From positions 124,001 to 188,000 of the forward strand of contig NZ_JADMKU010000004.1 of NCBI RefSeq assembly GCF_018219815.1: DNA of 64,000 nt, written 5' to 3'. Source of the stretch: Thalassovita aquimarina (GTDB taxonomy: Bacteria; Pseudomonadota; Alphaproteobacteria; Rhodobacterales; Rhodobacteraceae). The notes under the pieces were generated by a model. The model ran no database searches and was not told the origin of the DNA. It saw only the letters and a program-made list of their open reading frames with translations. Positions 1 through 64,000 of the stretch are shown piece by piece; positions within the stretch are counted from its first letter, which is position 1, and each line of letters begins with the position of its first letter. Made by a program: the position numbers and the translations under genes.

Positions 1-2
1 CA

Positions 3-152
3 GTGATGATCCAATCCCTTCCCGATACCCCGCACGAGGCACTGCCCAGCCCCCTGTTCCGCACCGCCTTGGACGCACGTCTGATCGACAGCGTCATCGG
101 CCCGACCAAGGATGTCCCCCAGCCAGAGGAGCGCGAAGATGTGGCTGTCTGA
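3..152 (+). CDS. C-terminal tail of an upstream gene (unidentified)
   Basis: An open frame enters the window from the left and stops with TGA at 150-152, overlapping the phnM start codon by 14 bases. About 49 residues are visible, ending in an acidic stretch (PEEREDVAV). The overlap and strand suggest it is the preceding gene of the phosphonate operon. I do not recognise the tail as PhnL, PhnN or any other named Phn protein, so no function is assigned. A GTG and an ATG at 3-8 are in frame, so a very short separate ORF cannot be excluded. Confidence 0.45.
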   Translation: MMIQSLPDTPHEALPSPLFRTALDARLIDSVIGPTKDVPQPEEREDVAV

Positions 153-1320
153 TTTCACCCTCATCCTGCCCGACCGTGTGGTCGATCACGGTTCGATCCG
201 CATCGAAAACGGCCTGATCGCCGACATCGCGGAAACCCCGGTGCCCGGCGGGCTGCAAGGCCGCGGGCTGCAGATTTTTCCCGGCTTCATCGACATGCAT
301 GGCGACATGATCGAGGTCGAGATGGAACCGCGGCTGAAGGTCGATTTCCCGATGCAGGTGGCGCTGCCGCATCTCGATGCCCGACTGACGGCCTCGGGCG
401 TGACCACCGCCTATGCCGCCGTCAGCTTTTCGCGCGGGACGCGGGATGGCGAACGGCGCTTCTTCGAGCATACCAGCGGAACCATCCGCACCCTGCACGC
501 GCTGCGCGGCGACTGCCGGGTGGATCACCGCATCCATGCCCGGTTCGACATCACCTTCGACAATGCGGTCGCTGTGATTGCCGATCTGATCGCGGCGGGC
601 ACCGTCGACCTGGTGTCGCTGATGGATCACACGCCGGGTCAGGGGCAGTATCGCGACATCGAACGCCACATCGCACATGTCGCCGCCCATCGTGGCGTTA
701 GCCAGACCGAAGCGCGGCAGATCGTGACCACCAGGATCGCCGAACGCAGCCGGCCACAGCAGGTCCTGCTGGACAATATGCGCCAGGTGTCCGAGCTATG
801 CCGGGGCCATGGCGTGCCGTTGGCAAGCCATGATGACGACACCGAGGAAAAGGCCCATCTGATGGCCGAACTGGGGGCTGCCATCGGTGAATTCCCAGTC
901 ACCCTTGAAGCGGCAAGGGCCACCGCCGACCGGGGCATGATGAACGCGATGGGCGCGCCCAACGCGCTGCGCGGACAAAGCTATTCCGGTAACCTGTCAG
1001 CCCGGTAGGCCCACGCAGAAGGTTTATTGCATATCCTTGCCGCCGATTATCACCCCGGCGCGATCCTGCCTGCGTTCCAGGTCCTTGCCGGGACCGATCC
1101 CAAGGGGCTGGCGGGGGCGGCGGTGCTGGCGACGGCAAACCCGGCCAAGGCGCTTGGGCTGGATGATCGTGGCCGGTTGCAGCCGGGGCTGCGCGCCGAT
1201 CTTGCCGTGGTCGATCCCGCCGGCATGGGGCGGGTGATCGCCAGTTTTTCGCGCGGCGAGGTGATTTTTTCCAACGGATCGCTGCCCGGTCTGGCCGAGC
1301 GCGTTCAGGCGGTGGCCTGA
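139..1320 (+). pseudogene. phnM: phnM, ribose 1-methylphosphonate 5-triphosphate diphosphatase, broken by an in-frame amber
   Basis: PhnM is the metal-dependent amidohydrolase-family pyrophosphatase of the C-P lyase pathway; it acts on alpha-D-ribose 1-methylphosphonate 5-triphosphate in the cytoplasm. Family motifs are present: DMHGDMIEVE near residue 55, SLMDHTPGQ near 165 and ASHDDDTEE near 235. The ATG at 139 follows GAGGAG. Codon 290 (1006-1008) is TAG, yet the same frame continues without interruption to 1320 with clearly homologous sequence (GLLHILAADYHPGAILPAF, then ADLAVVDPAG near the C terminus). Without the stop the product would be 393 residues, about the normal family length. CAG to TAG is the simplest lesion. 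The truncated 289-residue product would lack the last third of the barrel and is unlikely to work. A sequencing error would explain it equally well. Confidence 0.85.
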
Positions 1321-1413
1321 GCCCGGAAACCGGATTGCGGCGTCAGGACCGCAAACCCGCTACCCAGTGCAGGGCCGGTTTCGGGGCCCGCCGATTGGCG
1401 CGCTGGATAACAA

Positions 1414-2595
1414 TCAGAACAGGCGCTGTCGCAAACACTGGACAAACACGCGGGCGCCGATCGCGATCAGGCTATCGGGGAAATCATAGTCGGGATTATG
1501 CAGTGCGGCACAGTCGGTTCCCGACCCAAGCAGCATCATGGCCGATTTCGACACATCGCCGAAGCGTCCGAAATCTTCCGATGCGCGCATCGGCAATTTG
1601 CCCGGTTCCGTCGGAATGTTCTCGGCCTCCAGCGCGCTTGCCAGCAATTGCGTTGCCTCGGCATCATTGTCGCAGTGGCGGAACACGTCGTGATAGCTGA
1701 TCGCGTGCTGCAGCCCGGCCTCGATCGCGGCCGCACCCACGGCGGCTTCGGCCCGCGCCACAAGCGCATCCATACCCGCATCGTTCTGGGTGCGAAGCGT
1801 GACCCAAAGCTCCGCCTGCCCCGGCGCGACGCCGAAGGCGGGTTCGCCGACCCGCGCATGGGTCACGGTCACCAGGGAAAAATCGGGGTCCGATGGCACG
1901 CCCCCCGTCCCCAGCCCCGTCAGCAAGGGCATCAGCCGTGACATGGCCGGAACCGGTGACAGTCCGGTTTCGGGCTGGGACGCATGCGCGGTCCGGCCGG
2001 TCAGGGTGATCTTCATCCCGCGCGACGCACAGGCCATCGCGCCCGGTTCCAGCGCCGCGTGGCCGAAACGAAGGCCCGGCATGTTGTGCAACGACAATGC
2101 GTAGTCCGGCGTGATCTCGGCGAACCTCGGATCGGCGATGACCTTGGCCGCGCCCGCGCCGTCTTCTTCGGCGGGCTGGAACAGCAATATGGCCCGCCCC
2201 CGGACCGGCCGGTTGGCCCCAAGCCAGCGGGCGACGCCAGCCAGAATGGCCATATGCCCGTCATGACCGCACAGATGGGCCTTGCCCTGAACCTCGGACC
2301 GATAGGGCACGTCGCCCAGTTCCTCGATCGGCAACGCATCGAGTTCGCAGCGCAGAAGGATCGACGGACCGTCCTCGGCCGCCTCATAGACGGCAGCGAT
2401 CCCATGACCGCCCAGCCCGGCAAGGACACGGTCGGGTTTCGTCGGCGACAGCATCTCGACAACCCGTTTGGCGGTTTCGGCCTCTTCGCCGGAAAGTTCG
2501 GGATGACGATGAAGATCACGCCGCCATTCCGTCAGAGCCGCAATATCGGCGTTGCTCGGAAAACCGGGAGCGAAAGCATTATCCTTCGGGGGCAT
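1414..2595 (-). CDS. M20-family amidohydrolase (hippurate/N-acyl amino acid hydrolase-like)
   Basis: A 393-residue zinc peptidase-family protein that probably removes an acyl group from an N-acyl amino acid or similar amide in the cytoplasm. The family's metal-binding motifs are visible: CGHDGHM near residue 110 and QPAEEDGAGA near 142. The dimerisation-domain start (ITLTGRTAHASQPETG) follows, and the length is normal for the M20D subgroup. It lies on the opposite strand between phnM and phnC and therefore interrupts the phosphonate operon. Similar hydrolases occur beside phosphonate loci, but its substrate cannot be read from the sequence. The start ATG at 2595 is the first in the frame. Confidence 0.85.
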   Translation of the reverse strand: MPPKDNAFAPGFPSNADIAALTEWRRDLHRHPELSGEEAETAKRVVEMLSPTKPDRVLAGLGGHGIAAVYEAAEDGPSILLRCELDALPIEELGDVPYRSEVQGKAHLCGHDGHMAILAGVARWLGANRPVRGRAILLFQPAEEDGAGAAKVIADPRFAEITPDYALSLHNMPGLRFGHAALEPGAMACASRGMKITLTGRTAHASQPETGLSPVPAMSRLMPLLTGLGTGGVPSDPDFSLVTVTHARVGEPAFGVAPGQAELWVTLRTQNDAGMDALVARAEAAVGAAAIEAGLQHAISYHDVFRHCDNDAEATQLLASALEAENIPTEPGKLPMRASEDFGRFGDVSKSAMMLLGSGTDCAALHNPDYDFPDSLIAIGARVFVQCLRQRLF

Positions 2596-2735
2596 ACCGT
2601 CTCCATCGCGCTATTCGACGTTCAGGCATTCAATACAGGTCATGCGTCCAACCGCAACCGGGGAAAGCGGCAGGGCCGGCGCGTTCGCGACCAACGTTCA
2701 CCGGCTCGGGGCCCGCCCCTGCCCCGTAACCGTTT

Positions 2736-2762
2736 TGTCATTATCGAGAGACGGATTTGTCA
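2736..2762 (+). promoter_or_regulatory. Possible Pho-box-like repeat upstream of phnC
   Basis: TGTCA occurs at 2736-2740 and 2758-2762, each preceded by TT, exactly 22 bases apart (two 11-base turns), about 70 bases before the phnC start. PhoB boxes are built from TGTCA-type half sites with 11-base spacing. The middle repeat is missing here, so this is only a candidate for phosphate-starvation control. Confidence 0.35.
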
Positions 2763-2830
2763 TTCCGACGAGACGGGGATGTTACCGGCGATTCTTACAA
2801 CGGGCACAGGAATCATTCGGATGAATCGCC

Positions 2831-3649
2831 ATGACCGCTGCACTGATCCTGAACGCCGTTTCCCGCCATTTCGGCAACACCAAGGCCGTCGACAGTGTCT
2901 CGCTGTCCATCCAGCCGGGTCAGTTCGTCGGAGTCATCGGGCGTTCGGGCGCCGGCAAATCCACCATGCTGCGGCTGATCAACCGGCTGATCGATCCCAC
3001 CGCGGGGTCGATTTCCTTCGGCGCGACCGACATTACCGCGCTGAAAGGCAAGGCGCTGCGCGACTGGCGCCGCGATTGCGCAATGATCTTCCAGCAGTTC
3101 AACCTCGTCGACCGGCTCGACGTGCTGACCAACGTGCTGATCGGGCGGTTGGCCGAACATGGCTTTGCCAGTTCCATGGCGATGCGGTTTTCCGACGCGG
3201 AACGCACAATGGCGATCCAGGCGCTGGACCGGCTGGACATGGCGCCCAAGGCGCTGCAGCGCGCCGGCACCCTGTCGGGCGGCCAGCAGCAGCGCGTCGC
3301 CATCGCCCGCGCCCTGGTGCAGAAACTGCGCATCATGCTGGCCGACGAACCCATCGCCTCGCTCGATCCGGGCAATGCGACCCGAGTGATGGAGGCGCTG
3401 CGCAGCATCAATTCCGAGGACGGGCTGACCGTTCTGGTCAACCTGCACACGCTCGACACCGCGCGGGCCTATTGCGACCGGATCGTCGCCATGCGCTTCG
3501 GCCGGGTGATGTTCGACGGCACCGCCGCCCAGCTGACCGACGATGTGGTGCGCGACATCTACGGATCGGACGGATTGGCCGAATTCAACGAAGCCGTCAC
3601 CTCGACCTCGATCAAGGCCGGGGCGCATCCCGCACCCATTCCCGCCTGA
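2831..3649 (+). CDS. phnC: Phosphonate ABC transporter ATP-binding protein PhnC
   Basis: Cytoplasmic ATPase of the phosphonate importer, 272 residues. It has the Walker A motif GRSGAGKST (about residue 37), the ABC signature LSGGQQQR (about 149), Walker B IMLADEP followed by IASLDPGNA, and the H-loop in VNLHTLD. It is the first gene of a + strand run phnC-phnD-phnE1-phnE2, with phnD starting 34 bases downstream. The gene itself looks intact, in contrast to phnM and phnE2 on either side. Confidence 0.94.
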   Translation: MTAALILNAVSRHFGNTKAVDSVSLSIQPGQFVGVIGRSGAGKSTMLRLINRLIDPTAGSISFGATDITALKGKALRDWRRDCAMIFQQFNLVDRLDVLTNVLIGRLAEHGFASSMAMRFSDAERTMAIQALDRLDMAPKALQRAGTLSGGQQQRVAIARALVQKLRIMLADEPIASLDPGNATRVMEALRSINSEDGLTVLVNLHTLDTARAYCDRIVAMRFGRVMFDGTAAQLTDDVVRDIYGSDGLAEFNEAVTSTSIKAGAHPAPIPA

Positions 3650-3683
3650 TCCCCCACCACTCTGCAATCCACGGAGAAAGACC

Positions 3684-4604
3684 ATGAAACTGCTGACCAC
3701 CGCCGCCCTCGTGGCGCTTATCGCTGCCCCGGCCGTCGCCGAAGGCTGGAAAGACGACTACCAGGTCGTCAAGTTCGGCATCCTGTCGGGCGAAAACGAA
3801 AAGGACCGGCTGCAGCGCAACGAACCCCTGCGCGCGTTTCTGGAAAAGAAGCTGGACGTGAAGGTCGAGATTTTCACCGCCGGCAACTATGACGGCGTGA
3901 TCCAGGCCATCGCCGCCGACCAGATCGAGGTCGCCCGCTTCGGTTCGTCCTCCTATGCCGCCGTCTACACCGCCACCGATGGCGGCGTGGTGCCGACCCT
4001 GACCGCGCAGAAGAAGGACGGCAACACCGGCTATCATTCGATCGTGGTGAGCCGTTGCGACAGCGGCATCAAATCGCTGGCCGACGCCAAGGGCAAGGTC
4101 CATGCCTTCGCCGAACCCGACTCGACCTCGGGCTATGCGGTTCCCTATTTCAACATGAAGGAACGGCTCGGCTTCGTTCCCGAGGAACATTTCGCCGCCA
4201 CCCCGTTCTCCGGCTCGCACGAAGCCGGCGTTCAGGGCGTCGTCAACGGCACGTTCGACACCGCCTCGACCTGGCAGAACAATGACGCCAACGGCATCCC
4301 GCAGCGGATGGAAGCCAAGGGCATGATCGAATCCGGCGTCGTCTGCAAGATCTGGGAAAGCCCGGAAATCACCTCGGGGCCCTGGACCTTCCGCAAGAAC
4401 CTGCCGGCCGACATGATCGAGGACATCACCGCCGCGATCGAGCAATTCCCGAGCGCCGACGAAGCAGGCTGGAAGCTCTATTCCTCCTTCGATCCCGAAG
4501 ACAGCAACCCCACCACCGGCTTTGCCCGCGTCGACCACGAACGTTACCAGTGGATCGTCGACATGCGCCAGTGGATGAAGCGCCAGCGCCGTGCCGGTTC
4601 GTAA
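3684..4604 (+). CDS. phnD: Phosphonate ABC transporter periplasmic binding protein PhnD
   Basis: A 306-residue periplasmic solute-binding protein that captures phosphonates (2-aminoethylphosphonate type) and presents them to the PhnE permease. Its N terminus is a typical signal peptide (MKLLTTAALVALIAAPAVAE). The body carries the PhnD family signature region AFAEPDSTSGYAVPYFNM. The start ATG at 3684 is preceded by GGAGAAAG. A stable hairpin follows the gene before phnE1, which fits the usual excess of binding protein over permease. The gene is intact. Confidence 0.94.
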   Translation: MKLLTTAALVALIAAPAVAEGWKDDYQVVKFGILSGENEKDRLQRNEPLRAFLEKKLDVKVEIFTAGNYDGVIQAIAADQIEVARFGSSSYAAVYTATDGGVVPTLTAQKKDGNTGYHSIVVSRCDSGIKSLADAKGKVHAFAEPDSTSGYAVPYFNMKERLGFVPEEHFAATPFSGSHEAGVQGVVNGTFDTASTWQNNDANGIPQRMEAKGMIESGVVCKIWESPEITSGPWTFRKNLPADMIEDITAAIEQFPSADEAGWKLYSSFDPEDSNPTTGFARVDHERYQWIVDMRQWMKRQRRAGS

Positions 4605-4617
4605 TCAACGCAAGCGG

Positions 4618-4645
4618 GGGCGGGTCATCAGGACCCGCCCTTCTT
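4618..4645 (+). terminator. Hairpin between phnD and phnE1
   Basis: GGGCGGGTC (4618-4626) pairs with GACCCGCCC (4632-4640) around a 5-base loop, followed by a short pyrimidine run TTCTTCT. It may act as a partial terminator or an mRNA-stabilising hairpin that raises PhnD over PhnE. Confidence 0.55.
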
Positions 4646-4667
4646 CTGTCCAAACGGACCGGAATTC

Positions 4668-5612
4668 ATGCCCCATACCGCCGCTTTTTCCGCTACCCCC
4701 GCCCTGAACGGCCCGGGTGCCATCGCCGCCTTCGAACGCGACTTCGCGATTCAGCGCCGCAGAGCGCGGATCAACTGGACCATTGCGTCGGCGCTATTCC
4801 TGTTCCTGTTCATGGCCACCGCCTGGCTGGGCGATTTCTTCAAGGTGACGCAGGTGTCGCTGCCCGACGGATCGCGCGAATGGCGCTGGATCATCGGTGC
4901 GGGGCTACCGCGGCTGGGCGAATATGTTGAAAAGACGCTGCCGGTGCTGCGTTGGGACACGTTCGGCGCCGATCTGGCCGAATGGTTCTTGCGCTGGAAG
5001 GTCTGGGTCAAACTGCTGATCGAAACCATCCTGATCGCCTTCATGGCGACCGCCTTCGGGGTGATCGGCGGCTTTCTTCTGTCCTTCCCGGCGGCGCGCA
5101 ACCTGTCGCCCAACAAGTGGGTGCTGTGGGTCAGCCGCCGCTATCTGGAAATCGCCCGCACCGTGCCGGAACTGGTCTGGGCACTTATATTCGTTTTCTG
5201 CTTCTCGGTCGGCCCGATGGCGGGCGTTATGGCCATCGGGCTGCATGCCTGCGGCGCGCTTGGCAAACTGTATTCGGAAGTTAACGAAAACATCGACATG
5301 CGCCCGCTTGAGGGCGTCAAGGCGGCGGGCGGTAGTTGGTTCGACCAGATCCGCTATGGCGCGGTGCCGCAAGTGCTGCCGAACATCATCAGCTACACGC
5401 TGCTGCGCTTCGAAATCAACGTCCGGTCGTCGTCGATCATCGGCTATGTCGGCGCAGGCGGACTGGGCCAGGAAGTCAGGACGGCGATGAGTTTCCAGGA
5501 ATATACCGACCTGTCGGCGCTGTTCCTGATCATCTTCGCCATGGTGGGACTGATCGACTTTGGTTCGGAAAAGCTTCGCCACCGCATCATCGGACTTGGA
5601 GAACGGGCATGA
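4668..5612 (+). CDS. phnE: Phosphonate ABC transporter permease PhnE (first copy)
   Basis: An inner-membrane permease subunit of 314 residues. Hydrophobic segments include a stretch near residue 40 (ASALFLFLFMATAW), one near 120 (LLIETILIAFMATAFGVIGG) and one near 170 (LVWALIFVFCFSVG). The cytoplasmic EAA loop that contacts PhnC is seen as EGVKAAGGSWFDQIRYGAVP, followed by GYVGAGGLG, both characteristic of PhnE. The stop overlaps the ATG of the second permease gene (ATGA at 5609-5612), so the two are translationally coupled. Confidence 0.92.
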   Translation: MPHTAAFSATPALNGPGAIAAFERDFAIQRRRARINWTIASALFLFLFMATAWLGDFFKVTQVSLPDGSREWRWIIGAGLPRLGEYVEKTLPVLRWDTFGADLAEWFLRWKVWVKLLIETILIAFMATAFGVIGGFLLSFPAARNLSPNKWVLWVSRRYLEIARTVPELVWALIFVFCFSVGPMAGVMAIGLHACGALGKLYSEVNENIDMRPLEGVKAAGGSWFDQIRYGAVPQVLPNIISYTLLRFEINVRSSSIIGYVGAGGLGQEVRTAMSFQEYTDLSALFLIIFAMVGLIDFGSEKLRHRIIGLGERA

Positions 5613-6461
5613 ACGTGACCCCGCAGCAGATCACCAAGGCCCGCGAAGCGATGCCGCTGGCCTTCCGCGAACCGCTGCCGGTGCGGCTGCGCCGCGCTGT
5701 GGGCGCTTTTCGCAGCGCTGTTCGGCTATTGCCTGTGGGCCTTCAACTTCTCGCCCGCGCGCATCTGGGAGGGCATTTCGCGCTTCGGCGATGTGCTGGG
5801 CTTCATGTTGCCGCCCGATATCTGGCAAAGCTGGGCGGAGTTTTCCGAGATCGCCAAGGGCCTGGGCGAAACCCTGTCGATGGCCTTCCTCGGCACGCTT
5901 CTGGGCGCGGCCATCGCCTTGCCGCTGTCCTTCCTAGGCGCAAGGAACATCAACCGGCTGAATATCCTGCGCCTCGGGGTCCGGCGGGGTTACGATTTCA
6001 TCCGCGCATTTGAAACGCTGATATTGGCGCTGATCTTCATCCGCGCCTTCGGGCTGGGCCCGCTGCCCGGTATCCTCGCCATCGCGGTCAGCGAGATCGG
6101 CACCTTCGCCAAGCTGTTTTCCGAAGCGATCGAGAACACGTCGGAAAAACCGATCGAGGGCTTCAGGGCCTCGGGCGGATCACGGTTGCAACAGATCCGT
6201 TTCGGCCTGTTGCCGCAGGTCAACCCGGTGATCCTGTCTGTGCTGCTCTACAATTTCGAATCCAACGTCCGATCCGGCACCATCCTCGGGATCGTCGGGG
6301 CGGGCGGCATTGGGTTCCTGCTGTCCGACCGGATCAGCGCCTATAAATGGGACGAAGCCTGGTCGATCATCTTCCTGATCATCATCATGGTCTATGTCAT
6401 CGATTACCTCAGCGGCATCCTCCGCAAGCGGATCATCGGCACATGGGAAGCCGCGAAATGA
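5609..6461 (+). pseudogene. phnE: phnE2, second phosphonate permease, frameshifted near its N terminus
   Basis: The ATG at 5609 overlaps the phnE1 stop and opens a frame reading MNVTPQQITKAREAMP and on to RLRRA at about 5690-5697. After that point the PhnE-like protein continues in a different frame: WALFAALFGYCLWAFNF (a membrane helix), then the EAA-type loop IEGFRASGGSRLQQIRFGLLP and GIVGAGGIG, ending at 6461. One extra base, or two missing, between about 5690 and 5700 separates the two parts. Joined, they give about 284 residues, normal for PhnE. The downstream frame has no good start before 5793, so an active full-length subunit is unlikely unless this is a sequencing error. Confidence 0.8.
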
Positions 6462-6512
6462 ACCGGACAGCGGCCGGTTGCCGGCCCCGCGCGGCTTCCC
6501 CCAGTGGCGTAG

Positions 6513-6748
6513 GTGGTGAATTGTGACCATATCGGCACCGGTTCGTGGATCGTCGCGGCGGCGGTTGTGACGAGGGCCGTGGCGCCTTATACGGTAGTGC
6601 GCGGGGCGTTCCGGCCCGCTTCATCAAGCGGCGCTTCTCCGAAGCGCGGGCCTAGGCGCTGCACAACATGGCCTGGTGGGACTGGCCGCGGGAAGATACG
6701 CCGCGACGCTCCCGATATCCGGACGCTGAGCGTGGATCCCTAGATTGA
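6513..6748 (+). pseudogene. Remnant of a hexapeptide-repeat acetyltransferase
   Basis: Two frames here carry consecutive pieces of a left-handed beta-helix acetyltransferase. The first frame (from 6513) reads HIGTGSWIVAAAVVTRAVAPYTVV, the hexapeptide repeats and the usual APYTVV end. The next frame continues as GVPARFIKRRFSEARA, hits TAG at 6653-6655, then MAWWDWPRED, the C-terminal signature of xenobiotic/phosphonate-cluster acetyltransferases. So it has one frameshift near 6600, one stop, a missing N-terminal half and a deviating C terminus. Such acetyltransferases commonly sit in alphaproteobacterial phosphonate operons. It is not expected to make a functional protein. Confidence 0.75.
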
Positions 6749-7299
6749 AAAACATCACTGCCGACCCGCCCCCCGCACCGCGCCGCCGCAAGGTGATCGA
6801 CAACGGTTTCCTGGTACTTCTGGCCTTTACCGTCGCCGGTGGTATCGGCGTGATGGTGAAATCCGGTATCGGCCGGGTCGGCGAAATCGCGGTCGAGACG
6901 CTGGGCTTCATCGCGGTGCTCAGCCCAAAGATCGCCGCCGGCGTCTTCATCGCCGCCACCCTGCCGTTGATCCTGCCCCGCGACCGTGTCGCCGCCTGGA
7001 TCGGGCGCAACAGCGGCTTGCGCGGGCTGAGCATCGCGATGCTGGCGGGCATGGTGATCCCCGGCGGGCCAGCGATGACCTTCCCGCTTGCCGCCGGATT
7101 TGCCGCCGCCGGCGCCGATCTGGGCGCGATCATCGCCTTCGTGTCGGGGTGGAGCCTTTTGAGCCTCAACCGCACATTGATCTGGGAGTTTTCCTTCCTG
7201 CCGCATGACATGGTGGCGCTGCGCTGGATCGTAAGCCTGCCGCTGCCGGTGCTGCTGGGGTTCGCGGTGCGGCTGCTACCTTGGAGGGTACGCGCATGA
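6745..7299 (+). CDS. Permease half-protein A (UPF0718/DUF318-like)
   Basis: A 184-residue membrane protein with about four or five hydrophobic segments (FLVLLAFTVAGGIGVMV, IAAGVFIAATLPLILP, LSIAMLAGMVI, LGAIIAFVSGWSLLSL, LPVLLGFAVRLL). The motif IPGGPAMTFPLAAGFAAAGA recurs in modified form in the next protein, so the two look like halves of one two-repeat permease of the UPF0718 (ArsP/YraQ-like) type. The stop overlaps the start of the second half (ATGA at 7296-7299). The first in-frame start is TTG at 6745 with a weak ribosome site; GTG at 6793 is an alternative. The transported substrate is unknown. Confidence 0.7.
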   Translation: MKNITADPPPAPRRRKVIDNGFLVLLAFTVAGGIGVMVKSGIGRVGEIAVETLGFIAVLSPKIAAGVFIAATLPLILPRDRVAAWIGRNSGLRGLSIAMLAGMVIPGGPAMTFPLAAGFAAAGADLGAIIAFVSGWSLLSLNRTLIWEFSFLPHDMVALRWIVSLPLPVLLGFAVRLLPWRVRA

Positions 7300-7781
7300 A
7301 CATACTCATCGGTTCGGCGCTGATCTGCGGCATGGCGGTCTGGCTGTTGCTGCAATTGCCCAACGCGGAATGGCGGCGCGCCTCGATGGTGGCCTCGGTG
7401 CAGATGCTGAAATTCATGCTGCCCCGCATGGTGGCCGCGCTGCTGGGCGCAGGGTTCTTCGCCGAACTGCTGCCCGAAAACCAGGTTGAGACGATGTTCG
7501 GCGACGCGGCAGGGATGACCGGGCTGTTGCTGGCCACGGCGATGGGGCCGCTGACACCTGGCGGCCCTTTCGTCAGTTTCGCCATCGCGGCGGCGGCGCT
7601 GAAGACCGGGGCGTCGCCGGTCGCCGCGCTGGCCTATGTCACATCGTGGTCGCTGTTTTCCCTGACCAAGATCCTGGCGTATGAATTGCCGCTGATGGGG
7701 CGGCACGAGGTCATCGCCCGGTTCGCGGTCAGCTGGCCGGTGCCGCTGGTCGTGGCAGCGGTGGGGATGCTGTTTTACTGA
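7296..7781 (+). CDS. Permease half-protein B (UPF0718/DUF318-like)
   Basis: A 161-residue membrane protein that starts at ATG 7296 after a strong GGAGG at 7283-7287, overlapping the previous stop. Hydrophobic segments include LIGSALICGMAVWLLLQLP and the C-terminal VPLVVAAVGMLFY. TPGGPFVSFAIAAAALKTGA matches the PGGP-containing stretch of half A, and TSWSLFSLTKILAYELPL matches SGWSLLSLNRTLIWEFSFL of half A. This shows an internal duplication split into two genes, presumably forming a heterodimeric permease. It converges on the hydrogenase operon, with which no functional tie is visible. Confidence 0.7.
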   Translation: MNILIGSALICGMAVWLLLQLPNAEWRRASMVASVQMLKFMLPRMVAALLGAGFFAELLPENQVETMFGDAAGMTGLLLATAMGPLTPGGPFVSFAIAAAALKTGASPVAALAYVTSWSLFSLTKILAYELPLMGRHEVIARFAVSWPVPLVVAAVGMLFY

Positions 7782-7799
7782 CGCGCCGCCGAAATGCCG

Positions 7800-8240
7800 C
7801 TAAACGTTGCCGTACCCGGCCAGCCAAGCGAAGAAAAAATCACAGGCCCGGTCGAGATTGCGCTGCGCCCGCGGGCTCAGCCCTTCCTTGACCTCGCCGA
7901 ACTCCACGCCACTGATCGCCATGACATGGGCCGCCGGCCTTGCGCCATAAAGCGTTGCGGCCAGCGTCAGCACGGCCTCGGGCGACAGGCTGTGACTGCC
8001 GATATCGGCGGCGGTGTCGCTTTGCGCCCCGGTAAAACGGAACGCACCGTCGCCGCCGATCAGCGCATCGGCGAACACCACGCAATCGGCACCGGCCACG
8101 TCGAACGCGTGTTCGACGGTGAGCTGGTAATCGCTCAGCACCGCGACGCCGGGCGGCCCGGCCCGTTCGATCCGCTCCGCGAAGGCCGGGCCCAGCCCGT
8201 CATCGCCGCGCCCCGGATTGCCGTAGCCGATCAGCAGCAT
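7800..8240 (-). CDS. hoxW: HoxW, hydrogenase large-subunit maturation endopeptidase
   Basis: A 146-residue cytoplasmic protease of the HycI/HoxW family. After nickel insertion it clips the C-terminal extension from HoxH. It has the family N terminus GYGNPGRGDDGLGP with the metal-sensing acidic residue, the central DALIGGDG segment and the conserved His in GSHSLSP. It is the last gene of hoxFUYHW, and its ATG shares one base with the hoxH TGA (TGATG at about 8240), which indicates coupled translation. No hyp nickel/CN insertion genes lie within this window, so these must be elsewhere. Confidence 0.9.
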   Translation of the reverse strand: MLLIGYGNPGRGDDGLGPAFAERIERAGPPGVAVLSDYQLTVEHAFDVAGADCVVFADALIGGDGAFRFTGAQSDTAADIGSHSLSPEAVLTLAATLYGARPAAHVMAISGVEFGEVKEGLSPRAQRNLDRACDFFFAWLAGYGNV

Positions 8241-9676
8241 CAGTTGGCCTTGCGGTCCAGCAAAGCGCCCGCCGCATCGAACAGTTCGACCTGCAGCGGC
8301 ATCTGCCCCAACGCGTGGGTGGCGCAGCTCAGGCAGGGGTCATAGGCGCGGATCGCCACCTCGACATGGTTCAGCATGCCTTCGGTGATCTGGCTCTGGC
8401 CCGAGATGTGTTTTTCCGCGACGTCCCGCACGGCCCGGTTCAGCCCCTCGTTATTGTGGGTCGTCGACACGATCAGGTTGCAATAGGTCACCTGATCGTT
8501 CTCATCGACCTGGTAATGGTGGATCAGGTTGCCGCGCGGCGCCTCTAACACGCCGATGCCTTCCTGCCGCCTCTCGCCGGTGCCGCGCAGGTCGGTGCCC
8601 TGCAAGTCGGGATCGTGTAGCAGGTCGCGGATCTTTTCGATGCAATGCAGCACCTCGATCATCCGCGCCCAGTGATTGGCCAGAACGGCATGCTGCGGCA
8701 ATCCGTGGTTGGTTTCCATCAATTCGGTGCGCGCTGCGTCGGCCTGGGGGGTGTCGATGAAGCTGGCGGTGTTCATCCGCGCCAAAGGCCCGACACGATA
8801 CCATCCCTCCTCCGGCCCGAGGGCCTTGAAGAACGGGAATTTCATGTAGGACCACGACCGCACATCCTCGACCAGCGCCTCGTGATAGCGGCGCGTATCG
8901 AGCTGGTCGAAGATCATGTCGCCATCGGCGGACAAGGCGCGCAAATTGCCATCGTAGAGGTCCAGCGCCCCATCGCCACCGCGCACCAGCGACAGGTAAT
9001 GCGAAGGGAAGGCGGCGAAGCCGCGTACCATCTCGGCATTGTCCAGCGTGTAGTTCCGCGCCAGCGCCAGCGCGTCCTGTGCCCATGTTTCCATGTCCGT
9101 GAGCTGCGCCAGCAGCGCATCACGGGTTTCAATCGACAGGTTCTTGTTGATGCCGCCGGGAATGGCGCCGGTGCCGTGGATTTTCTTGCCCGCCGTGGCC
9201 TCGATGATGTCCTGTCCGAACTTGCGCATCATGATGGCCCGGCGGCCCAGTTCGGGCTGATCCTTCAGAACCTCGAAGATATTGCGTTTTTCCGCTGGCG
9301 CTCCGAAACCGAACAGCAAATCGGGCGCGGCGAGGTGGAAGAAATGCAGAACGTGGCTTTGCATCACCTGGCCGTAATGCATCAGCCGGCGCATTTTTTC
9401 CGCCGTCGGCGGCAATTGATCGACGCCGCAGATCATGTCCATCGCCTTGGCCGCCGCCAAATGATGGCTGACCGGGCAGATACCGCAAAGCCGCTGCACG
9501 ATCACCGGCACTTCCCACAGCAGGCGGCCGCGGATGAAACGTTCAAACCCGCGGAATTCGACGATATGCAACCGCGCCTCGTCGACCTGCCCCTCGGCAT
9601 CGAGGTGAATGGTCACCTTGCCGTGGCCCTCGACCCGGGTCAGTGGCGAGATTTCGATCAGTCTGGGTTCCGTCAT
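8240..9676 (-). CDS. hoxH: HoxH, large subunit of NAD-linked [NiFe] hydrogenase
   Basis: Catalytic subunit (478 residues) of a cytoplasmic bidirectional group 3d hydrogenase that couples H2 and NAD+/NADH. The active-site ligands are present: RLCGICPVSHH (C64, C67) at the N-terminal side and DPCLSCATH (C448, C451) near the C terminus. A 24-residue tail after H454 is the extension removed by HoxW, and hoxW is the next gene. All four cysteines that hold the Ni-Fe centre are intact, so the enzyme is predicted to be active. A 153-base gap with two hairpins separates it from hoxY, unlike the overlapping junctions elsewhere in the operon. Confidence 0.95.
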   Translation of the reverse strand: MTEPRLIEISPLTRVEGHGKVTIHLDAEGQVDEARLHIVEFRGFERFIRGRLLWEVPVIVQRLCGICPVSHHLAAAKAMDMICGVDQLPPTAEKMRRLMHYGQVMQSHVLHFFHLAAPDLLFGFGAPAEKRNIFEVLKDQPELGRRAIMMRKFGQDIIEATAGKKIHGTGAIPGGINKNLSIETRDALLAQLTDMETWAQDALALARNYTLDNAEMVRGFAAFPSHYLSLVRGGDGALDLYDGNLRALSADGDMIFDQLDTRRYHEALVEDVRSWSYMKFPFFKALGPEEGWYRVGPLARMNTASFIDTPQADAARTELMETNHGLPQHAVLANHWARMIEVLHCIEKIRDLLHDPDLQGTDLRGTGERRQEGIGVLEAPRGNLIHHYQVDENDQVTYCNLIVSTTHNNEGLNRAVRDVAEKHISGQSQITEGMLNHVEVAIRAYDPCLSCATHALGQMPLQVELFDAAGALLDRKAN

Positions 9677-9708
9677 GGATTCAGCCCCCCGTGCGAAGGA
9701 AAGTCCCC

Positions 9709-9757
9709 GCCCGGCTTCAGGCCGGGCAGCCCCCGACAGCCCCCATGGGCGGGGGCT
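9709..9757 (-). other. Two GC-rich hairpins in the hoxY-hoxH gap
   Basis: GCCCGGC (9709-9715) pairs with GCCGGGC (9721-9727) around 5 bases, and AGCCCCC (9738-9744) pairs with GGGGGCT (9751-9757) around 6 bases. Neither is followed by a T run on the minus strand, so they are more likely mRNA processing or stability elements than full terminators. Confidence 0.6.
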
Positions 9758-9829
9758 TCACCCCCACCCGCGACCGGGGTCTGCCCTTCGCTCTGCAACG
9801 CGACGATATTTGTTTCCTGCTGCATCGCC

Positions 9830-10399
9830 CTAATCAAACCTGATCTGTTCCCGTTCGAACCCGCTGAACTTGCCCGCCAGCAGCCCCGCAAGGGTTTCAT
9901 AGATGATGTCACCCGACGGCGCACAGCCGGGGATATTGTAATCGATCTCGACCACCTCGGAACAGGGATAGACCTCGTCCAGCAACAGCGGCAGCGCCGG
10001 GTCGTTGGGCACCTGATGGGTGGTGTTGCGGATGTAGCGTCCGGTGATGTAGGCCTCTTCCAGGCATTCGCGCAGCGGCGCGTCGGAATGCATGATGGCG
10101 TTGCGCATCGCCGGCAACCCGCCCATGATCGCGCATTGCCCGATGGCGATCAGAACATCGCAGTTGCGCCGGAAATCGCGCAGCACATGGACGTTTTCCT
10201 CGTTGCAGCAGCCGCCCTCGATGATGCCGATATCGCAGCGCCGGGTGAACTGCTTGATATCGGTCAGCGGCGATCGGTCGACCTCCACGAGCTTCATCAG
10301 TTCGATCAGCCGTTCATCGATATCTAAGATCGCCATGTGGCAGCCGAAACAGCCCGCGAGCGAGGCGGTGGCGATCCGGGCCTTGCGCAGCTCAGTCAC
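9830..10399 (-). CDS. hoxY: HoxY, small subunit of NAD-linked [NiFe] hydrogenase
   Basis: A 189-residue small subunit that carries the proximal [4Fe-4S] cluster and relays electrons from HoxH to HoxU. It begins with the family motif GCFGCHMAILD (C17, C20) and also has GGCCNEEN and IGQCAIMGG, giving the expected cluster cysteines. It lacks the long signal and the extra cluster domain of membrane-bound hydrogenase small subunits, as usual for group 3d. Its start overlaps the end of hoxU by 8 bases. Confidence 0.94.
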   Translation of the reverse strand: MTELRKARIATASLAGCFGCHMAILDIDERLIELMKLVEVDRSPLTDIKQFTRRCDIGIIEGGCCNEENVHVLRDFRRNCDVLIAIGQCAIMGGLPAMRNAIMHSDAPLRECLEEAYITGRYIRNTTHQVPNDPALPLLLDEVYPCSEVVEIDYNIPGCAPSGDIIYETLAGLLAGKFSGFEREQIRFD

Positions 10400-11105
10400 G
10401 TTTCTTCCCCTCGATTTTGTGGCCGATCAGGCTCTTGTCGAATTCGCGTTCACCGATCGGGATCGAAAATCCTTCGCCCTTGCGGATGATGCACCCCACG
10501 GGACAGACCTCTTTCGAGATGGCGAAATCGGTGACCTCGGCATCGGTATCGGACAGGTCCGCCCCGTTCACCGCGACGCGGCGGTTGATGCCGCGACCGA
10601 CATAGCCGAACACGCCCTTGCCATCGATTTCCTGGCTGGCGCGGATACAGCGGCCGCAGGTGATGCAGCGGTTGGTATCGAGCGCGATATCGGGATGGCT
10701 GGCATCCAGCGCCCGGCACGGATCGAGATAGGGAAACTTGGTCGGCTGCGTCATGTCGAGCCGGTAGGCCATCGCCTGCAATTCGCAATTGCCGGACGCT
10801 TCGCAGATAGGGCACAGGTGGTTGCCCTCGTGAAACAGCATCTCGACCAGATCGCGGCGCAGCTTGGTGATATGCGGCGTTTCGTTTTCCACCGCCTGCC
10901 CCGCCTGCGCGGGCTGGGTGCAGGCGGCCACGCTGCGCCCGCCCGCCTTGACAGTGCAGACCCGGCACGATCCCTGATGGCGCAGCCCTTCGTGATCGCA
11001 CAGCCGCGGGATATAGATGCCCGCCGCGTCGGCGGCTTCCATGATGGTCTGGCCGTCCTTCGCCGCGACCTCGACCCCGTCGATGGTGAAGGTGAACCCG
11101 GTCAT
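10392..11105 (-). CDS. hoxU: HoxU, diaphorase iron-sulphur subunit
   Basis: A 237-residue electron-transfer subunit homologous to the N-terminal part of NuoG. It links the HoxF flavin to HoxY. Visible cluster sites are a plant-type [2Fe-2S] site (C36, C47, C50, C62), a His-Cys site (HEGNHLCPICEASGNCEL) and a ferredoxin-like [4Fe-4S] part (RCITCGRCIRA and VCPVGC). The start overlaps the hoxF stop by ATGA and the end overlaps hoxY, so it is translated as part of the hox operon. Confidence 0.94.
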   Translation of the reverse strand: MTGFTFTIDGVEVAAKDGQTIMEAADAAGIYIPRLCDHEGLRHQGSCRVCTVKAGGRSVAACTQPAQAGQAVENETPHITKLRRDLVEMLFHEGNHLCPICEASGNCELQAMAYRLDMTQPTKFPYLDPCRALDASHPDIALDTNRCITCGRCIRASQEIDGKGVFGYVGRGINRRVAVNGADLSDTDAEVTDFAISKEVCPVGCIIRKGEGFSIPIGEREFDKSLIGHKIEGKKRD

Positions 11106-12952
11106 TTGCTGAAATCCTCGTCGAATATGGTCGACCGGCGCTTGGCCAGGTGGCGGGCGCTGTCGATGGCCGATTGGATGTCGAAACTGGCGCGGATGCG
11201 ATCCTTGGACGGCTTCACCGTCGCGGCATATATCAGCGGGAAATTTTCCAGCGTCGTCAGGATCGGGTTGGGCGACGTCGTGCCCAGCCCGCAGCGGCTG
11301 GTTTCGATGATGGTGCCGGAAAGGTCCTTTAGGTAATCGATATCTTCGGGGTTGGCCAAACCGTCGCGGAACTTGCCGATGGCTTTTTGCAGGAACACGT
11401 TGCCGACCCGGCAGGGAGTGCAGTAGCCGCAGCTTTCGTGCACGAAAAACGACATGTAGTATTCGACGATTTCCAGGATATTACGGCTGCCGTTGAAGAT
11501 CACCACCGCGCCGGCCGTGGACAGGTCATCGAAGCTGAGTGTTCGGTCGAACTGGTCGCGCGCGATCATCGTGCCCGAGGCCCCGCCGACCGCCACGGCG
11601 GCCGCATCCTCGCCCCCCGCCATCGCCAACAGGTCCCGCACCGACAGGCCGTAAGGCAATTCGTAGATGCCGGGGTTCAGGCAATCGCCCGACACGCTGA
11701 ACAGCTTGGTGCCATGGCTGCCCTCGTGGCCCATGTCGAAGAACCACTGCGCGCCCTTGTCCAGGATGCGGGCGGCGTGGCAAAAGGTTTCGACATTGTT
11801 CACCACGGTCGGCAGACCCAGGTAGCCCTGCGTCACCGGGAAGGGCGGCCGCGTCTTGGGTTCGCCCGGCAATCCTTCGCAGGACGAAATCAGCGCCCCT
11901 TCCTCGCCGCAGATATAGGCCCCCGCGCCCAGTTGCAGCCGGATGTCGAAATCGAACTCCGCCCCCCCGATCCCCTGCCCCAGCAGGCCCCGGTCGCGCC
12001 GGTCCTGCAGGACCTCCTCGATCAGTTCGCGCAGATAGACATATTCGCCGCGCAGATAGAGGATGCCATCGGTTGCGCCGACGGCACGGGCAGCAATGGT
12101 CATGCCCTCGATCAGCAGGTGCGGGCGTTCGGTCAGCAGCACGCGGTCCTTGAAGGTCCCCGGTTCGCCCTCGTCGGCGTTGCAGATGATGACGCGGCGC
12201 TCGGCCTCCGCCGCGGCGGCAAAGCGCCATTTGCGGCCCGTGGCGAATCCCGCGCCGCCGCAGCCGCGCAGACCGCTGGCCTCGATCTCCTCGATGATCC
12301 GGCCGGGCGTCATGTCGAGCGCCCTTTGCAGCCCGGCCCCGTCCGGCACCGGGCACAGCAGCGACGCCCCGGCATGGCGGATATTGTTTTTCACCTGGCG
12401 CGTGGCGCGGTCATGCGGGGACAGATCGTCGAATTCATGCGAAATCAGGTCTTCGGGGCGCTGCCCCCCGCGCAGCGCCGCGGCGACCTCGGCCACCCGG
12501 TCCGGCGTCAGCTGGGTCAGAACGATGTCGTTGACCATCGCCGCCGGAGCCTGATCGCACAGGCCGATACAGGGGGTGTATTCCAGCGACACCGCCCCGT
12601 CGGCGGAGGTTTCGCCGACCTTGATGCCAAGCGCCGCCTCGAACGCTGCCGCGACCGCGGGCATTCCCGCGAAGCGGTCGATGATATCGTCGCAGAGCCG
12701 GATCGTGATCCGCCCCTTCGGCACCTGCGACAGGAAGGCATAGAAGCTCACCACCCCTTCGACCGCGATCCGGCTTAGCCCGGCGCGATCGGCGATCAGC
12801 TGCATCACAGGAGGGGAAATCCAGCGCAAATCGTCCTGCACCGCGCGCAGGATGTCCATCATCCGGTGCGGATCGTCACCAACATCGGCACAGATCGCCG
12901 CGATCCGCTCGGCATCCTCGCGCCGCAATTCCCGGTCTGTTGCTGCATCCAT
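11102..12952 (-). CDS. hoxF: HoxF, NADH-binding diaphorase subunit with HoxE-like N-terminal domain
   Basis: A 616-residue flavoprotein that exchanges electrons with NAD+/NADH. The first 170 or so residues are HoxE/NuoE-like, followed by the NuoF-like part: FMN/NAD motif GLRGCGGAGFATGRKW, YICGEEGALISS, and the [4Fe-4S] ligands ESCGYCTPCRVG with a later Cys in SRCGLG. In the HoxE-like part the second Cys pair (PCIGLC) is kept, but the first C-x4-C pair has only one Cys (RLCDDIID). That [2Fe-2S] site therefore looks incomplete. I chose ATG 12952, preceded by GAAGGGA; an upstream in-frame start at 13054 would add a 34-residue tail with no family similarity. Confidence 0.93.
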   Translation of the reverse strand: MDAATDRELRREDAERIAAICADVGDDPHRMMDILRAVQDDLRWISPPVMQLIADRAGLSRIAVEGVVSFYAFLSQVPKGRITIRLCDDIIDRFAGMPAVAAAFEAALGIKVGETSADGAVSLEYTPCIGLCDQAPAAMVNDIVLTQLTPDRVAEVAAALRGGQRPEDLISHEFDDLSPHDRATRQVKNNIRHAGASLLCPVPDGAGLQRALDMTPGRIIEEIEASGLRGCGGAGFATGRKWRFAAAAEAERRVIICNADEGEPGTFKDRVLLTERPHLLIEGMTIAARAVGATDGILYLRGEYVYLRELIEEVLQDRRDRGLLGQGIGGAEFDFDIRLQLGAGAYICGEEGALISSCEGLPGEPKTRPPFPVTQGYLGLPTVVNNVETFCHAARILDKGAQWFFDMGHEGSHGTKLFSVSGDCLNPGIYELPYGLSVRDLLAMAGGEDAAAVAVGGASGTMIARDQFDRTLSFDDLSTAGAVVIFNGSRNILEIVEYYMSFFVHESCGYCTPCRVGNVFLQKAIGKFRDGLANPEDIDYLKDLSGTIIETSRCGLGTTSPNPILTTLENFPLIYAATVKPSKDRIRASFDIQSAIDSARHLAKRRSTIFDEDFSK

Positions 12953-13082
12953 GGTCGGGTCCCTTCGGTTCCGGCAACCGGTCAACTCGACACCAGCGGA
13001 ACACATTATCGGTCCTATGGAAAGCCGTGCCGTATCAGTTTGGCGAACCGCCACCCAATCGTTCCGGCTTTTCCGGCCCTGT

Positions 13083-13328
13083 TCAGCCCAGCCGCTCGGC
13101 CAGATAGACCACCGCCTTGTTCAGCGTTTCGATCCTGCGGTAATCCTCTTCCGGGATATTGACGCCCAAGCGTTCGTGTAGCGCCGTCACTAGGTTCAGG
13201 ATATCCATCGAATCGAGCTCCAGATCATCCTGCAACTGGTCATCCCCCCCGACATCCGCCGCATCGATATCGGGCGCGACCGAGGTCAGTTCTTTCAGGA
13301 ATGCGGCCTTGATGTCGTCTTTGGTCAT
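13083..13328 (-). CDS. Acyl carrier protein (free-standing, beside the E2 gene)
   Basis: An 81-residue acidic four-helix carrier protein. The phosphopantetheine attachment motif is LELDSMDIL with S40. It is not the housekeeping AcpP of fatty acid synthesis, whose gene normally sits with fabD/fabG/fabF; this one lies between a dehydrogenase E2 gene and hoxF. The start ATG overlaps the E2 stop (ATGA), so it is made together with the E2. It may carry an acyl group delivered by the E2 or by the AMP-ligase encoded upstream. That partnership is inferred from position only. Confidence 0.88.
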   Translation of the reverse strand: MTKDDIKAAFLKELTSVAPDIDAADVGGDDQLQDDLELDSMDILNLVTALHERLGVNIPEEDYRRIETLNKAVVYLAERLG

Positions 13329-14482
13329 AAATCCTCCGGGTTTTGCAGCAGCGTGTCTATTTCTTTCAGGAATTTTGCCCCGCGCCGACCGTCGCTGACG
13401 CGGTGATCCGCGGCAAGGGTGACGTGGACGCACATACGCGCCGTCACCGCGCCATCCACCACGCGTGGCGCAGGGCGCGGTGTGCCGAAAGCGACGATGG
13501 CCACCTGCGGCGGATAGATCACGGCGGTCATGCCATCGACACCGTTTTCGCCGAGGCTGGATATGGTGATGGTGCCGTCGGTCATTTCCGACCCCCTGAG
13601 CCGCCCCGACCGCGCCCGCGCCACCAGATCGCGCATCGACGCCATCAGCTGATCGAGCGGCTGGGAAGCCGCATCCATGATCGCCGGCGCGATCAGCCCG
13701 CCGCCGCGCAGAGCCACGGCGACGCCCGCATTGACGGGTTTCGACGGCTGGAAGGCACCATCCACATATTGCCCGTTCATCCCCTTCACGTTCGCGGCGG
13801 CCAGCGCCGTCGCCTTGACGAAAAGCGTACCCATCAGGATGCGATCGCCAGGCGCGCAATCGGCGTTGCGGGCGCGCAGCCAGTCATCGGCCGCCTGCAG
13901 GTCGATTTCGTGTTCGAGGTAGTAATGCGGGATTTCGTGCTTGGACCGGGTCATCGCCGCCGCGATGGCCGCGCGCATGGCGTCCATGTCCAGCCCCTGC
14001 TTGGCCGGCTTGCGCCTGCCCTTGCCCGCGCTTTCCACATCGGCCAGCACGATGGCCCCACCCGGGCCGCTGCCGGTCACTCCCGACAGATCAACCCCGA
14101 GCTCCGCCGCCCGCGCCCTTGCAGCGGGCGAGGCCGGGGTTTCACCGGCTTCCGCCGCCACCGGCGGCGGCGCAGGTATGGGTTTCACCAGTTGAGCTGC
14201 CGGCACGGATTCGGGTTCCGGCGCCATTGCGGGCGCGGCCGCCTCGCCATCGCCACGGATCACCGCCAGCGGCGCGCCGACCGGCAGGGAGGTGCCCAGC
14301 GCGGCGTCGATCCTGTCCACCACGCCGTCTTCGAAAATCTCGATCTCGATCGCGCCCTTCTGGGTTTCGACCACCGCCACCACGTCGCCACGCTTGACCG
14401 TATCGCCCGGGCCCACCAGCCATTCGACCAGCTTGCCTTCCTCCATGTCGGCGCCGAGCGAGGGCATCTTGAACACGCCCAT
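13325..14482 (-). CDS. Dihydrolipoamide acyltransferase (E2) of a 2-oxoacid dehydrogenase-like complex
   Basis: A 385-residue E2 with three parts: an N-terminal lipoyl domain (lysine K42 in [10 protein letters not shown]), an E1/E3-binding domain around [20 protein letters not shown], and a C-terminal catalytic domain with the active-site HRVSDG (H360, D364). The linkers are Ala/Pro-rich. It transfers the acyl group from E1 to CoA. The E1 gene is 3 bases upstream, while no lipoamide dehydrogenase (E3) gene is in the cluster, so E3 must come from elsewhere. Pyruvate or acetoin are the likeliest substrates, but a branched-chain oxoacid cannot be excluded. Confidence 0.9.
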
Positions 14483-14485
14483 GGC

Positions 14486-16479
14486 TCACCCCTTCCCAAG
14501 CGCGGCTTTGGCGGCGGCGACGATGGCGGGCACCTGCGGGATCGACGCGTCTTCCAGATGCTTCGGATAAGGGATCGGCACCTCCGCCGAACACACCCGC
14601 CCCACCGGTGCATCCATCCGCCAGAACGCCTGTTCGTGGATGCGCGCGGCGATTTCCGCCGAAAGCGATCCCGACCTCCAGCCCTCGTCCACGATCACGG
14701 CCCGCCGGGTGCGCGCGACCGAGGCCATGATGGTCGCGTCGTCCAGGGGCCGCAGCACCCGCAGGTCGATCACCTCGGCCTCGATGCCATCCTTGGCCAG
14801 CTCCTCCGCCGCCTCCAATGTCTTATGGAGCGATCCGCCATAGGTGATCAGGCTCACATCCTTGCCCGGCCGTCGCACCGCCGCCTTGTCGATATCGACG
14901 GGCCCGGCATTGCTGTCGATTTCCCCGGTCCGGTTATAGAGCATCACGTTCTCGAAGATCAGCACCGGATCGGGGTCCGAGAGCGCGGTCCAGAGCATGC
15001 CGCGCGCATCCTCCAAGGTCGCGGGCGTCAGCACCCGCAAGCCCGGAATATGCGCGTACCAGCCTTCCAGCGAATGCGAATGCTGCGCCGCCAGTTGCTT
15101 GCCTGCGCCGGTGGCCATGCGGATCACCAGCGGAACGCCGAATTGACCGCCCGACATGTGCCGGATGGTGGCGGCGGTATTCATGATCTGGTCCAGCGCC
15201 AGCAGGCTGAAATTCACCGTCATCAGTTCCACGATGGGCCGCATCCCCATCGCCGCCGCGCCGATGCCGAATCCGGTGAAGCCCGATTCCGACAGCGGCG
15301 TGTCGCGGATCCGGTCCTCGCCGAATTCCGCCATCAACCCCTTGGACACCGCATAGCAGCCGCCATAGGCGCCCACGTCTTCGCCCATCAGGAACACGTT
15401 CCCGTCGCGGGTCATCGCGTCGCGGATGCCCTGCTTGACCGCCTCGCGATAGGTCATCTCGACCGTCTCGCCCGAAGGCTTTGCGGGCGTGGGCGGTTCG
15501 GGCCTTTCCTCCGCCGTCACATGGCGGGTCAGGTCCTCCAGCGGTTCCCAGCCAGATTTTTCCGCGAATTCCACCGCCTCGGCGATTTCCGCGTCGATCC
15601 GCGCCTCCAGATCGGCCACGTCCTTGTCGTGGATCAGCCCGGCGCCCAACGCCCAGGACTGGAACCGCACGATCGGCCCGCGCGTGCGCCAGTCCTCGAC
15701 CTCGGCCTTGTCGCGGTAAAGCTGGGCGTCGAACATCGAATGGGCGCGGAACCGGTAGGTGCGGCATTCCAGGAAATAGGGCCGCGCGGTTTCGCGGATC
15801 GCCGCCAGGGCCCGGCGCGCCGCCGCCTCGACCGCGACTACGTCGTTGCCGTCGACCACCTCGGAGGGGATGCCGTAACTGGCAGCCTTCTGATGGATGT
15901 CGGTTTGCGATTCCGACCGGGCCAGCGCGGTCCCCATCGCATACCCGTTGTTTTCGCAGACGAAAAGCGCCGGCACATGCCACAGCTGCGCCAGGTTCAT
16001 GGTTTCGTGAAACTCGCCCTCGGCCACCGCGCCTTCGCCAAAGAAACAGGCGGTGACCGAGCCGGTATCCTGCATCCCGTCGCCCAAAGCCAGCCCGCCC
16101 GCCAGGGGCAGCCCGCCGCCGACGATGGCATTGCCGCCATAGAAATTCCGTTCTGCGTCGAACAGGTGCATCGACCCGCCGCGGCCGCCGGAAACGCCGG
16201 TTGCCTTGCCGTACATTTCGGCCATCACCGTGTTCATCGGCACGCCCCGGATCAGCGCGTGACCGTGTTCGCGGTAGGTTGCGACGATGCGATCCTGCGG
16301 CGCCAAATGCGGGATGACGCCCGCCGCGATCGCTTCCTCGCCGTCATAGAGATGCAGGAAGCCGCGGATTTTTTCCTGCGTGTAAAGCTCGGCGCATTTG
16401 TCTTCGAACTTGCGGACGCGCATCATCTTGCCCAGCAGGTCGAGAACGTGATCGCGCGACAGGCGGATCTTGGCATCGG

Positions 16480-16483
<4 letters not shown>
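14486..16483 (-). CDS. Thiamine-diphosphate dehydrogenase E1, alpha and beta subunits fused
   Basis: A 665-residue fusion of the two E1 subunits that are usually separate genes. The alpha half carries the ThDP motif [23 protein letters not shown] cut into the typical GDG-to-NN region (here GEG ... ENNGYAMGT). The beta half starts around residue 345 ([15 protein letters not shown]) and has GEDVGAYGG and the C-terminal transketolase domain. It decarboxylates a 2-oxoacid (pyruvate likely) or cleaves acetoin, and passes the acyl unit to the lipoyl E2. Its ATG overlaps the stop of the upstream ligase gene (ATGA). Substrate choice cannot be settled by eye. Confidence 0.88.
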
Positions 16484-18228
<1,745 letters not shown>

Positions 18229-18282
18229 CCACATATCCTCCCGACCTCACGGTAGGCGCGTTCCCGACAGCGCGACCATGAT

Positions 18283-20907
18283 TCAAGTCAAGGTGGCGTT
18301 CGGGGCGGCGCCTTCCCCCCGATGCCGGCTGCGCAGCAGCCGCAGAGATTTTATCGCCTCGGGCACCAGTACCAGCGGCAGGCACAGAAGCCAGATCTGC
18401 TGCCAGTGGTTCCAGCCCAGCGGCGCTGTGCGAAGCAACAATTGCAGAGGCGGCCAGTAGACGGCGGCGATCTGGGCACCGACCATCAGGATCAGCGCGA
18501 GGATCAGCTTGGGATTGGATAGCCATCCCAGCCGCCAGCACGGCTGTGAAAAGGACCGGAAGGCGAAAACGCTCATCTTTTCGAACAGCACCATGCCGGT
18601 GAAGGCGGCGGTGCGCGCCAACGCATCGCCCTCGACCATGAAGGCATAGAACAGGTACAGGCTGGCCGATCCGGTATAGATCCCGAAACTCAGGATCAGG
18701 CCAACCGCCGTCCAGTCCATGATCCCCTGTTTCGCCGGGCGCGGCGGTTCGGTCATCTGGTCGGGTGTGCCGGGTTCCAGCCCAAGCGCCAGCGCCGTCA
18801 CCCCGTCGGTGACAAGGTTCATCCACAGGATCTGCGTCGGCAGGTAAATCAACGGCCCGCCAAGCGCCAGATTGGCCAGGATCGCGATGACCTCGCCCGC
18901 GTTCGAAGACAGCAGGTAACGCACGAAACGGCGGATATTGGCGAATTGCCGGCGACCCTCGCGAATGGCCCGTTCCAGCGTGGCGAAGTTGTCGTCAAGC
19001 AGCACCAGGTCCGCTGCATCCTTGGACACGTCGGTGCCCCTGATCCCCATGGCGACGCCGACATCGGCGCGTTTCAGCGCCGGTGCGTCGTTCACCCCAT
19101 CGCCGGTCATCGCCACGATCAGACCCTCGGATTGCAGCAGTTCGACCAGCCGCATCTTGTGTTCCGGCGCGGTGCGGGCGAACAGAACTTGCTCGCTCAG
19201 CACCGCCCTAAGCTCGGTGTCGTCCATCGCTTCCAGTTCAGCGCCGGTAATGGCCCTGTCGATCGGCAGGCTCAGGGCATCGGCGATGGCGCGGGCAGTG
19301 CGCGGGCCGTCTCCGGTGATCATGATGACCCGGATACCGGCGCTGCGGCAGGCACTGATCGCCTGTTTCACCTCGGGGCGGGGCGGGTCGATCATCCCGA
19401 CCAGCCCGATGAATTCAAGATCCGCCTCGGGGGCTTCCGCCTCGGTCACGTCGCGCCGGGCCAGCGCGATCACCCGCAGCCCCTTGTCGGCCATCTTGGC
19501 ATAAACCGAATGGATTTCGTCGCGCACGGCACCGGTCAGCGGCGCGGTGCCGTCGGGACCGCGCCAATGGCTGCACACCTCCAGCAGGTGTTCCGGCGCG
19601 CCCTTGGCCAACTGCACCAGCCGGTCATCCTGCCAGCGCACCATGCTCATCCGCTTGCGTTCCGAGGTAAACGGGATCTCGGCCAGCGGCCCGGCGGGCG
19701 GCACCGGCGTCCAGCCCTTGTAGGCAAACGTCACCAGCGCGCCCTCGGTCGGATCCCCCACCATGTGCCAGGCCGATTCCTCGTGATAAAGGCTGGCATG
19801 AGTGCAGCCGACCATCACCTGGAGCGCATCGGTCAGGTCGGGGTCGTCGCCATGCCGCAACGGTTGTCCGTCCAGCAGAATGCGCCCGGCCGGATCATAG
19901 CCCGTCCCCACCGCCTGGTAGTCGCGCCCGCCGATCCACAGGATTTCGCCGGTCATCATGTTTTCGGTCAGCGTACCGGTCTTGTCGGTGCAGATGACCG
20001 AGGCCGACCCCAGTGTTTCCATCGCCTGCAACCGCCGCGCCAGCGCCTTCTGCCGTACCATCGCCGCGGCGCCGAGCGCCAGGCTGATGGTGACCACGGC
20101 GGGCAGGCCCTCGGGCACGATGGCAACTGCCATCGACAACCCGGTCATCACCATTTCAATCACGTTGCGCCCGGCCAGTATACCGGTGATCGCGATCGCC
20201 GCGCCAAGCCCCAACGCGGCAATGCCCAGCTGCCCGCCAAGCCGTCCAAGTTGCCGCGACAGGTTGGTTTCCTTTTCGCCCACCGATCCGGTCAGCTGGG
20301 CGATCTTGCCGAAGGCGGTGCTGGCCCCGGTGGCACTAACCACCGCTTCGGCCCGTCCCGCCACCGCCAGCGTGCCCATCATCACCGCTCCGGTTTCACC
20401 TTCGCCGCCCGGCTGTTTCGAAACCGGGATCGATTCCCCCGTCAGCACGCTTTCATCGATCCTGAGCTCCAGCGCCGACACCAGCCGCGCGTCGGCGGGC
20501 ACCTGGTCACCGGCGTCCAGCAGCACCAGATCACCCGGCACGATATCGCGGCTGTCGATTTCAACCGGGTGGCCGTCGCGGATAACCCGCGCATGGCCCA
20601 CCAGCATTTCGCGCAGTGCCGCCAGCGCGGTTTCCGCCCGCCATTCCTGCACGAAGCCCAGAACCCCGTTCAGCACCACGACCATGCCAATCGCGGCGCT
20701 GTCGATCCATTCGCCCAGGACCAGCGCCACCAGCGCCGCGCCGATCAGCAGCAGCACCAGAAGCCCGGTGAACTGGCGCAGGAAGATTTTCCAGGCCGGG
20801 GTGACGCGGACCTCGCCGACGACGTTGCGGCCATGGATTTGCAACCGCTTCGCCGCCTCGGCGCTGGTCAAGCCACTGACGGGGATTGGCGTGTTGTCGA
20901 ACTGCAT
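18283..20907 (-). CDS. P-type cation-transporting ATPase, Ca2+ (type IIA) class
   Basis: A membrane ATPase of 874 residues. It shows the phosphorylation motif ICTDKTGTLTEN, the actuator TGES (LTGESIPVSK) and the hinge TGDGVNDAPALK. Ion-site residues match the SERCA/PMR1 type: PEGLP in helix 4, SSNAGE in helix 5, NLVTDG in helix 6 and an acidic residue in helix 8 (LFEKMS). It probably exports Ca2+ (or Mn2+) from the cytoplasm. ATG 20907 gives MQFDNTPIPV; a start at 20940 adds 11 residues of no obvious family character. It lies directly upstream, on the same strand, of the ligase gene, and co-transcription is possible. Confidence 0.88.
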   Translation of the reverse strand: MQFDNTPIPVSGLTSAEAAKRLQIHGRNVVGEVRVTPAWKIFLRQFTGLLVLLLIGAALVALVLGEWIDSAAIGMVVVLNGVLGFVQEWRAETALAALREMLVGHARVIRDGHPVEIDSRDIVPGDLVLLDAGDQVPADARLVSALELRIDESVLTGESIPVSKQPGGEGETGAVMMGTLAVAGRAEAVVSATGASTAFGKIAQLTGSVGEKETNLSRQLGRLGGQLGIAALGLGAAIAITGILAGRNVIEMVMTGLSMAVAIVPEGLPAVVTISLALGAAAMVRQKALARRLQAMETLGSASVICTDKTGTLTENMMTGEILWIGGRDYQAVGTGYDPAGRILLDGQPLRHGDDPDLTDALQVMVGCTHASLYHEESAWHMVGDPTEGALVTFAYKGWTPVPPAGPLAEIPFTSERKRMSMVRWQDDRLVQLAKGAPEHLLEVCSHWRGPDGTAPLTGAVRDEIHSVYAKMADKGLRVIALARRDVTEAEAPEADLEFIGLVGMIDPPRPEVKQAISACRSAGIRVIMITGDGPRTARAIADALSLPIDRAITGAELEAMDDTELRAVLSEQVLFARTAPEHKMRLVELLQSEGLIVAMTGDGVNDAPALKRADVGVAMGIRGTDVSKDAADLVLLDDNFATLERAIREGRRQFANIRRFVRYLLSSNAGEVIAILANLALGGPLIYLPTQILWMNLVTDGVTALALGLEPGTPDQMTEPPRPAKQGIMDWTAVGLILSFGIYTGSASLYLFYAFMVEGDALARTAAFTGMVLFEKMSVFAFRSFSQPCWRLGWLSNPKLILALILMVGAQIAAVYWPPLQLLLRTAPLGWNHWQQIWLLCLPLVLVPEAIKSLRLLRSRHRGEGAAPNATLT

Positions 20908-21045
20908 GCGTCTTCGGCCCCCTGTATCGCGCGGCGCCATGATTGACCGCCACCATGCCGGGGGCCTTGAGACAGATCAACCGGCCCGCAAAATGCTGCG
21001 CATTTGTTCTACCGCTGATCGGTCAAAGCGCCAACGCGGGCGCGG

Positions 21046-21735
21046 TCAGATCCCGAGATGGCGATCGGTGATGTCCGGGGTCAGATCCGCGAAGGCCCCG
21101 GCCCAGACCGAGCGCCCCTTTTCAAGGATCACCGCGCTGTCGGCGACGCTGGCCAGTTCCTTCAGCGACTTGTCGACCACGATGATCGCCAAGCCCGTTT
21201 CGGCCTTGAGCCGGGCGATGGCAGCCCAGATTTCGAGGCGCACCACCGGGGCCAGCCCCTCGGTCGCCTCGTCCAGGATCAGCAGCCGCGGATTGGTCAT
21301 CAGAGCCCGGCCGATGGCCAGCATCTGCTGTTCGCCGCCCGACAGCGACCCGGCCAGCTGATCGCGGCGTTCGGCCAGCCGCGGGAACAGGTCTGACACG
21401 GCGGCGAAGTCCCACGCGCCGGGGCGGGCGGCGGCGATCAGGTTTTCGTGCACCGTCAGGTTTGTGAAACAGCGTCGCCCCTCGGGGACCAGCCCGATCC
21501 CGGCCCGCGCCGCCTGATGCGGTTTCAGCCGCGACAGGTCGCGGTCATCGAACAGGACCGATCCGCCGCGGTGCTTCAGCAACCGGCAGATCACCTTGAG
21601 CGTGGTCGACTTGCCCATCCCGTTGCGCCCCATCAGCGCCAGGACCTCGCCCTCGCCCACGGCCAGATCGACGTCGAACAACGCCTGAGAGGGGCCGTAG
21701 AAGGCCGAGACGTGGGAAAGCTTCAGGAAACTCAT
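21046..21735 (-). CDS. livF: Branched-chain amino acid-type ABC transporter ATPase LivF
   Basis: A 229-residue ATP-binding subunit. Walker A is GRNGMGKST, the signature is LSGGEQQML and Walker B is LLILDEATEGLAP. The short form with RLKAETGLAIIVVDKSL near the C terminus is typical of LivF. It is the last gene of livKHMGF, and its start overlaps the livG stop by ATGA. It energises an importer of hydrophobic amino acids or related aromatic or amide solutes. Confidence 0.92.
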   Translation of the reverse strand: MSFLKLSHVSAFYGPSQALFDVDLAVGEGEVLALMGRNGMGKSTTLKVICRLLKHRGGSVLFDDRDLSRLKPHQAARAGIGLVPEGRRCFTNLTVHENLIAAARPGAWDFAAVSDLFPRLAERRDQLAGSLSGGEQQMLAIGRALMTNPRLLILDEATEGLAPVVRLEIWAAIARLKAETGLAIIVVDKSLKELASVADSAVILEKGRSVWAGAFADLTPDITDRHLGI

Positions 21736-22481
21736 GCCTCGTCCCCCAGATAGGCACTGCGCACCGCCGGGTCGTTGCGGATTTCCGCGACCGAACCGGT
21801 TGCGATGATCCGGCCATAGACCAACACGCTGATCCGGTCGGCCAAAGCGAACACCGCGTCCATGTCATGTTCGACCAGCAGGATCGGCGCCTGCTGCCGC
21901 AACCGGTCCAGAACGGTCATCAACTGCCGCGACCCTTCGGCCCCCAGACCGGCCATCGGCTCATCCATCACGAAGGCTTTCGGGGCGAGCGTCAGCGCCA
22001 CTGCGACCTCCAACTGACGCCGCTGCCCATGCGACAGCTCGGCGGTGCGGAAACGGCGGAAATCCTGCAGACCGACCTGTTCCAGCGCCGTTTCGGCGCG
22101 GGCGACAAGATCCTTGTCGCGCATGACCGGACGGAAGAACCGGAACACGTCACCGCGATGGCCAAGCGCGCCCAGCATCGCGTTCTGCAACACCGTGCAG
22201 TCCATCGCCAGGCACGAAATCTGGAAGGTTCGCGCCAGCCCCAGCCGCGCCCGCGCGGCGGTCGTCAACGCGGTCACGTCACGCCCGCCGAAACGGACCT
22301 CGCCACTGTCTGGGGCAAGCGCGCCGGCAATCTGGGCGATTAGCGTCGATTTACCCGCGCCGTTCGGGCCGATCAGCGCGTGGATTTCGCCAGAACGCAG
22401 GTCGAGGTCGATCTGGTCGCTTGCCTTCAGCCCGCCGAAGCTCTTGCTGACGCCGCGGATATCGAGAACCGGGTCAGTCAT
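21732..22481 (-). CDS. livG: Branched-chain amino acid-type ABC transporter ATPase LivG
   Basis: A 249-residue ATP-binding subunit with Walker A GPNGAGKSTL, the LivG-type signature LSHGQRRQLEVA and Walker B AFVMDEPMAGLG. The start ATG at 22481 overlaps the end of livM by 8 bases; an in-frame start at 22499 would add six residues (MGARWR) and is less likely. It pairs with LivF on the permease dimer LivHM. Confidence 0.91.
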   Translation of the reverse strand: MTDPVLDIRGVSKSFGGLKASDQIDLDLRSGEIHALIGPNGAGKSTLIAQIAGALAPDSGEVRFGGRDVTALTTAARARLGLARTFQISCLAMDCTVLQNAMLGALGHRGDVFRFFRPVMRDKDLVARAETALEQVGLQDFRRFRTAELSHGQRRQLEVAVALTLAPKAFVMDEPMAGLGAEGSRQLMTVLDRLRQQAPILLVEHDMDAVFALADRISVLVYGRIIATGSVAEIRNDPAVRSAYLGDEA

Positions 22482-23457
22482 GCGCCACCTCGCGCCCAAC
22501 GATCAGGCCGTAGAGCCCGCCACGGGCGAACAGCACGACGCCCAGCAGGATCGCGCCCAGATAGATATGCCAGAATTCGGAAAGCCCGCCGAGGCTGTGT
22601 TCCAGCAGGATGAACAGCGCCGCGCCCGCCACCGGGCCGAACACCCGCCCGACCCCGCCGAGGATGACGAAGACCATGATTTCGCCCGAAGTCTGCCAGG
22701 ACAGCATCGCCGGGCTGACGAAGCGGTTGAGATCGGCGAACAGCGCCCCGGCCAACCCGGTGATCGCGCCCGAAATGGTGAAGGCGGTGAGGTAGAGCCG
22801 GTACGGCACCTGGCCCACCGCCTGCACCCGGTCCGGGTTCTGCCGCGCCGCGCCCAGCATCAGCCCGAAGGGCGAGCGTGCCGCGCGCCAGGTGCCGAAC
22901 AGCACGATCAGCAACAGCACGTAACAGATCGCGAAGAACTGGATCGGGTCCATCGTGTTCAGCCCCGGAAACCCGTTGCGCACATAGATCGACAACCCGT
23001 CCTCGCCTCCATAGGCGGGCCAGGAGATCGCGAAATAATAAAACATCTGCCCGAAGGCGAGCGTGATCATGATGAAATAAACGCCCGTGGTGCGCAGCGA
23101 CAGCGCGCCGATGACCAGCGCGGCCAGCGCGCCGGTCACAATCGCCACCAGCCAGATCAGCGGCATCGATTTCGTGCCCTCGATCAGCAGCGGCCATTCC
23201 ATCATCGGCGTGTAATTCTGGGCGTGATAGGCAAGGATGCCCATCGCGTACCCGCCCAGCCCGAAAAACGCCGCGTGGCCCAGGCTGACCAGCCCGCCGA
23301 AGCCAAGCGCGAAGTTCAGCCCGATCCCGGCGATGGCAAGGATCACCGCGCGGGTGGTCAGGGTGATCAGGAAGGGTTCGTCGGCAAACAGCGCCCAGAC
23401 AGGCAGCATCAGCAGCGCCAGAAGGATCACGGCATTCAGGATGGTTTCGCGCTTCAT
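22474..23457 (-). CDS. livM: Branched-chain amino acid-type ABC transporter permease LivM
   Basis: A 327-residue inner-membrane permease with about nine hydrophobic segments, starting with ILNAVILLALLMLPVWALF. The family motif GYAMG follows a LSLGHAAFFGLG-like stretch (GGLVSLGHAAFFGLGGYAMG). One base separates it from the livH stop. It forms the channel with LivH. Confidence 0.91.
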   Translation of the reverse strand: MKRETILNAVILLALLMLPVWALFADEPFLITLTTRAVILAIAGIGLNFALGFGGLVSLGHAAFFGLGGYAMGILAYHAQNYTPMMEWPLLIEGTKSMPLIWLVAIVTGALAALVIGALSLRTTGVYFIMITLAFGQMFYYFAISWPAYGGEDGLSIYVRNGFPGLNTMDPIQFFAICYVLLLIVLFGTWRAARSPFGLMLGAARQNPDRVQAVGQVPYRLYLTAFTISGAITGLAGALFADLNRFVSPAMLSWQTSGEIMVFVILGGVGRVFGPVAGAALFILLEHSLGGLSEFWHIYLGAILLGVVLFARGGLYGLIVGREVAHD

Positions 23458-23458
23458 C

Positions 23459-24376
23459 TCATGCTTCTCCGAACAGGCCCTTGGGCCGGAACAGCAACAC
23501 GCCCGCCATCAGCAGATAGATCGACATCGAGGCCAGCGAGGACCCGACCGATGTCGCCTCGGACGGGTCCATGAAAAGGGCGAAGACCTGCGGCAGCAGG
23601 AACCGGCCCAGCGTGTCGGTCAGCCCGACAAGAATGGCACCGATGAAGGCGCCCTTGATCGACCCGATGCCGCCGATCACGATCACCACGAAGGCAAGGA
23701 TCAGCACCGGTTCGCCCATCCCGATCTGCACCGCCTGGATTGCCCCGATCAGCGCCCCGGCAAGTCCGGCCAGCGCCGCGCCAAGCGCGAAGACCTGGGT
23801 ATAGAGGCGCGAGATATTGACGCCCAAGGCGCCGATCATTTCGCGGTCGTTTTCGCCCGCCCGGATGCGGATGCCCACGCGGGTGCGCGCGATCATCCAG
23901 AACAGGCCGGCCGCTACTGCCAGCCCGACCACGATCAGCGTCAGGCGATACAGCGAATATTCGATGCCCAGCGGCAACATCACCGTGCCCGACAGCCACT
24001 CCGGCTTGTCCAGGAACAGCGGGAAGGACCCGAACAGATAGCGGGTGCCTTCGGAAAAGATCAGGATCAGCGCGAAAGTCGCCAGCACCTGGTCAAGGTG
24101 GTCGCGGTCATACAGCCGGCGGATCACCGTCATTTCGATGAACACCCCGGCCATCGCCGCCGCCGCCAGCGACGCGATCAGCGCCAGCAGGAAAGATCCG
24201 GTCAGGGCCGACACACCCGCCGCCGCGAAGGCGCCGATCATGTAAAGCGATCCATGCGCAAGGTTGATCAATCCCATGACGCCGAAAATCAGCGTCAGCC
24301 CGGCCGCCATCAAAAACAGCATGACACCGAATTGCAGCCCGTTCAGGGCCTGCTCGATCAGAAGGAGGATGGACAT
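23459..24376 (-). CDS. livH: Branched-chain amino acid-type ABC transporter permease LivH
   Basis: A 305-residue permease with the LivH start QALNGLQFGVMLFLMAAGLT and the family motif GLINLAHGSLYMIGAF. The C-terminal EAA-like loop is VIGGIGSIKGAFIGAILVG. Eight or so membrane segments are visible. It is 56 bases downstream of the binding-protein gene. The whole transporter is intact. Confidence 0.92.
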   Translation of the reverse strand: MSILLLIEQALNGLQFGVMLFLMAAGLTLIFGVMGLINLAHGSLYMIGAFAAAGVSALTGSFLLALIASLAAAAMAGVFIEMTVIRRLYDRDHLDQVLATFALILIFSEGTRYLFGSFPLFLDKPEWLSGTVMLPLGIEYSLYRLTLIVVGLAVAAGLFWMIARTRVGIRIRAGENDREMIGALGVNISRLYTQVFALGAALAGLAGALIGAIQAVQIGMGEPVLILAFVVIVIGGIGSIKGAFIGAILVGLTDTLGRFLLPQVFALFMDPSEATSVGSSLASMSIYLLMAGVLLFRPKGLFGEA

Positions 24377-24432
24377 TTACGGTCTGCCGAATGGGCCGCC
24401 GCCTCGGACCGATCCGGGGCGGCGGCGTGTCA

Positions 24433-25572
24433 TCACATCTTGCATTCGCCCGCGTAGGCGTCGGCATGATCCTCAAGGCCGGTAGCGACGATCTTGTTGG
24501 TGTAGACGTCGCCTTCCTTGATCACTTCACGGACATAGATGTCCTGCACCGGGTGGTGGTTCGGACCGAATTTGAAATCACCACGGGTCGAGGCGAAATC
24601 GGCCGCTTCCAGCGCGGCACGGAACGCATCGGCATCCGAAACATCCGCCTTTTCGACCGCGCTGATCAGCAGGTTGGCGGTGTCGAAGCCCTGGCTGGCA
24701 TACAGCGACGGCAGCCGGCCATATTCGGCCTGGAAGCTCTCGACGAAGGCCTTGTTGGCCGCATTGTCGATATCCTTCGACCATTGCGAGGTGTTGCGCA
24801 CACCCAAGGCGGCGTCGCCAACCGCCTGCAGGATACCCTGGTCGAAACTGAACGCCGGCCCCACGACCGGCAGGCCGACACCGGAATCGGCATATTGCTT
24901 GAGGAAGGAAATCCCCATCCCGCCGGGCAGGAAGAAGAACACCGTATCGGCTCCGCTCGCGCGGATCTGCGCGATTTCGGCGGCGTAATCGGTTTGCCCC
25001 AGCTTGGTATAAACCTCGCCCGCCAGGTCGCCCTTGAAGAACCGCTTGAACCCGGTCAGCGCATCCTTGCCCGCCGGATAGTTCGGCGCGAGGATGAAAG
25101 CATTCTTGTAACCCGCTTCGGTCGCATAGGCGCCCGCGGCTTCATGCAGGTTGTCGTTTTGCCATGCGACGTTGAAGTAGTTCTTGTTGCAGCCCTTGCC
25201 GGCCAGCGCCGACGGCCCCGCGTTGGGCGACAGGTAGAATTTGCCCTGTGCCACCGCGCCCGGCACCACCGCCATCGCGAGGTTGGACCAGATGATGCCG
25301 GTCAGCACATCGACCTTTTCGGACTGGATCATCTTGTCGGAAAGCTGCACCGCGATATCGGGTTTGCGCTGATCGTCCTCGATCACCACTTCGATGTCGC
25401 TGCGGCCCGATTGCTTGATCGCCAGCATGAAGCCGTCGCGCACATCGATGCCAAGCCCCGCGCCACCGCCCGACAGCGTGGTGATCATGCCGACCTTGAC
25501 GCCTTCGGCCCAGCCGCTTCCCGCGGCCAGAACCGCCAGCGATGCGCCCACGATAAGAGATTTCAGTTTCAT
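24433..25572 (-). CDS. ABC transporter periplasmic binding protein (LivK/amide-type)
   Basis: A 379-residue periplasmic receptor of the type I leucine-binding protein fold. Its signal peptide is MKLKSLIVGASLAVLAAG followed by SGWAEG. The mature start VKVGMITTLSGGGAGLGIDVRDG is the usual first strand and ligand loop. It defines the specificity of livKHMGF. It lies 156 bases below kynU on the same strand, so an aromatic or tryptophan-related ligand (kynurenine, anthranilate) is an alternative to branched-chain amino acids. The ligand cannot be read from the sequence. Confidence 0.85.
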   Translation of the reverse strand: MKLKSLIVGASLAVLAAGSGWAEGVKVGMITTLSGGGAGLGIDVRDGFMLAIKQSGRSDIEVVIEDDQRKPDIAVQLSDKMIQSEKVDVLTGIIWSNLAMAVVPGAVAQGKFYLSPNAGPSALAGKGCNKNYFNVAWQNDNLHEAAGAYATEAGYKNAFILAPNYPAGKDALTGFKRFFKGDLAGEVYTKLGQTDYAAEIAQIRASGADTVFFFLPGGMGISFLKQYADSGVGLPVVGPAFSFDQGILQAVGDAALGVRNTSQWSKDIDNAANKAFVESFQAEYGRLPSLYASQGFDTANLLISAVEKADVSDADAFRAALEAADFASTRGDFKFGPNHHPVQDIYVREVIKEGDVYTNKIVATGLEDHADAYAGECKM

Positions 25573-25666
25573 ATGACCCCCTGTTCCTTCTTCATGCCTT
25601 ATCAGGTCTTGTTGTCCGTCCCGGACTTTTGACCGGAACGTCTAGAAGGCACTAAAGCGAAGGAAC

Positions 25667-25700
25667 CGCCCGTTGCCTAGAGGCACGGGCGATTTTCTTT
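25667..25700 (+). terminator. Hairpin between kynU and the livK-type gene
   Basis: CGCCCG with GCC (25667-25677, one bulged T) pairs with GGC-A-CGGGCG (25682-25691) around TAGA. The T-rich tail (GATTTTCTTT) is on the + strand side. On the minus strand, which is the transcribed one, no T run follows, so its role there is unsure. Confidence 0.4.
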
Positions 25701-25728
25701 GAAACTGCGGCTTGGACACGGTCGGGGA

Positions 25729-26922
25729 TCAGGTCACTTTCGACACGGTCTGGTATTTGGGATCACGCCACAGCTCTTTCGAAATCACCTCTTCGATGAT
25801 CTCGGCCGCCCGCACCACATCCGCCTCGTCGAGGTAAAGCGGCGTGAACCCGAAGCGCATGATGTCGGGCGCGCGGAAATCGCCGATCACGCCCCGGTCG
25901 ATGCAGGCCTGCATCGCCGCGTATCCGTTCTCGAACGCAAAGGACACCTGCGATCCGCGCACTTTCGCGTCGCGCGGCGAGGCCAGCGTCAGCTGCGGGC
26001 AGCGCGCCTCGACCTCTTTGATGAACCGTTCCGACAGCGCGACGGAGGCGGCGCGCAGATCGTTCATGTCGACCCCGTCCCAGACGTTCAGCGCGTGATC
26101 GAGGATCGACAGCTGCACGATCGGCGGGGTGCCAACGCGCATCCGTTCGGTCGACATCGCCGGGCGGTATTCCGGATCCATGGCGAAGGGCGCCTCGTGT
26201 CCCAGCCAACCGGCCAGCGCCGGTTGCACCGTTGTCGCCAGATCGGGACGGACATAGATGAAGGCCGGCGCGCCGGGGCCGCCGTTGAGGTACTTGTAGC
26301 TGCAGCCCACTGCGAATTCGGCATTCGATCCGGCCAGGTCCAGCGGTACCGCGCCCGCGCTGTGCGCCAGATCCCAAATCATCACCGCGCCCACGGCGTG
26401 GGCCTTGCGGGTGATTTCCACCATGTCATGCATCCGGCCCGACCGGTAATCGACCTGGGTCAGCATCACCACCGCGACGTCCTCGGTGATCGCGTCGGCC
26501 ACGTCCTCGGGCGCCGGGGTGCGCAGCTCGTACCCCTTGTCGATCGTGCCGATCAGCCCCTGCGCCATATAGAGGTCGGAAGGGAAGTTGCCGTTATCCG
26601 ACAGGATCACCCGGCGGTCGGGGTTCATTTTCAACGCCGCCGCCAGCGCCTGATAGACCTTGATCGACAGGGTGTCGCCGGTCGCCACCGATCCTTCGGG
26701 GGCGCCGATCAGACCGGCGATCCGGTCGCCCACCTTCTTGGGCAGCGCCATCCAGTCGGCGGTGTTCCACGCCTTGATCAGTTGCCCGCCCCATTCGTCG
26801 CGCAGCACTTCGGCGGTGCGTTCAGCCGCGCCGCTTGGCAGCGGTCCCAGCGAATTGCCGTCGAGATAGATCACCCCTTCGGGCAGGTCGAACATGTCCT
26901 TGCGTGGCAGTTTCACAGTCAT
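25729..26922 (-). CDS. kynU: Kynureninase
   Basis: A 397-residue PLP enzyme that cleaves kynurenine to anthranilate and alanine in the cytoplasmic tryptophan degradation route. It shows LDGNSLGPLP near the N terminus and the PLP-lysine motif CSYKYLNGGPGAPAF. ATG 26922 lies only two bases after the kynA stop, so the two are one operon; a longer open frame up to 27159 is overlap with kynA in another frame. No kynurenine formamidase gene (kynB) lies between or beside them, so that step must be encoded elsewhere. Confidence 0.95.
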   Translation of the reverse strand: MTVKLPRKDMFDLPEGVIYLDGNSLGPLPSGAAERTAEVLRDEWGGQLIKAWNTADWMALPKKVGDRIAGLIGAPEGSVATGDTLSIKVYQALAAALKMNPDRRVILSDNGNFPSDLYMAQGLIGTIDKGYELRTPAPEDVADAITEDVAVVMLTQVDYRSGRMHDMVEITRKAHAVGAVMIWDLAHSAGAVPLDLAGSNAEFAVGCSYKYLNGGPGAPAFIYVRPDLATTVQPALAGWLGHEAPFAMDPEYRPAMSTERMRVGTPPIVQLSILDHALNVWDGVDMNDLRAASVALSERFIKEVEARCPQLTLASPRDAKVRGSQVSFAFENGYAAMQACIDRGVIGDFRAPDIMRFGFTPLYLDEADVVRAAEIIEEVISKELWRDPKYQTVSKVT

Positions 26923-26924
26923 AA

Positions 26925-27764
26925 TTACAGTTCCCCCCGTACGTGCCACAGCTCGGGAAACAACTCGACACTGAGCATTTTTTTCAGATACTCCACACCG
27001 GACGTCCCGCCGGTGCCGCGTTTGAACCCGATCACCCGTTCGACCGTGGTGACGTGGTTGAACCGCCAGCGGCGGAAATAATCTTCGAGATCGACCAGCT
27101 TTTCGCCCAGTTCGTAAAGGGTCCAGTAGGTTTGCACGTCCTCGTAGACCTGTTTCCATTTCGCCTGCACCTCGGGCACGGCGCGATGCGGGCTGCGCAA
27201 CTGCGGTTCGGGCAGTTGCGCGTCGGATCCGTCGATGGTGGTGAAAAGAAGCCGGATCACATCGTCGTAGAAGCTGGGCCGGTCCAGTTCATCCGAGAGC
27301 ATCTTTTGCACCTCGGGCATGTGTTCATGCGGCTTGAGCATGTTCGGATTACGGTTGCCCAGCACGTATTCGATCATCCGGTACTGATAGGACTGGAACC
27401 CCGAGGACGGGCCAAGCGCTTCGCGGAAGGTGGTGTAATCCGCGGGCGTCATGGTGCGCAGCACGTCCCAGGCGCTGTTGAGCTGTTCGAAGATCCGGCT
27501 GACCCGTGCCAGCATCTTGAACATCTGCGCCATGTCGCCCGAATTCAGCGCCTCGCGCGCCGCGGCCAGTTCGTGGATCGCCAGCTTCATCCACAACTCG
27601 CTGGTCTGGTGCTGGATGACGAACAGCATTTCGTCATGCGCGTCGCTTTGCGGATGCTGCTGTGCCAGCAGAGCGTCAAGATGCAGATAATCGCCATAGG
27701 ACATCGCGTCCCTAAAGCTCATTTTTGCGCCCTCGGCGCCCGGATCATAGGCCTGATCGCTCAT
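26925..27764 (-). CDS. kynA: Tryptophan 2,3-dioxygenase
   Basis: A 279-residue haem dioxygenase that opens the indole ring of L-tryptophan to N-formylkynurenine, the first committed step of this pathway. Family motifs are FVIQHQTSELWMK near residue 48, SSGFQSYQYR near 122 and the haem-ligand region WRFNHVTTVERVIG with the proximal histidine. Length is normal for the bacterial enzyme. It heads the kynA-kynU operon and is divergent from the leuA leader, with about 160 bases between them. Confidence 0.96.
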   Translation of the reverse strand: MSDQAYDPGAEGAKMSFRDAMSYGDYLHLDALLAQQHPQSDAHDEMLFVIQHQTSELWMKLAIHELAAAREALNSGDMAQMFKMLARVSRIFEQLNSAWDVLRTMTPADYTTFREALGPSSGFQSYQYRMIEYVLGNRNPNMLKPHEHMPEVQKMLSDELDRPSFYDDVIRLLFTTIDGSDAQLPEPQLRSPHRAVPEVQAKWKQVYEDVQTYWTLYELGEKLVDLEDYFRRWRFNHVTTVERVIGFKRGTGGTSGVEYLKKMLSVELFPELWHVRGEL

Positions 27765-27911
27765 CCGCCCCTCCCTCGTTTGGCATGTTGCTCGGGATTC
27801 TGTAGCAAAGCGGGTTGCGGAAACCTAGCCCGGTCATAGCCGACAGTGCCGTCAATTCCGGCGCAATGACAGTTTCTGCCGATTGAGGGTTTTCTTTCGC
27901 AATTCAGCGGC

Positions 27912-27917
27912 TATAAA
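27912..27917 (+). promoter_or_regulatory. Candidate -10 box for the leu leader transcript
   Basis: TATAAA, 8 bases before the leader ATG (27926). A transcript starting about seven bases downstream would begin at or next to the ATG, giving a leaderless leader peptide. The -35 is unclear (TTTTCT at 27890 with 16-base spacing is the best candidate). Confidence 0.4.
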
Positions 27918-27925
27918 TCAGCCCC

Positions 27926-28015
27926 ATGATGACCAAGGGCCATATCTCGACCGCAAAACGCCGCACCGACGGCGTGCTGTCGCTTGCTGCCCTGCTACTG
28001 CTAAGCCGCCTCTGA
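27926..28015 (+). CDS. Leucine-rich leader peptide of the leuA attenuator
   Basis: A 29-codon ORF starting with two ATG codons (27926, 27929). The last 13 residues are VLSLAALLLLSRL, with seven leucines encoded as CTG, CTT, CTG, CTA, CTG, CTA and CTC. The two CTA codons stand out in this high-GC sequence, as expected of a sensor for charged leucyl-tRNA. The stop TGA (28013-28015) lies inside the first arm of a 10-bp hairpin. Stalling at the leucine codons would decide which downstream hairpin forms and hence leuA transcription. Confidence 0.85.
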   Translation: MMTKGHISTAKRRTDGVLSLAALLLLSRL

Positions 28016-28062
28016 GCGTGCCATCTCGGCGCGACCGCTCAGAGGATGTGCCTTTTCGCGCC
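28009..28062 (+). promoter_or_regulatory. Alternative hairpins of the leuA attenuator
   Basis: CCTCTGAGCG (28009-28018) pairs perfectly with CGCTCAGAGG (28036-28045). GGCGCGA (28028-28034) pairs with TCGCGCC (28056-28062). The second pair encloses one arm of the first, so both cannot form together, as in an attenuator switch. No clear T run follows 28062, so termination or a translational effect on leuA are both possible. Confidence 0.7.
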
Positions 28063-28085
28063 ACGAGCTTCAGCAAGTTTAGATA

Positions 28086-29675
28086 ATGAGACCCGACATG
28101 ACCGATATTGCGAAACAAGATCAGGTACTGATCTTTGACACCACCCTGCGCGACGGCGAACAAAGCCCCGGCGCAACCATGACCCATGATGAAAAGCTCG
28201 AAATCGCCGAGCTGCTGGATGACATGGGTGTCGACATCATCGAGGCCGGTTTCCCGATCGCATCCGAGGGCGATTTCCAGGCGGTCAAACAGATCGCCGA
28301 ACGGTCGAAGGCTTCCGTGATCTGCGGTCTGGCCCGCGCCAATTTCAAGGATATCGACCGCTGCTGGGAAGCGGTGAAGCATGCCGCGAAACCGCGCATC
28401 CACACCTTCATCGGCACCTCGCCGTTGCACCGTGCGATCCCGAACCTGTCGATGGATGAAATGGCCGACAAGATCCATGACACGGTGACTCATGCCCGCA
28501 ACCTGTGCGACAACGTGCAGTGGTCGCCGATGGACGCGCTGCGCACCGAACACGATTACCTTTGCCGGGTGGTCGAAATCGCGATCAAGGCCGGGGCCAC
28601 CACGATCAACATTCCCGACACGGTGGGCTATACCATCCCGCGCGAAAGCGCCGATATCATCAAAATGCTGCTGGAACGCGTGCCCGGCGCCGACGAGGTA
28701 ATCTTCGCCACCCATTGCCACAACGACCTTGGCATGGCGACTGCCAACGCGCTGGCCGCGGTCGAAGCGGGCGCGCGGCAGATCGAATGCACCATCAACG
28801 GGCTGGGCGAACGCGCCGGCAACACCGCGCTGGAAGAAGTGGTGATGGCGATGAAAGTGCGCAACGACATCCTGCCCTACCAGACCCATATCGACACCCG
28901 GAAGATCATGCATCTGTCGCGCCGGGTCGCGACCGTGTCGGGTTTCCCGGTGCAGTTCAACAAGGCGATCGTTGGCAAGAACGCCTTCGCCCATGAAAGC
29001 GGCATCCACCAGGACGGCATGTTGAAGAACGCCGAGACCTTCGAAATCATGCGACCCGAGGACGTCGGCATCGCCGGCACCTCGCTGCCGCTGGGCAAGC
29101 ATTCGGGCCGCGCCGCGCTGCGCTCGAAGATGAACGAGCTCGGCTATGACATGGCCGACAACCAGCTCAACGACATCTTCGTGCGATTCAAGGAACTGGC
29201 CGACCGCAAGAAGGAAGTCTTCGACGACGACCTGATCGCGCTGGTGCAGGACGAGGTCGGACAGGGCGAAGCCGACACGCTGCAGCTGAAACGGCTGCGG
29301 GTGGTCTGCGGTACCGAAGGCCCGCAGGAGGCCGATCTGACGATGATCGTCGAAGGCGAGGAAAAAACCATCGACGCCACCGGCGACGGCCCCGTCGACG
29401 CGGCCTTCAACGCGGTGAAGATGCTGTATCCGCACAAGGCCAAACTGCAGCTGTACCAGGTGCACGCGGTCACCGAAGGCACCGATGCGCAAGCCACCGT
29501 GACGGTCCGAATCGAGGAAGACGGCCGGATCGCCACCGGTCAATCCGCCGACACCGATACGGTGGTGGCCAGCGTCAAGGCCTATATCCATGCGATCAAC
29601 CGCCTGATCGTGCGGCGGGAAAAGGTTGCCCCCGGCGAGGATCGCAAGGAAATCAATTACAAGGACCTGCACTAA
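28086..29675 (+). CDS. leuA: 2-isopropylmalate synthase LeuA
   Basis: A 529-residue enzyme that condenses acetyl-CoA with 2-oxoisovalerate in leucine synthesis. It has the HMGL-like signature FDTTLRDGEQSPGATM, the metal-binding HCHNDLG and the second signature INGLGERAGNTALEEV. The C-terminal LeuA allosteric domain (leucine feedback) is present from about residue 390. ATG 28086 gives MRPDMTD; ATG 28098 is an equally reasonable start. It is controlled by the attenuator upstream and ends before a strong terminator. Confidence 0.96.
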   Translation: MRPDMTDIAKQDQVLIFDTTLRDGEQSPGATMTHDEKLEIAELLDDMGVDIIEAGFPIASEGDFQAVKQIAERSKASVICGLARANFKDIDRCWEAVKHAAKPRIHTFIGTSPLHRAIPNLSMDEMADKIHDTVTHARNLCDNVQWSPMDALRTEHDYLCRVVEIAIKAGATTINIPDTVGYTIPRESADIIKMLLERVPGADEVIFATHCHNDLGMATANALAAVEAGARQIECTINGLGERAGNTALEEVVMAMKVRNDILPYQTHIDTRKIMHLSRRVATVSGFPVQFNKAIVGKNAFAHESGIHQDGMLKNAETFEIMRPEDVGIAGTSLPLGKHSGRAALRSKMNELGYDMADNQLNDIFVRFKELADRKKEVFDDDLIALVQDEVGQGEADTLQLKRLRVVCGTEGPQEADLTMIVEGEEKTIDATGDGPVDAAFNAVKMLYPHKAKLQLYQVHAVTEGTDAQATVTVRIEEDGRIATGQSADTDTVVASVKAYIHAINRLIVRREKVAPGEDRKEINYKDLH

Positions 29676-29699
29676 CCCGGGTCGTGTGTATCCAAAAGA

Positions 29700-29730
29700 A
29701 TGCCCCGATTAGCCTCGGGGCATTTTTTTT
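29700..29730 (+). terminator. Rho-independent terminator of leuA
   Basis: TGCCCCGA (29701-29708) pairs with TCGGGGCA (29715-29722) around TTAGCC, followed by eight T residues (29723-29730). Confidence 0.95.
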
Positions 29731-29872
29731 ACGCATTGGTAGGGGCGCGCGCCCCAACATCCCGATCTGAGGTAAGGGTCCAACCGTTGTGTAGTTATGG
29801 CTGCTGAATCGGATCGAATGCCGAAATCCGGGGCGCGCCAGTTCCTGTGGTACAAGTAAAGTTGGAAAAGCG

Positions 29873-31171
29873 GTGATCCGGCGCTTCAAATGCATATATA
29901 AAGGTTTTTTCCCTGCCCCGTCCCAGTTCGAGCGGCAGATCAGGACGTCCTATGTCGTCCTGCTGATTCTGATTGCTCTCACCACCTATGCCGCCACCGC
30001 AAACGTCCTGTTGCAGGCCAGCACGCCCACTGCCCTGTCCTTTGCCGCACTGATCAGTTTTGCCATGACGGCTTTCATGCATCGCGCCCGCTGGCATACC
30101 GCGGCACGCGTGCAAATGCTGCTGACGGCCAATCTGCTGCTGTTCGCAGACGGGTTTTTCGAACATCCCAGCAGCAACATCCCTCTGGTCCTGCTGGCCT
30201 TCGTGGGTCTTCCCTTCATCGTCTTTTCCTGGCGCGAGAACCGGGTTCTCGTGGCCGCGATGTCGGCGCTGCCGTTGCTGCTGTGGAACATTCTGGTCTT
30301 CACCAATTACGGCGACCTGAAATATATCGAGATCGACGAAGAAACCTCCAGGGGCTTCGGCTACTGGCACGCCGCGCTCGTGTTCTTCTTCGTCGCGGCG
30401 GAATTCGCCTATTTCGACTATGTCACCCATAAGTATTCCCAGGCCCTACGCAAATCGCTTGCCGCTGAAGAACAGGCCAGCCGGGCCAAGTCGGCGTTCC
30501 TGGCATCGATCAACCATGAAATCCGCACGCCGCTGAACGCTATCCTCGGCGGGTCCGATCTGTTGCACGCGCATCCGCAGGCAACCCCGGATATCCGCAG
30601 ACTAGCCGATTACATCGATCGCGCCGGGCAGGACATTCTGTCGATGACGGAAAAATGCCTGACCTACACCACGCTGATCAGCGCCCCGATTGAGGTCACG
30701 TTGCGCCCCGAGGCTCCGATGGCGCTGGTCCGGGCCGAACTGGCGCCGTTCGATGCGGTGCTGCGGTCGAAGGGCATCACTGTGGAAACCCGGCAGGACT
30801 GTTCCGATCTGGTGATGGCCGATGCCAGCCTGCTGTCCAAGGTTCTGGGCCAGCTGATCGACAATGCGGGCAAATACCTTCCCGAAAAGGGCACGATACG
30901 CCTGATCGTGGCCAACGGTGCGGATGACAAGCTGCGCATATCGGTCGAGGACAACGGCCCCGGCATTCCGGCCGAAAAGCACGAACAGGTCTTCCAGCCC
31001 TTCGAACGGCTGGACCAGTCGCTGGGCACGAAATCAGGCGGCGGGATCGGATTGACGATCGCCAGAACCTATGTCGAGGCGATGGGCGGCGATATCGGCA
31101 TCGCTTCGGCCCCCGGTGGCGGTACGCATGTCTGGGTGGAATTGCCCCGCGCCCCCGGCGGCAAAACATAG
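29873..31171 (+). CDS. Membrane-bound sensor histidine kinase (orphan)
   Basis: A 432-residue kinase with six N-terminal membrane segments (SYVVLLILIALTTYAA to YWHAALVFFFVAAEFAYF), followed by a short coiled linker and the kinase core. The phospho-acceptor box is FLASINHEIRTPLNAILGG; the ATP-binding part has the N box QLIDNAGKYL, G1 VEDNGPGIP, F box FQPFERLD and G2 GGGIGLTIA. No extracytoplasmic sensor domain or PAS domain is visible, and no response regulator gene lies nearby. The start is GTG 29873, preceded by GGAAAAG. The signal is unknown. Confidence 0.88.
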   Translation: MIRRFKCIYKGFFPAPSQFERQIRTSYVVLLILIALTTYAATANVLLQASTPTALSFAALISFAMTAFMHRARWHTAARVQMLLTANLLLFADGFFEHPSSNIPLVLLAFVGLPFIVFSWRENRVLVAAMSALPLLLWNILVFTNYGDLKYIEIDEETSRGFGYWHAALVFFFVAAEFAYFDYVTHKYSQALRKSLAAEEQASRAKSAFLASINHEIRTPLNAILGGSDLLHAHPQATPDIRRLADYIDRAGQDILSMTEKCLTYTTLISAPIEVTLRPEAPMALVRAELAPFDAVLRSKGITVETRQDCSDLVMADASLLSKVLGQLIDNAGKYLPEKGTIRLIVANGADDKLRISVEDNGPGIPAEKHEQVFQPFERLDQSLGTKSGGGIGLTIARTYVEAMGGDIGIASAPGGGTHVWVELPRAPGGKT

Positions 31172-31226
31172 CCAATCCCGCCGCTCTCGCGTGACCGGGC
31201 CGACCGCGCCCCGGCGGCTGAGCCGA

Positions 31227-33782
31227 TCAGAACCGTTCCAGCAGGCGCCTGAGGTAATCCAGTTCATCCTGTGAGCGGTCACCTTCGCCCGAACGACGGC
31301 GAATTTCGTCCAGCAGCTCACGTGCCCGGCGATAAACGTCCTCGCCCTGAAGCAGGCTGTCATCGCCCCCCAAAACGCCACGCGACCCCGGTTTGCGCCC
31401 GAGCGGATCGCGTTGCTGCGATCCGGCATTTCCCATCGCCTGGCCCTGGCCGCCCTGTTGTTCGCGCTGCGCCTCGGCCATGGCTTCGCCGAGGTTGCGG
31501 ATGCCTTCGCGCAGCGCATCCATCGCCTCGGCCTGCTTGTCGATGGCACCGGCCAGGTCGTCCTCGCGCAAAGCATCTTCGGCGCCGCGCATGGCCCGCT
31601 CGGCCTGTTCCAGCGTATCGCGTGCCGCCTGCCCGCCTTCGGTCCCTTCGCCGGGCAGGTTGCCGCGCTGGCGGTTCAGTTCGTCGCGCAGGTCACGCTG
31701 ACGCTCTGCAAGACTGCGCTCTCCGGGCTGGCCGCCGTCGCCGGCACCGTCGCCCCGGCCGCCCTGTCCGTCATGGCTTTGCCCCTGCCCTTCGCCACCG
31801 CTGCGGCCCTGATTTCCCTGCGACTGTCCCCGGTTGGCGCCCGGATTGAACTGCTCCTGCAGGTCGCGGAAAGCCTGATCCGACAGCCCCTGCTGATCAC
31901 GCAGCGTTTCGGCCAGGTTGTCCATCGCCTGCTGGCCGGGCGATCCCTGCCCTTCGCCGCCCTGGGTCACCCGCATGTTTTCCATCAGCTTCTGCAATTC
32001 TTCCAGCGCCTGCTGCGCTTCGGCCATGCGGCCCTGTTCCATCAGTTCCTGGATCCGGTCCATCATCCGCTGCAGATCGTTCATATCCATCTGCATGAAA
32101 TTCTGGTTCTCTGCGCTGTCGAATTCGTCGTTCTGGTCGCGTTCCTGCTGCGCCTGCCGCGACAATTGCCGCAAGTAATCCTGCGTCGCGTCGCGCAATT
32201 CCTGCATCAGCTCGGCAATCTCGTTTTCGCTGGCACCGCGCTTCATCGCTTCGTTCAGCCGTTCCTGCGCCTGTTCCATGCGTTCGCGCGCGTCGTCGAT
32301 ATCGCCGTCTTCCATTTGCACCGCCAAATCCCACAGCGCCTGAGCGATCTCGTCGCGCTGTTCTTTGGTGATGCCTGCGCTGGCATAGGTTTCCAGCCGC
32401 CGCAGGATCACCCGGAACTGCAGGTAATCCGCTTCGGACAGGAACAGCCTTTCTTCGGGTTCCCACGACACGGCACGCAGCACCCGCGCCACGCGGCCCG
32501 CGTTGTCACGGTTCCACAGCAGGTCGCGGCGCTGTTCGATCACCGCCGCCGCAAGCGGGTCGAAGAACCGTCGTCCCGGCAGCGCCATCCGCACCGGTTC
32601 GCCCACGCCCGACTGCCCGGCCTCGTCGGACACCTCCAGCGTTACGACCACCGGCAGATGCGCCCAGGGATGCTCGGAAAAATTATCGATCAGGGATTCG
32701 GTGAATTCCGCCCGGCTGCCCGCGATGGGCAGCGGCAGGTCACGTTCGATCACCGGGCGCTTTTCGGGGTTCAGCCCCAACCCATAGCGGCGGTCGACGG
32801 CATCGAGGTCCAGCGCGATCACCGCCCGGCCCGCGACGATTCCATAATCGTCCGTCGCCTCGAACGGCAGGCTCATCTGTCCTTCGTAGGTGGTTTCCGC
32901 AGGCCCCGCGACCGCCACACCGGGCGCCGCGTCGGGCAGCAGCACCACGTTCCAAGCCCGGCCGCCGGGGCCGTTGATTTCGATCCGGCCGTCCTTGGCT
33001 ACGGCGAATTTCTGCTCCGGATCCGAAGCGGGCGGCACTTCGCCGATCCGTCCCGACACCGTTTCGGCAAGGGTCAGCCTCCCCACCTCGCCATAAAATC
33101 GCAGGATGATGTCGCTGCCTTCGGGAATGCTCAGGTCCGCCCCGGCCTGATCGGGCAGATACAGCACCGGCAGGCCGGTATAGGCCGGAGGTTCGATCCA
33201 GCCTTCCCAGGCCGGCCCCGCGGCCAGGGCCTGACTGCCCTGCCCCAAGTCGCCGACATCGCCAATCCGGCCCAGAGATCCGAACATCAATCCCACCGCG
33301 ACACCCAGCAGCGCCACGTAACGCAGCGCGAAGGGATCGCGGCGCGCCAGTTTCAGATCGGGGTGTACCGCGCGCGCACCGTCGAGCCGCGCCGCCATGC
33401 GTTTGCGGTGCTCGCGCCACAACGCCTCAGACGCGGCATCGCCCGCTCCGATCGCTTGCGCATCGCCAAGCGCCTGCAGCGGTCGTCCCGTCATCGTTGC
33501 ATCCAAGCGCGCCACGGCCTCGGCCCGGCGCGACCAGCGAAATTTCCACAGCCCGTACCAGCCCGACAGGATCAGCGACAGAACCGCCACGATCATCACC
33601 GCCCAGACCAGTTCCACCGCCAATGTCTGATGCAGGCCCATCATCAGCAGGGCGAGGCAGATCATCGCCACGCTCCAGAACGGCCAAAAGGCACCTGCCA
33701 CGCGCTCGGCAATCAAGCCGGCCCATGTCAGGCGCAGCGGCCAGCGCACCTTGGAAGTGAACGCGTCTCTCGGCTCAGCCAT
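31227..33782 (-). CDS. Alphaproteobacterial low-complexity membrane protein (TIGR02302/DUF4175)
   Basis: An 851-residue protein of a family confined to Alphaproteobacteria. Two or three membrane segments lie near the N terminus (AGAFWPFWSVAMICLALLMMG, VWAVMIVAVLSLILSGWYG, YVALLGVAVGLMFGSLG). A long C-terminal region is predicted to be in the periplasm. From about residue 590 the sequence becomes rich in Gln, Gly and acidic residues with coiled-coil character (MEQGRMAEAQQALEELQKLM), then a conserved end (DELDYLRRLLERF). Its function is not established. It is 33 bases downstream of lysA on the same strand, the arrangement seen in related bacteria. Confidence 0.88.
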   Translation of the reverse strand: MAEPRDAFTSKVRWPLRLTWAGLIAERVAGAFWPFWSVAMICLALLMMGLHQTLAVELVWAVMIVAVLSLILSGWYGLWKFRWSRRAEAVARLDATMTGRPLQALGDAQAIGAGDAASEALWREHRKRMAARLDGARAVHPDLKLARRDPFALRYVALLGVAVGLMFGSLGRIGDVGDLGQGSQALAAGPAWEGWIEPPAYTGLPVLYLPDQAGADLSIPEGSDIILRFYGEVGRLTLAETVSGRIGEVPPASDPEQKFAVAKDGRIEINGPGGRAWNVVLLPDAAPGVAVAGPAETTYEGQMSLPFEATDDYGIVAGRAVIALDLDAVDRRYGLGLNPEKRPVIERDLPLPIAGSRAEFTESLIDNFSEHPWAHLPVVVTLEVSDEAGQSGVGEPVRMALPGRRFFDPLAAAVIEQRRDLLWNRDNAGRVARVLRAVSWEPEERLFLSEADYLQFRVILRRLETYASAGITKEQRDEIAQALWDLAVQMEDGDIDDARERMEQAQERLNEAMKRGASENEIAELMQELRDATQDYLRQLSRQAQQERDQNDEFDSAENQNFMQMDMNDLQRMMDRIQELMEQGRMAEAQQALEELQKLMENMRVTQGGEGQGSPGQQAMDNLAETLRDQQGLSDQAFRDLQEQFNPGANRGQSQGNQGRSGGEGQGQSHDGQGGRGDGAGDGGQPGERSLAERQRDLRDELNRQRGNLPGEGTEGGQAARDTLEQAERAMRGAEDALREDDLAGAIDKQAEAMDALREGIRNLGEAMAEAQREQQGGQGQAMGNAGSQQRDPLGRKPGSRGVLGGDDSLLQGEDVYRRARELLDEIRRRSGEGDRSQDELDYLRRLLERF

Positions 33783-33815
33783 ACCTTGTCCCGGGGGCCG
33801 AGCGCGGGGATCGCG

Positions 33816-35081
33816 CTACAGCCATTCTGGGATGGTATCGCGATTTATCATCTCGTCAAAGGTCGGACGTGCGCGGATAACCGCAAATTGATCGTCCTTC
33901 ACCAGAACCTCGGGGATCAGCGGCCGGGTGTTGTATTCGCTCGACATCACCGCGCCATACGCCCCGGCCGACCGGAAAGCGACCAGATCGCCCGCGACAA
34001 GCGGCGGCATCATCCGCTGCTTGGCGAAGGTATCGCCGGTTTCGCAAACGGGGCCCACGATGTCATAGGGGCGCTGTTCGGTCCCGGCCTCGGGCTCGAC
34101 CACCGGCACGATATCGTGATGCGCCTCGTACATGGCCGGGCGCACCAGATCGTTCATCGCCCCGTCGAGGATCAGGAAATCCCGCCCCTCACCCGATTTC
34201 ACATAGACCACCCTGGACACCATGATACCGGCATTGCCGGCGATCAGCCGGCCCGGTTCGATCTCGATCTCGCAGCCCAGATCGCCCAGTTCCTCGCGGA
34301 TCATCGCGCCGTATTCGATCGGCAGCGGCGGCGCCTCGTTCGACCGGGTATAGGGAATGCCCAACCCGCCGCCCAGGTCGAGCCGGTGAATATCATGCCC
34401 GTCCGCGCGCAATGCCCGCGTCAGTTCGGCCACCTTGCGATAGGCCAGGCGGAACGGTTCCAGATCGGTCAGCTGGCTGCCGATATGCACGTCGATTCCG
34501 ACCACCTGCAGCCCCGGCAATTCGGCGGCGCGGGCATAGACCTCGCGCGCCCTTGCGATCGGGATGCCGAACTTGTTCTCGCTCTTGCCGGTGGCGATCT
34601 TGGCATGGGTCTTGGCGTCCACGTCGGGGTTCACCCGCACGGTGACCGGCGCGCGAACGCCCATCGCGACAGCCACCTCGTTGAGAACCTCCATCTCGGG
34701 TTCGGACTCGAGGTTGAACTGGCGGATGCCTCCCTCCAGCGCGGCGCGCATTTCCTCGCGCGACTTGCCGACGCCGGAAAACACGATGCGGTCGCCGGGC
34801 ACGCCCGCGGCGATGGCGCGGGCATATTCGCCGCCCGACACCACGTCCATGCCCGCCCCGGCCTGCGCCAGTGTTTTCAGGATCGCCTGGTTGCTGGCGG
34901 CCTTCATCGCATAGCAAACCACGTGGTTCATCCCCGCCAAGGCCTCGTCGAACAGCCGGTAATGGCGCAGCAGCGTGGCGGTGGAATAGCAATAGAAGGG
35001 CGTGCCGACCGCGGCCGCGATCTCGGCTACCGGCACATCCTCGGCGTAAAGCGCCCCGTCTCGATAGAGGAAATGATCCAT
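33816..35081 (-). CDS. lysA: Diaminopimelate decarboxylase
   Basis: A 421-residue PLP enzyme that converts meso-diaminopimelate to L-lysine. The PLP lysine lies in CYAMKAASN, the glycine-rich phosphate loop is LDLGGGLGIPYT, and the substrate-binding cysteine region is VGPVCETGDTFAK. Full length for the family. It sits between the small argH-linked lipoprotein (upstream) and the TIGR02302 protein (downstream), all on the minus strand. Confidence 0.96.
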   Translation of the reverse strand: MDHFLYRDGALYAEDVPVAEIAAAVGTPFYCYSTATLLRHYRLFDEALAGMNHVVCYAMKAASNQAILKTLAQAGAGMDVVSGGEYARAIAAGVPGDRIVFSGVGKSREEMRAALEGGIRQFNLESEPEMEVLNEVAVAMGVRAPVTVRVNPDVDAKTHAKIATGKSENKFGIPIARAREVYARAAELPGLQVVGIDVHIGSQLTDLEPFRLAYRKVAELTRALRADGHDIHRLDLGGGLGIPYTRSNEAPPLPIEYGAMIREELGDLGCEIEIEPGRLIAGNAGIMVSRVVYVKSGEGRDFLILDGAMNDLVRPAMYEAHHDIVPVVEPEAGTEQRPYDIVGPVCETGDTFAKQRMMPPLVAGDLVAFRSAGAYGAVMSSEYNTRPLIPEVLVKDDQFAVIRARPTFDEMINRDTIPEWL

Positions 35082-35236
35082 CTTCTTCGCCCCTTCATTG
35101 CGTTGTCTGCGTCATAGCCACAGCCGCGCGGCAATTCAATTCATCAAAAGGAGCGCCCGTCGGCGCGCCCATGCCCGTCTAATCTCGTCTCCGGCGGGAG
35201 CATTCGCACCCAAAAGAAGACCGCTTCTTCTTTTCG

Positions 35237-35275
35237 AAAATATCCCGGGGGTTTGGGGGCTGGCCCCCAATCGGC
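35237..35275 (-). repeat. Dispersed hairpin repeat, copy 1 (downstream of the small lipoprotein)
   Basis: On the minus strand a 35-base stretch (35241-35275 region) begins with GATTGGGGGCCAGCCCCC, continues AAACCCCCGGGATATTT and is identical to the copy at 61206. It contains the dyad TTGGGGG/CCCCCAA. Similarity continues weakly for about 40 more bases (GAAAAGAAGAAG, then a CTTC and a CCCGCCGG stretch). Both copies directly follow a stop codon in the same orientation. Confidence 0.85.
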
Positions 35276-35288
35276 ACCGCAGGCCGGA

Positions 35289-35429
35289 TCAGAAAACGAT
35301 CCCGATCGTGGCTTCGCCCGACACCGTGACACCGGGTTTCGACGCCTTCGGCGCGGGCGCGGTCGGTTCACCGTCGGCGCCGCAAGCCGCCAGCCCCAGC
35401 AGCGCGATCAGGATCAGAAACCGTTTCAT
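35289..35429 (-). CDS. Small lipoprotein between argH and lysA
   Basis: A 46-residue protein that starts [20 protein letters not shown]. The lipobox LAAC gives a lipid-anchored Cys, leaving about 30 mature residues rich in Ala, Pro and Lys. The ATG overlaps the argH stop (ATGA at 35426-35429), so it is translationally coupled to argH. Its ORF is too short for most gene finders, but the lipobox and coupling make it convincing. Function unknown; it may be an envelope peptide analogous in size to LptM-like lipoproteins. Confidence 0.8.
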
Positions 35430-36817
35430 TCCAGCACCTTCTTCCAGCGTTCGATCTGCACAAGCACCTGCGCCGGCGCGGTGCCACCATAGGACATGCG
35501 CGAGGCCACCGAATTGTCCACGCCCAACACGCCGAACACGGCTTCAGTGATCGCCCCGTGTACCGATTTCATGTCCTCCAGCGTCAGGTCGGGCAGGTCA
35601 CAGTCCTTGGATTCGGCCAACGCCACCAGCGACCCGGTGACGTGATGGGCGTCGCGGAACGGCATGTTCAGTTCGCGCACCAGCCAGTCGGCAAGGTCGG
35701 TGGCGGTCGAGAACCCGGATCCGGCGGCGGCTGCCAGCGCCTCTTTGTTGCCGGTCATGTCGCTAACCATGCCGGTCATCGCGGCCAGCGCCAGCATCAG
35801 GTTGTCGGCCGCGTCGAACACCTGTTCCTTGTCTTCCTGCATGTCCTTGGAATAGGCCAAGGGCAGCCCCTTCATCACCGTCATCAGCGCCACGTTGGCA
35901 CCGAAGATGCGGCCGATCTTGGCGCGCAGAAGTTCCGCCGCGTCGGGGTTGCGTTTCTGCGGCATGATCGAGGATCCGGTCGACCACTTGTCCGACATGG
36001 TGACGAAGCGGAACTGGGCCGATGACCAGATCACCAGTTCCTCGGCGAAGCGCGACAGGTGCATGGCGGTCAGCGAGGCGCAGGACAGGAATTCCAGCGC
36101 GAAATCGCGATCCGCCACCGCATCGAGCGAATTGGCCGTGGGCCGGTCGAAGCCGAGCGCCGAGGCGGTCATGTGCCGGTCGATCGGGAAGGACGTCCCC
36201 GCCAGCGCCGCCGATCCCAGCGGGCATTCGTTCATCCGTTTGCGGGCATCGCGGAAGCGCGACAGGTCGCGGCCGAACATTTCCACATAGGCCATCATGT
36301 GATGGCCCCAAGTCACCGGCTGGGCGGTCTGCAGATGGGTGAATCCGGGCATCACCCAGTCATACCCAGCCTCGGCCTGGCCGATCAGCGCCTTGATCAG
36401 CGCCTCGATGCCTTCGATCGCGGCATCGATCTGATCGCGGACCCAGAGCTTGAAATCGGTCGCCACCTGGTCGTTGCGCGACCGCGCGGTGTGCAGCCGG
36501 CCGGCCGGTTCGCCGATCAGCTGCTTCAGCCGCGCCTCGACATTCATGTGGATGTCTTCCAGCGCGGTTGAAAATTCGAAGGAACCCTTCTCGATCTCTG
36601 ACAAGACCGTGAGCAGACCTTCCCGAATGACCTCGGCGTCGCTATCACTAATGATGCCCGTCGCGGCCAGCATGGCGGCATGGGCCCTTGAACCCGCGAT
36701 ATCCTGCGCAGCCATGCGCTGGTCATACCCGATCGAGGCGTTGATCGCCTCCATGATCGCGTCCGGACCGGCGGCAAAGCGGCCGCCCCACATCTGGTTC
36801 GAGGAAGTGTCACTCAT
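35426..36817 (-). CDS. argH: Argininosuccinate lyase
   Basis: A 463-residue enzyme of the fumarase/aspartase superfamily that makes arginine and fumarate from argininosuccinate. The N terminus [20 protein letters not shown] is typical, and the flexible-loop signature is [16 protein letters not shown] chose ATG 36817 because the family similarity begins there; the frame is open far upstream through unrelated sequence. The start lies only 21 bases from the divergent thioredoxin gene. Confidence 0.96.
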
Positions 36818-36838
36818 GTCTGCCCCTTGGGAGGTAAT

Positions 36839-37402
36839 ATGCGGAAATTCGTCTCTCTGGTCCTTTATACGGCCTTGATGCTTGGTGCAAATGTATCGCT
36901 GGCCACGGAGGCCGACACGTTGCGCGACCTTCGCCAGGGCGACATGAAGAAGCTGATCCTTCACAGCACCCCGAAAGAGAAACCCGCGGTCGCCTTCGTC
37001 ACCGAAGACGGCGGCACGGCGACGCTGGCCGACTATCGCGGCAAATACGTGCTGGTGAATTTCTGGGCCACCTGGTGCGCGCCCTGCCGCGCCGAAATGC
37101 CCGCGCTGGACGCGCTGCAGGGGACCTATGGCGGCGAGGATTTCGAGGTCGTCACCATCGCCGCCGGGCGCAATCCGGTTCCGGCGATGAAGAAATTCTT
37201 TGCCGATGCCGGCGTTGAAAACCTGCCTCTGCACCGCGACCCCAAACAGCAACTGGCCCGCGCCATGGGGGTGATCGGATTGCCGCTTTCGGTGCTGATG
37301 GACCGGGAAGGACGTGAAATCGGCAGGCTGATCGGTGACGCGGACTGGAACGGCGCAGACGCCCATGTCTTGATCGAGGCGCTGATCGGGACAGGCGGCT
37401 AG
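36839..37402 (+). CDS. TlpA-like periplasmic thioredoxin
   Basis: A 187-residue thioredoxin-fold protein with an N-terminal signal segment ([20 protein letters not shown]) and the redox motif [16 protein letters not shown]. It probably reduces disulphides in the periplasm, for example during cytochrome c or oxidase assembly. ATG 36839 is preceded by a strong GGAGGT. It is divergent from argH with a 21-base gap. The catalytic cysteines are intact. Confidence 0.9.
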
Positions 37403-37485
37403 CCACGAGGTCATTCAAATTTTAAATTTAACAGGCAGTTAGCCAATTTGACCCACCCTGACCCTCGCGAGACAGAGAGGGTGAC

Positions 37486-38322
37486 ATGACGGGTAGGAAA
37501 TTCGGAGAATTCGCTGACATCCCGGAAGGGCATGACAACCCGCTGAACTATGCCACGACGCAGCGGGACCGCAACGTGCTGAAAATGGTCGAGGATGCGC
37601 TGCGCCATAACGAGGCGGCGCTGGCCTTCCAGCCGGTCGTCGAAGCGGGCAGGCCCGACCGGGTGGCCTTCTACGAAGGCTTGATGCGCGTTTTCGACGA
37701 AACCGAACGGATCATCCCTGCCAAGGATTTCATCGACCACGTGGAAAACACCGAAATCGGTCGGATGATCGACTGCGTCGCGCTGGAACAAGGACTGGAG
37801 GTTTTGGCCGATGCGCCGGATATCCGGCTGTCGATCAACATGTCGCTGCGATCGGCCGGTTATCCGCGCTGGATGGAAAGCCTGGAACGCGGGCTGGCCC
37901 GGGATCCGACCATCGGCGAAAGACTGATTCTGGAAATCAGCGAAGCCTCGGCGATGATGGTGCCGGAACTGGTCACCCCGTTCATGGATCACGTCCGCAA
38001 CAAGAACATCGCCTTCGCGCTGGACGACTTCGGAGCCGGCGCGACCTCGCTTCGTTATTTCCGCGAATTCCACTTCGACATCCTGAAAATCAGCGGCGAA
38101 TTCTGCCGCCATGTCCACCGCGATCCCGACAACCAGGTGCTGATTTCGGCGCTGAACATGGTCGCCGGGCATTTCGACATGCTGACCGTCGCCAGCGGCA
38201 TCGAAGCCCCCGAAGAAGCGGAATGGTTCGCACAGCACGGGATCGATTGTCTGCAGGGATATCTGTTCGGAGCCCCGTCTCTGAAGAAGAGTTGGCGGGA
38301 TGAAGCGCGCCGGGTGGGGTGA
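37486..38322 (+). CDS. Stand-alone EAL-domain protein (possibly degenerate c-di-GMP phosphodiesterase)
   Basis: A 278-residue cytoplasmic protein made of one EAL domain with no sensor, membrane segment or GGDEF partner. The signature E (E64) is in YEGLMR instead of EAL. Metal and catalytic-site positions seen are N in LSINMS, EISE, DDFGAG and K in LKIS. The usual AEGVE motif reads ASGIE, losing its first Glu, and the QG of LQGYLFG is kept. Activity is therefore uncertain; it might instead bind c-di-GMP or work through protein contacts. The 83-base gap upstream holds no clear promoter. Confidence 0.85.
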   Translation: MTGRKFGEFADIPEGHDNPLNYATTQRDRNVLKMVEDALRHNEAALAFQPVVEAGRPDRVAFYEGLMRVFDETERIIPAKDFIDHVENTEIGRMIDCVALEQGLEVLADAPDIRLSINMSLRSAGYPRWMESLERGLARDPTIGERLILEISEASAMMVPELVTPFMDHVRNKNIAFALDDFGAGATSLRYFREFHFDILKISGEFCRHVHRDPDNQVLISALNMVAGHFDMLTVASGIEAPEEAEWFAQHGIDCLQGYLFGAPSLKKSWRDEARRVG

Positions 38323-38329
38323 CAAAATA

Positions 38330-38343
38330 TTGCTGCACCGCAA
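38330..38343 (+). promoter_or_regulatory. TTGC...GCAA dyad upstream of phaA
   Basis: TTGC at 38330-38333 and GCAA at 38340-38343 form a short dyad; a second, longer dyad CGCTGCG/CGCAGCG lies at 38375-38381/38389-38395. PhaR-type repressors of PHA genes bind TGC/GCA dyads, so these are candidate operators only. Confidence 0.3.
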
Positions 38344-38495
38344 CAAGTTTCCGTGTTTCGTCCCTACGTCGTATCGCTGCGTGGTTGCCGCAGCGCGGCG
38401 AATAATCTATGACGGCAGGCAAGGCGGGGAGTCTCGGGCCCGCGACGACCGCGCGGCCGCTGCGCTCCTCGACCCGGAAATTGGTGGAGGATGAT

Positions 38496-39671
38496 ATGAC
38501 CAATGTTGTAATCGTTTCGGCGGCCCGGACGGCTGTCGGCTCTTTCAGCGGCTCTTTTGCGAACACCCCGGCCCATGACCTGGGCACTGCGGTTCTGGAA
38601 GCGATCGTCGAGCGCGCCGGCATCGACAAATCCGAAGTGTCCGAAACGATCCTTGGTCAGGTTCTGACCGCAGGTCAGGGCCAGAACCCGGCCCGTCAGG
38701 CCCATGTCAATGCCGGTCTGCCGATCGAAAGCGCCGCCTGGGGCATCAACCAGGTTTGCGGTTCCGGCCTGCGCGCCGTGGCTCTGGGCGCTCAGCACAT
38801 TCAGCTGGGCGATGCGGCCATCGTCGCCGCGGGCGGCCAGGAAAGCATGTCGCTCAGCCCCCACGTCGCGCATCTGCGCGCGGGCGTGAAAATGGGCGAC
38901 GTGAAATACATCGATTCGATGATCCGCGATGGGTTGTGGGACGCTTTCAACGGCTACCACATGGGCCAGACCGCGGAAAACGTCGCCGAAAAGTGGCAGA
39001 TCAGCCGCGACATGCAGGACGAATTCGCCGTTGCCTCGCAAAACAAGGCCGAAGCGGCCCAGAACGCGGGCAAATTCGACGACGAGGTGATCTCCTTCAC
39101 CATCAAGACCCGCAAGGGCGAGATCGTCGTCGACAAGGATGAATACATCCGCCACGGCGCCACCATCGAGGCGATGCAGAAACTGCGCCCGGCCTTCACC
39201 AAGGACGGCTCCGTCACCGCCGCCAACGCATCGGGCATCAACGACGGCGCCGCTGCCGTGCTGCTGATGACCGCCGAGGAAGCCGAGAAGCGCGGGCTGG
39301 AACCGCTGGCGCGAATCGCCTCCTACGCCACCGCAGGCGTCGACCCGTCGATCATGGGCGTCGGCCCGATCGCCGCGTCGCGCAAGGCACTGGACAAAGC
39401 CGGCTGGGCCGTCGGCGACCTGGACCTGGTCGAAGCCAACGAAGCCTTCGCGGCGCAGGCCTGCGCAGTGAACAAGGACATGGGCTGGGATCCGTCGATC
39501 GTCAACGTGAACGGCGGCGCCATCGCCATCGGCCACCCGATCGGCGCAAGCGGTTGCCGCATCCTGAACACGCTTTTGTTCGAACTGAAGCGGCGCGAGG
39601 CGAAGAAGGGTCTCGCCACGCTCTGCATCGGCGGCGGCATGGGCGTGGCCATGTGCCTGGAACGGCCATAA
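38496..39671 (+). CDS. phaA: Acetyl-CoA C-acetyltransferase (beta-ketothiolase) PhaA
   Basis: A 391-residue thiolase that condenses two acetyl-CoA to acetoacetyl-CoA. The nucleophilic Cys is in [12 protein letters not shown], and the C-terminal motifs are [12 protein letters not shown] and the final [13 protein letters not shown] with the second active-site Cys. ATG 38496 follows GGTGGAGG. It is followed by its own terminator, then phaB. With PhaB it feeds polyhydroxybutyrate storage. Confidence 0.95.
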
Positions 39672-39700
39672 GCGGAAATGCAGGACGCAACGATATATCA

Positions 39701-39728
39701 AGGGGCACCCAACGGTGCCCCTTTTTTT
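39701..39728 (+). terminator. Terminator between phaA and phaB
   Basis: AGGGGCACC (39701-39709) pairs with GGTGCCCCT (39714-39722) around CAAC, followed by seven T residues. phaB must therefore have its own promoter or depend on read-through. Confidence 0.93.
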
Positions 39729-39804
39729 AAGGCCACCAGGCAGCCGCTTTTTTGGACACAATGCCGCAACTGCGAAAAAAACGCCTGAAAGGCCCGATTT
39801 CAAC

Positions 39805-39821
39805 GCGCAATAATATTGCGC
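39805..39821 (+). promoter_or_regulatory. Perfect 17-base dyad upstream of phaB
   Basis: GCGCAATA-A-TATTGCGC, with an overlapping 10-base palindrome ATTGCGCAAT ending at 39824. It lies 59 bases before the phaB ATG. The TGC/GCA character fits a PhaR-type operator. A second short dyad, GTGTT-ACC-AACAC, is at 39844-39856. Confidence 0.5.
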
Positions 39822-39879
39822 AATCTTCAACACCAAAGTAACAGTGTTACCAACACGATTTGCAAAACTGGAGGATATC

Positions 39880-40602
39880 ATGGCTCGAATCGCACTCGTC
39901 ACCGGCGGATCTCGCGGCATCGGCGCAGCAATTTCCAAGGCGCTGAAAGCCGAAGGCTACGAGGTCGCGGCGACCTATGCCGGCAACGATGAGGCAGCCG
40001 CGACTTTCACCGCGGAAACCGGGATCAAGACCTACAAGTGGAACGTGGCCGATTACGAGGAATCGAAGGCCGGGATCGCCAAGGTCGAAGCGGATCTGGG
40101 CCCGATCGACGTTGTCGTCGCCAATGCCGGCATCACCCGCGACGCGCCGTTCCACAAGATGACTCCGGAACAGTGGCACCAGGTGATCGACACCAACCTG
40201 ACCGGCGTGTTCAACACCGTGCACCCGATCTGGCCGGGCATGCGGGAACGCAAATTCGGCCGTGTTATCGTGATCAGCTCGATCAACGGCCAGAAGGGCC
40301 AGTTCGCGCAGGTCAACTATGCCGCCACCAAGGCGGGCGATCTGGGCATCGTGAAATCGCTGGCACAGGAAGGCGCGCGCGCCGGCATCACCGCCAACGC
40401 GATCTGCCCCGGCTACATCGCCACCGAAATGGTGATGGCGGTGCCGGAAAAGGTGCGCGATTCGATCGTCGCACAGATCCCGACCGGTCGACTGGGCGAA
40501 CCGGAAGAAATCGCGCGCTGCGTTGTGTTCCTCGCCTCCGACGACGCGGGCTTCATCAACGGCTCGACCATCTCGGCCAACGGCGGTCAGTTCTTCGTCT
40601 AA
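39880..40602 (+). CDS. phaB: Acetoacetyl-CoA reductase PhaB
   Basis: A 240-residue SDR enzyme that reduces acetoacetyl-CoA to (R)-3-hydroxybutyryl-CoA. It has the cofactor motif TGGSRGIG, NAGITRD, and the catalytic Ser-Tyr-Lys (SSINGQKGQFAQVNYAATKAG). ATG 39880 is preceded by GGAGGATATC. It matches PhaB (rather than FabG) in the stretch GITRDAPFHKMTPEQW. It follows phaA but is separated by a terminator. Confidence 0.94.
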   Translation: MARIALVTGGSRGIGAAISKALKAEGYEVAATYAGNDEAAATFTAETGIKTYKWNVADYEESKAGIAKVEADLGPIDVVVANAGITRDAPFHKMTPEQWHQVIDTNLTGVFNTVHPIWPGMRERKFGRVIVISSINGQKGQFAQVNYAATKAGDLGIVKSLAQEGARAGITANAICPGYIATEMVMAVPEKVRDSIVAQIPTGRLGEPEEIARCVVFLASDDAGFINGSTISANGGQFFV

Positions 40603-40624
40603 GACCCTTTACTCCAAAAAAACC

Positions 40625-40652
40625 AAGGGCCGGTCCAGCGACCGGCCCTTTT
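40625..40652 (+). terminator. Terminator of phaB
   Basis: AAGGGCCGGTC (40625-40635) pairs with GACCGGCCCTT (40640-40650) around CAGC, followed by TTTT. Confidence 0.92.
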
Positions 40653-40675
40653 GCGTGTCGTAAGACCGGGTCGGG

Positions 40676-40828
40676 TCAGCGGCACGGTTCCGTAAGGCCC
40701 TGCGGGGCCAGCGGAACGGAATTGCTGGCGAAAAGCCAGGCAAAGACCGCACGGAAGGCATTGGCGCGTTCGATATGGGCGGCTTCCAAGGCTTGGGCGA
40801 AGCGGGCGTTATGGGCGGTTTCGATCAT
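40676..40828 (-). CDS. Small 50-residue ORF divergent from the LysR gene
   Basis: Starts MIETAHNARFAQALEAAHIE and ends with LTEPCR. It is helical and alanine-rich, with a possible hydrophobic stretch AFRAVFAWLFA. A good ribosome-binding site (AAGAGGTC) precedes the ATG at 40828. It is divergent from a LysR-type regulator 108 bases away, a classic regulator/target layout. I recognise no family. Confidence 0.55.
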   Translation of the reverse strand: MIETAHNARFAQALEAAHIERANAFRAVFAWLFASNSVPLAPQGLTEPCR

Positions 40829-40916
40829 GGCGGACCTCTTGGATAAGAGTTACTGAACTGTGATCAATATGCGCCTCTGAACAAAAAGCGACAAACGAGA
40901 CTTTTAAGCCCTTCAG

Positions 40917-40931
40917 TTAAGTATTACTTAA
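40917..40931 (+). promoter_or_regulatory. LysR-type operator dyad
   Basis: TTAAGTA-T-TACTTAA is a perfect 15-base dyad that contains T-N11-A. It is next to the lysR start (40937), so autoregulation and control of the divergent small ORF are likely. Confidence 0.6.
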
Positions 40932-40936
40932 TTGAA

Positions 40937-41884
40937 ATGACGGATCGCCTGCCCCCATTGACGGCCCTGCGCGCCTTCGAGGCCGCCGCGCGCCACATGT
41001 CCTTCGCCAAGGCGGCGGAGGAATTGCACGTAACCCCTGCCGCGCTGTCGTTTCAGATCAAATCGCTGGAAGTGCATCTGGGCACAACGCTGTTCATCCG
41101 GCGGAACCGGGCGGTGGACCTGACCGAAGCGGGCAAGACACTCGCTCCGGGAACCTCCGAGGGCTTCCAGACGCTGACAGCTGCGTGGCGCGCCACTCAA
41201 CGGCTGCAGGACAACACGACACTGACGGTAACCGCGGGGCCCGCAATGACGGCGAAATGGCTAGCGCCGCGGCTTTACGATTTCGCCCGCGCCTATCCGG
41301 AAATCGAGCTGCGCATTTCCGCCAACCTGCGGATGGCCGATCTGGAACGGGATGAGGTCGATGTGGCGATCCGCTTCGGCTATGGCGTCGACGAGGGGCT
41401 GTATTCGGTACCGGTGCGCAAGGAATGGCTGACCCCGGTCATGACGCCCGAACTGGCCCGGAAGTACACCACGCCCGAAAGCCTGACGGACGCGCCGCTG
41501 ATCCATGACGATTCGATCGATTTCCTCGACCCGCCCTGCAACTGGCCGACCTGGTTTCGTGCTGTGGGCGTGGAATTCACCCCGGCACGCGGCGCACATT
41601 TTTCCAATGCGGATCACGCCGTCGATGCCGCCTGCGCCGGGGTCGGCGTCGCCTTGGGCCGCCGCCCGATGATCATCAAGGACCTGCTGGAAGGCCGGCT
41701 GGTCGCGCCGTTCAAGGTGGCCATCGAGACCGAGGCGCGTTTCCGCTTCCTGTGCCAGCGCGGGGCCGAAACCCGGCCACAGATCGCCGCCTTCCGCGAC
41801 TGGTTCCTTGCCGAGATCGAAAGAACCGCGCATATCTCGGATGATTTCACCATCATCCCGGTCAAGGATATCCCCGCAGCATGA
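40937..41884 (+). CDS. LysR-family regulator (GcvA-like)
   Basis: A 315-residue transcription factor. The N-terminal winged helix-turn-helix (LTALRAFEAAARHMSFAKAA ... LHVTPAALSFQIKSLE) is GcvA-like, and the C-terminal effector domain has the expected two-lobed pattern (VTAGPAMTAKWLAPRL ... VDVAIRFGYG). A dyad overlaps its upstream region. Its stop overlaps the ATG of the exporter gene downstream (ATGA), so both are co-expressed. The ligand is unknown. Confidence 0.9.
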   Translation: MTDRLPPLTALRAFEAAARHMSFAKAAEELHVTPAALSFQIKSLEVHLGTTLFIRRNRAVDLTEAGKTLAPGTSEGFQTLTAAWRATQRLQDNTTLTVTAGPAMTAKWLAPRLYDFARAYPEIELRISANLRMADLERDEVDVAIRFGYGVDEGLYSVPVRKEWLTPVMTPELARKYTTPESLTDAPLIHDDSIDFLDPPCNWPTWFRAVGVEFTPARGAHFSNADHAVDAACAGVGVALGRRPMIIKDLLEGRLVAPFKVAIETEARFRFLCQRGAETRPQIAAFRDWFLAEIERTAHISDDFTIIPVKDIPAA

Positions 41885-42744
41885 CACGCCAGCACGCCAC
41901 CGCCATCGGTTTCATCGCCGTGTTGCTTTGGGCGCTCCTGGCACTGTTCACCGTGGGAACGGCCCCCACCCCGCCGCTGCTGCTGAACGCGATCTGTTTC
42001 GGCATCGGCGGCGCGTTGGGATTGGTCTGGACCATCGCCAGCGGCGGCGTGCCGCGGCTGCGGTCGGTGCCGTTGCGGGTCTATGCCTTCGGCACGCTGG
42101 GTCTGTTCGGCTATCACGCGCTCTATTTCAGCGCGCTGCGGCTGGCCCCGCCGGCGCAGGCCGGGCTGATCGCCTATCTCTGGCCACTGCTGATTGTGCT
42201 GTTTTCCGGGCTGCTTCCCGGTGAACGGCTGAAGCCGGGGCACTTTCTTGGCGGCATCATCGGGTTTCTCGGCGCGGCCTTGATCATTCAGGGCGGCGGC
42301 AGCGGTTTCGACGCGGCGGCGCTGCCGGGATACCTTCTGGCCCTGGGCTGCGCGCTGACATGGTCGGGCTATTCGGTGCTGTCGCGCCGGGTCGGCACTG
42401 CCCCCACCGAATCGGTCGCGGTGTTCTGCATCGCGACGGCCATTTTGTCGGTGCTGCTGCATCTGGCAATCGAAGACACCGTCTGGCCGCAGGGCGCGAT
42501 CGGCTGGGGATCGGCGCTGGCTTTGGGGCTGGGGCCGGTCGGCCTTGCCTTCTATGTCTGGGATATCGGGGTGAAACGCGGCGATATACAGCTCTTGGGC
42601 GTTTCTTCCTATGCGGCGCCTTTGTTGTCGACCCTGGCGCTGGTGGGGTTCGGGATCGCAGCCCCAAGCTGGACTTTGGGATTGGCGGCGGTCCTTATCA
42701 CCGGCGGCGCGGCTTTGGCCGCGCGCGCCAGCCTGTCGGACTGA
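41881..42744 (+). CDS. EamA/DMT-family exporter (YddG-like)
   Basis: A 287-residue inner-membrane protein with about ten hydrophobic segments and the two EamA halves (first ends near residue 140, second starts GYLLALGCALTWSGYSVLSRR). The motif AGLIAYLWPLLIVLFSGLLPGE resembles the aromatic amino acid exporter YddG. It is translationally coupled to the LysR gene, which may control it. Substrate is inferred only from family resemblance. Confidence 0.82.
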   Translation: MTRQHATAIGFIAVLLWALLALFTVGTAPTPPLLLNAICFGIGGALGLVWTIASGGVPRLRSVPLRVYAFGTLGLFGYHALYFSALRLAPPAQAGLIAYLWPLLIVLFSGLLPGERLKPGHFLGGIIGFLGAALIIQGGGSGFDAAALPGYLLALGCALTWSGYSVLSRRVGTAPTESVAVFCIATAILSVLLHLAIEDTVWPQGAIGWGSALALGLGPVGLAFYVWDIGVKRGDIQLLGVSSYAAPLLSTLALVGFGIAAPSWTLGLAAVLITGGAALAARASLSD

Positions 42745-42924
42745 TCAGACCATTTCCGAGGACAGCCGTTCGATTTCTTCCTTAAGCCGCAGCTTCTGTT
42801 TTTTCATTTCGGAGATTTCCGCATCAGGGGTTCCCGGCGATCTCTGTGCCTGTTCGACCTGCTGCGAGAGGGTAAGGTGTTTCTTCTTCAGCTCCTCAAT
42901 ATGCGAACTCAAGGGCATAAGCAT
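42745..42924 (-). CDS. DUF465 (YdcH-like) small coiled-coil protein
   Basis: A 59-residue protein (MLMPLSSHIEELKKKHLTLS at the start) with two short helices forming a coiled-coil hairpin, as in DUF465. The charged repeat KKQKLRLKEEIERL near the C terminus is characteristic. ATG 42924 is preceded by GAGAGGAGA; 42918 is an alternative. It converges with the exporter gene, with no gap. Its function is not established. Confidence 0.82.
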   Translation of the reverse strand: MLMPLSSHIEELKKKHLTLSQQVEQAQRSPGTPDAEISEMKKQKLRLKEEIERLSSEMV

Positions 42925-43027
42925 TCTCCTCTCTATGAAAACTATATGACGAGTGCATCACAACTTTTTCACGCTGTCACGCCGCGATGCAGAATACGGC
43001 AAAGAAGCGCTTAAGCCCGCGACACTA

Positions 43028-43780
43028 TCACCCGGGAAAGGGCAGCGCCGCCCCCTCTCTCAGTACGGCAAGGATTTCAGAAGTATAGCTTTCTCCATCC
43101 CGCTGATGCGTCTCGCCCTCATGCATCAGGATACCGGCGTGCAGGCGAAAGCCTGCCCGCCCGCCCTTTCGGCCCCGGATCAGGAACAGTTGTGATTCGC
43201 GCCCCTGCCGCGGCGTGATCGGCATCAACTGCAGGCTGCCCAGCCGCGCCTGCATGGCGCAGAGAAGTTCCGGCAACCTTTCGACCCGCTGGATGAAGGT
43301 GACCGTGCCCTTGGGCCGGACCCGCTTCGCCGCTGCCTCGACCCACAGCTCGATTGGGGTATCCCCGCCAAGCGCCATGTCCCGCCCCGGATCGGCCGCC
43401 GCGACCGAGGCATCGCGCTTGAAATAGGGTGGATTGGCGAAAACGTGATCGAATTGCCGTTCGCGCAGGGTGGCGGGCATCGCCGTCAGATCCCCGGTCA
43501 CCACCTCGAAATCCGCCCCCGCTTCTTGCGCATTGCGGCGGGCCAGGTCGGCATAGGCATCCTGAATTTCCAGCCCGCAGGCCCGAAGCCCCTCGACCCG
43601 CGACAGCAGGCACAGCGACGCGACCCCGACGCCGCACCCCAGTTCGAGCACGCTTTGCCCCGGCGCCGCATCGACCGAGGCCGCCAGCAGCACCGCATCG
43701 ACACCGGCGCGGTATCCCCGCGCGGGCTGCCAGGCCTGAACCCGCCCGCCCAGAAAATCGGTATGGGTCAGATCATCCAT
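43028..43780 (-). CDS. SAM-dependent methyltransferase of the TrmN6/YfiC type
   Basis: A 250-residue methyltransferase. SAM motif I is VLELGCGVGVASLCL, and the N6-adenine type motif IV is FANPPYFKRD. The closest characterised relative is the tRNA1(Val) adenine-37 N6 methyltransferase, so tRNA is the likely target; other small-substrate targets remain possible. Its start overlaps the DUF2007 gene by 8 bases. Confidence 0.82.
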   Translation of the reverse strand: MDDLTHTDFLGGRVQAWQPARGYRAGVDAVLLAASVDAAPGQSVLELGCGVGVASLCLLSRVEGLRACGLEIQDAYADLARRNAQEAGADFEVVTGDLTAMPATLRERQFDHVFANPPYFKRDASVAAADPGRDMALGGDTPIELWVEAAAKRVRPKGTVTFIQRVERLPELLCAMQARLGSLQLMPITPRQGRESQLFLIRGRKGGRAGFRLHAGILMHEGETHQRDGESYTSEILAVLREGAALPFPG

Positions 43781-43988
43781 CGAGCGCGATATCGTTGTCC
43801 TGCAACACCCGTGCGGCGCGGGCGTGATCTTCCTCCCGCACCATCAGACGGCGCGGCAAAATGCCGATGCTGCCCTCGAGAACGCTCATATTTACGTCCA
43901 TTTCAAAGCAGTCTATACCCTCGCCCTGAAGCAGGGCTTTGGCAAAGGCGATCACGGTGGGGTCGGTTGTGCGAAGCAATTGTTTCAT
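43773..43988 (-). CDS. DUF2007 protein (small, PII-like fold candidate)
   Basis: A 71-residue protein of the DUF2007 family: MKQLLRTTDPTVIAFAKALL then the strand GIDCFEMD and PRRLMVREEDHARA near the end. These short proteins are thought to be signal-transduction-like but have no settled role. It is translated just before the methyltransferase, with overlap, and is divergent from the polyprenyl synthase gene 54 bases away. Confidence 0.8.
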   Translation of the reverse strand: MKQLLRTTDPTVIAFAKALLQGEGIDCFEMDVNMSVLEGSIGILPRRLMVREEDHARAARVLQDNDIALDG

Positions 43989-44042
43989 ATTGGGGAATTA
44001 AGGGCATGCGCTTCGGTTTGTCGAGCCATGTACGGGGTTGTG

Positions 44043-45044
44043 ATGAACCTGGATCAAGCATCGACCAAGCCGCACGAGCTTCTGGCCGCGCATCTCGACG
44101 CGAAAATGAAGGCGGTGAATTCTCTGATCCATGACCGGATGGCGTCCAAACACGCCCCACGCATTCCTGAAGTGACCGCGCATCTGGTCGATGCGGGCGG
44201 CAAGCGTCTGCGCCCGATGCTGACGCTGGCTGCGGCCGAACTGTGCGGCTACGCGGGCGTGTTCGACGTGCACCTAGCCGCGACCGTGGAATTCATCCAT
44301 ACCGCGACGCTACTGCATGACGACGTGGTCGACGAAAGCGCGCAACGCCGTGGCCGCCCCACCGCGAACCTGCTGTGGGACAACAAGTCCAGCGTTCTGG
44401 TCGGCGATTACCTGTTTTCGCGCGCTTTCCAGCTGATGGTCGAACCGGGCAACCTGCGGGTTCTCGACATCCTCGCCAATGCGTCCGCCACCATCGCCGA
44501 GGGCGAGGTTCTGCAACTGACGGCGGCGCAGGATCTGCGCACCGATGAAGCGGTTTACCTGCAGGTGGTGCGCGGCAAGACGGCGGCGCTGTTTTCGGCG
44601 GCGACCGAGGTGGGCGGCGTGATCGCCGACGCGCATGAATCCGAAATCAACGCGCTTCACGCCTATGGCGACGCTTTGGGGATCGCGTTCCAGATTGTCG
44701 ACGACCTGCTGGATTACCAGGGCGACAGCAAATCCACCGGCAAGAACGTGGGCGACGATTTCCGCGAACGCAAACTGACCCTGCCGGTGATCAAGGCGGT
44801 GGCCAAGGCCGATGACGAAGAACGTGCCTTCTGGACCCGGACCATCGAAAAAGGCCGCCAGGAAGACGGCGACCTGGATCATGCGCTGGCGCTCCTGCGC
44901 AAGCACAACGCGCTGGAAGACACCCGCCGCGATGCGCTGGACTGGGCCGAAAAGGCCAAGCAGTCGATGGCGGAACTGCCTGATCACAGTCTGCGCCAGC
45001 TGCTGATCGACCTGGCCGATTACGTGGTCGCGCGGATCAGCTGA
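44043..45044 (+). CDS. ispB: Polyprenyl diphosphate synthase (octa/decaprenyl, ubiquinone side chain)
   Basis: A 333-residue trans-prenyltransferase that extends isoprenoid chains for ubiquinone. The two aspartate motifs are LLHDDVVDES and IVDDLLDYQGD. In Rhodobacterales the quinone is usually Q10, so decaprenyl diphosphate is the likely product, though chain length cannot be read directly. ATG 44043 begins MNLDQASTK. The 3' end overlaps the convergent ispE by 8 bases; the IspE and IspB products act in the same isoprenoid supply. Confidence 0.92.
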   Translation: MNLDQASTKPHELLAAHLDAKMKAVNSLIHDRMASKHAPRIPEVTAHLVDAGGKRLRPMLTLAAAELCGYAGVFDVHLAATVEFIHTATLLHDDVVDESAQRRGRPTANLLWDNKSSVLVGDYLFSRAFQLMVEPGNLRVLDILANASATIAEGEVLQLTAAQDLRTDEAVYLQVVRGKTAALFSAATEVGGVIADAHESEINALHAYGDALGIAFQIVDDLLDYQGDSKSTGKNVGDDFRERKLTLPVIKAVAKADDEERAFWTRTIEKGRQEDGDLDHALALLRKHNALEDTRRDALDWAEKAKQSMAELPDHSLRQLLIDLADYVVARIS

Positions 45045-45855
45045 GCCGCGTCGCCGCGACCCACCAGCCATCCCGCTGCAACCGGCCGGCGGCGGCCTTT
45101 GCCTGCGCTTCGGTGGCGTAGAGCCCGAAACACGTCGCGCCCGATCCCGACATCCGCGCCATCCGGCAGCCGTCGGTCGCCGCGATTTCCTGCAGGACCT
45201 CGCCGATGACCGGCTGCGCGGCGATGGCGGGCCGTTCCAGATCGTTCCTTTGCCGCTGCAACCATGTTATCAGCGCCGCGAAATCGGGCTGCGCCGGCAG
45301 CGAATCCATCGCCGGGTTATCCTTGCGCGCCAATCCCTTGAACACCGCGCCGGTGGGCACCGCGACGCCGGGATTGACCAGAACGCAATGCAGTTCCGGC
45401 AGGCCGTCCACCGGCGCCACATCCTCACCGATCCCGCGCATGATCGCCGCCTTGCCCGCTAGGCAGACCGGCACATCGGCGCCCAGTGACAGGCCCTGAT
45501 CCGGCACCGGTTTGCCCGTCAGATCGCGCAGAGCCGACAGAACCGCGGCGGCATCCGACGACCCGCCACCGATCCCGGCGGCGGCCGGCAAATGCTTTTC
45601 CAGCGTGATATCGGCAGCTTCTCCCATCAGGTCGACCGCCCTGAGGACAAGGTTCTCAGGGCCCGTCGGCACCCCCTGCCCCATCGGGCCGGTCACGGTC
45701 AGAGATGATTTATCGGCGCGGCGAAGCGAAATCCTGTCGCCCACATCGGCAAACATCACCAGCGAATCAAGCAGGTGATACCCGTCTTCCCGCTGCCCGG
45801 TGACATGCAGGGTCAGGTTCACCTTTGCCGGGGCAAAGGCCTCAATTGTCTCCAT
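45037..45855 (-). CDS. ispE: 4-diphosphocytidyl-2-C-methyl-D-erythritol kinase
   Basis: A 272-residue GHMP kinase that phosphorylates CDP-methylerythritol in the MEP isoprenoid pathway. The N terminus is APAKVNLTLHVTGQREDGYH and the ATP loop is PAAAGIGGGSSDAAAVL. ATG 45855 overlaps the end of the upstream TPR gene by 14 bases; a TTG two codons earlier is also in frame. The C-terminal motif is RMSGSGATCFGLY. Intact. Confidence 0.94.
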   Translation of the reverse strand: METIEAFAPAKVNLTLHVTGQREDGYHLLDSLVMFADVGDRISLRRADKSSLTVTGPMGQGVPTGPENLVLRAVDLMGEAADITLEKHLPAAAGIGGGSSDAAAVLSALRDLTGKPVPDQGLSLGADVPVCLAGKAAIMRGIGEDVAPVDGLPELHCVLVNPGVAVPTGAVFKGLARKDNPAMDSLPAQPDFAALITWLQRQRNDLERPAIAAQPVIGEVLQEIAATDGCRMARMSGSGATCFGLYATEAQAKAAAGRLQRDGWWVAATRLS

Positions 45856-47557
45856 TGGCAACCTTCAGCGGCGCAGCCCCTTCGGCGGCGAGAACCGCAT
45901 CGAGCCCGATTTCCAGCTTCTGCCGGATGCGGTCGGGATCGACCTCGCCCGAGGCGTCTTCGTAATCGACGAAGGACAAGGCGCGTTTCCACTGGAATTC
46001 CGCTTCGCGCTGGCGCCCCACCGCCCAGAGCACATCACCAAGGTGGTCGTTCACCACCGGATCGACCGGCATCAGTTCGGCGGCATGTTCCATATGCGGC
46101 ACCGCTTCGTCATAGCGACCAAGGCGGAATAGGGCCCAACCGAGCGAATCGACGATATAGCCGCTGTCCGGGCGCACGGCGACGGCGCGTTCGATCATGT
46201 CCAGCGCCTCGTCCAGCTTGATCTGCTGCTCGACCAGGGAATAGCCCAGATAGTTCAGTACCTGCGGCTGCTCCGGATTCAACTCCAACGCGGTGCGAAA
46301 ATCCTTCTCCGCATTGTCCCAGTTACCCAACCGTTCATAGCTGATCGCGCGGGCATAGTAGATGAACCATTGGCTCGGGTCGGCATCGTCATAGATCGCC
46401 AGCGCATCGTCATAGGCCGCCACGGCGTCCTCGAAACGGGACAACTGGCGCATCAGGTCGCCCAGATTGACATGCACGATGGCAAGATCGCCCTGGCTTC
46501 GGGCCAGTTGTTCCAGCACTTCCACCGCCGCATCCAGCCGGCCGGCGCTGCGCAGCGCCTCGGCCCGGCCAAGTTCGGCGGCGTGAAAGACCGGGCTGTT
46601 CCGGTCGACCTTCTTGTAGGTTTCCACCGCCAGGTCATAGCGCTGCAGATCGTCGAGCAACGCCGCGCTCATCAGGATCGCGTCGGTATGATCGGGACGC
46701 AGATATTCGGCGACGCGGGAATACAACAGCGTGTAATCCTGCCCCGCCTCGCCGCTCAGCGCCGCGGCCACGGAATAGAACACCTCCGCCACGCCATCCC
46801 GGGGGGAGCGGATCATCGAGAACGGCAGGGTTTCGCCCCGGTTCAGCGCCGCGTGCATGTCACGCAGCACCGGTTCCAGATCGGGGCCGAACAATTCCTC
46901 GATCAGGGCCGCGCCTTCGTCACCGCGTTCCAGCTGGCTGAGGATTTCCACCCGCGCGATGGCGCCGCGGCGGGTCAGTTGCATGCTGCTGCCGATATGT
47001 TCGGCAAAGATCGCTTCGGCAGATTCGAAATCCCCGACCGAGGCCAACGCCAAGGCCCGGTGGTACAGTGCGAACCCCTTCAGCCCGCGCTTTTCGGCCA
47101 CCACGTCGAACAGCTCCAGCGCCGCCGATACCTGACCTTCGCCCATCTTCGCCCAGGCCGCGACCAGACCGTCGACCAGGGGGCCAACGCCGTTATCCGC
47201 CGCCGCCCTTTCGGCCAGCTTTTCGAAACGGGTATTTTCGGCATCGTCGGCCATCAGGACCATTTGCGCGATCTGGCTGCGCAATCCGTCCGCTTCCATC
47301 TTGCGGGCAATCGGAATGGCGCGTTCGATCCGGCCCAGCGACATCTGCGCCCGCGCCGCCGATTCCAGCAGCACCGGGTTGGACGGGTCACGCGCCAGCG
47401 CGCGGGCGTAAAAATCCGCCGCGACCTTGAAGTCGGCGGTCATGTCGGCCTGCCGCGCCGCCAGATACGACCCGGCCAATCCCTGCGCCTGTACCGGCGC
47501 GATCCCGCCCAGCCCAAGAGCAACCGACAGAACGGCACGCGCAACCCAACTTTTCAT
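45842..47557 (-). CDS. Periplasmic TPR-repeat protein
   Basis: A 571-residue secreted protein. The signal peptide starts MKSWVARAVLSVALGLGGIA and ends near VQAQG. The rest is built of TPR helices, e.g. ARDPSNPVLLESAARAQMSL, AVAVRPDSGYIVDSLGWALF and DPVVNDHLGDVLWAVG. It probably serves as a scaffold in the envelope. ATG 47557 has AAGGGT four bases upstream; a second ATG lies one codon before. It overlaps ispE. Function beyond protein binding is unknown. Confidence 0.86.
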   Translation of the reverse strand: MKSWVARAVLSVALGLGGIAPVQAQGLAGSYLAARQADMTADFKVAADFYARALARDPSNPVLLESAARAQMSLGRIERAIPIARKMEADGLRSQIAQMVLMADDAENTRFEKLAERAAADNGVGPLVDGLVAAWAKMGEGQVSAALELFDVVAEKRGLKGFALYHRALALASVGDFESAEAIFAEHIGSSMQLTRRGAIARVEILSQLERGDEGAALIEELFGPDLEPVLRDMHAALNRGETLPFSMIRSPRDGVAEVFYSVAAALSGEAGQDYTLLYSRVAEYLRPDHTDAILMSAALLDDLQRYDLAVETYKKVDRNSPVFHAAELGRAEALRSAGRLDAAVEVLEQLARSQGDLAIVHVNLGDLMRQLSRFEDAVAAYDDALAIYDDADPSQWFIYYARAISYERLGNWDNAEKDFRTALELNPEQPQVLNYLGYSLVEQQIKLDEALDMIERAVAVRPDSGYIVDSLGWALFRLGRYDEAVPHMEHAAELMPVDPVVNDHLGDVLWAVGRQREAEFQWKRALSFVDYEDASGEVDPDRIRQKLEIGLDAVLAAEGAAPLKVANGDN

Positions 47558-47674
47558 CATACCCTTGACCCGTTTTGTTGTTGTTTCTTTGCGCAACAGA
47601 GTAACGCGCCACGCAGCGAAGGCAATCGGGATAGGCGGGTTTATGGGCGGGTTTCGGCCTGATGAATAAAGTGT

Positions 47675-47722
47675 GATGTGAAAAGGGCGGCCCGTTGGCC
47701 CAGCCCTTTACCATAAGTGTTG
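47675..47722 (+). repeat. Left inverted repeat of the accessory island
   Basis: Contains ATGTGA, then AAAGGGCGGCCCGTTGG, CCCAGCCCTTTACCA and a GTGTT at the end. It aligns imperfectly (about three quarters identical over 48 bases) in inverted orientation with 50480-50526. It is also a self-complementary hairpin by itself. Confidence 0.6.
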
Positions 47723-47806
47723 CAAATAAAAACTTCGGTTGGCCAGTTTCTGGCCAATATGCTCTCACAATAATAAGAAAAACTCGGAACAACCGGGAGA
47801 ATAAGT

Positions 47807-49537
47807 GTGGGAAAAGCCACGAAGAGAACTTCGTCAGGGCCTCGTAGGCGTTTGCCTTTGCCTTCCTTTGCGGTCGACATCAATTTCTGCCGGAATCCCC
47901 AATGTGATTTCTTCGCAGAAGCTCCGGACCCATATGACAGAAGAGGTCAAAACCGGAACAAGGTCAAGCCGAACATGCCGCGCGGCCGGGTCATTGGATC
48001 CGGCGAAGAAAAGACCTTCCAATGCGGCGGCTGCGGGAAAACCTCAATCATCAAGAACAATAAAGCGATCGTCGAAGAATATCGCCGCCTTCGGCGCAGA
48101 TTCCGTCCGGAGTTTCCTCGGGACGCCTGCTCCAATGAGGAGTGTCCCAACCATGGGAGGCCACAGTCCGAGTATCCGGATCTCTATCGGAGATCGGGAA
48201 CGACAAAAAAGGGCACACAGCGCTGGAAGTGCAAATCCTGCCTGAAGACATTCTCCACTGGAACACGCCTGGGCCGCCAAAAGCGGAGCCACACGAACCG
48301 CGAGGTTTTGTGGATGATCACCAATGGCGTTCCGATCACCAAAATCTGCGATTTCACAGAGCTTTCTCCGCGAGACGTATATCGCAAAATCGACTTCATC
48401 CACGACCGCGTCATCGACTTCACAGCAAGGCGAGAGGCTGATTTCAAGCGCGTGCAATGGGAGAAAGTCGGCCGCCGTTTCGCTTCGGATTCTCAAACGC
48501 TTCATTTGAACTGGCCGAACAAGCGGACCAGGGCGCAAATCGCCGTTCAGCATCTCTGCACCGCGCATGCCAACTCTGGCTACATCATGGCAGCCCATCT
48601 GCAACTGGACCCAGCCGTCGAACTGCCGGACATCGAGGCGAGAATGGTTGCCGCAGGGGACTTCAGCCTACCGAGAGCGTTTCGGGATCAGGCTCGCCTG
48701 TGGTCTGAAACCGAGTTCAAAGGCTACCTCGACAAAATGACCTACAATGTGGCCATTCACCCCGATGAGGCCCCAGAGGTCGATTTGGGGCTGCAGTTGC
48801 CTCACAGCGGCGCCCTGGTGCGCCAGGACGTTATGCAGATGGCACACGCATTCCAGGTGCGGCAGTTCCTCGGTAAAGGCTCGGAGCGCTTCGTGTTCGT
48901 CCTCGACGCGGATCCGGGACTGGCCATGTCCTTCATCTCGGCTTTCGCCGGATGGATCCGGAAAGAGAGGGCTGATGTCATCGTTGTCGAGTTCGACAAG
49001 AAAAAGTCCAACGATCAGAGAAACATGCTGATGAACGAAGGGCGCAAGCAGCTGGAAGATGACAGCAATGTGCCCCGCCGTATCTTCGATGATTTCCACC
49101 CTGGGACCAAAGATGAGATCAAGGACATTCTGGTGGAGAGCATGCTCGAAGACATGCCCTTAACTGCACCTTTCGAGTGGCCATACCACACGAAGTCCGA
49201 ACCGCATCGGTGCATGCGGATACTGACCGACCGAGAGAGCATGGCCCCTGACCGCCGCGCGCGCCTCATGCGCTTGGCAACATTGCGAAGCGTGGATACG
49301 TATTTCCACAAAATCCGAAGCAATCTGCGGCTGGCTGAGCGCCCCTCACATACACCAAGCGCCAACGGCCGCGCTTGGCACCGGCACTACCTCTACAACC
49401 CCGATACTATGGTTAAGATTGTCGATATCTATCGCTTCACCCACAATTGGATGGGCGGTGGCTCCACAAAGGAAACCCCAGCGATGGGGTTGGGATTGGC
49501 CAGGGGAAAGGTCGATGCGAAGGATCTGTTTTCATGA
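47807..49537 (+). CDS. Transposase-like protein with tandem zinc ribbons, HTH and DDE-like core
   Basis: A 576-residue protein of a family I do not recognise with certainty. Two zinc ribbons appear in tandem: C28-x4-C33 with C73-x2-C76, and C108-x4-C113 with C142-x2-C145; the second ends WKCKSCLKTFSTGT, like InsA/IS1595-type N termini. A helix-turn-helix follows (REVLWMITNGVPITKICDFT). Then an RNase-H-like part: D228 in FASDSQTLHLNW and D367/D369 in FVLDADPGL, fitting a DDE-type active site with the third acid not located. Start GTG 47807 has GGGAGAA upstream. Much longer than typical IS1/IS1595 transposases (about 230-320). Confidence 0.6.
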   Translation: MGKATKRTSSGPRRRLPLPSFAVDINFCRNPQCDFFAEAPDPYDRRGQNRNKVKPNMPRGRVIGSGEEKTFQCGGCGKTSIIKNNKAIVEEYRRLRRRFRPEFPRDACSNEECPNHGRPQSEYPDLYRRSGTTKKGTQRWKCKSCLKTFSTGTRLGRQKRSHTNREVLWMITNGVPITKICDFTELSPRDVYRKIDFIHDRVIDFTARREADFKRVQWEKVGRRFASDSQTLHLNWPNKRTRAQIAVQHLCTAHANSGYIMAAHLQLDPAVELPDIEARMVAAGDFSLPRAFRDQARLWSETEFKGYLDKMTYNVAIHPDEAPEVDLGLQLPHSGALVRQDVMQMAHAFQVRQFLGKGSERFVFVLDADPGLAMSFISAFAGWIRKERADVIVVEFDKKKSNDQRNMLMNEGRKQLEDDSNVPRRIFDDFHPGTKDEIKDILVESMLEDMPLTAPFEWPYHTKSEPHRCMRILTDRESMAPDRRARLMRLATLRSVDTYFHKIRSNLRLAERPSHTPSANGRAWHRHYLYNPDTMVKIVDIYRFTHNWMGGGSTKETPAMGLGLARGKVDAKDLFS

Positions 49538-49547
49538 AACGCAGATC

Positions 49548-50360
49548 TTAGGATGTCACCACCTCACCCTCGCCAAAATGCAGCCCATCGACCGATTTGA
49601 AGAAGCGAAGGGCAGCTGCGACGCTTTCGAAAATATAGCGAGCCTCAGCCTCCGCTAAAAGAACATTGTCGTGAGCTAACGAGCGGTCATTCCTCACCCC
49701 ATTAAACCGCTCGAAAATCTTGATGTTGGACCTCAACATATTCAGGATCATCTCTGTCAGTTCAACATCCTGTGCAAGCAGCTTGATGTATTTCCCGGCG
49801 CGAGAGTGGAGGGGATCATCCCGCAAATAATCACCGCCCCTTGATTGCAAAAGGTAAGCAAACCTTTTCATGCAATATAGGTGCAGTCGGTCAAGCCCGG
49901 CGGCATGGCGGCCGGCATCAAGATCCCGGCGGATACCATCGACCAATTCACTAAGCGTTTCACACTTCTCGTAGGTCTCGAATGCGTCTGTGGCGGCTGC
50001 ACTGTCATCCCCCTCGAGCTTCTGAATGAACTCAAACAGACGCCGTTCGACCCGTTTCTCTTCCTCAGGGTCTCCTTTTGCACACTCTGATTCCTCGACT
50101 CGGTATTTCCAAAGCGCTCGCAGTACCCGACCAACCAATGCCGGAGGCTCGATCAGGATGAACTCACGCAACCTCTTTGCCTTAGATCCACCAATCCTGC
50201 GGTATTTCTCCTGCTCCAGATCGAGACCAAGTTCAATTTCGAACCACTCAGCCATGGTGGCATCACTGAAATCGAGGACATATCCCCCATGCATGTCGAA
50301 GGCATCGTCAAGCTTACGGATATCGACCTTTGTAAGCCGTTTGCCGGGATGTGGTGTCAT
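49548..50360 (-). CDS. Abortive-infection-like protein: AbiJ-type N-terminal domain + HEPN RNase domain
   Basis: A 270-residue cytoplasmic protein. The N-terminal 90 residues (GYVLDFSDATMAEWFEIELG ... GGSKAKRLREFI ... LVGRVLRALWKY) resemble the AbiJ-NTD3 type domain. The C-terminal helical domain ends in FNGVRNDRSLAHDN, an R223-x6-H230 match to the catalytic HEPN Rx4-6H motif with the usual Asn after Arg. Such proteins act as RNA-cleaving phage-defence effectors that shut down infected cells. It is convergent to the transposase-like gene and 10 bases away. Family call is by memory of motifs, not by search. Confidence 0.7.
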   Translation of the reverse strand: MTPHPGKRLTKVDIRKLDDAFDMHGGYVLDFSDATMAEWFEIELGLDLEQEKYRRIGGSKAKRLREFILIEPPALVGRVLRALWKYRVEESECAKGDPEEEKRVERRLFEFIQKLEGDDSAAATDAFETYEKCETLSELVDGIRRDLDAGRHAAGLDRLHLYCMKRFAYLLQSRGGDYLRDDPLHSRAGKYIKLLAQDVELTEMILNMLRSNIKIFERFNGVRNDRSLAHDNVLLAEAEARYIFESVAAALRFFKSVDGLHFGEGEVVTS

Positions 50361-50442
50361 TATTTTATCAAGCCTGTCAGTTCGTTATGGCACTAATATT
50401 GGCCGGTTTGCCCGCAAAGGAAGCGCTAATCCGTGATTTCTC

Positions 50443-50476
50443 AAAGAAAAAGAGCGCCTGGTAGCAGGCGCTCTTT
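50443..50476 (-). terminator. Strong terminator at the etfQO/island border
   Basis: On the minus strand AAAGAGCGCCTG pairs perfectly over 12 bases with CAGGCGCTCTTT (50449-50460 with 50465-50476), loop CTAC, followed by TTTTTCTTT. It ends etfQO transcripts before the island. Confidence 0.92.
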
Positions 50477-50479
50477 GGT

Positions 50480-50526
50480 GAAACACATTTGGTAAAGGGC
50501 TGGCCCGTTGGCCGCCCTTCTTGTCA
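50480..50526 (-). repeat. Right inverted repeat / etfQO 3' hairpin
   Basis: On the minus strand it reads ATGTGA (last codons of etfQO), CAAG, AAGGGCGGCC-AACGGGC and CAGCCCTTTACCA. It is a hairpin just after the etfQO stop and the inverted partner of 47675-47722. Confidence 0.6.
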
Positions 50527-52170
50527 CATATTCGGATAATTCGGCCCGTCACCGCCCTGCGGCGTGCACCAGTTGATGTTCTGGGCCGGATCCTTGATGT
50601 CGCAGGTCTTGCAGTGGACGCAGTTCTGGAAGTTGACCACGAACTCCTTCGTGCCGTCCTTTTCCACCACCTCGTAGACGCCGGCCGGGCAGTAGCGCTG
50701 CGCCGGTTCGTCATACATCGGCAGGTTATTGGAAATCGGCACCGTCGGGTCCTTCAGCTGCAGATGGCTGGGCTGGCTTTCCTCGTGGTTGGTGAACGAG
50801 AAGCTGACATTGGTCAGCCGGTCGAAGCTGAGCGTGCCATCCGGCTTCGGATAATCGATCGGCTTGTGCACCGAGGCCGGTTCGGTCGATGCCGCATCGG
50901 TCTTGCCATGCTTCAGCGTGCCGAACAGCGAGAAGCCAAGCGTGTTTGTCCACATGTCGAAGCCGCCCAGTGCCAGCGACGCGGTGAGGCCGAATTTCGA
51001 CCACAGCGGTTTCACGTTGCGGACCTTCTTCAGGTCCTTGCCGATCGCGCCCTTACGGACTTCTGCTTCGTAATCGTGCAGCTCGTCGCCCGAGCGGCCC
51101 GCCTTGATCGCCGCATGCGCGGCTTCGGCCGCGGCCTTGCCCGACAGCATGGCGTTGTGGTTGCCCTTGATCCGCGGCACGTTGACCATGCCGACCGAAC
51201 AGCCCAGCAGCGCCACGCCGGGCGCCACCATCTGCGGCATCGACTGGTACCCGCCTTCGGAAATCGCCCGCGCACCGTAGGCGACGCGCTTGCCGCCCTT
51301 CAGCAGCTCGGCCACCATCGGGTGATGCTTGAAGCGCTGGAATTCCATGTAGGGGAACAGGTGCGGGTTCTTGTAGTTCAGGTGCACCACGAAACCGACA
51401 TAGACCTGGTTATTGTCCAGGTGATAGATGAACGATCCGCCGCCTGCATTGCTGCCCAGCGGCCAGCCCATGGTGTGGGTCACCGTGCCTTCGCGGTGCT
51501 TGGCCGGGTCGATTTCCCAGATTTCCTTCATGCCGAGGCCGAATTTCTGCGGCTCCTTGCCGTCGGACAGGCCGTAGCGTTCGATCACCTGCTTGGACAG
51601 GCTTCCGCGCACGCCTTCGGACAGGAACACGTATTTGCCGTGCAGTTCCATCCCTGGCTCATAGCCCGGTCCGGGGGTGCCGTCGGGGTTCTTGCCGAAT
51701 TCGCCGGCAACCACGCCCTTGATCGTGCCCTTGTCGCCATAGACCAGTTCGGAACAGGCCATGCCGGGGAAAATCTCCACCCCCAGCTCCTCGGCCTGCT
51801 CGGCCATCCAGCGGCAGACATTGGCCATCGACACGATGTAGTTGCCGTGGTTGTTCATCAAGGGCGGCATCGGCCAATTCGGCACCCGAACCTCGCCGGC
51901 TTCACCCAGCATGTAGAAATTGTCTTCCTTCACCGGGACGTTCAGCGGCGCGCCCTTTTCCTTCCAGTCGGGGATCAGCGCGTCGAGTCCGCAAGGATCC
52001 AGCACCGCGCCGGACAGGATATGCGCCCCCACTTCCGAGCCTTTTTCCAGCACGACAACATCCAGATCGGCATCCAGCTGCTTCAGGCGGATCGCGGCTG
52101 ACAGGCCGGCCGGCCCCGCACCCACGATCACTACGTCATATTCCATCGCTTCCCGTTCGATTTCCGACAT
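50524..52170 (-). CDS. Electron transfer flavoprotein-ubiquinone oxidoreductase
   Basis: A 548-residue membrane-associated flavoprotein that passes electrons from ETF (fed by acyl-CoA dehydrogenases) to ubiquinone. FAD binding: YDVVIVGAGPAGLSAAIRL near the N terminus. The C-terminal [4Fe-4S] ferredoxin domain is seen as RYCPAGVYE and QNCVHCKTCDIKDPAQNINW. Full-length. It can serve the acyl-CoA dehydrogenase encoded at 58444-60138. Confidence 0.95.
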   Translation of the reverse strand: MSEIEREAMEYDVVIVGAGPAGLSAAIRLKQLDADLDVVVLEKGSEVGAHILSGAVLDPCGLDALIPDWKEKGAPLNVPVKEDNFYMLGEAGEVRVPNWPMPPLMNNHGNYIVSMANVCRWMAEQAEELGVEIFPGMACSELVYGDKGTIKGVVAGEFGKNPDGTPGPGYEPGMELHGKYVFLSEGVRGSLSKQVIERYGLSDGKEPQKFGLGMKEIWEIDPAKHREGTVTHTMGWPLGSNAGGGSFIYHLDNNQVYVGFVVHLNYKNPHLFPYMEFQRFKHHPMVAELLKGGKRVAYGARAISEGGYQSMPQMVAPGVALLGCSVGMVNVPRIKGNHNAMLSGKAAAEAAHAAIKAGRSGDELHDYEAEVRKGAIGKDLKKVRNVKPLWSKFGLTASLALGGFDMWTNTLGFSLFGTLKHGKTDAASTEPASVHKPIDYPKPDGTLSFDRLTNVSFSFTNHEESQPSHLQLKDPTVPISNNLPMYDEPAQRYCPAGVYEVVEKDGTKEFVVNFQNCVHCKTCDIKDPAQNINWCTPQGGDGPNYPNM

Positions 52171-52273
52171 GGGGGGCCCTCCTCTGGATCCGGCGCGTAA
52201 TTTAATTTCGGAAGTGGTTACCGCGCTGCAGCATTGTACGTCAATCAGGACGAAGCGTTAAAACAGCCTGAAT

Positions 52274-52759
52274 TCAATTGTTATCGCTGTCATCTGGGCT
52301 GTCTCCCATCAAATAACGCGGCCCTGCGCCCTTTTCACCTGCACGGTCCTGCGCGTTATACAACGCGCATTTGGGCAGTGACAGGCAGCCACAACCAATA
52401 CAGCCATCCAGGTTGTCGCGCAGTTTTTCCAGAGTCGCTATCCGCTGGTCCAGCGCCTGCCGGAACTGCCCGGAAATCCGCCGCCAATCGGCGGGGGTCG
52501 GGGCGCGGCCATCCGGCAGGCTGTTCAGCAGGTCGCGGATCTCGGCGATGGTGAAGCCGAATTTCTGCGCGATCATCACGAAAGACAGCCGCCTTATATC
52601 CGCCCGTTCGAAACGGCGCTGACCGCCCGCATTGCGCCATGCGGTTATCAAACCCTGCGATTCGTAGTAACGGATCGCCGAAACAGCCAATCCCGTGCGC
52701 TCTGCCAGTGCCCCGATGGGCAACCCGGCCTTCTGCCTTAAGCCCCTGTTTTCAGACAA
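52274..52759 (-). CDS. soxR: Redox-sensing MerR-family regulator SoxR
   Basis: A 161-residue dimeric regulator with an N-terminal MerR helix-turn-helix (IGALAERTGLAVSAIRYYESQGLI) and the [2Fe-2S] motif CIGCGCLSLPKC. It senses redox-active compounds or superoxide. The start is TTG 52759 with AAGGAT upstream; no ATG is available. A dyad lies in the short space to the divergent VOC gene, which is therefore its likely target. Confidence 0.9.
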   Translation of the reverse strand: MSENRGLRQKAGLPIGALAERTGLAVSAIRYYESQGLITAWRNAGGQRRFERADIRRLSFVMIAQKFGFTIAEIRDLLNSLPDGRAPTPADWRRISGQFRQALDQRIATLEKLRDNLDGCIGCGCLSLPKCALYNAQDRAGEKGAGPRYLMGDSPDDSDNN

Positions 52760-52772
52760 CTCTAAATCCTTG

Positions 52773-52786
52773 ACCTAAAGTTAGGT
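52773..52786. promoter_or_regulatory. Operator dyad between soxR and the VOC gene
   Basis: ACCTAA-AG-TTAGGT is a perfect 14-base dyad between the divergent starts. A -35 like TTGACC overlaps its left end (52770-52775). With the long spacers usual for MerR proteins, a -10 would fall near 52795. This is a good SoxR-site candidate. Confidence 0.65.
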
Positions 52787-52837
52787 TTAGATTTTAGCCT
52801 GCATCAGGATTGAAAATCAACCGCAAAGGATTCCCAT

Positions 52838-53221
52838 ATGACCGTTCAACTGGAACATGCCAATTTCACCGTCACCGACCCCAAAGCCACGGCAAAGTGG
52901 CTTTGCGATGTTTTCGGCTGGCACATCCGCTGGCAGGGCGCCGCGATAGATGATGGCTACACGATCCATGTCGGATCGGATGACAGCTATGTCGCGGTCT
53001 ATGCCCCGCCGGTCGCTCCGAAAAAGGCGACCACATCGCGTTACCGCACCATCGGCGGGATGAATCACGTCGCCGTGGTGGTCGACGACATCGACGCGAT
53101 CGAGACGCGGGTGAAGGCGGCCGGCTTCACCCCGATCAATCACGCCGATTACGAACCGGGGCGGCGGTTTTATTTCCTGGACGGTGACGGCATCGAATTC
53201 GAGGTTGTCAGCTATGCGTAG
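52838..53221 (+). CDS. VOC-family (glyoxalase/bleomycin resistance fold) protein
   Basis: A 127-residue single-domain VOC protein: [20 protein letters not shown] at the N terminus and [16 protein letters not shown] at the end with the C-terminal metal-ligand Glu region. Members bind or modify small toxic compounds (methylglyoxal adducts, antibiotics). It is divergent from soxR and shares the operator dyad, so oxidative or redox-cycling-drug induction is likely. Substrate unknown. Confidence 0.85.
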
Positions 53222-53335
53222 CAATCCGCCCCATCGGAGATTCTGGCGATATTTCGCGCTGCAACCTGCGCCACCCCCTTGCATTATACCCATGCATTGG
53301 TTCAGGTAATTCGACACGAATGAAAAAACCCAAAG

Positions 53336-53358
53336 CGGCGGGCGCTCCGTGCCCGCCG
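53336..53358 (+). other. Hairpin in the greA leader
   Basis: CGGCGGGC (53336-53343) pairs with GCCCGCCG (53351-53358) around GCTCCGT, followed by TTCTGTC, 21 bases before the greA ATG. It could be a leader attenuator or a hairpin that controls translation. Confidence 0.55.
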
Positions 53359-53379
53359 TTCTGTCATGGAAAGAGGCCC

Positions 53380-53850
53380 ATGGAAAAGATACCGATGACC
53401 AAAACCGGGTTTGCCGCGCTGGAAACCGAACTGAAGCACCTGAAGTCGGTGGAACGTCCGGCAATCATCCAGGCGATCGCGGAAGCACGTGAACTGGGCG
53501 ACCTTTCGGAAAACGCGGAATACCATTCCGCCCGCGAAAAACAGAGCTTCATCGAGGGCCGGATCAAGGAACTCGAAGGGGTGATTTCGCTGTCCGACGT
53601 GATCAATCCGGCCTCGCTGAACGGCGCCATCAAGTTCGGTGCCACCGTGACCCTTGTCGACGAAGACACCGACGAAGAAAAAGTCTGGCAGATCGTCGGC
53701 GAATACGAGGCCAATATCGAAAAGGGTCTGCTGAACATCAAGTCGCCCATCGCGCGCGCGTTGATCGGCAAGGAAGAAGGCGACAGCGTCGAAGTCCGCA
53801 CCCCCGGCGGGGAACGGTCCTATGAAGTCTTGAAGATCGAATATATCTGA
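53380..53850 (+). CDS. greA: Transcript-cleavage factor GreA
   Basis: A 156-residue factor that reactivates backtracked RNA polymerase by cleaving the nascent RNA. The N-terminal coiled coil has the loop acids in [18 protein letters not shown]; the C-terminal domain ends with [18 protein letters not shown] and the GreA end. ATG 53380 (MEKIPMT) is the family start and follows AAAGAGG; an in-frame ATG at 53320 would add 20 unrelated residues through the hairpin and is rejected. Confidence 0.95.
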
Positions 53851-53882
53851 ACCCATTTCCCAGGCCGTCATGAGCGTTCACC

Positions 53883-54905
53883 ATGGCTGAAAGGCAGAAC
53901 CGTCGCCCGACCACCGCGTTGGGCATTTATGACCAGCCCAGCCGGGCGAAGGTCACGATGATCGAAATCATCGCGATTGTGTTCAGCCTTGCCTGGCTTT
54001 TGGTGGCGGGCTGGTTCTTCATGACGCTGGAAACCCCGGCCGGGGCCGATGGCCCCGACCACCTGCGGTTCTTGATGACGATACTGGTGCTTTTCATGCC
54101 GGTGGCGATGGTGTGGGTCGCGGCGACCGCGGCCCGGTCCAGCCGGATCATGCGGGAAGAAAGCGCCCGCCTGCAGGCAGCAATCGATGCTATCCGGCAG
54201 GCCTATGTGGCACAGGCGCAGGGCCGCGATCTTGCCAATGAACCCTCGGTCACCCGCAAGCTGGAGGAAATCGCCGACGCGCAACGGAAAACCGAAACCG
54301 CGCTGGCCACCTTTTCCAGCAAGCGCGACCACGGCACCGGCACGATAAGGCCGATGGTACAGAAAGCCGAAGCCGAAAATGCCCGGGACCAGGCGCCGTT
54401 GCCGCTGGGCACCCCGGCCGAGGAAATCGGCCCGCCGCTGGCGCGTTCGGATTTCCTTCGGGCGATGAATTTTCCCGAAACCGCCGAAGATGAAGCAGGC
54501 TTCGTCGCCCTGCGCAAGGCATTGAAGGACCGACAGGCGGCACAGCTGATCCAGGCCAGCCAGGATATCCTGACCCTGCTCAGCCAGGACGGCATCTACA
54601 TGGACGATCTGCGCCCCGACCTGACCCGGCCGGATATCTGGCGTCGCTTTGCCGCCGGTGAGCGCGGCCGCGCCATCGCCAAGATCGGCGGCATCCACGA
54701 CCGGTCTTCGCTGGCGCTGACCGCCGGGCGGATGAAGCAGGACCCGATCTTCCGCGATGCGGCGCATCATTTCCTGCGCCGCTTCGACAAGATGTTCCAG
54801 GAATTCGAACAGACAGCTTCGGATAGCGAAATCTCCGAATTGTCGGAAACGCGCACCGCGCGCGCCTTCATGCTGCTGGGCCGGGTGGCGGGAATTTTCG
54901 ATTGA
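53883..54905 (+). CDS. Hypothetical inner-membrane protein with two N-terminal helices
   Basis: A 340-residue protein of unknown function. Two membrane segments (MIEIIAIVFSLAWLLVAGWF and LRFLMTILVLFMPVAMVWVA) near residues 26 and 60 precede a soluble coiled-coil region (RLQAAIDAIRQAYVAQAQ, EEIADAQRKTETALATF) and a helical C-terminal domain. It lies 32 bases after greA on the same strand. I know similar proteins only as uncharacterised Rhodobacterales proteins. Confidence 0.65.
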   Translation: MAERQNRRPTTALGIYDQPSRAKVTMIEIIAIVFSLAWLLVAGWFFMTLETPAGADGPDHLRFLMTILVLFMPVAMVWVAATAARSSRIMREESARLQAAIDAIRQAYVAQAQGRDLANEPSVTRKLEEIADAQRKTETALATFSSKRDHGTGTIRPMVQKAEAENARDQAPLPLGTPAEEIGPPLARSDFLRAMNFPETAEDEAGFVALRKALKDRQAAQLIQASQDILTLLSQDGIYMDDLRPDLTRPDIWRRFAAGERGRAIAKIGGIHDRSSLALTAGRMKQDPIFRDAAHHFLRRFDKMFQEFEQTASDSEISELSETRTARAFMLLGRVAGIFD

Positions 54906-54992
54906 GCCGAGAAACCCGGGTGCATCCGATTGCATCCCCCGCCATTCACCGCTACGGCTGACATGCTTTTCAGATAACGACTGTTTCCGCCC

Positions 54993-55709
54993 ATGCCCGC
55001 CAGTTCTTACCGCTCCACCTATTGGCAAGGTTTCCGTGAAGGATTGCCTTTCCTGTTCGTCATCACCCCGTTCGGGCTTCTGTTCGGCGTGGTCGCGACC
55101 GAGGCCGGGCTGAACCTGTTCGAAACGCTGACATTCTCGGTCGTGGTGATCGCCGGCGCGGCGCAGTTCACCGCGCTGCAACTGATGACGGAAAACGCAC
55201 CCACGCTGATCGTGCTGGCCTCGGCCTTGGCGGTGAACCTGCGCATGGCGATGTATTCGGCTTCGCTGACCCCGCATATCGGCGCGGCGCCGCTGTGGAA
55301 ACGGGCCCTCATCGCCTATTTCACAGTCGATCAAAGCTATGCCTGTTCGATCGTCGCCTATGAAAACAATCCCGACTGGACCCTGTCGCAGAAGGTCACC
55401 TACTTCATGGGGACGGTCACTCCGGTCTGTCCGATGTGGTACGTATCCACCTTGGTCGGCGCCCTGATCGGCACCGCGATACCGTCCGAACTGGCGCTGG
55501 ATTTCGCCATCCCGATCACCTTCATCGCGATCATCGCCCCGTCGCTGAGAACCCGGGCGCACCAGGCTGCCGCGCTGGCCGCTGTGGTTCTGTCGCTGCT
55601 GTTCAGCTTCCTGCCCTATAACCTGGGCGTTCTGGTGGCCGGGCTTGGCGCGATGATCACCGGGGCTCAGGTCGAATTGTGGACCGAACGCAAAAAAGGG
55701 GCGGCATGA
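54993..55709 (+). CDS. azlC: AzlC-family branched-chain amino acid exporter, large subunit
   Basis: A 238-residue membrane protein of the AzlC/YgaZ family with about seven hydrophobic segments. Family stretches are GFREGLPFLFVITPFGLLFG, AGAAQFTALQLM and TVDQSYACS. With AzlD it forms a two-subunit exporter for branched-chain amino acids. The stop overlaps the azlD start (ATGA at 55706-55709). Confidence 0.9.
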   Translation: MPASSYRSTYWQGFREGLPFLFVITPFGLLFGVVATEAGLNLFETLTFSVVVIAGAAQFTALQLMTENAPTLIVLASALAVNLRMAMYSASLTPHIGAAPLWKRALIAYFTVDQSYACSIVAYENNPDWTLSQKVTYFMGTVTPVCPMWYVSTLVGALIGTAIPSELALDFAIPITFIAIIAPSLRTRAHQAAALAAVVLSLLFSFLPYNLGVLVAGLGAMITGAQVELWTERKKGAA

Positions 55710-56041
55710 TGGACGGGATCGACAAGACCACGCTCTGGACCGTGATCATCCTCTTGGGGCTAGGCAGTTTCGGGTTGCGCTTCGTCTTCACCGGGATGAT
55801 CGGAGACCGGCCGTTACCGCCCTGGCTTCTGCGCCACTTGCGCTATACCGCGGTGGCGGTCCTGCCCGCGCTGGTCACCCCTTTGGTCATCTGGCCCACG
55901 GGCACCGGAGGCCAGTTCGACGCGCCCCGCGTCATCGCCGCTCTGGCCACGCTGTCGGTGGGATACTTCACCAGGAACGTTCTGGCCGCCATCATCGGCG
56001 GCGCTGCCAGCCTGTACGGCCTTCTTTACCTGCTGGGATAG
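55706..56041 (+). CDS. azlD: AzlD-family small exporter subunit
   Basis: A 111-residue membrane protein with three or four hydrophobic segments (TLWTVIILLGLGSFGLRF, VAVLPALVTPLVIW, VLAAIIGGAASLYGLLYLLG). It is the partner of AzlC, translated from an ATG overlapping the azlC stop. Confidence 0.88.
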   Translation: MMDGIDKTTLWTVIILLGLGSFGLRFVFTGMIGDRPLPPWLLRHLRYTAVAVLPALVTPLVIWPTGTGGQFDAPRVIAALATLSVGYFTRNVLAAIIGGAASLYGLLYLLG

Positions 56042-56044
56042 GTC

Positions 56045-56677
56045 TTACGATGATTTGTCCGAATTCAGCCGGCGCACCCGTTCGGGATCGTAGGCTTCCA
56101 GCGCCTTGAAACGGTCCGCGTCATCATATTCGTAAAGCTGCTTGGTGCTGACCCTCGGAACTTCGCCGAACTGAGCGGACAGCTTGTTGGGATACCAGGT
56201 CTGCTTGATGTTCAGCCCGGGCAGTTGCGCCAGGATCGAAGAGGTACTTTGCGCACACATCGCGTCGGGCACTTCGCCGTAATTCAGCGCTAGGTTCAGC
56301 GCCTTCTCGGCAGTTTCGGCCGGCACTTCCATGCGCTGCACCACGACGTGATACGTCTTGCGGGCATGGAAACGGGTATAAATGTCTTCCAGTCCCGGCG
56401 TGACGTTATAGACCACGTCGTTCCGGGTCACGATTCCATGCTTGCGGAACGAACCAGCCGGATCAAAAATCACCCGCTGGCTGCCGTTGATCATCAGCGA
56501 GCTGTGCGCGCCTGACCCGTTCGAGTTGCTGACCATGGTGTATAGCGTCAGCGCGGGCGGGCCGTCATGTTTGTAAACGGACCGGGCAATCACATCGTCG
56601 GGGAATGGCGGGTCGTGCTTGACGGTACAGCCTGCCGTGACGGTCAGGGCACAAATCGCCAGTAAAAGCCCACGCAT
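56045..56677 (-). CDS. Lipoprotein with possible papain-like fold (DUF4105-like)
   Basis: A 210-residue lipoprotein: the signal ends with the lipobox TAGC (LLAICALTVTAGC). The mature part has GSGAHSSLMI (His) and DAMCAQSTSSIL (Cys), reminiscent of permuted NlpC/P60 or DUF4105 proteins in which a His and a Cys form the active site. Activity is unproven. It converges with azlD with three bases between. Confidence 0.65.
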   Translation of the reverse strand: MRGLLLAICALTVTAGCTVKHDPPFPDDVIARSVYKHDGPPALTLYTMVSNSNGSGAHSSLMINGSQRVIFDPAGSFRKHGIVTRNDVVYNVTPGLEDIYTRFHARKTYHVVVQRMEVPAETAEKALNLALNYGEVPDAMCAQSTSSILAQLPGLNIKQTWYPNKLSAQFGEVPRVSTKQLYEYDDADRFKALEAYDPERVRRLNSDKSS

Positions 56678-56718
56678 GATACACCCCGCTCATAAAGCCC
56701 GGCCCTGGTGACCGGAGG

Positions 56719-56853
56719 TCAGCTGTTGACCAGCGCCATGAAGATCAGGATGGCGATGATGGCAATCACGGCCCACTTGGTGAAGCTCACGAAACCCGCG
56801 AAGGTTGCTTCCTGAACCGAAATGTCCATTTCGCCATGCTTGTGTTCAGCCAT
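56719..56853 (-). CDS. aa3-type cytochrome c oxidase subunit IV (small)
   Basis: A 44-residue protein, MAEHKHGEMDISVQEATFAG at the N terminus followed by one membrane helix (WAVIAIIAILIFMALV). It is a close match to the bacterial aa3-oxidase subunit IV family. The main oxidase genes are not in this window, so it is an orphan location, as is common in this group. Confidence 0.88.
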   Translation of the reverse strand: MAEHKHGEMDISVQEATFAGFVSFTKWAVIAIIAILIFMALVNS

Positions 56854-56946
56854 TTCTCATATTCCTTAAAAGTCGCTGTTCCGGGATTGATTAGCGGATT
56901 TTTCGCAACCTGTCACCACGGCAAAACCGCCGCAGGCACAGGTTCG

Positions 56947-57399
56947 TCAGCTTTTTTCCAGATCGGCGGCCAGCCGGAAACCGATCCGCTTCGCTTCGAC
57001 CTGTTCGGGTTCCTTCGGCAGCGCCCGCAGAATCACGCTCAGCTGGCTGACATGCTGGATCAGTTGCGTTTTCGTACCCGCCCCGTCACTGCCGTAAAAG
57101 GTGACGATATCCGGATCGAAATATCCCAGCCCTTCGATCCGGATCACCCCGGCATCGCCGCCGGCGAATCCCATCGCGACCTCGTGTTCGGCGTCCAGCG
57201 TCTGTTCGAAATTCTGGATATAGAGGATCAGCCGCTCATAGGCCCATTGCGCCGGGCTCTTTTCGCGCAGTGGGGTTTCGGTGACGGTGACCGGAACCTC
57301 GGTATTGCACGGCGCTTCGGGATCGGCGTGGACCTCATGACGTCGCGGCAGGGCGTCCATTTCATAGACCTCGGCCGAGGTCGCGATCTTGTCATCCAT
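56947..57399 (-). CDS. DUF6173-like protein
   Basis: A 150-residue soluble protein. The central stretch SPAQWAYERLILYIQNFEQTLDAEHEVAM is the recognisable part, and a beta-rich end (IRIEGLGYFDPDIVTFYG) follows. The family is uncharacterised. It overlaps the preceding metallo-hydrolase gene by 8 bases and thus ends a three-gene operon with the acyl-CoA dehydrogenase. Function unknown. Confidence 0.65.
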   Translation of the reverse strand: MDDKIATSAEVYEMDALPRRHEVHADPEAPCNTEVPVTVTETPLREKSPAQWAYERLILYIQNFEQTLDAEHEVAMGFAGGDAGVIRIEGLGYFDPDIVTFYGSDGAGTKTQLIQHVSQLSVILRALPKEPEQVEAKRIGFRLAADLEKS

Positions 57400-58447
57400 C
57401 GTCCCGCTCCTTCACCTGCCACAACCAGGCCCCGTCGCCGCGTCTTTCGCGGCGGATCTCGCCGGTCTGGTGCATGTGGTTCAGATGCGCGACCGCTTCG
57501 ACCAGGGCCAGACCATAGGTACCACCATCGATCTTGCGTTTGAACAGCGGCGGAAAACAGTCCGCAGCGGTGCGCGGTTCCTGCAGGTGCTTGCGCAACC
57601 GCCGCAGCGCGCCGTGATGATTGTCGATCAACTGCCGCATCCGCGTCGGCAAGCCGGTGAAAGGCAGCTTGTGCCCGCCCAGCACCAGGTGATCCTCACG
57701 CGCCAGCGTCTGCATCCGTTCGCAGCTTTCCATCCATTCGCCCAGGGGATCGGCCTCGGGTTCGGTCGGATGGACGCCGATGTTCGGACTGATCGAGGGC
57801 AGGATCTGATCACCCGACAGGACAAGGTTGTCGTCGCGGCTCCACATCGTCAGGTGCTCGGGCGCGTGGCCATGGCCGATATGGATGTCCCAGTCGCGGC
57901 CACCGGCGCGGATCACGTCCCCCTGCTGGATGCGGGTGAACCCCACCGGCAGCGGATGGCAGATATCGGTGAAGTTGAACGGTCGTTCCGCCCGGCGCTT
58001 TTCCAGAACCTCGGGCGCCATGCCGGCGCCGATCCAGAAATCGACCGCTTCCGCCGTCGGTTCGGCCTGCTCATCAAGAATCAGCATCCGCGTCATCAGG
58101 AACGCCGTGCGGGTGGTGGCGATTTCCGCACCGAACCGCGCCTTGAACCACCCGGCCATGCCGACGTGATCGGGATGGTGGTGGGTCAGGATCACTCGCC
58201 CCACCGGTTTGCCGCCCAAGGCGCCCGCCAGCAGCGTTTCCCACATCGCCACCGATTTCTTCGAATGGACCCCGCTGTCGATCAGCGTCCAGCTGTCGCC
58301 TTCGTCGATCGCGTAGATGTTCACGTGGTCCAGCGCCATAGGCAAAGGCATCCTGATCCACAGGATGCCTTCGGCGACTTCGATCGCGGTGCCGTTTTCC
58401 GGCGCTTCGGCCCAGGGGTAGCGTATGCCGGCGGTATCGAGGCTCAT
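57392..58447 (-). CDS. Metallo-beta-lactamase-fold hydrolase
   Basis: A 351-residue MBL-fold protein with the zinc motif LTHHHPDHVGM and later His/Asp positions (HIGHGHAPEHLT, LSGDQILPS). It has the longer GloB-like layout with a C-terminal winged-helix region (RMRQLIDNHHGALRRLRKHL), like RNase Z-unrelated MBL hydrolases acting on thioesters or lactones. Its ATG overlaps the stop of the acyl-CoA dehydrogenase (ATGA), which favours a thioesterase-like role on an acyl-CoA or linked substrate. Confidence 0.85.
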   Translation of the reverse strand: MSLDTAGIRYPWAEAPENGTAIEVAEGILWIRMPLPMALDHVNIYAIDEGDSWTLIDSGVHSKKSVAMWETLLAGALGGKPVGRVILTHHHPDHVGMAGWFKARFGAEIATTRTAFLMTRMLILDEQAEPTAEAVDFWIGAGMAPEVLEKRRAERPFNFTDICHPLPVGFTRIQQGDVIRAGGRDWDIHIGHGHAPEHLTMWSRDDNLVLSGDQILPSISPNIGVHPTEPEADPLGEWMESCERMQTLAREDHLVLGGHKLPFTGLPTRMRQLIDNHHGALRRLRKHLQEPRTAADCFPPLFKRKIDGGTYGLALVEAVAHLNHMHQTGEIRRERRGDGAWLWQVKERDDG

Positions 58448-60138
58448 GCCCCCATCTCGTCCAGGCTGAAGCTGTACAGATCGTCCGCCCCGGCCATCGC
58501 ATACACCAGCAGCGATTCATGCTCTGGCAGCAGGCGCCGGATATAGAACCGCGCCAGTTTCGACCGTGCGCCTTCGCCACCTTCGGCCATCGCGGCCTTC
58601 AGATGGCAATGGCCGCCCAGAACCCGGGCAAAGGCGCGGGTGAAGGGAACAGAGCCGGCGAAACGGGTATTCATGTCGGTCTGGCTCACCAGCCATTCGA
58701 CCGCCTCGCGCAGGCTTTCGCAGGCCTGCCAGACCGGTTCGGCCAGTTCCGGCATCGCGGCGCGGGCGGTTTCGGCATGCGCCTCGATCTCGTCGATCAG
58801 CTCGTTGGCGGCCTCGCCGCCATCCATCATCTTGCGGCCCACCAGGTCCATCGCCTGAATGCCGTTGGTACCCTCGTAGATCGCGGTGATGCGCACGTCG
58901 CGGCTGAACTGCGCGGCGCCGGTTTCCTCGATGAAGCCCATGCCGCCATGCACCTGCACGCCCTGTTCGGCAACGTCGATGCCGACATCGGTGGCAAAGG
59001 CCTTGGCGATCGGCGTCAGCAGCGCGGCGCGCGCCTTCCAGTTTTCCGCCCCGGTCGCCGCGGCCATGTCCAGCGCCACCGCGCAAGACATCACGATGGA
59101 ACGCGCCGCGAAGGTATCGGCCCTCATCGACAGCAGCATCCGGCGCACGTCGGCATGGTTGACGATGGGGCCGAACTGCTGCCGCTCCTTGGCATATTCC
59201 AGCGCCTTCTGATACGCGCCCTCGGCGGCGCCGACGCCCTGCGCGCCAACCCCCAGGCGGGCATTGTTCATCATCGTGAACATCGCCGCCATGCCCTTGT
59301 GCGGTTCGCCCACCAGCCAACCCTTGGCGCCGTCGAACTGCATCACCGCGGTCGGGCTGCCATGGATACCCATCTTGTGTTCCAGGCTGACCACCTTCAG
59401 ATCGTTGGCCACGCCCGGATTGCCATCGGCGTCGGGGATGTATTTCGGCACCATGAACAGGCTGATCCCCTTGGTCCCCGCCACCCCGTCGGGCAGGCGC
59501 GCCAGCACCAGGTGGCAGACGTTGCCGCCGAAATCGTGATCGCCCCAGGTAATGAAGATCTTCTGACCGGTGATCGCATAGGTGCCGTCGCCATTCGGGA
59601 CCGCCTTGGATTTCAGCGCGCCGACATCCGACCCGGCCTGCGGTTCGGTCAGGTTCATCGTGCCGGTCCATTCACCGCTGATCAGCTTGGGCAGGTAAAG
59701 CGCCTTGATCTCGTCGCTGGCGTGATGCTCCAGCGCTTCGCACTGGCCCTGGGTCAGCAGCGGGCAAAGACCGAGCGCCATGTTCGACGAGGTCATCATC
59801 TCGTTGAAGGCGGTGGTCAGGGCGAGCGGCAGCCCCATGCCGCCATACTCTTCCGGCCCCGACACCGCGACCCAGCCGCCCTCGGCGATTGCCGCGAAGG
59901 CTTCCTTGAAACCGGGCGAGGTCCGGACCACGCCGTTTTCCAGAACCGCCGGGTTCAGGTCGCCATCGCGCTGCGTCGGATAGATCACCTCTTCGCACAG
60001 CTTGCCCATGCCTTCGAGCACCGCATCGGTCAGGTCCTCGCCGGTCTCGGCATACTTTTCGGTGTCCCGCAGCTGGCCGAAGCCGGCAACGTTGTCAAAG
60101 ACGAAACGGATATCTTCAACTTGCGCGCGGTAGGTCAT
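58444..60138 (-). CDS. Acyl-CoA dehydrogenase (long, FadE/DmdC-like)
   Basis: A 564-residue flavoprotein dehydrogenase, longer than the 380-residue short/medium-chain type owing to a C-terminal extension. FAD/substrate motifs are TEPQAGSDVGALKSKAV and the catalytic Glu in ITAIYEGTNGIQAMD; VHGGMGFIEETGAAQ is also present. The size and sequence type match the group containing DmdC (3-methylmercaptopropionyl-CoA dehydrogenase), but no other DMSP gene is nearby. It heads an operon with the MBL hydrolase and DUF6173. Electrons would pass via ETF to the etfQO product. ATG 60138 gives MTYRAQVEDI. Confidence 0.9.
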   Translation of the reverse strand: MTYRAQVEDIRFVFDNVAGFGQLRDTEKYAETGEDLTDAVLEGMGKLCEEVIYPTQRDGDLNPAVLENGVVRTSPGFKEAFAAIAEGGWVAVSGPEEYGGMGLPLALTTAFNEMMTSSNMALGLCPLLTQGQCEALEHHASDEIKALYLPKLISGEWTGTMNLTEPQAGSDVGALKSKAVPNGDGTYAITGQKIFITWGDHDFGGNVCHLVLARLPDGVAGTKGISLFMVPKYIPDADGNPGVANDLKVVSLEHKMGIHGSPTAVMQFDGAKGWLVGEPHKGMAAMFTMMNNARLGVGAQGVGAAEGAYQKALEYAKERQQFGPIVNHADVRRMLLSMRADTFAARSIVMSCAVALDMAAATGAENWKARAALLTPIAKAFATDVGIDVAEQGVQVHGGMGFIEETGAAQFSRDVRITAIYEGTNGIQAMDLVGRKMMDGGEAANELIDEIEAHAETARAAMPELAEPVWQACESLREAVEWLVSQTDMNTRFAGSVPFTRAFARVLGGHCHLKAAMAEGGEGARSKLARFYIRRLLPEHESLLVYAMAGADDLYSFSLDEMGA

Positions 60139-60258
60139 GTTCTTCTCCTCCAGCCAACTGGCTTGGCTTCTTTTCTTGTCGCGAGTATGCAATTGATCTT
60201 TCCCGTGCAAACTAGTGAACCGCACGCCCATCACAATTGGAACGCCGCGTCATTGGCC

Positions 60259-61206
60259 ATGATCACAGCCCGAACCGAAACGCTTGGCGATGATATCGCC
60301 GGATTATCCCGCGCAGCAGAAATACTTTCCGCAGGAGGGCTGGTCGCGATACCCACCGAGACGGTTTACGGGCTGGCAGCCGACGCGCGCAACGACCTCG
60401 CCGTGGCGCGAATCTTCGAAGCCAAGGGGCGCCCCCGCTTCAATCCGCTGATCGTGCACCTCGCCGATGCGGCCGCGGCGCGCGATTACGTCGAATGGTC
60501 CGCTTCGGCGCAGAAACTGGCCGATGCGTTCTGGCCCGGGCCGCTGACCCTGGTCCTGCCGCTGCGGCCCGATAACGGGCTGTCGCCGCTGGTCACCGCC
60601 GAACTGCCCAGCCTGGCGGTGCGGGTGCCGGCGCACCCGCTGGCCCATGCGCTGTTGCAGGAATTCGGCGGCCCGGTGGCAGCGCCCTCGGCGAACCCCT
60701 CGGGCCGGATCAGCCCGACTGAACCGCGCCACGTGCTGGACGGGCTGTCGGGCCGGATCGAAGCGGTGCTCGACGGCGGCGCCTGCCCGGTCGGGGTGGA
60801 ATCGACCATCGTCGGGCTGACCGGAGAACCGACATTGCTGCGCCCCGGCGGCGTCGCGGCCGAGGAGATCGAAAAGGTTCTGGGCCAGCCGCTGGCCGTT
60901 CACGGCGCGGGCGACCCGCTGGTCGCGCCGGGACAGATGACATCGCATTACGCGCCGGGCGCGAAGGTCCGGCTGAACGCCGATCACGCCGAACCGGGCG
61001 AGGCGCTGCTGGGCTTCGGCCCGATGCAGTCGACGCTGAACCTGTCGGAAAGCGGCGACCTGACCGAGGCGGCGGCCAACCTGTTCCACCACCTGCACGC
61101 GCTGGACGCGATGGGGCCCGAGGGCATTGCCGTCGCCCCGATCCCGGAAACCGGGCTGGGCCGCGCCATCAACGACCGCTTGCGCCGCGCCGCCGCGCCG
61201 CGCTGA
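60259..61206 (+). CDS. Threonylcarbamoyl-AMP synthase (Sua5 type)
   Basis: A 315-residue protein with the YrdC-type catalytic domain (VAIPTETVYGLAADARN, KGRPRFNPLIVHL, PSANPSGRISPTE) and a C-terminal Sua5 domain (PLVAPGQMTSHYAPGAKV). It makes threonylcarbamoyl-adenylate for t6A in tRNA. Length supports Sua5 rather than the short TsaC. The dispersed hairpin repeat begins directly at the stop. It is divergent from the acyl-CoA dehydrogenase. Confidence 0.93.
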   Translation: MITARTETLGDDIAGLSRAAEILSAGGLVAIPTETVYGLAADARNDLAVARIFEAKGRPRFNPLIVHLADAAAARDYVEWSASAQKLADAFWPGPLTLVLPLRPDNGLSPLVTAELPSLAVRVPAHPLAHALLQEFGGPVAAPSANPSGRISPTEPRHVLDGLSGRIEAVLDGGACPVGVESTIVGLTGEPTLLRPGGVAAEEIEKVLGQPLAVHGAGDPLVAPGQMTSHYAPGAKVRLNADHAEPGEALLGFGPMQSTLNLSESGDLTEAAANLFHHLHALDAMGPEGIAVAPIPETGLGRAINDRLRRAAAPR

Positions 61207-61240
61207 TTGGGGGCCAGCCCCCAAACCCCCGGGATATTTG
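61206..61240 (+). repeat. Dispersed hairpin repeat, copy 2 (downstream of sua5)
   Basis: GATTGGGGGCCAGCCCCC, then AAACCCCCGGGATATTT, identical over 35 bases to the minus-strand copy at 35241-35275. It directly follows the sua5 stop; TTGGGGG/CCCCCAA forms the stem. Like copy 1 it is followed by a GAAAAGAAGAAG stretch. Confidence 0.85.
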
Positions 61241-61373
61241 GGAAAAGAAGAAGAACAGCGGTTCTTCCCGGTGAAGACACGCCCGCCGGGGGCGGATCGA
61301 GCGCATCGAGCACTGGCATTTCGCGAGATATCAAGCGCGCGCCCTGGCCCCACGCAAAAAGGTCACCGCAGGT

Positions 61374-61928
61374 TCAAGCCCGCCCGGCATCGGCCGAAAG
61401 CAGCAGCGAATCGACACCGATGCTTTGCAGTGCCGCTTCCCATTTCGCTTCGTCCGCGGCGTCGAAGATCAGCTCTATGCCCGCCGGACAGGTCAGCCAG
61501 CCATTCTGCCCGATCTCGCTTTCCAGCTGTCCCGGGCCCCATCCGGCATAGCCCAGGGCCAGCAGCACCTTCTGCGGACCTTTGCCCTTGGCGAGTTCTT
61601 CCAGCACGTCGAGCGTGGCGGTCAAGCCAAGATCGGGGTCGACCCGCAGCGTGTTGAGCGAAGAAATGTAGTCCAGGCTGTGCAGCACGAAACCACGGCC
61701 GGTTTCGACCGGGCCGCCGAAATGCACCCCGATCTCGGGCGTTTGCGGGCCGGTATCGATCGCCAACTGTTCCAGCATATCCTTCAGCCCGACCTCCTCG
61801 GTCGGCTTGTTCACGATCAGCCCCATCGCCCCTTCGTCGGAATGGGCGCAGACCAGAACCACCGAATGGTCGAAGCGCGGATCGCCCATCCCCGGCATCG
61901 CAATCAATAACTGTCCTGTCAAATTCAT
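61374..61928 (-). CDS. YqgE/AlgH-family protein (DUF179)
   Basis: A 184-residue protein. The family pattern is seen as [36 protein letters not shown] and [13 protein letters not shown]. The fold is known but the biochemical role is not settled. ATG 61928 (MNLTGQ) is the family start; an upstream in-frame start at 62009 has an unrelated N terminus. Confidence 0.9.
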
Positions 61929-62092
61929 GTCATGTTCCGCACTGCTGTTATTCAAAAGATAGGTTTTGGCCGGGACATGGTCCAGCACTTGAACGATAAA
62001 AACCGACATTGCCGCGCGCGCAGCCGTCCGCGCACGCGGTCCTCGCCGGAAAGTGAGTTGGCAAAATCCGTTTTTTATCCCATTTGAATTGC

Positions 62093-62902
62093 ATGATCAG
62101 ACATCTGCTCCCTAGCCTCATCGCGGCCCTTGCCCTGTCGCTGCCCTCGTTCGCAGCCGCCTCACCGTCAGAAATGGCGCAGATCGAAGTGCTGCCCGGC
62201 TGGGAACAGGCCGATGGCAACCGCGTGGTGGGGCTGCATATCAAGCTGCAGCCGGGCTGGAAGACCTATTGGCGCGCGCCCGGCGATGCCGGCATTCCGC
62301 CGCTGATCGACCTGAGCGGATCAAGCAACCTGCACGCGATGGCGCCGGCATGGCCCACCCCGCATGTGTTTTCGCAAAACGGCATGCGTTCGGTCGGGTA
62401 TCTGGACGAAGTGATATTGCCGGTGATCCTGACCCCGCGGGATGCTGGCGCGCCGATCGCGCTGAGCGGCCAGATGCAGATCGGGATCTGCAAGGACGTC
62501 TGCGTGCCGGCGGAACTGTCTTTCGACGCGGCGTTGCCAGCCGGACCCGGTTTTGCCGATCCGCTGCTCAGCGCGGCGCTGGCAGATCAGCCCGTGGACG
62601 GGCGCCAGGCCGGGCTGGGCCGGATCGAATGCACCGTGTCGGTGACGCCCGACGGCCTCGCGCTCAATGCGGAATTCCTGCTGCCCTCGACCGGGGGCGA
62701 TGAATACGCGGTAGTCGAAACCCGCGACCCGGAGGTCTGGATCGCCGAGGCCGAAACCCGCCGCGACGGTAATATACTGCGTGTCCGGACCGAGATGATC
62801 CATGTCGAGGGAGGTGCCTTCGCGCTGGACCGATCGGGCATCCGGATCACAGTGTTGGGCAGCCGCAAAGCGGTCGATATCCAGGGCTGCCCCGCCCCCT
62901 GA
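62093..62902 (+). CDS. Secreted DsbD N-terminal-like protein
   Basis: A 269-residue exported protein (signal starting [20 protein letters not shown] and cut near AAASP). The mature part resembles the N-terminal immunoglobulin-like domain of the thiol reductase DsbD, with [15 protein letters not shown] and the cysteine pair [11 protein letters not shown]. The transmembrane and thioredoxin parts of DsbD are missing, so it may act with a separate CcdA-type protein or as a copper or thiol-redox factor. ATG 62093 is chosen over a TTG three codons upstream. Confidence 0.85.
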
Positions 62903-62912
62903 TCCCCCCTGA

Positions 62913-64000
62913 TCAACCGCGCGCGCGGCGCAGCCTGATCCCGATCACGATGGCCGATGCCGTGTAGACAACGAACGTCAGCACCGCCGCCCCGGCCAGG
63001 AACAGCCCCAGCCCCATGGCGACAGGTGCGGATCCGACAAGCGCCGGCAATGCCTTGGCCAGCACCGGGTGCGGCGCACCGTTCAGGATCGGCCAGACCA
63101 GTGTCATCTCGAGCCAGCCCAGCAAAGCCACCCCCGTCCCGATCACCGGCAGGTTCAACCCACGGCTGCGCAACGCGTGGCGCAGCGATATGACCTGTCT
63201 TTTGACGTCGTGCTGGACCGCGATCAGCGCCGGCACCACCAGCAGCACCAGCACCATGCCGAAACCCAGCCCATAGACCAGCGTGATCACCGTCGGGCGC
63301 AGGAACTGCGCCTGCTGCGAACTTTCGTAGAGCAGCGGCGCCAGCCCCAGAACCGTGGTCATCGTGGTCAGCATGACCGGGCGCAGGCGGTCGGCGGCGC
63401 CGTCGATGATCGACGGGATCAGCCCGCGATCCTCGGCATATTCGTCGATCGTGGTGACCAGGACGATGGAGTCGTTGATGATGATCCCGGTCATCCCCAG
63501 CAGCCCCACGACAGTGAACATCGACAGCGGCACACCCCAGATGTAGTGCCCCCAGATCGTGCCGACCAATCCGAAGGGAATGATCGCCATCACCACCAGC
63601 GGCCGGGTCCAGCTGGCGAAGACCCAGGCCAGCACCAGGTATATGCCGGTCAGGCACAGGATCAGCCCGGTGCGCGCCTCGGACAGGAAGGTGTCTTCCT
63701 GCTCCGACAGACCGGACAGCCGCCATTCCACCTGCAAGGTGCTGGCGATTTCGGGCAGGATCTCGGTTTCCAGCGCCTGCGCGATTTCGGCGGCGCGGGC
63801 GGGATCGTCTTCGGAAATGTCACCGGTGACGGAAATCAGCCGGATGCCGTTTTCGCGCCGCACGGTGGAAAAGCCGCTGCGCGAGGTGACGGTCACGATA
63901 TCGGCCAGCGGCACGTAATCGCCCGTGCCGGTGCGCAGCTGCATCCGTTCGAGGAAATCGGCGGTCAGTTCGCCTTCGGGCAGTTCCACCCGGATCGCGG
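62913..64000 (-). CDS. RND-family efflux pump permease, C-terminal part (runs off the window)
   Basis: About 362 residues of a large inner-membrane RND transporter; the N-terminal part lies beyond 64000. Seen are the periplasmic loop end (YVPLADIVTVTSRSGFSTVRR), a run of membrane helices (LILCLTGIYLVLAWVFASW, LVVMAIIPFGLVGTIWG, PLSMFTVVGLLGMTGIIIND) and the D-containing loop GAADRLRPVMLTTMTTVLGLAPLL. That matches the second half of an AcrB/MexF-like pump. It is convergent to the DsbD-like gene with 10 bases between. Confidence 0.92.
   Translation of the reverse strand, partial: AIRVELPEGELTADFLERMQLRTGTGDYVPLADIVTVTSRSGFSTVRRENGIRLISVTGDISEDDPARAAEIAQALETEILPEIASTLQVEWRLSGLSEQEDTFLSEARTGLILCLTGIYLVLAWVFASWTRPLVVMAIIPFGLVGTIWGHYIWGVPLSMFTVVGLLGMTGIIINDSIVLVTTIDEYAEDRGLIPSIIDGAADRLRPVMLTTMTTVLGLAPLLYESSQQAQFLRPTVITLVYGLGFGMVLVLLVVPALIAVQHDVKRQVISLRHALRSRGLNLPVIGTGVALLGWLEMTLVWPILNGAPHPVLAKALPALVGSAPVAMGLGLFLAGAAVLTFVVYTASAIVIGIRLRRARG

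What the first reader, a model, noticed from the sequence alone, without database searches (positions are those of the whole stretch)
47675..50526. Transposon-like island with a zinc-ribbon DDE protein and a HEPN defence gene
Two convergent genes of different base composition are bounded by imperfect inverted repeats of about 48 bases, with an inner 9-base pair bracketing just the genes. The transposase-like protein has two tandem zinc ribbons and is far longer than InsA-type transposases. This may be a mobile element that carries its own phage-defence passenger.
Basis: partly seen in the sequence, partly recalled or inferred. Interest (0 to 1): 0.8.

Follow-up and report, generated by a model that had tools for sequence, protein, structure and literature searches.

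The report
Defence-gene transposon that splits transcription terminators
A jumping DNA element, carrying a likely anti-virus gene, has inserted into the tip of a hairpin 'stop' signal after a bacterial gene, and most of its relatives in other bacteria did the same with other swappable genes on board.

Summary
The island is a transposon of 2,804 bp (47,700-50,503) with 25-bp terminal inverted repeats and a 9-bp target duplication. The 576-aa protein has two zinc ribbons, an HTH region and a predicted RNase-H fold with invariant D228/D367/D497 (26 of 26). It matches no curated transposase family over its length. The 270-aa gene is an Abi_C/HEPN protein.

Relatives share an unusual habit. Of 37 TIR-bracketed elements, 33 have a direct repeat of at least 9 bp. 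At 23 of these 33 reconstructed sites the insertion falls at the apex of a hairpin better than 99% of random positions; 8 do not reach 95%. Six of eight further elements, one from Bacillota, repeat it. A same-genus genome has the uninterrupted terminator.

The stretch between transposase stop codon and right TIR is exchangeable: elements 84-91% identical in DNA carry Abi_C, AbiD or a toxin-antitoxin pair; others carry restriction systems; many carry nothing. I read this as an apparently unnamed DDE transposon family that inserts into terminator hairpins and often carries defence cargo. Movement and phage defence are untested.

The parts
47681..47690 (.). left arm of the interrupted intrinsic-terminator hairpin (AAAAGGGCGG), target DNA
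   Evidence: Reconstructed empty site folds as AAGGGCGGCC-(CGTT)-GGCCGCCCTT; a congener has an uninterrupted terminator here
47691..47699 (.). target-site duplication, left copy (CCCGTTGGC)
   Evidence: boundaries ambiguous by up to 3 bases, the shared run being 12 bp
47700..47724 (+). left terminal inverted repeat, 25 bp (CCAGCCCTTTACCATAAGTGTTGCA)
   Evidence: perfect copy in L076 and L100 and L055
47739..47757 (.). palindrome inside the left end (TTGGCCAG-TTT-CTGGCCAA); possible operator or 5' UTR hairpin of the transposase gene
   Evidence: left-end hairpin in 20 of 33 elements against 54 of 1,980 control windows
47807..49537 (+). transposase gene, 576 aa: two zinc ribbons (C28/C33/C73/C76; C108/C113/C142/C145), HTH about 161-209, RNase-H-like core with D228, D367, D497
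49548..50360 (-). cargo: abortive-infection family protein, 270 aa, Abi_C with HEPN-type RN-x5-H motif (R223-N224...H230)
   Evidence: Pfam PF14355 E=2e-7; motif invariant in 5 of 5 aligned
50449..50476 (-). internal terminator-like hairpin next to the right end (stem 12 bp, T-run on the minus strand); it lies upstream of the cargo gene and would stop transcription entering from the neighbouring gene
   Evidence: the role is inferred
50479..50503 (-). right terminal inverted repeat, 25 bp, 3 mismatches to the left over the 24 bases compared
50504..50512 (.). target-site duplication, right copy (CCCGTTGGC)
50513..50523 (.). right arm of the interrupted terminator (CGCCCTTCTTG), just past the stop codon of the gene at 50,524-52,170 (minus), by my recall an electron-transfer-flavoprotein:ubiquinone oxidoreductase
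   Evidence: gene name recalled, not searched

Best explanation
This is one copy of a DDE transposon family whose transposase, directly or through a partner, selects the apex of intrinsic-terminator hairpins and inserts there with a duplication of about 9 bp. The element is modular: left TIR + transposase is a fixed block, and the stretch between the transposase stop codon and the right TIR is a cargo slot that is empty or filled with exchangeable genes, often defence or toxin-antitoxin genes; here an Abi_C/HEPN protein. Shown by sequence: TIRs, duplications, terminator-apex position at most sites, cargo exchange with sharp boundaries, predicted fold and conserved acidic residues. Inferred: that the 576-aa protein is the active recombinase, that D228/D367/D497 is the catalytic triad, that the hairpin (as DNA cruciform, as dyad symmetry, or as a paused RNA polymerase) is what is recognised, and that the cargo acts against phages.
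Against: Eight of 33 sites do not pass the 95th percentile of random positions (L066, L067, L069, L071, L075, L080, L084, L085); some of these show terminator-like arms, but L067 and L085 show none, and L051 and L143 are poor as well. The stem search was limited to hairpins centred within 4 nt of the insertion, so the close centring is in part built in. Three elements (L082, L097, L144) have matching arms but no duplication, L097 only marginally. Foldseek matches are weak (two at E <= 0.001). No copy has been seen to move; only one copy in this genome. The Abi gene is widespread without this transposase. 12 of 34 bracketed loci have no cargo, and only 9 of about 28 cargo-bearing elements have a recognised defence or TA family; I did not measure a background rate.
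Confidence: 0.85

Rival explanations
1. The target is chosen by DNA sequence, not by a hairpin: the transposase binds a dyad such as AAAAGGC-N-GCCTTTT, which terminators happen to supply, perhaps because it resembles the element's own ends (AAAGGGCTGG ... CCAGCCCTTT).
For: Target arms have a base-composition pattern at fixed distance. TIRs and outward arms are somewhat alike: 5.97 identities of 12 against 4.80 for shuffled TIRs in elements whose TIR has a T-run, 5.38 against 4.73 in the others; elements with the T-run also have the higher median stem score, 29.0 against 21.5. One locus has two ends facing each other over 9 bp, a terminator-like junction (L102).
Against: Only 9 of 66 arm/TIR comparisons reach p<=0.05, 1 of 29 in elements without the T-run, yet these also sit at hairpins (median 21.5, above the 99th percentile of 21.0). 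Stem lengths vary widely.
Confidence: 0.3
2. The transposase is guided by the transcription machinery: it meets RNA polymerase or a termination factor paused at the terminator, as proposed for promoter-targeting TnGBS elements.
For: [quoted passage not shown]
Against: The hairpin centre is within 1.5 nt of the centre of the duplication at 30 of 33 sites (search limited to 4 nt), which fits symmetric DNA better than a polymerase stopped beyond the stem.
Confidence: 0.2
3. Chance: terminators are common in intergenic DNA and insertions in genes are selected against, so surviving insertions fall near terminators.
For: The insertions examined would be under such selection.
Against: Local control: mean stem score falls from 26.3 to about 10 within 6 nt of the insertion point, and the rest of the same +-180 nt gives a median of 9.5.
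Confidence: 0.03
4. The two genes are a defence pair (the zinc-ribbon protein being a sensor or effector), not a transposon with cargo.
For: Convergent pair within one low-GC block.
Against: The two were not found together elsewhere; the first gene alone with TIRs is found as solo elements of about 1.9-2.0 kb; cargo differs in its closest relatives.
Confidence: 0.02

Closest known systems
IS1 / IS1595 families (zinc-ribbon DDE insertion sequences)
   Same: The second of the two zinc ribbons resembles the IS1/IS1595 ribbon (NF033558 E=3.1e-7, NF050000 E=3e-6); duplications of similar size (recalled: IS1 about 9 bp, IS1595 8 bp).
   Different: 30.5 bits against a cut-off of 100 for IS1, matching residues 128-200 only; the protein is 576 aa with a second ribbon and, in the model, a helical stretch before the last catalytic helix.
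IS256 / prokaryotic Mutator-like (p-MULT) families, including ISKra4 and TnGBS
   Different: Those described there go upstream of promoters or look random; the words terminator, hairpin and palindrom have no occurrence in that text. Models of the IS256 type match only the zinc/HTH region here.
REP-targeting insertion sequences (IS1397, IS621, ISKpn1, ISRm22: PMC1525189, passages; ISPpu9: listing)
   Same: Insertion into a palindromic target.
   Different: Those hit a repetitive palindrome family of their genome; here the targets of different elements are different terminators.
Group IIC introns and Tn7 (recalled, not from a call)
   Same: Also use terminators: group IIC introns insert beside terminator stems, Tn7 inserts in the glmS terminator.
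   Different: Retroelement, or site fixed by the glmS coding sequence; neither is centred on the apex of many different hairpins.
Abi_C / abortive infection family proteins (HEPN)
   Same: Pfam Abi_C match and RN-x5-H motif; relatives on 401 plasmid records (43 with at least 80% covered), 15 of the 20 listed named abortive infection family protein.
   Different: Nothing unusual except its carrier.

Membership tests
IS1 family | full-length match to the IS1 transposase model above its cut-off | tested here: not met
   30.5 bits against 100, residues 128-200 only
IS1/IS1595 zinc ribbon | zinc-binding domain model NF050000 at its cut-off | tested here: inconclusive
   27.7 bits against 28 for this protein; 8 of 9 members of A1 match at E<=0.1, best 9.5e-7
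IS256 / Mutator-like (p-MULT) | match to an IS256-type transposase model above its cut-off | tested here: not met
   IS256_Zn_var 11.5 bits against 150, residues 132-199; the 4-Cys domain model 26.2 against 27. Whether NCBIfam holds models for every p-MULT family was not checked
IS256 / Mutator-like (p-MULT) | RNase-H core with a helical insertion before the last catalytic residue | tested here: inconclusive
DDE transposon with TIRs | TIRs plus target duplication of fixed length | tested here: met
   33 of 37 with a direct repeat of at least 9 bp; exact length is ambiguous, 9 in the window's clade, and 8 or 10 depending on where the TIR is taken to start in others
DDE transposon with TIRs | three invariant acidic catalytic residues | tested here: met
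   D228, D367, D497 in 26 of 26 aligned members; D268 and E465 are invariant as well, so the triad is inferred from the model
DDE transposon with TIRs | observed transposition | not testable with these tools
   needs an experiment
Abi_C / HEPN | Pfam Abi_C above gathering score and HEPN R-x4-6-H motif | tested here: met
   31.5 bits against 24; R223 and H230 invariant in 5 of 5
Abi_C / HEPN | phage resistance or RNase activity | not testable with these tools
   no assay; PADLOC gives no match for this protein

The most novel reading that the evidence does not exclude
A widespread, unnamed transposon family treats intrinsic transcription terminators as universal attachment sites, reading hairpin geometry instead of sequence and joining at the loop, and serves as a shuttle with a single interchangeable cargo slot that moves defence and toxin-antitoxin modules between safe, gene-flanking sites.
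Probability: 0.55. Interest if true: 0.87.

Novelty: new variant of a known kind. Interest (0 to 1): 0.76.

Why it matters
Most insertion sequences either insert nearly at random or recognise a fixed sequence. A transposase that finds a structural signal present after very many genes would be a safe-harbour strategy: it avoids breaking genes. It makes testable how a DDE enzyme can recognise a hairpin or a terminating polymerase. The single cargo slot with sharp borders shows how defence genes are exchanged between carriers, and gives a simple handle (TIR pair plus terminator halves) to find uncharacterised defence and toxin genes, for example the recurrent unknown cargo in L063, L065, L066 and L121.

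Tried and rejected
Repeats as ordinary flanking terminators or REP-like repeats: rejected, since the TIR part is shared with relatives and occurs only twice in the genome.

TIRs built to restore a terminator on each side: the hybrid hairpins of the window fold (z -2.1 and -1.7), but over 33 elements only 12 of 66 junctions beat the 95th percentile of shuffled TIRs; a weak effect at most.

Target chosen for likeness to the TIR: weak, see rivals.

Phage link: no relatives in phages or viral contigs. Conserved pair with the Abi gene: not found. L053, L072, L074, L077, L087, L109, L149: no TIR pair recognised. Six of ten literature searches were aimed at terminator- or hairpin-targeting elements, four at defence passengers, group IIC introns, IS1595 and REP targets; two of the ten returned nothing. 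No listed title or abstract start describes insertion sequences that target terminators. The library lacks most subscription papers, and ISfinder could not be searched, so the family may be named there.

Rows left out before counts: from the 53 loci I examined 40; 13 (L079, L083, L090, L096, L098, L100-L107) were fragments or lay at contig ends. Of the 40, six were not entered as bracketed: L056 (left end off the contig), L063, L072, L074, L077, L087. L063 has a plausible TIR pair in a terminator with, by eye, an 8-of-9 duplication. L056 and L100 are one element over two contigs of one genome and were scored separately. L066 lies beside another element's end, so its repeat is ambiguous; it was kept in the 33. 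L076 has a rearranged transposase and was kept in the 33. In one search, 9 of the 15 displayed loci were shown from the wrong end; only L032, L035, L036, L038, L042 and L046 show the homologous side, and of these L036 and L046 show no clear terminator. One search stopped on an error after printing most rows; searches replaced it. The first automatic choice of duplication length (exactly 9 bp) found 18 of 37; the free-length search found 33 of 37, and the latter is used.
Full report
What is there. One search gives two convergent genes, 47,807-49,537 (+; 576 aa, GTG start) and 49,548-50,360 (-; 270 aa), with GC of 56.3% and 52.0% against 63.6% and 60.6% in the 5-kb flanks. From outside inwards on the left: a terminator arm AAAAGGGCGG, a 9-bp copy of CCCGTTGGC, and the TIR CCAGCCCTTTACCATAAGTGTTGCA; the right side mirrors it and ends with the arm CGCCCTTCTT. 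Leaving out the element and one 9-bp copy gives GAAAAGGGCGGCCCGTTGGCCGCCCTTCTT, a terminator behind the gene at 50,524-52,170 (minus strand). Of 15 relatives' loci displayed, 6 show the homologous side (the other 9 were printed from the wrong end): the same-genus locus L038 has AACAGGGCGGCCAAATGGTCGCCCTTTTTCTTT, the same-genus L032 and L035 have other unbroken hairpins with T-runs, L042 a hairpin, L036 and L046 nothing clear. The shared run at the ends is 12 bp, so the duplication boundary is ambiguous; 9 bp goes with matching TIR starts.

Relatives. In the same family 26 of 394 genomes have a match, this one included and many of them fragments; in the class 13 of 385, this one included; 21 plasmid records; none in phages or viral contigs. 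One copy in this genome. Genome contigs gave 53 loci, from Rhodobacteraceae to Azospirillum, Desulfobacterota and gammaproteobacteria; a plasmid relative comes from the Bacillota.

Insertion sites. I searched 40 of the 53 loci for inverted repeats bracketing the gene and took 34 as bracketed. With the window and two loci (L005, L008) that makes 37 elements. A perfect direct repeat of at least 9 bp lies at the ends in 33 of 37; the misses are L060 (flank masked), L082, L097 and L089 (contig end). Putting the flanks together with one copy, I scored the best stem whose centre lies within 4 nt of the insertion. 25, 23 and 10 of 33 exceed the 95th, 99th and 99.9th percentile of 13,000 random flank positions scored the same way. 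In a local control each site was compared with its own neighbourhood: 24 of 33 are in the top 5% of +-180 nt, and the mean score drops from 26.3 to 9.9 at 6 nt. The aligned sites show A-runs before and T-runs after the stem (75% A at -13, 84% T at +13), as bidirectional terminators do. The left arm fits its own right arm better than those of other sites: 8.79 of 14 against 7.83 +- 0.22, 0 of 2,000 shuffles. That shows the sites are real hairpins; it does not show that the enzyme reads the hairpin, because anything that selects terminators would give it. Eight sites fail the 95th percentile (L066, L067, L069, L071, L075, L080, L084, L085), some of them with visible terminator arms, two (L067, L085) with none.

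Sites scored after this rule was formed: L052, L054, L110 and L121 give 27.5-34, L051 gives 9; L100/L056, one element split over two contigs, gives 25.5 with a 9-bp duplication; L144 gives 28.5-34 without a duplication; L143 gives 8. So 6 of 8. L053, L109 and L149 had no TIR pair. L063, found later, lies by eye in a terminator with 8 of 9 duplicated bases.

The arms belong to the target. The window, L055 and L100/L056 are 84-96% alike in DNA inside the element; homology starts at the TIR or within two bases of it, and the flanking arms differ.

Cargo. The window and L055 are 83.5% identical from the left TIR to the transposase stop codon (49,538) and then share nothing detectable until the right TIR; L055 and L056 are 91% identical up to the stop and then share only 29 nt at the right TIR. 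Their cargo is Abi_C, AbiD (Abi_2 E=1.3e-50, PADLOC AbiD 2.2e-67) and a Gp49-like protein with an HTH_37 protein, the layout of a toxin-antitoxin pair. Others carry an Eco57I-type methylase with a BsuBI/PstI endonuclease (L084), an Mrr endonuclease (L091), an EcoRI-type methylase with a GmrSD/HNH restriction enzyme (L092), a Phd antitoxin with an unnamed partner (L073), a PIN_3 protein (L099), and again Gp49/HTH_37 (L110). By my tally 28 elements have more than 250 bp between transposase and right TIR: 22 of the 37 (leaving aside L008 and L076 as unclear), plus L056/L100, L063, L110, L121, L054 and L144. Nine of these 28 have a recognised defence or TA family (the window, L055, L056, L073, L084, L091, L092, L099, L110). 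The rest carry acetyltransferases (L057, L071), a LysR regulator (L071), DUF6338 (L061), a Glyoxalase_8 match (L065) or nothing recognised; cargo of L082 and L144, and some small ORFs of others, were not scanned. I did not measure the background rate of such genes. Twelve of the 34 bracketed loci are solo elements, and L005, L051, L052 and L143 look solo by length.

The Abi gene here. Pfam Abi_C E=2e-7, no PADLOC match, RN-x5-H motif invariant in 5 of 5. Relatives: 13 of 394 family genomes, this one included, and 401 plasmid records. Defence by RNA cleavage and abortive infection is established knowledge for HEPN families (recalled) and unproven here. The hairpin at 50,449-50,476 has its T-run on the minus strand and lies upstream of this gene, so it probably keeps out transcription from the neighbouring gene.

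How it most likely works. The zinc ribbons and HTH bind the TIRs (inference from position and from IS1-type proteins); the RNase-H core cuts and joins; the target is opened at the centre of a terminator dyad, and staggered joining duplicates about 9 bp. The sites are shown; the reader of the site (cruciform, dyad or polymerase) is not. Insertion there spares genes. Whether the hybrid hairpins at both ends still terminate is open: the window's fold moderately well, but over the family the effect is weak.

Prior work. Prokaryotic Mutator-like elements insert upstream of sigma-A promoters; the word terminator has no occurrence in that text (PMC3942029, passages). REP palindromes are targets of several insertion sequences (PMC1525189, passages). 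Group IIC introns and Tn7 at terminators are recalled, not from a call. Ten searches of the open library listed no title or abstract start on insertion sequences that target terminators; subscription papers and ISfinder were out of reach. Hence new variant of a known kind, with a real chance that the family already has a name.

Noticed in passing
L147:6001-7467 (Salinivibrio kushneri), also L145, L146, L148: Vibrionaceae relatives (about 24-25% identical) have no clear TIRs. In L147 the gene is a 488-aa protein annotated lactate dehydrogenase between deoD and hdfR; by eye it keeps the zinc ribbons but lacks the second and third catalytic Asp: possibly a domesticated transposase.
   Followed up: partly
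L063:5279-5869, L065:8923-9471, L066:7729-8256, L121:878-1435: A recurrent cargo protein of about 175-196 aa with no Pfam match, 24-28% identical to the first; a candidate new toxin or defence family.
   Followed up: partly
L082, L097, L144 element ends: Arms of the terminator match each other but the apex sequences on the two sides differ, so there is no target duplication; unexplained.
   Followed up: partly
L066, left flank of the element at about 5855: The element sits directly beside the TIR of another element of the family, at a spot where a terminator half and a TIR may form a new hairpin (weak, score 16); only one transposase match is left in the locus.
   Followed up: partly
L102:2244-2302: Two TIRs face each other over 9 bp, like a tandem or circle junction; it forms a terminator-like hairpin itself.
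   Followed up: partly
window 47739-47757: Palindrome TTGGCCAG-TTT-CTGGCCAA between left TIR and transposase start, similar in several relatives; possible autoregulatory site.
   Followed up: partly
window 50449-50476: A second, internal terminator-like hairpin next to the right TIR; L055, L057, L059, L062 have hairpins of different sequence near the same spot (13 of 33 right ends have one).
   Followed up: partly
L144 (Acidovorax temperans plasmid pEP1), 5812-11899: Large element of about 6 kb whose TIRs enclose, besides the transposase, two annotated genes, one a four-helix bundle copper-binding protein; cargo not scanned.
   Followed up: no
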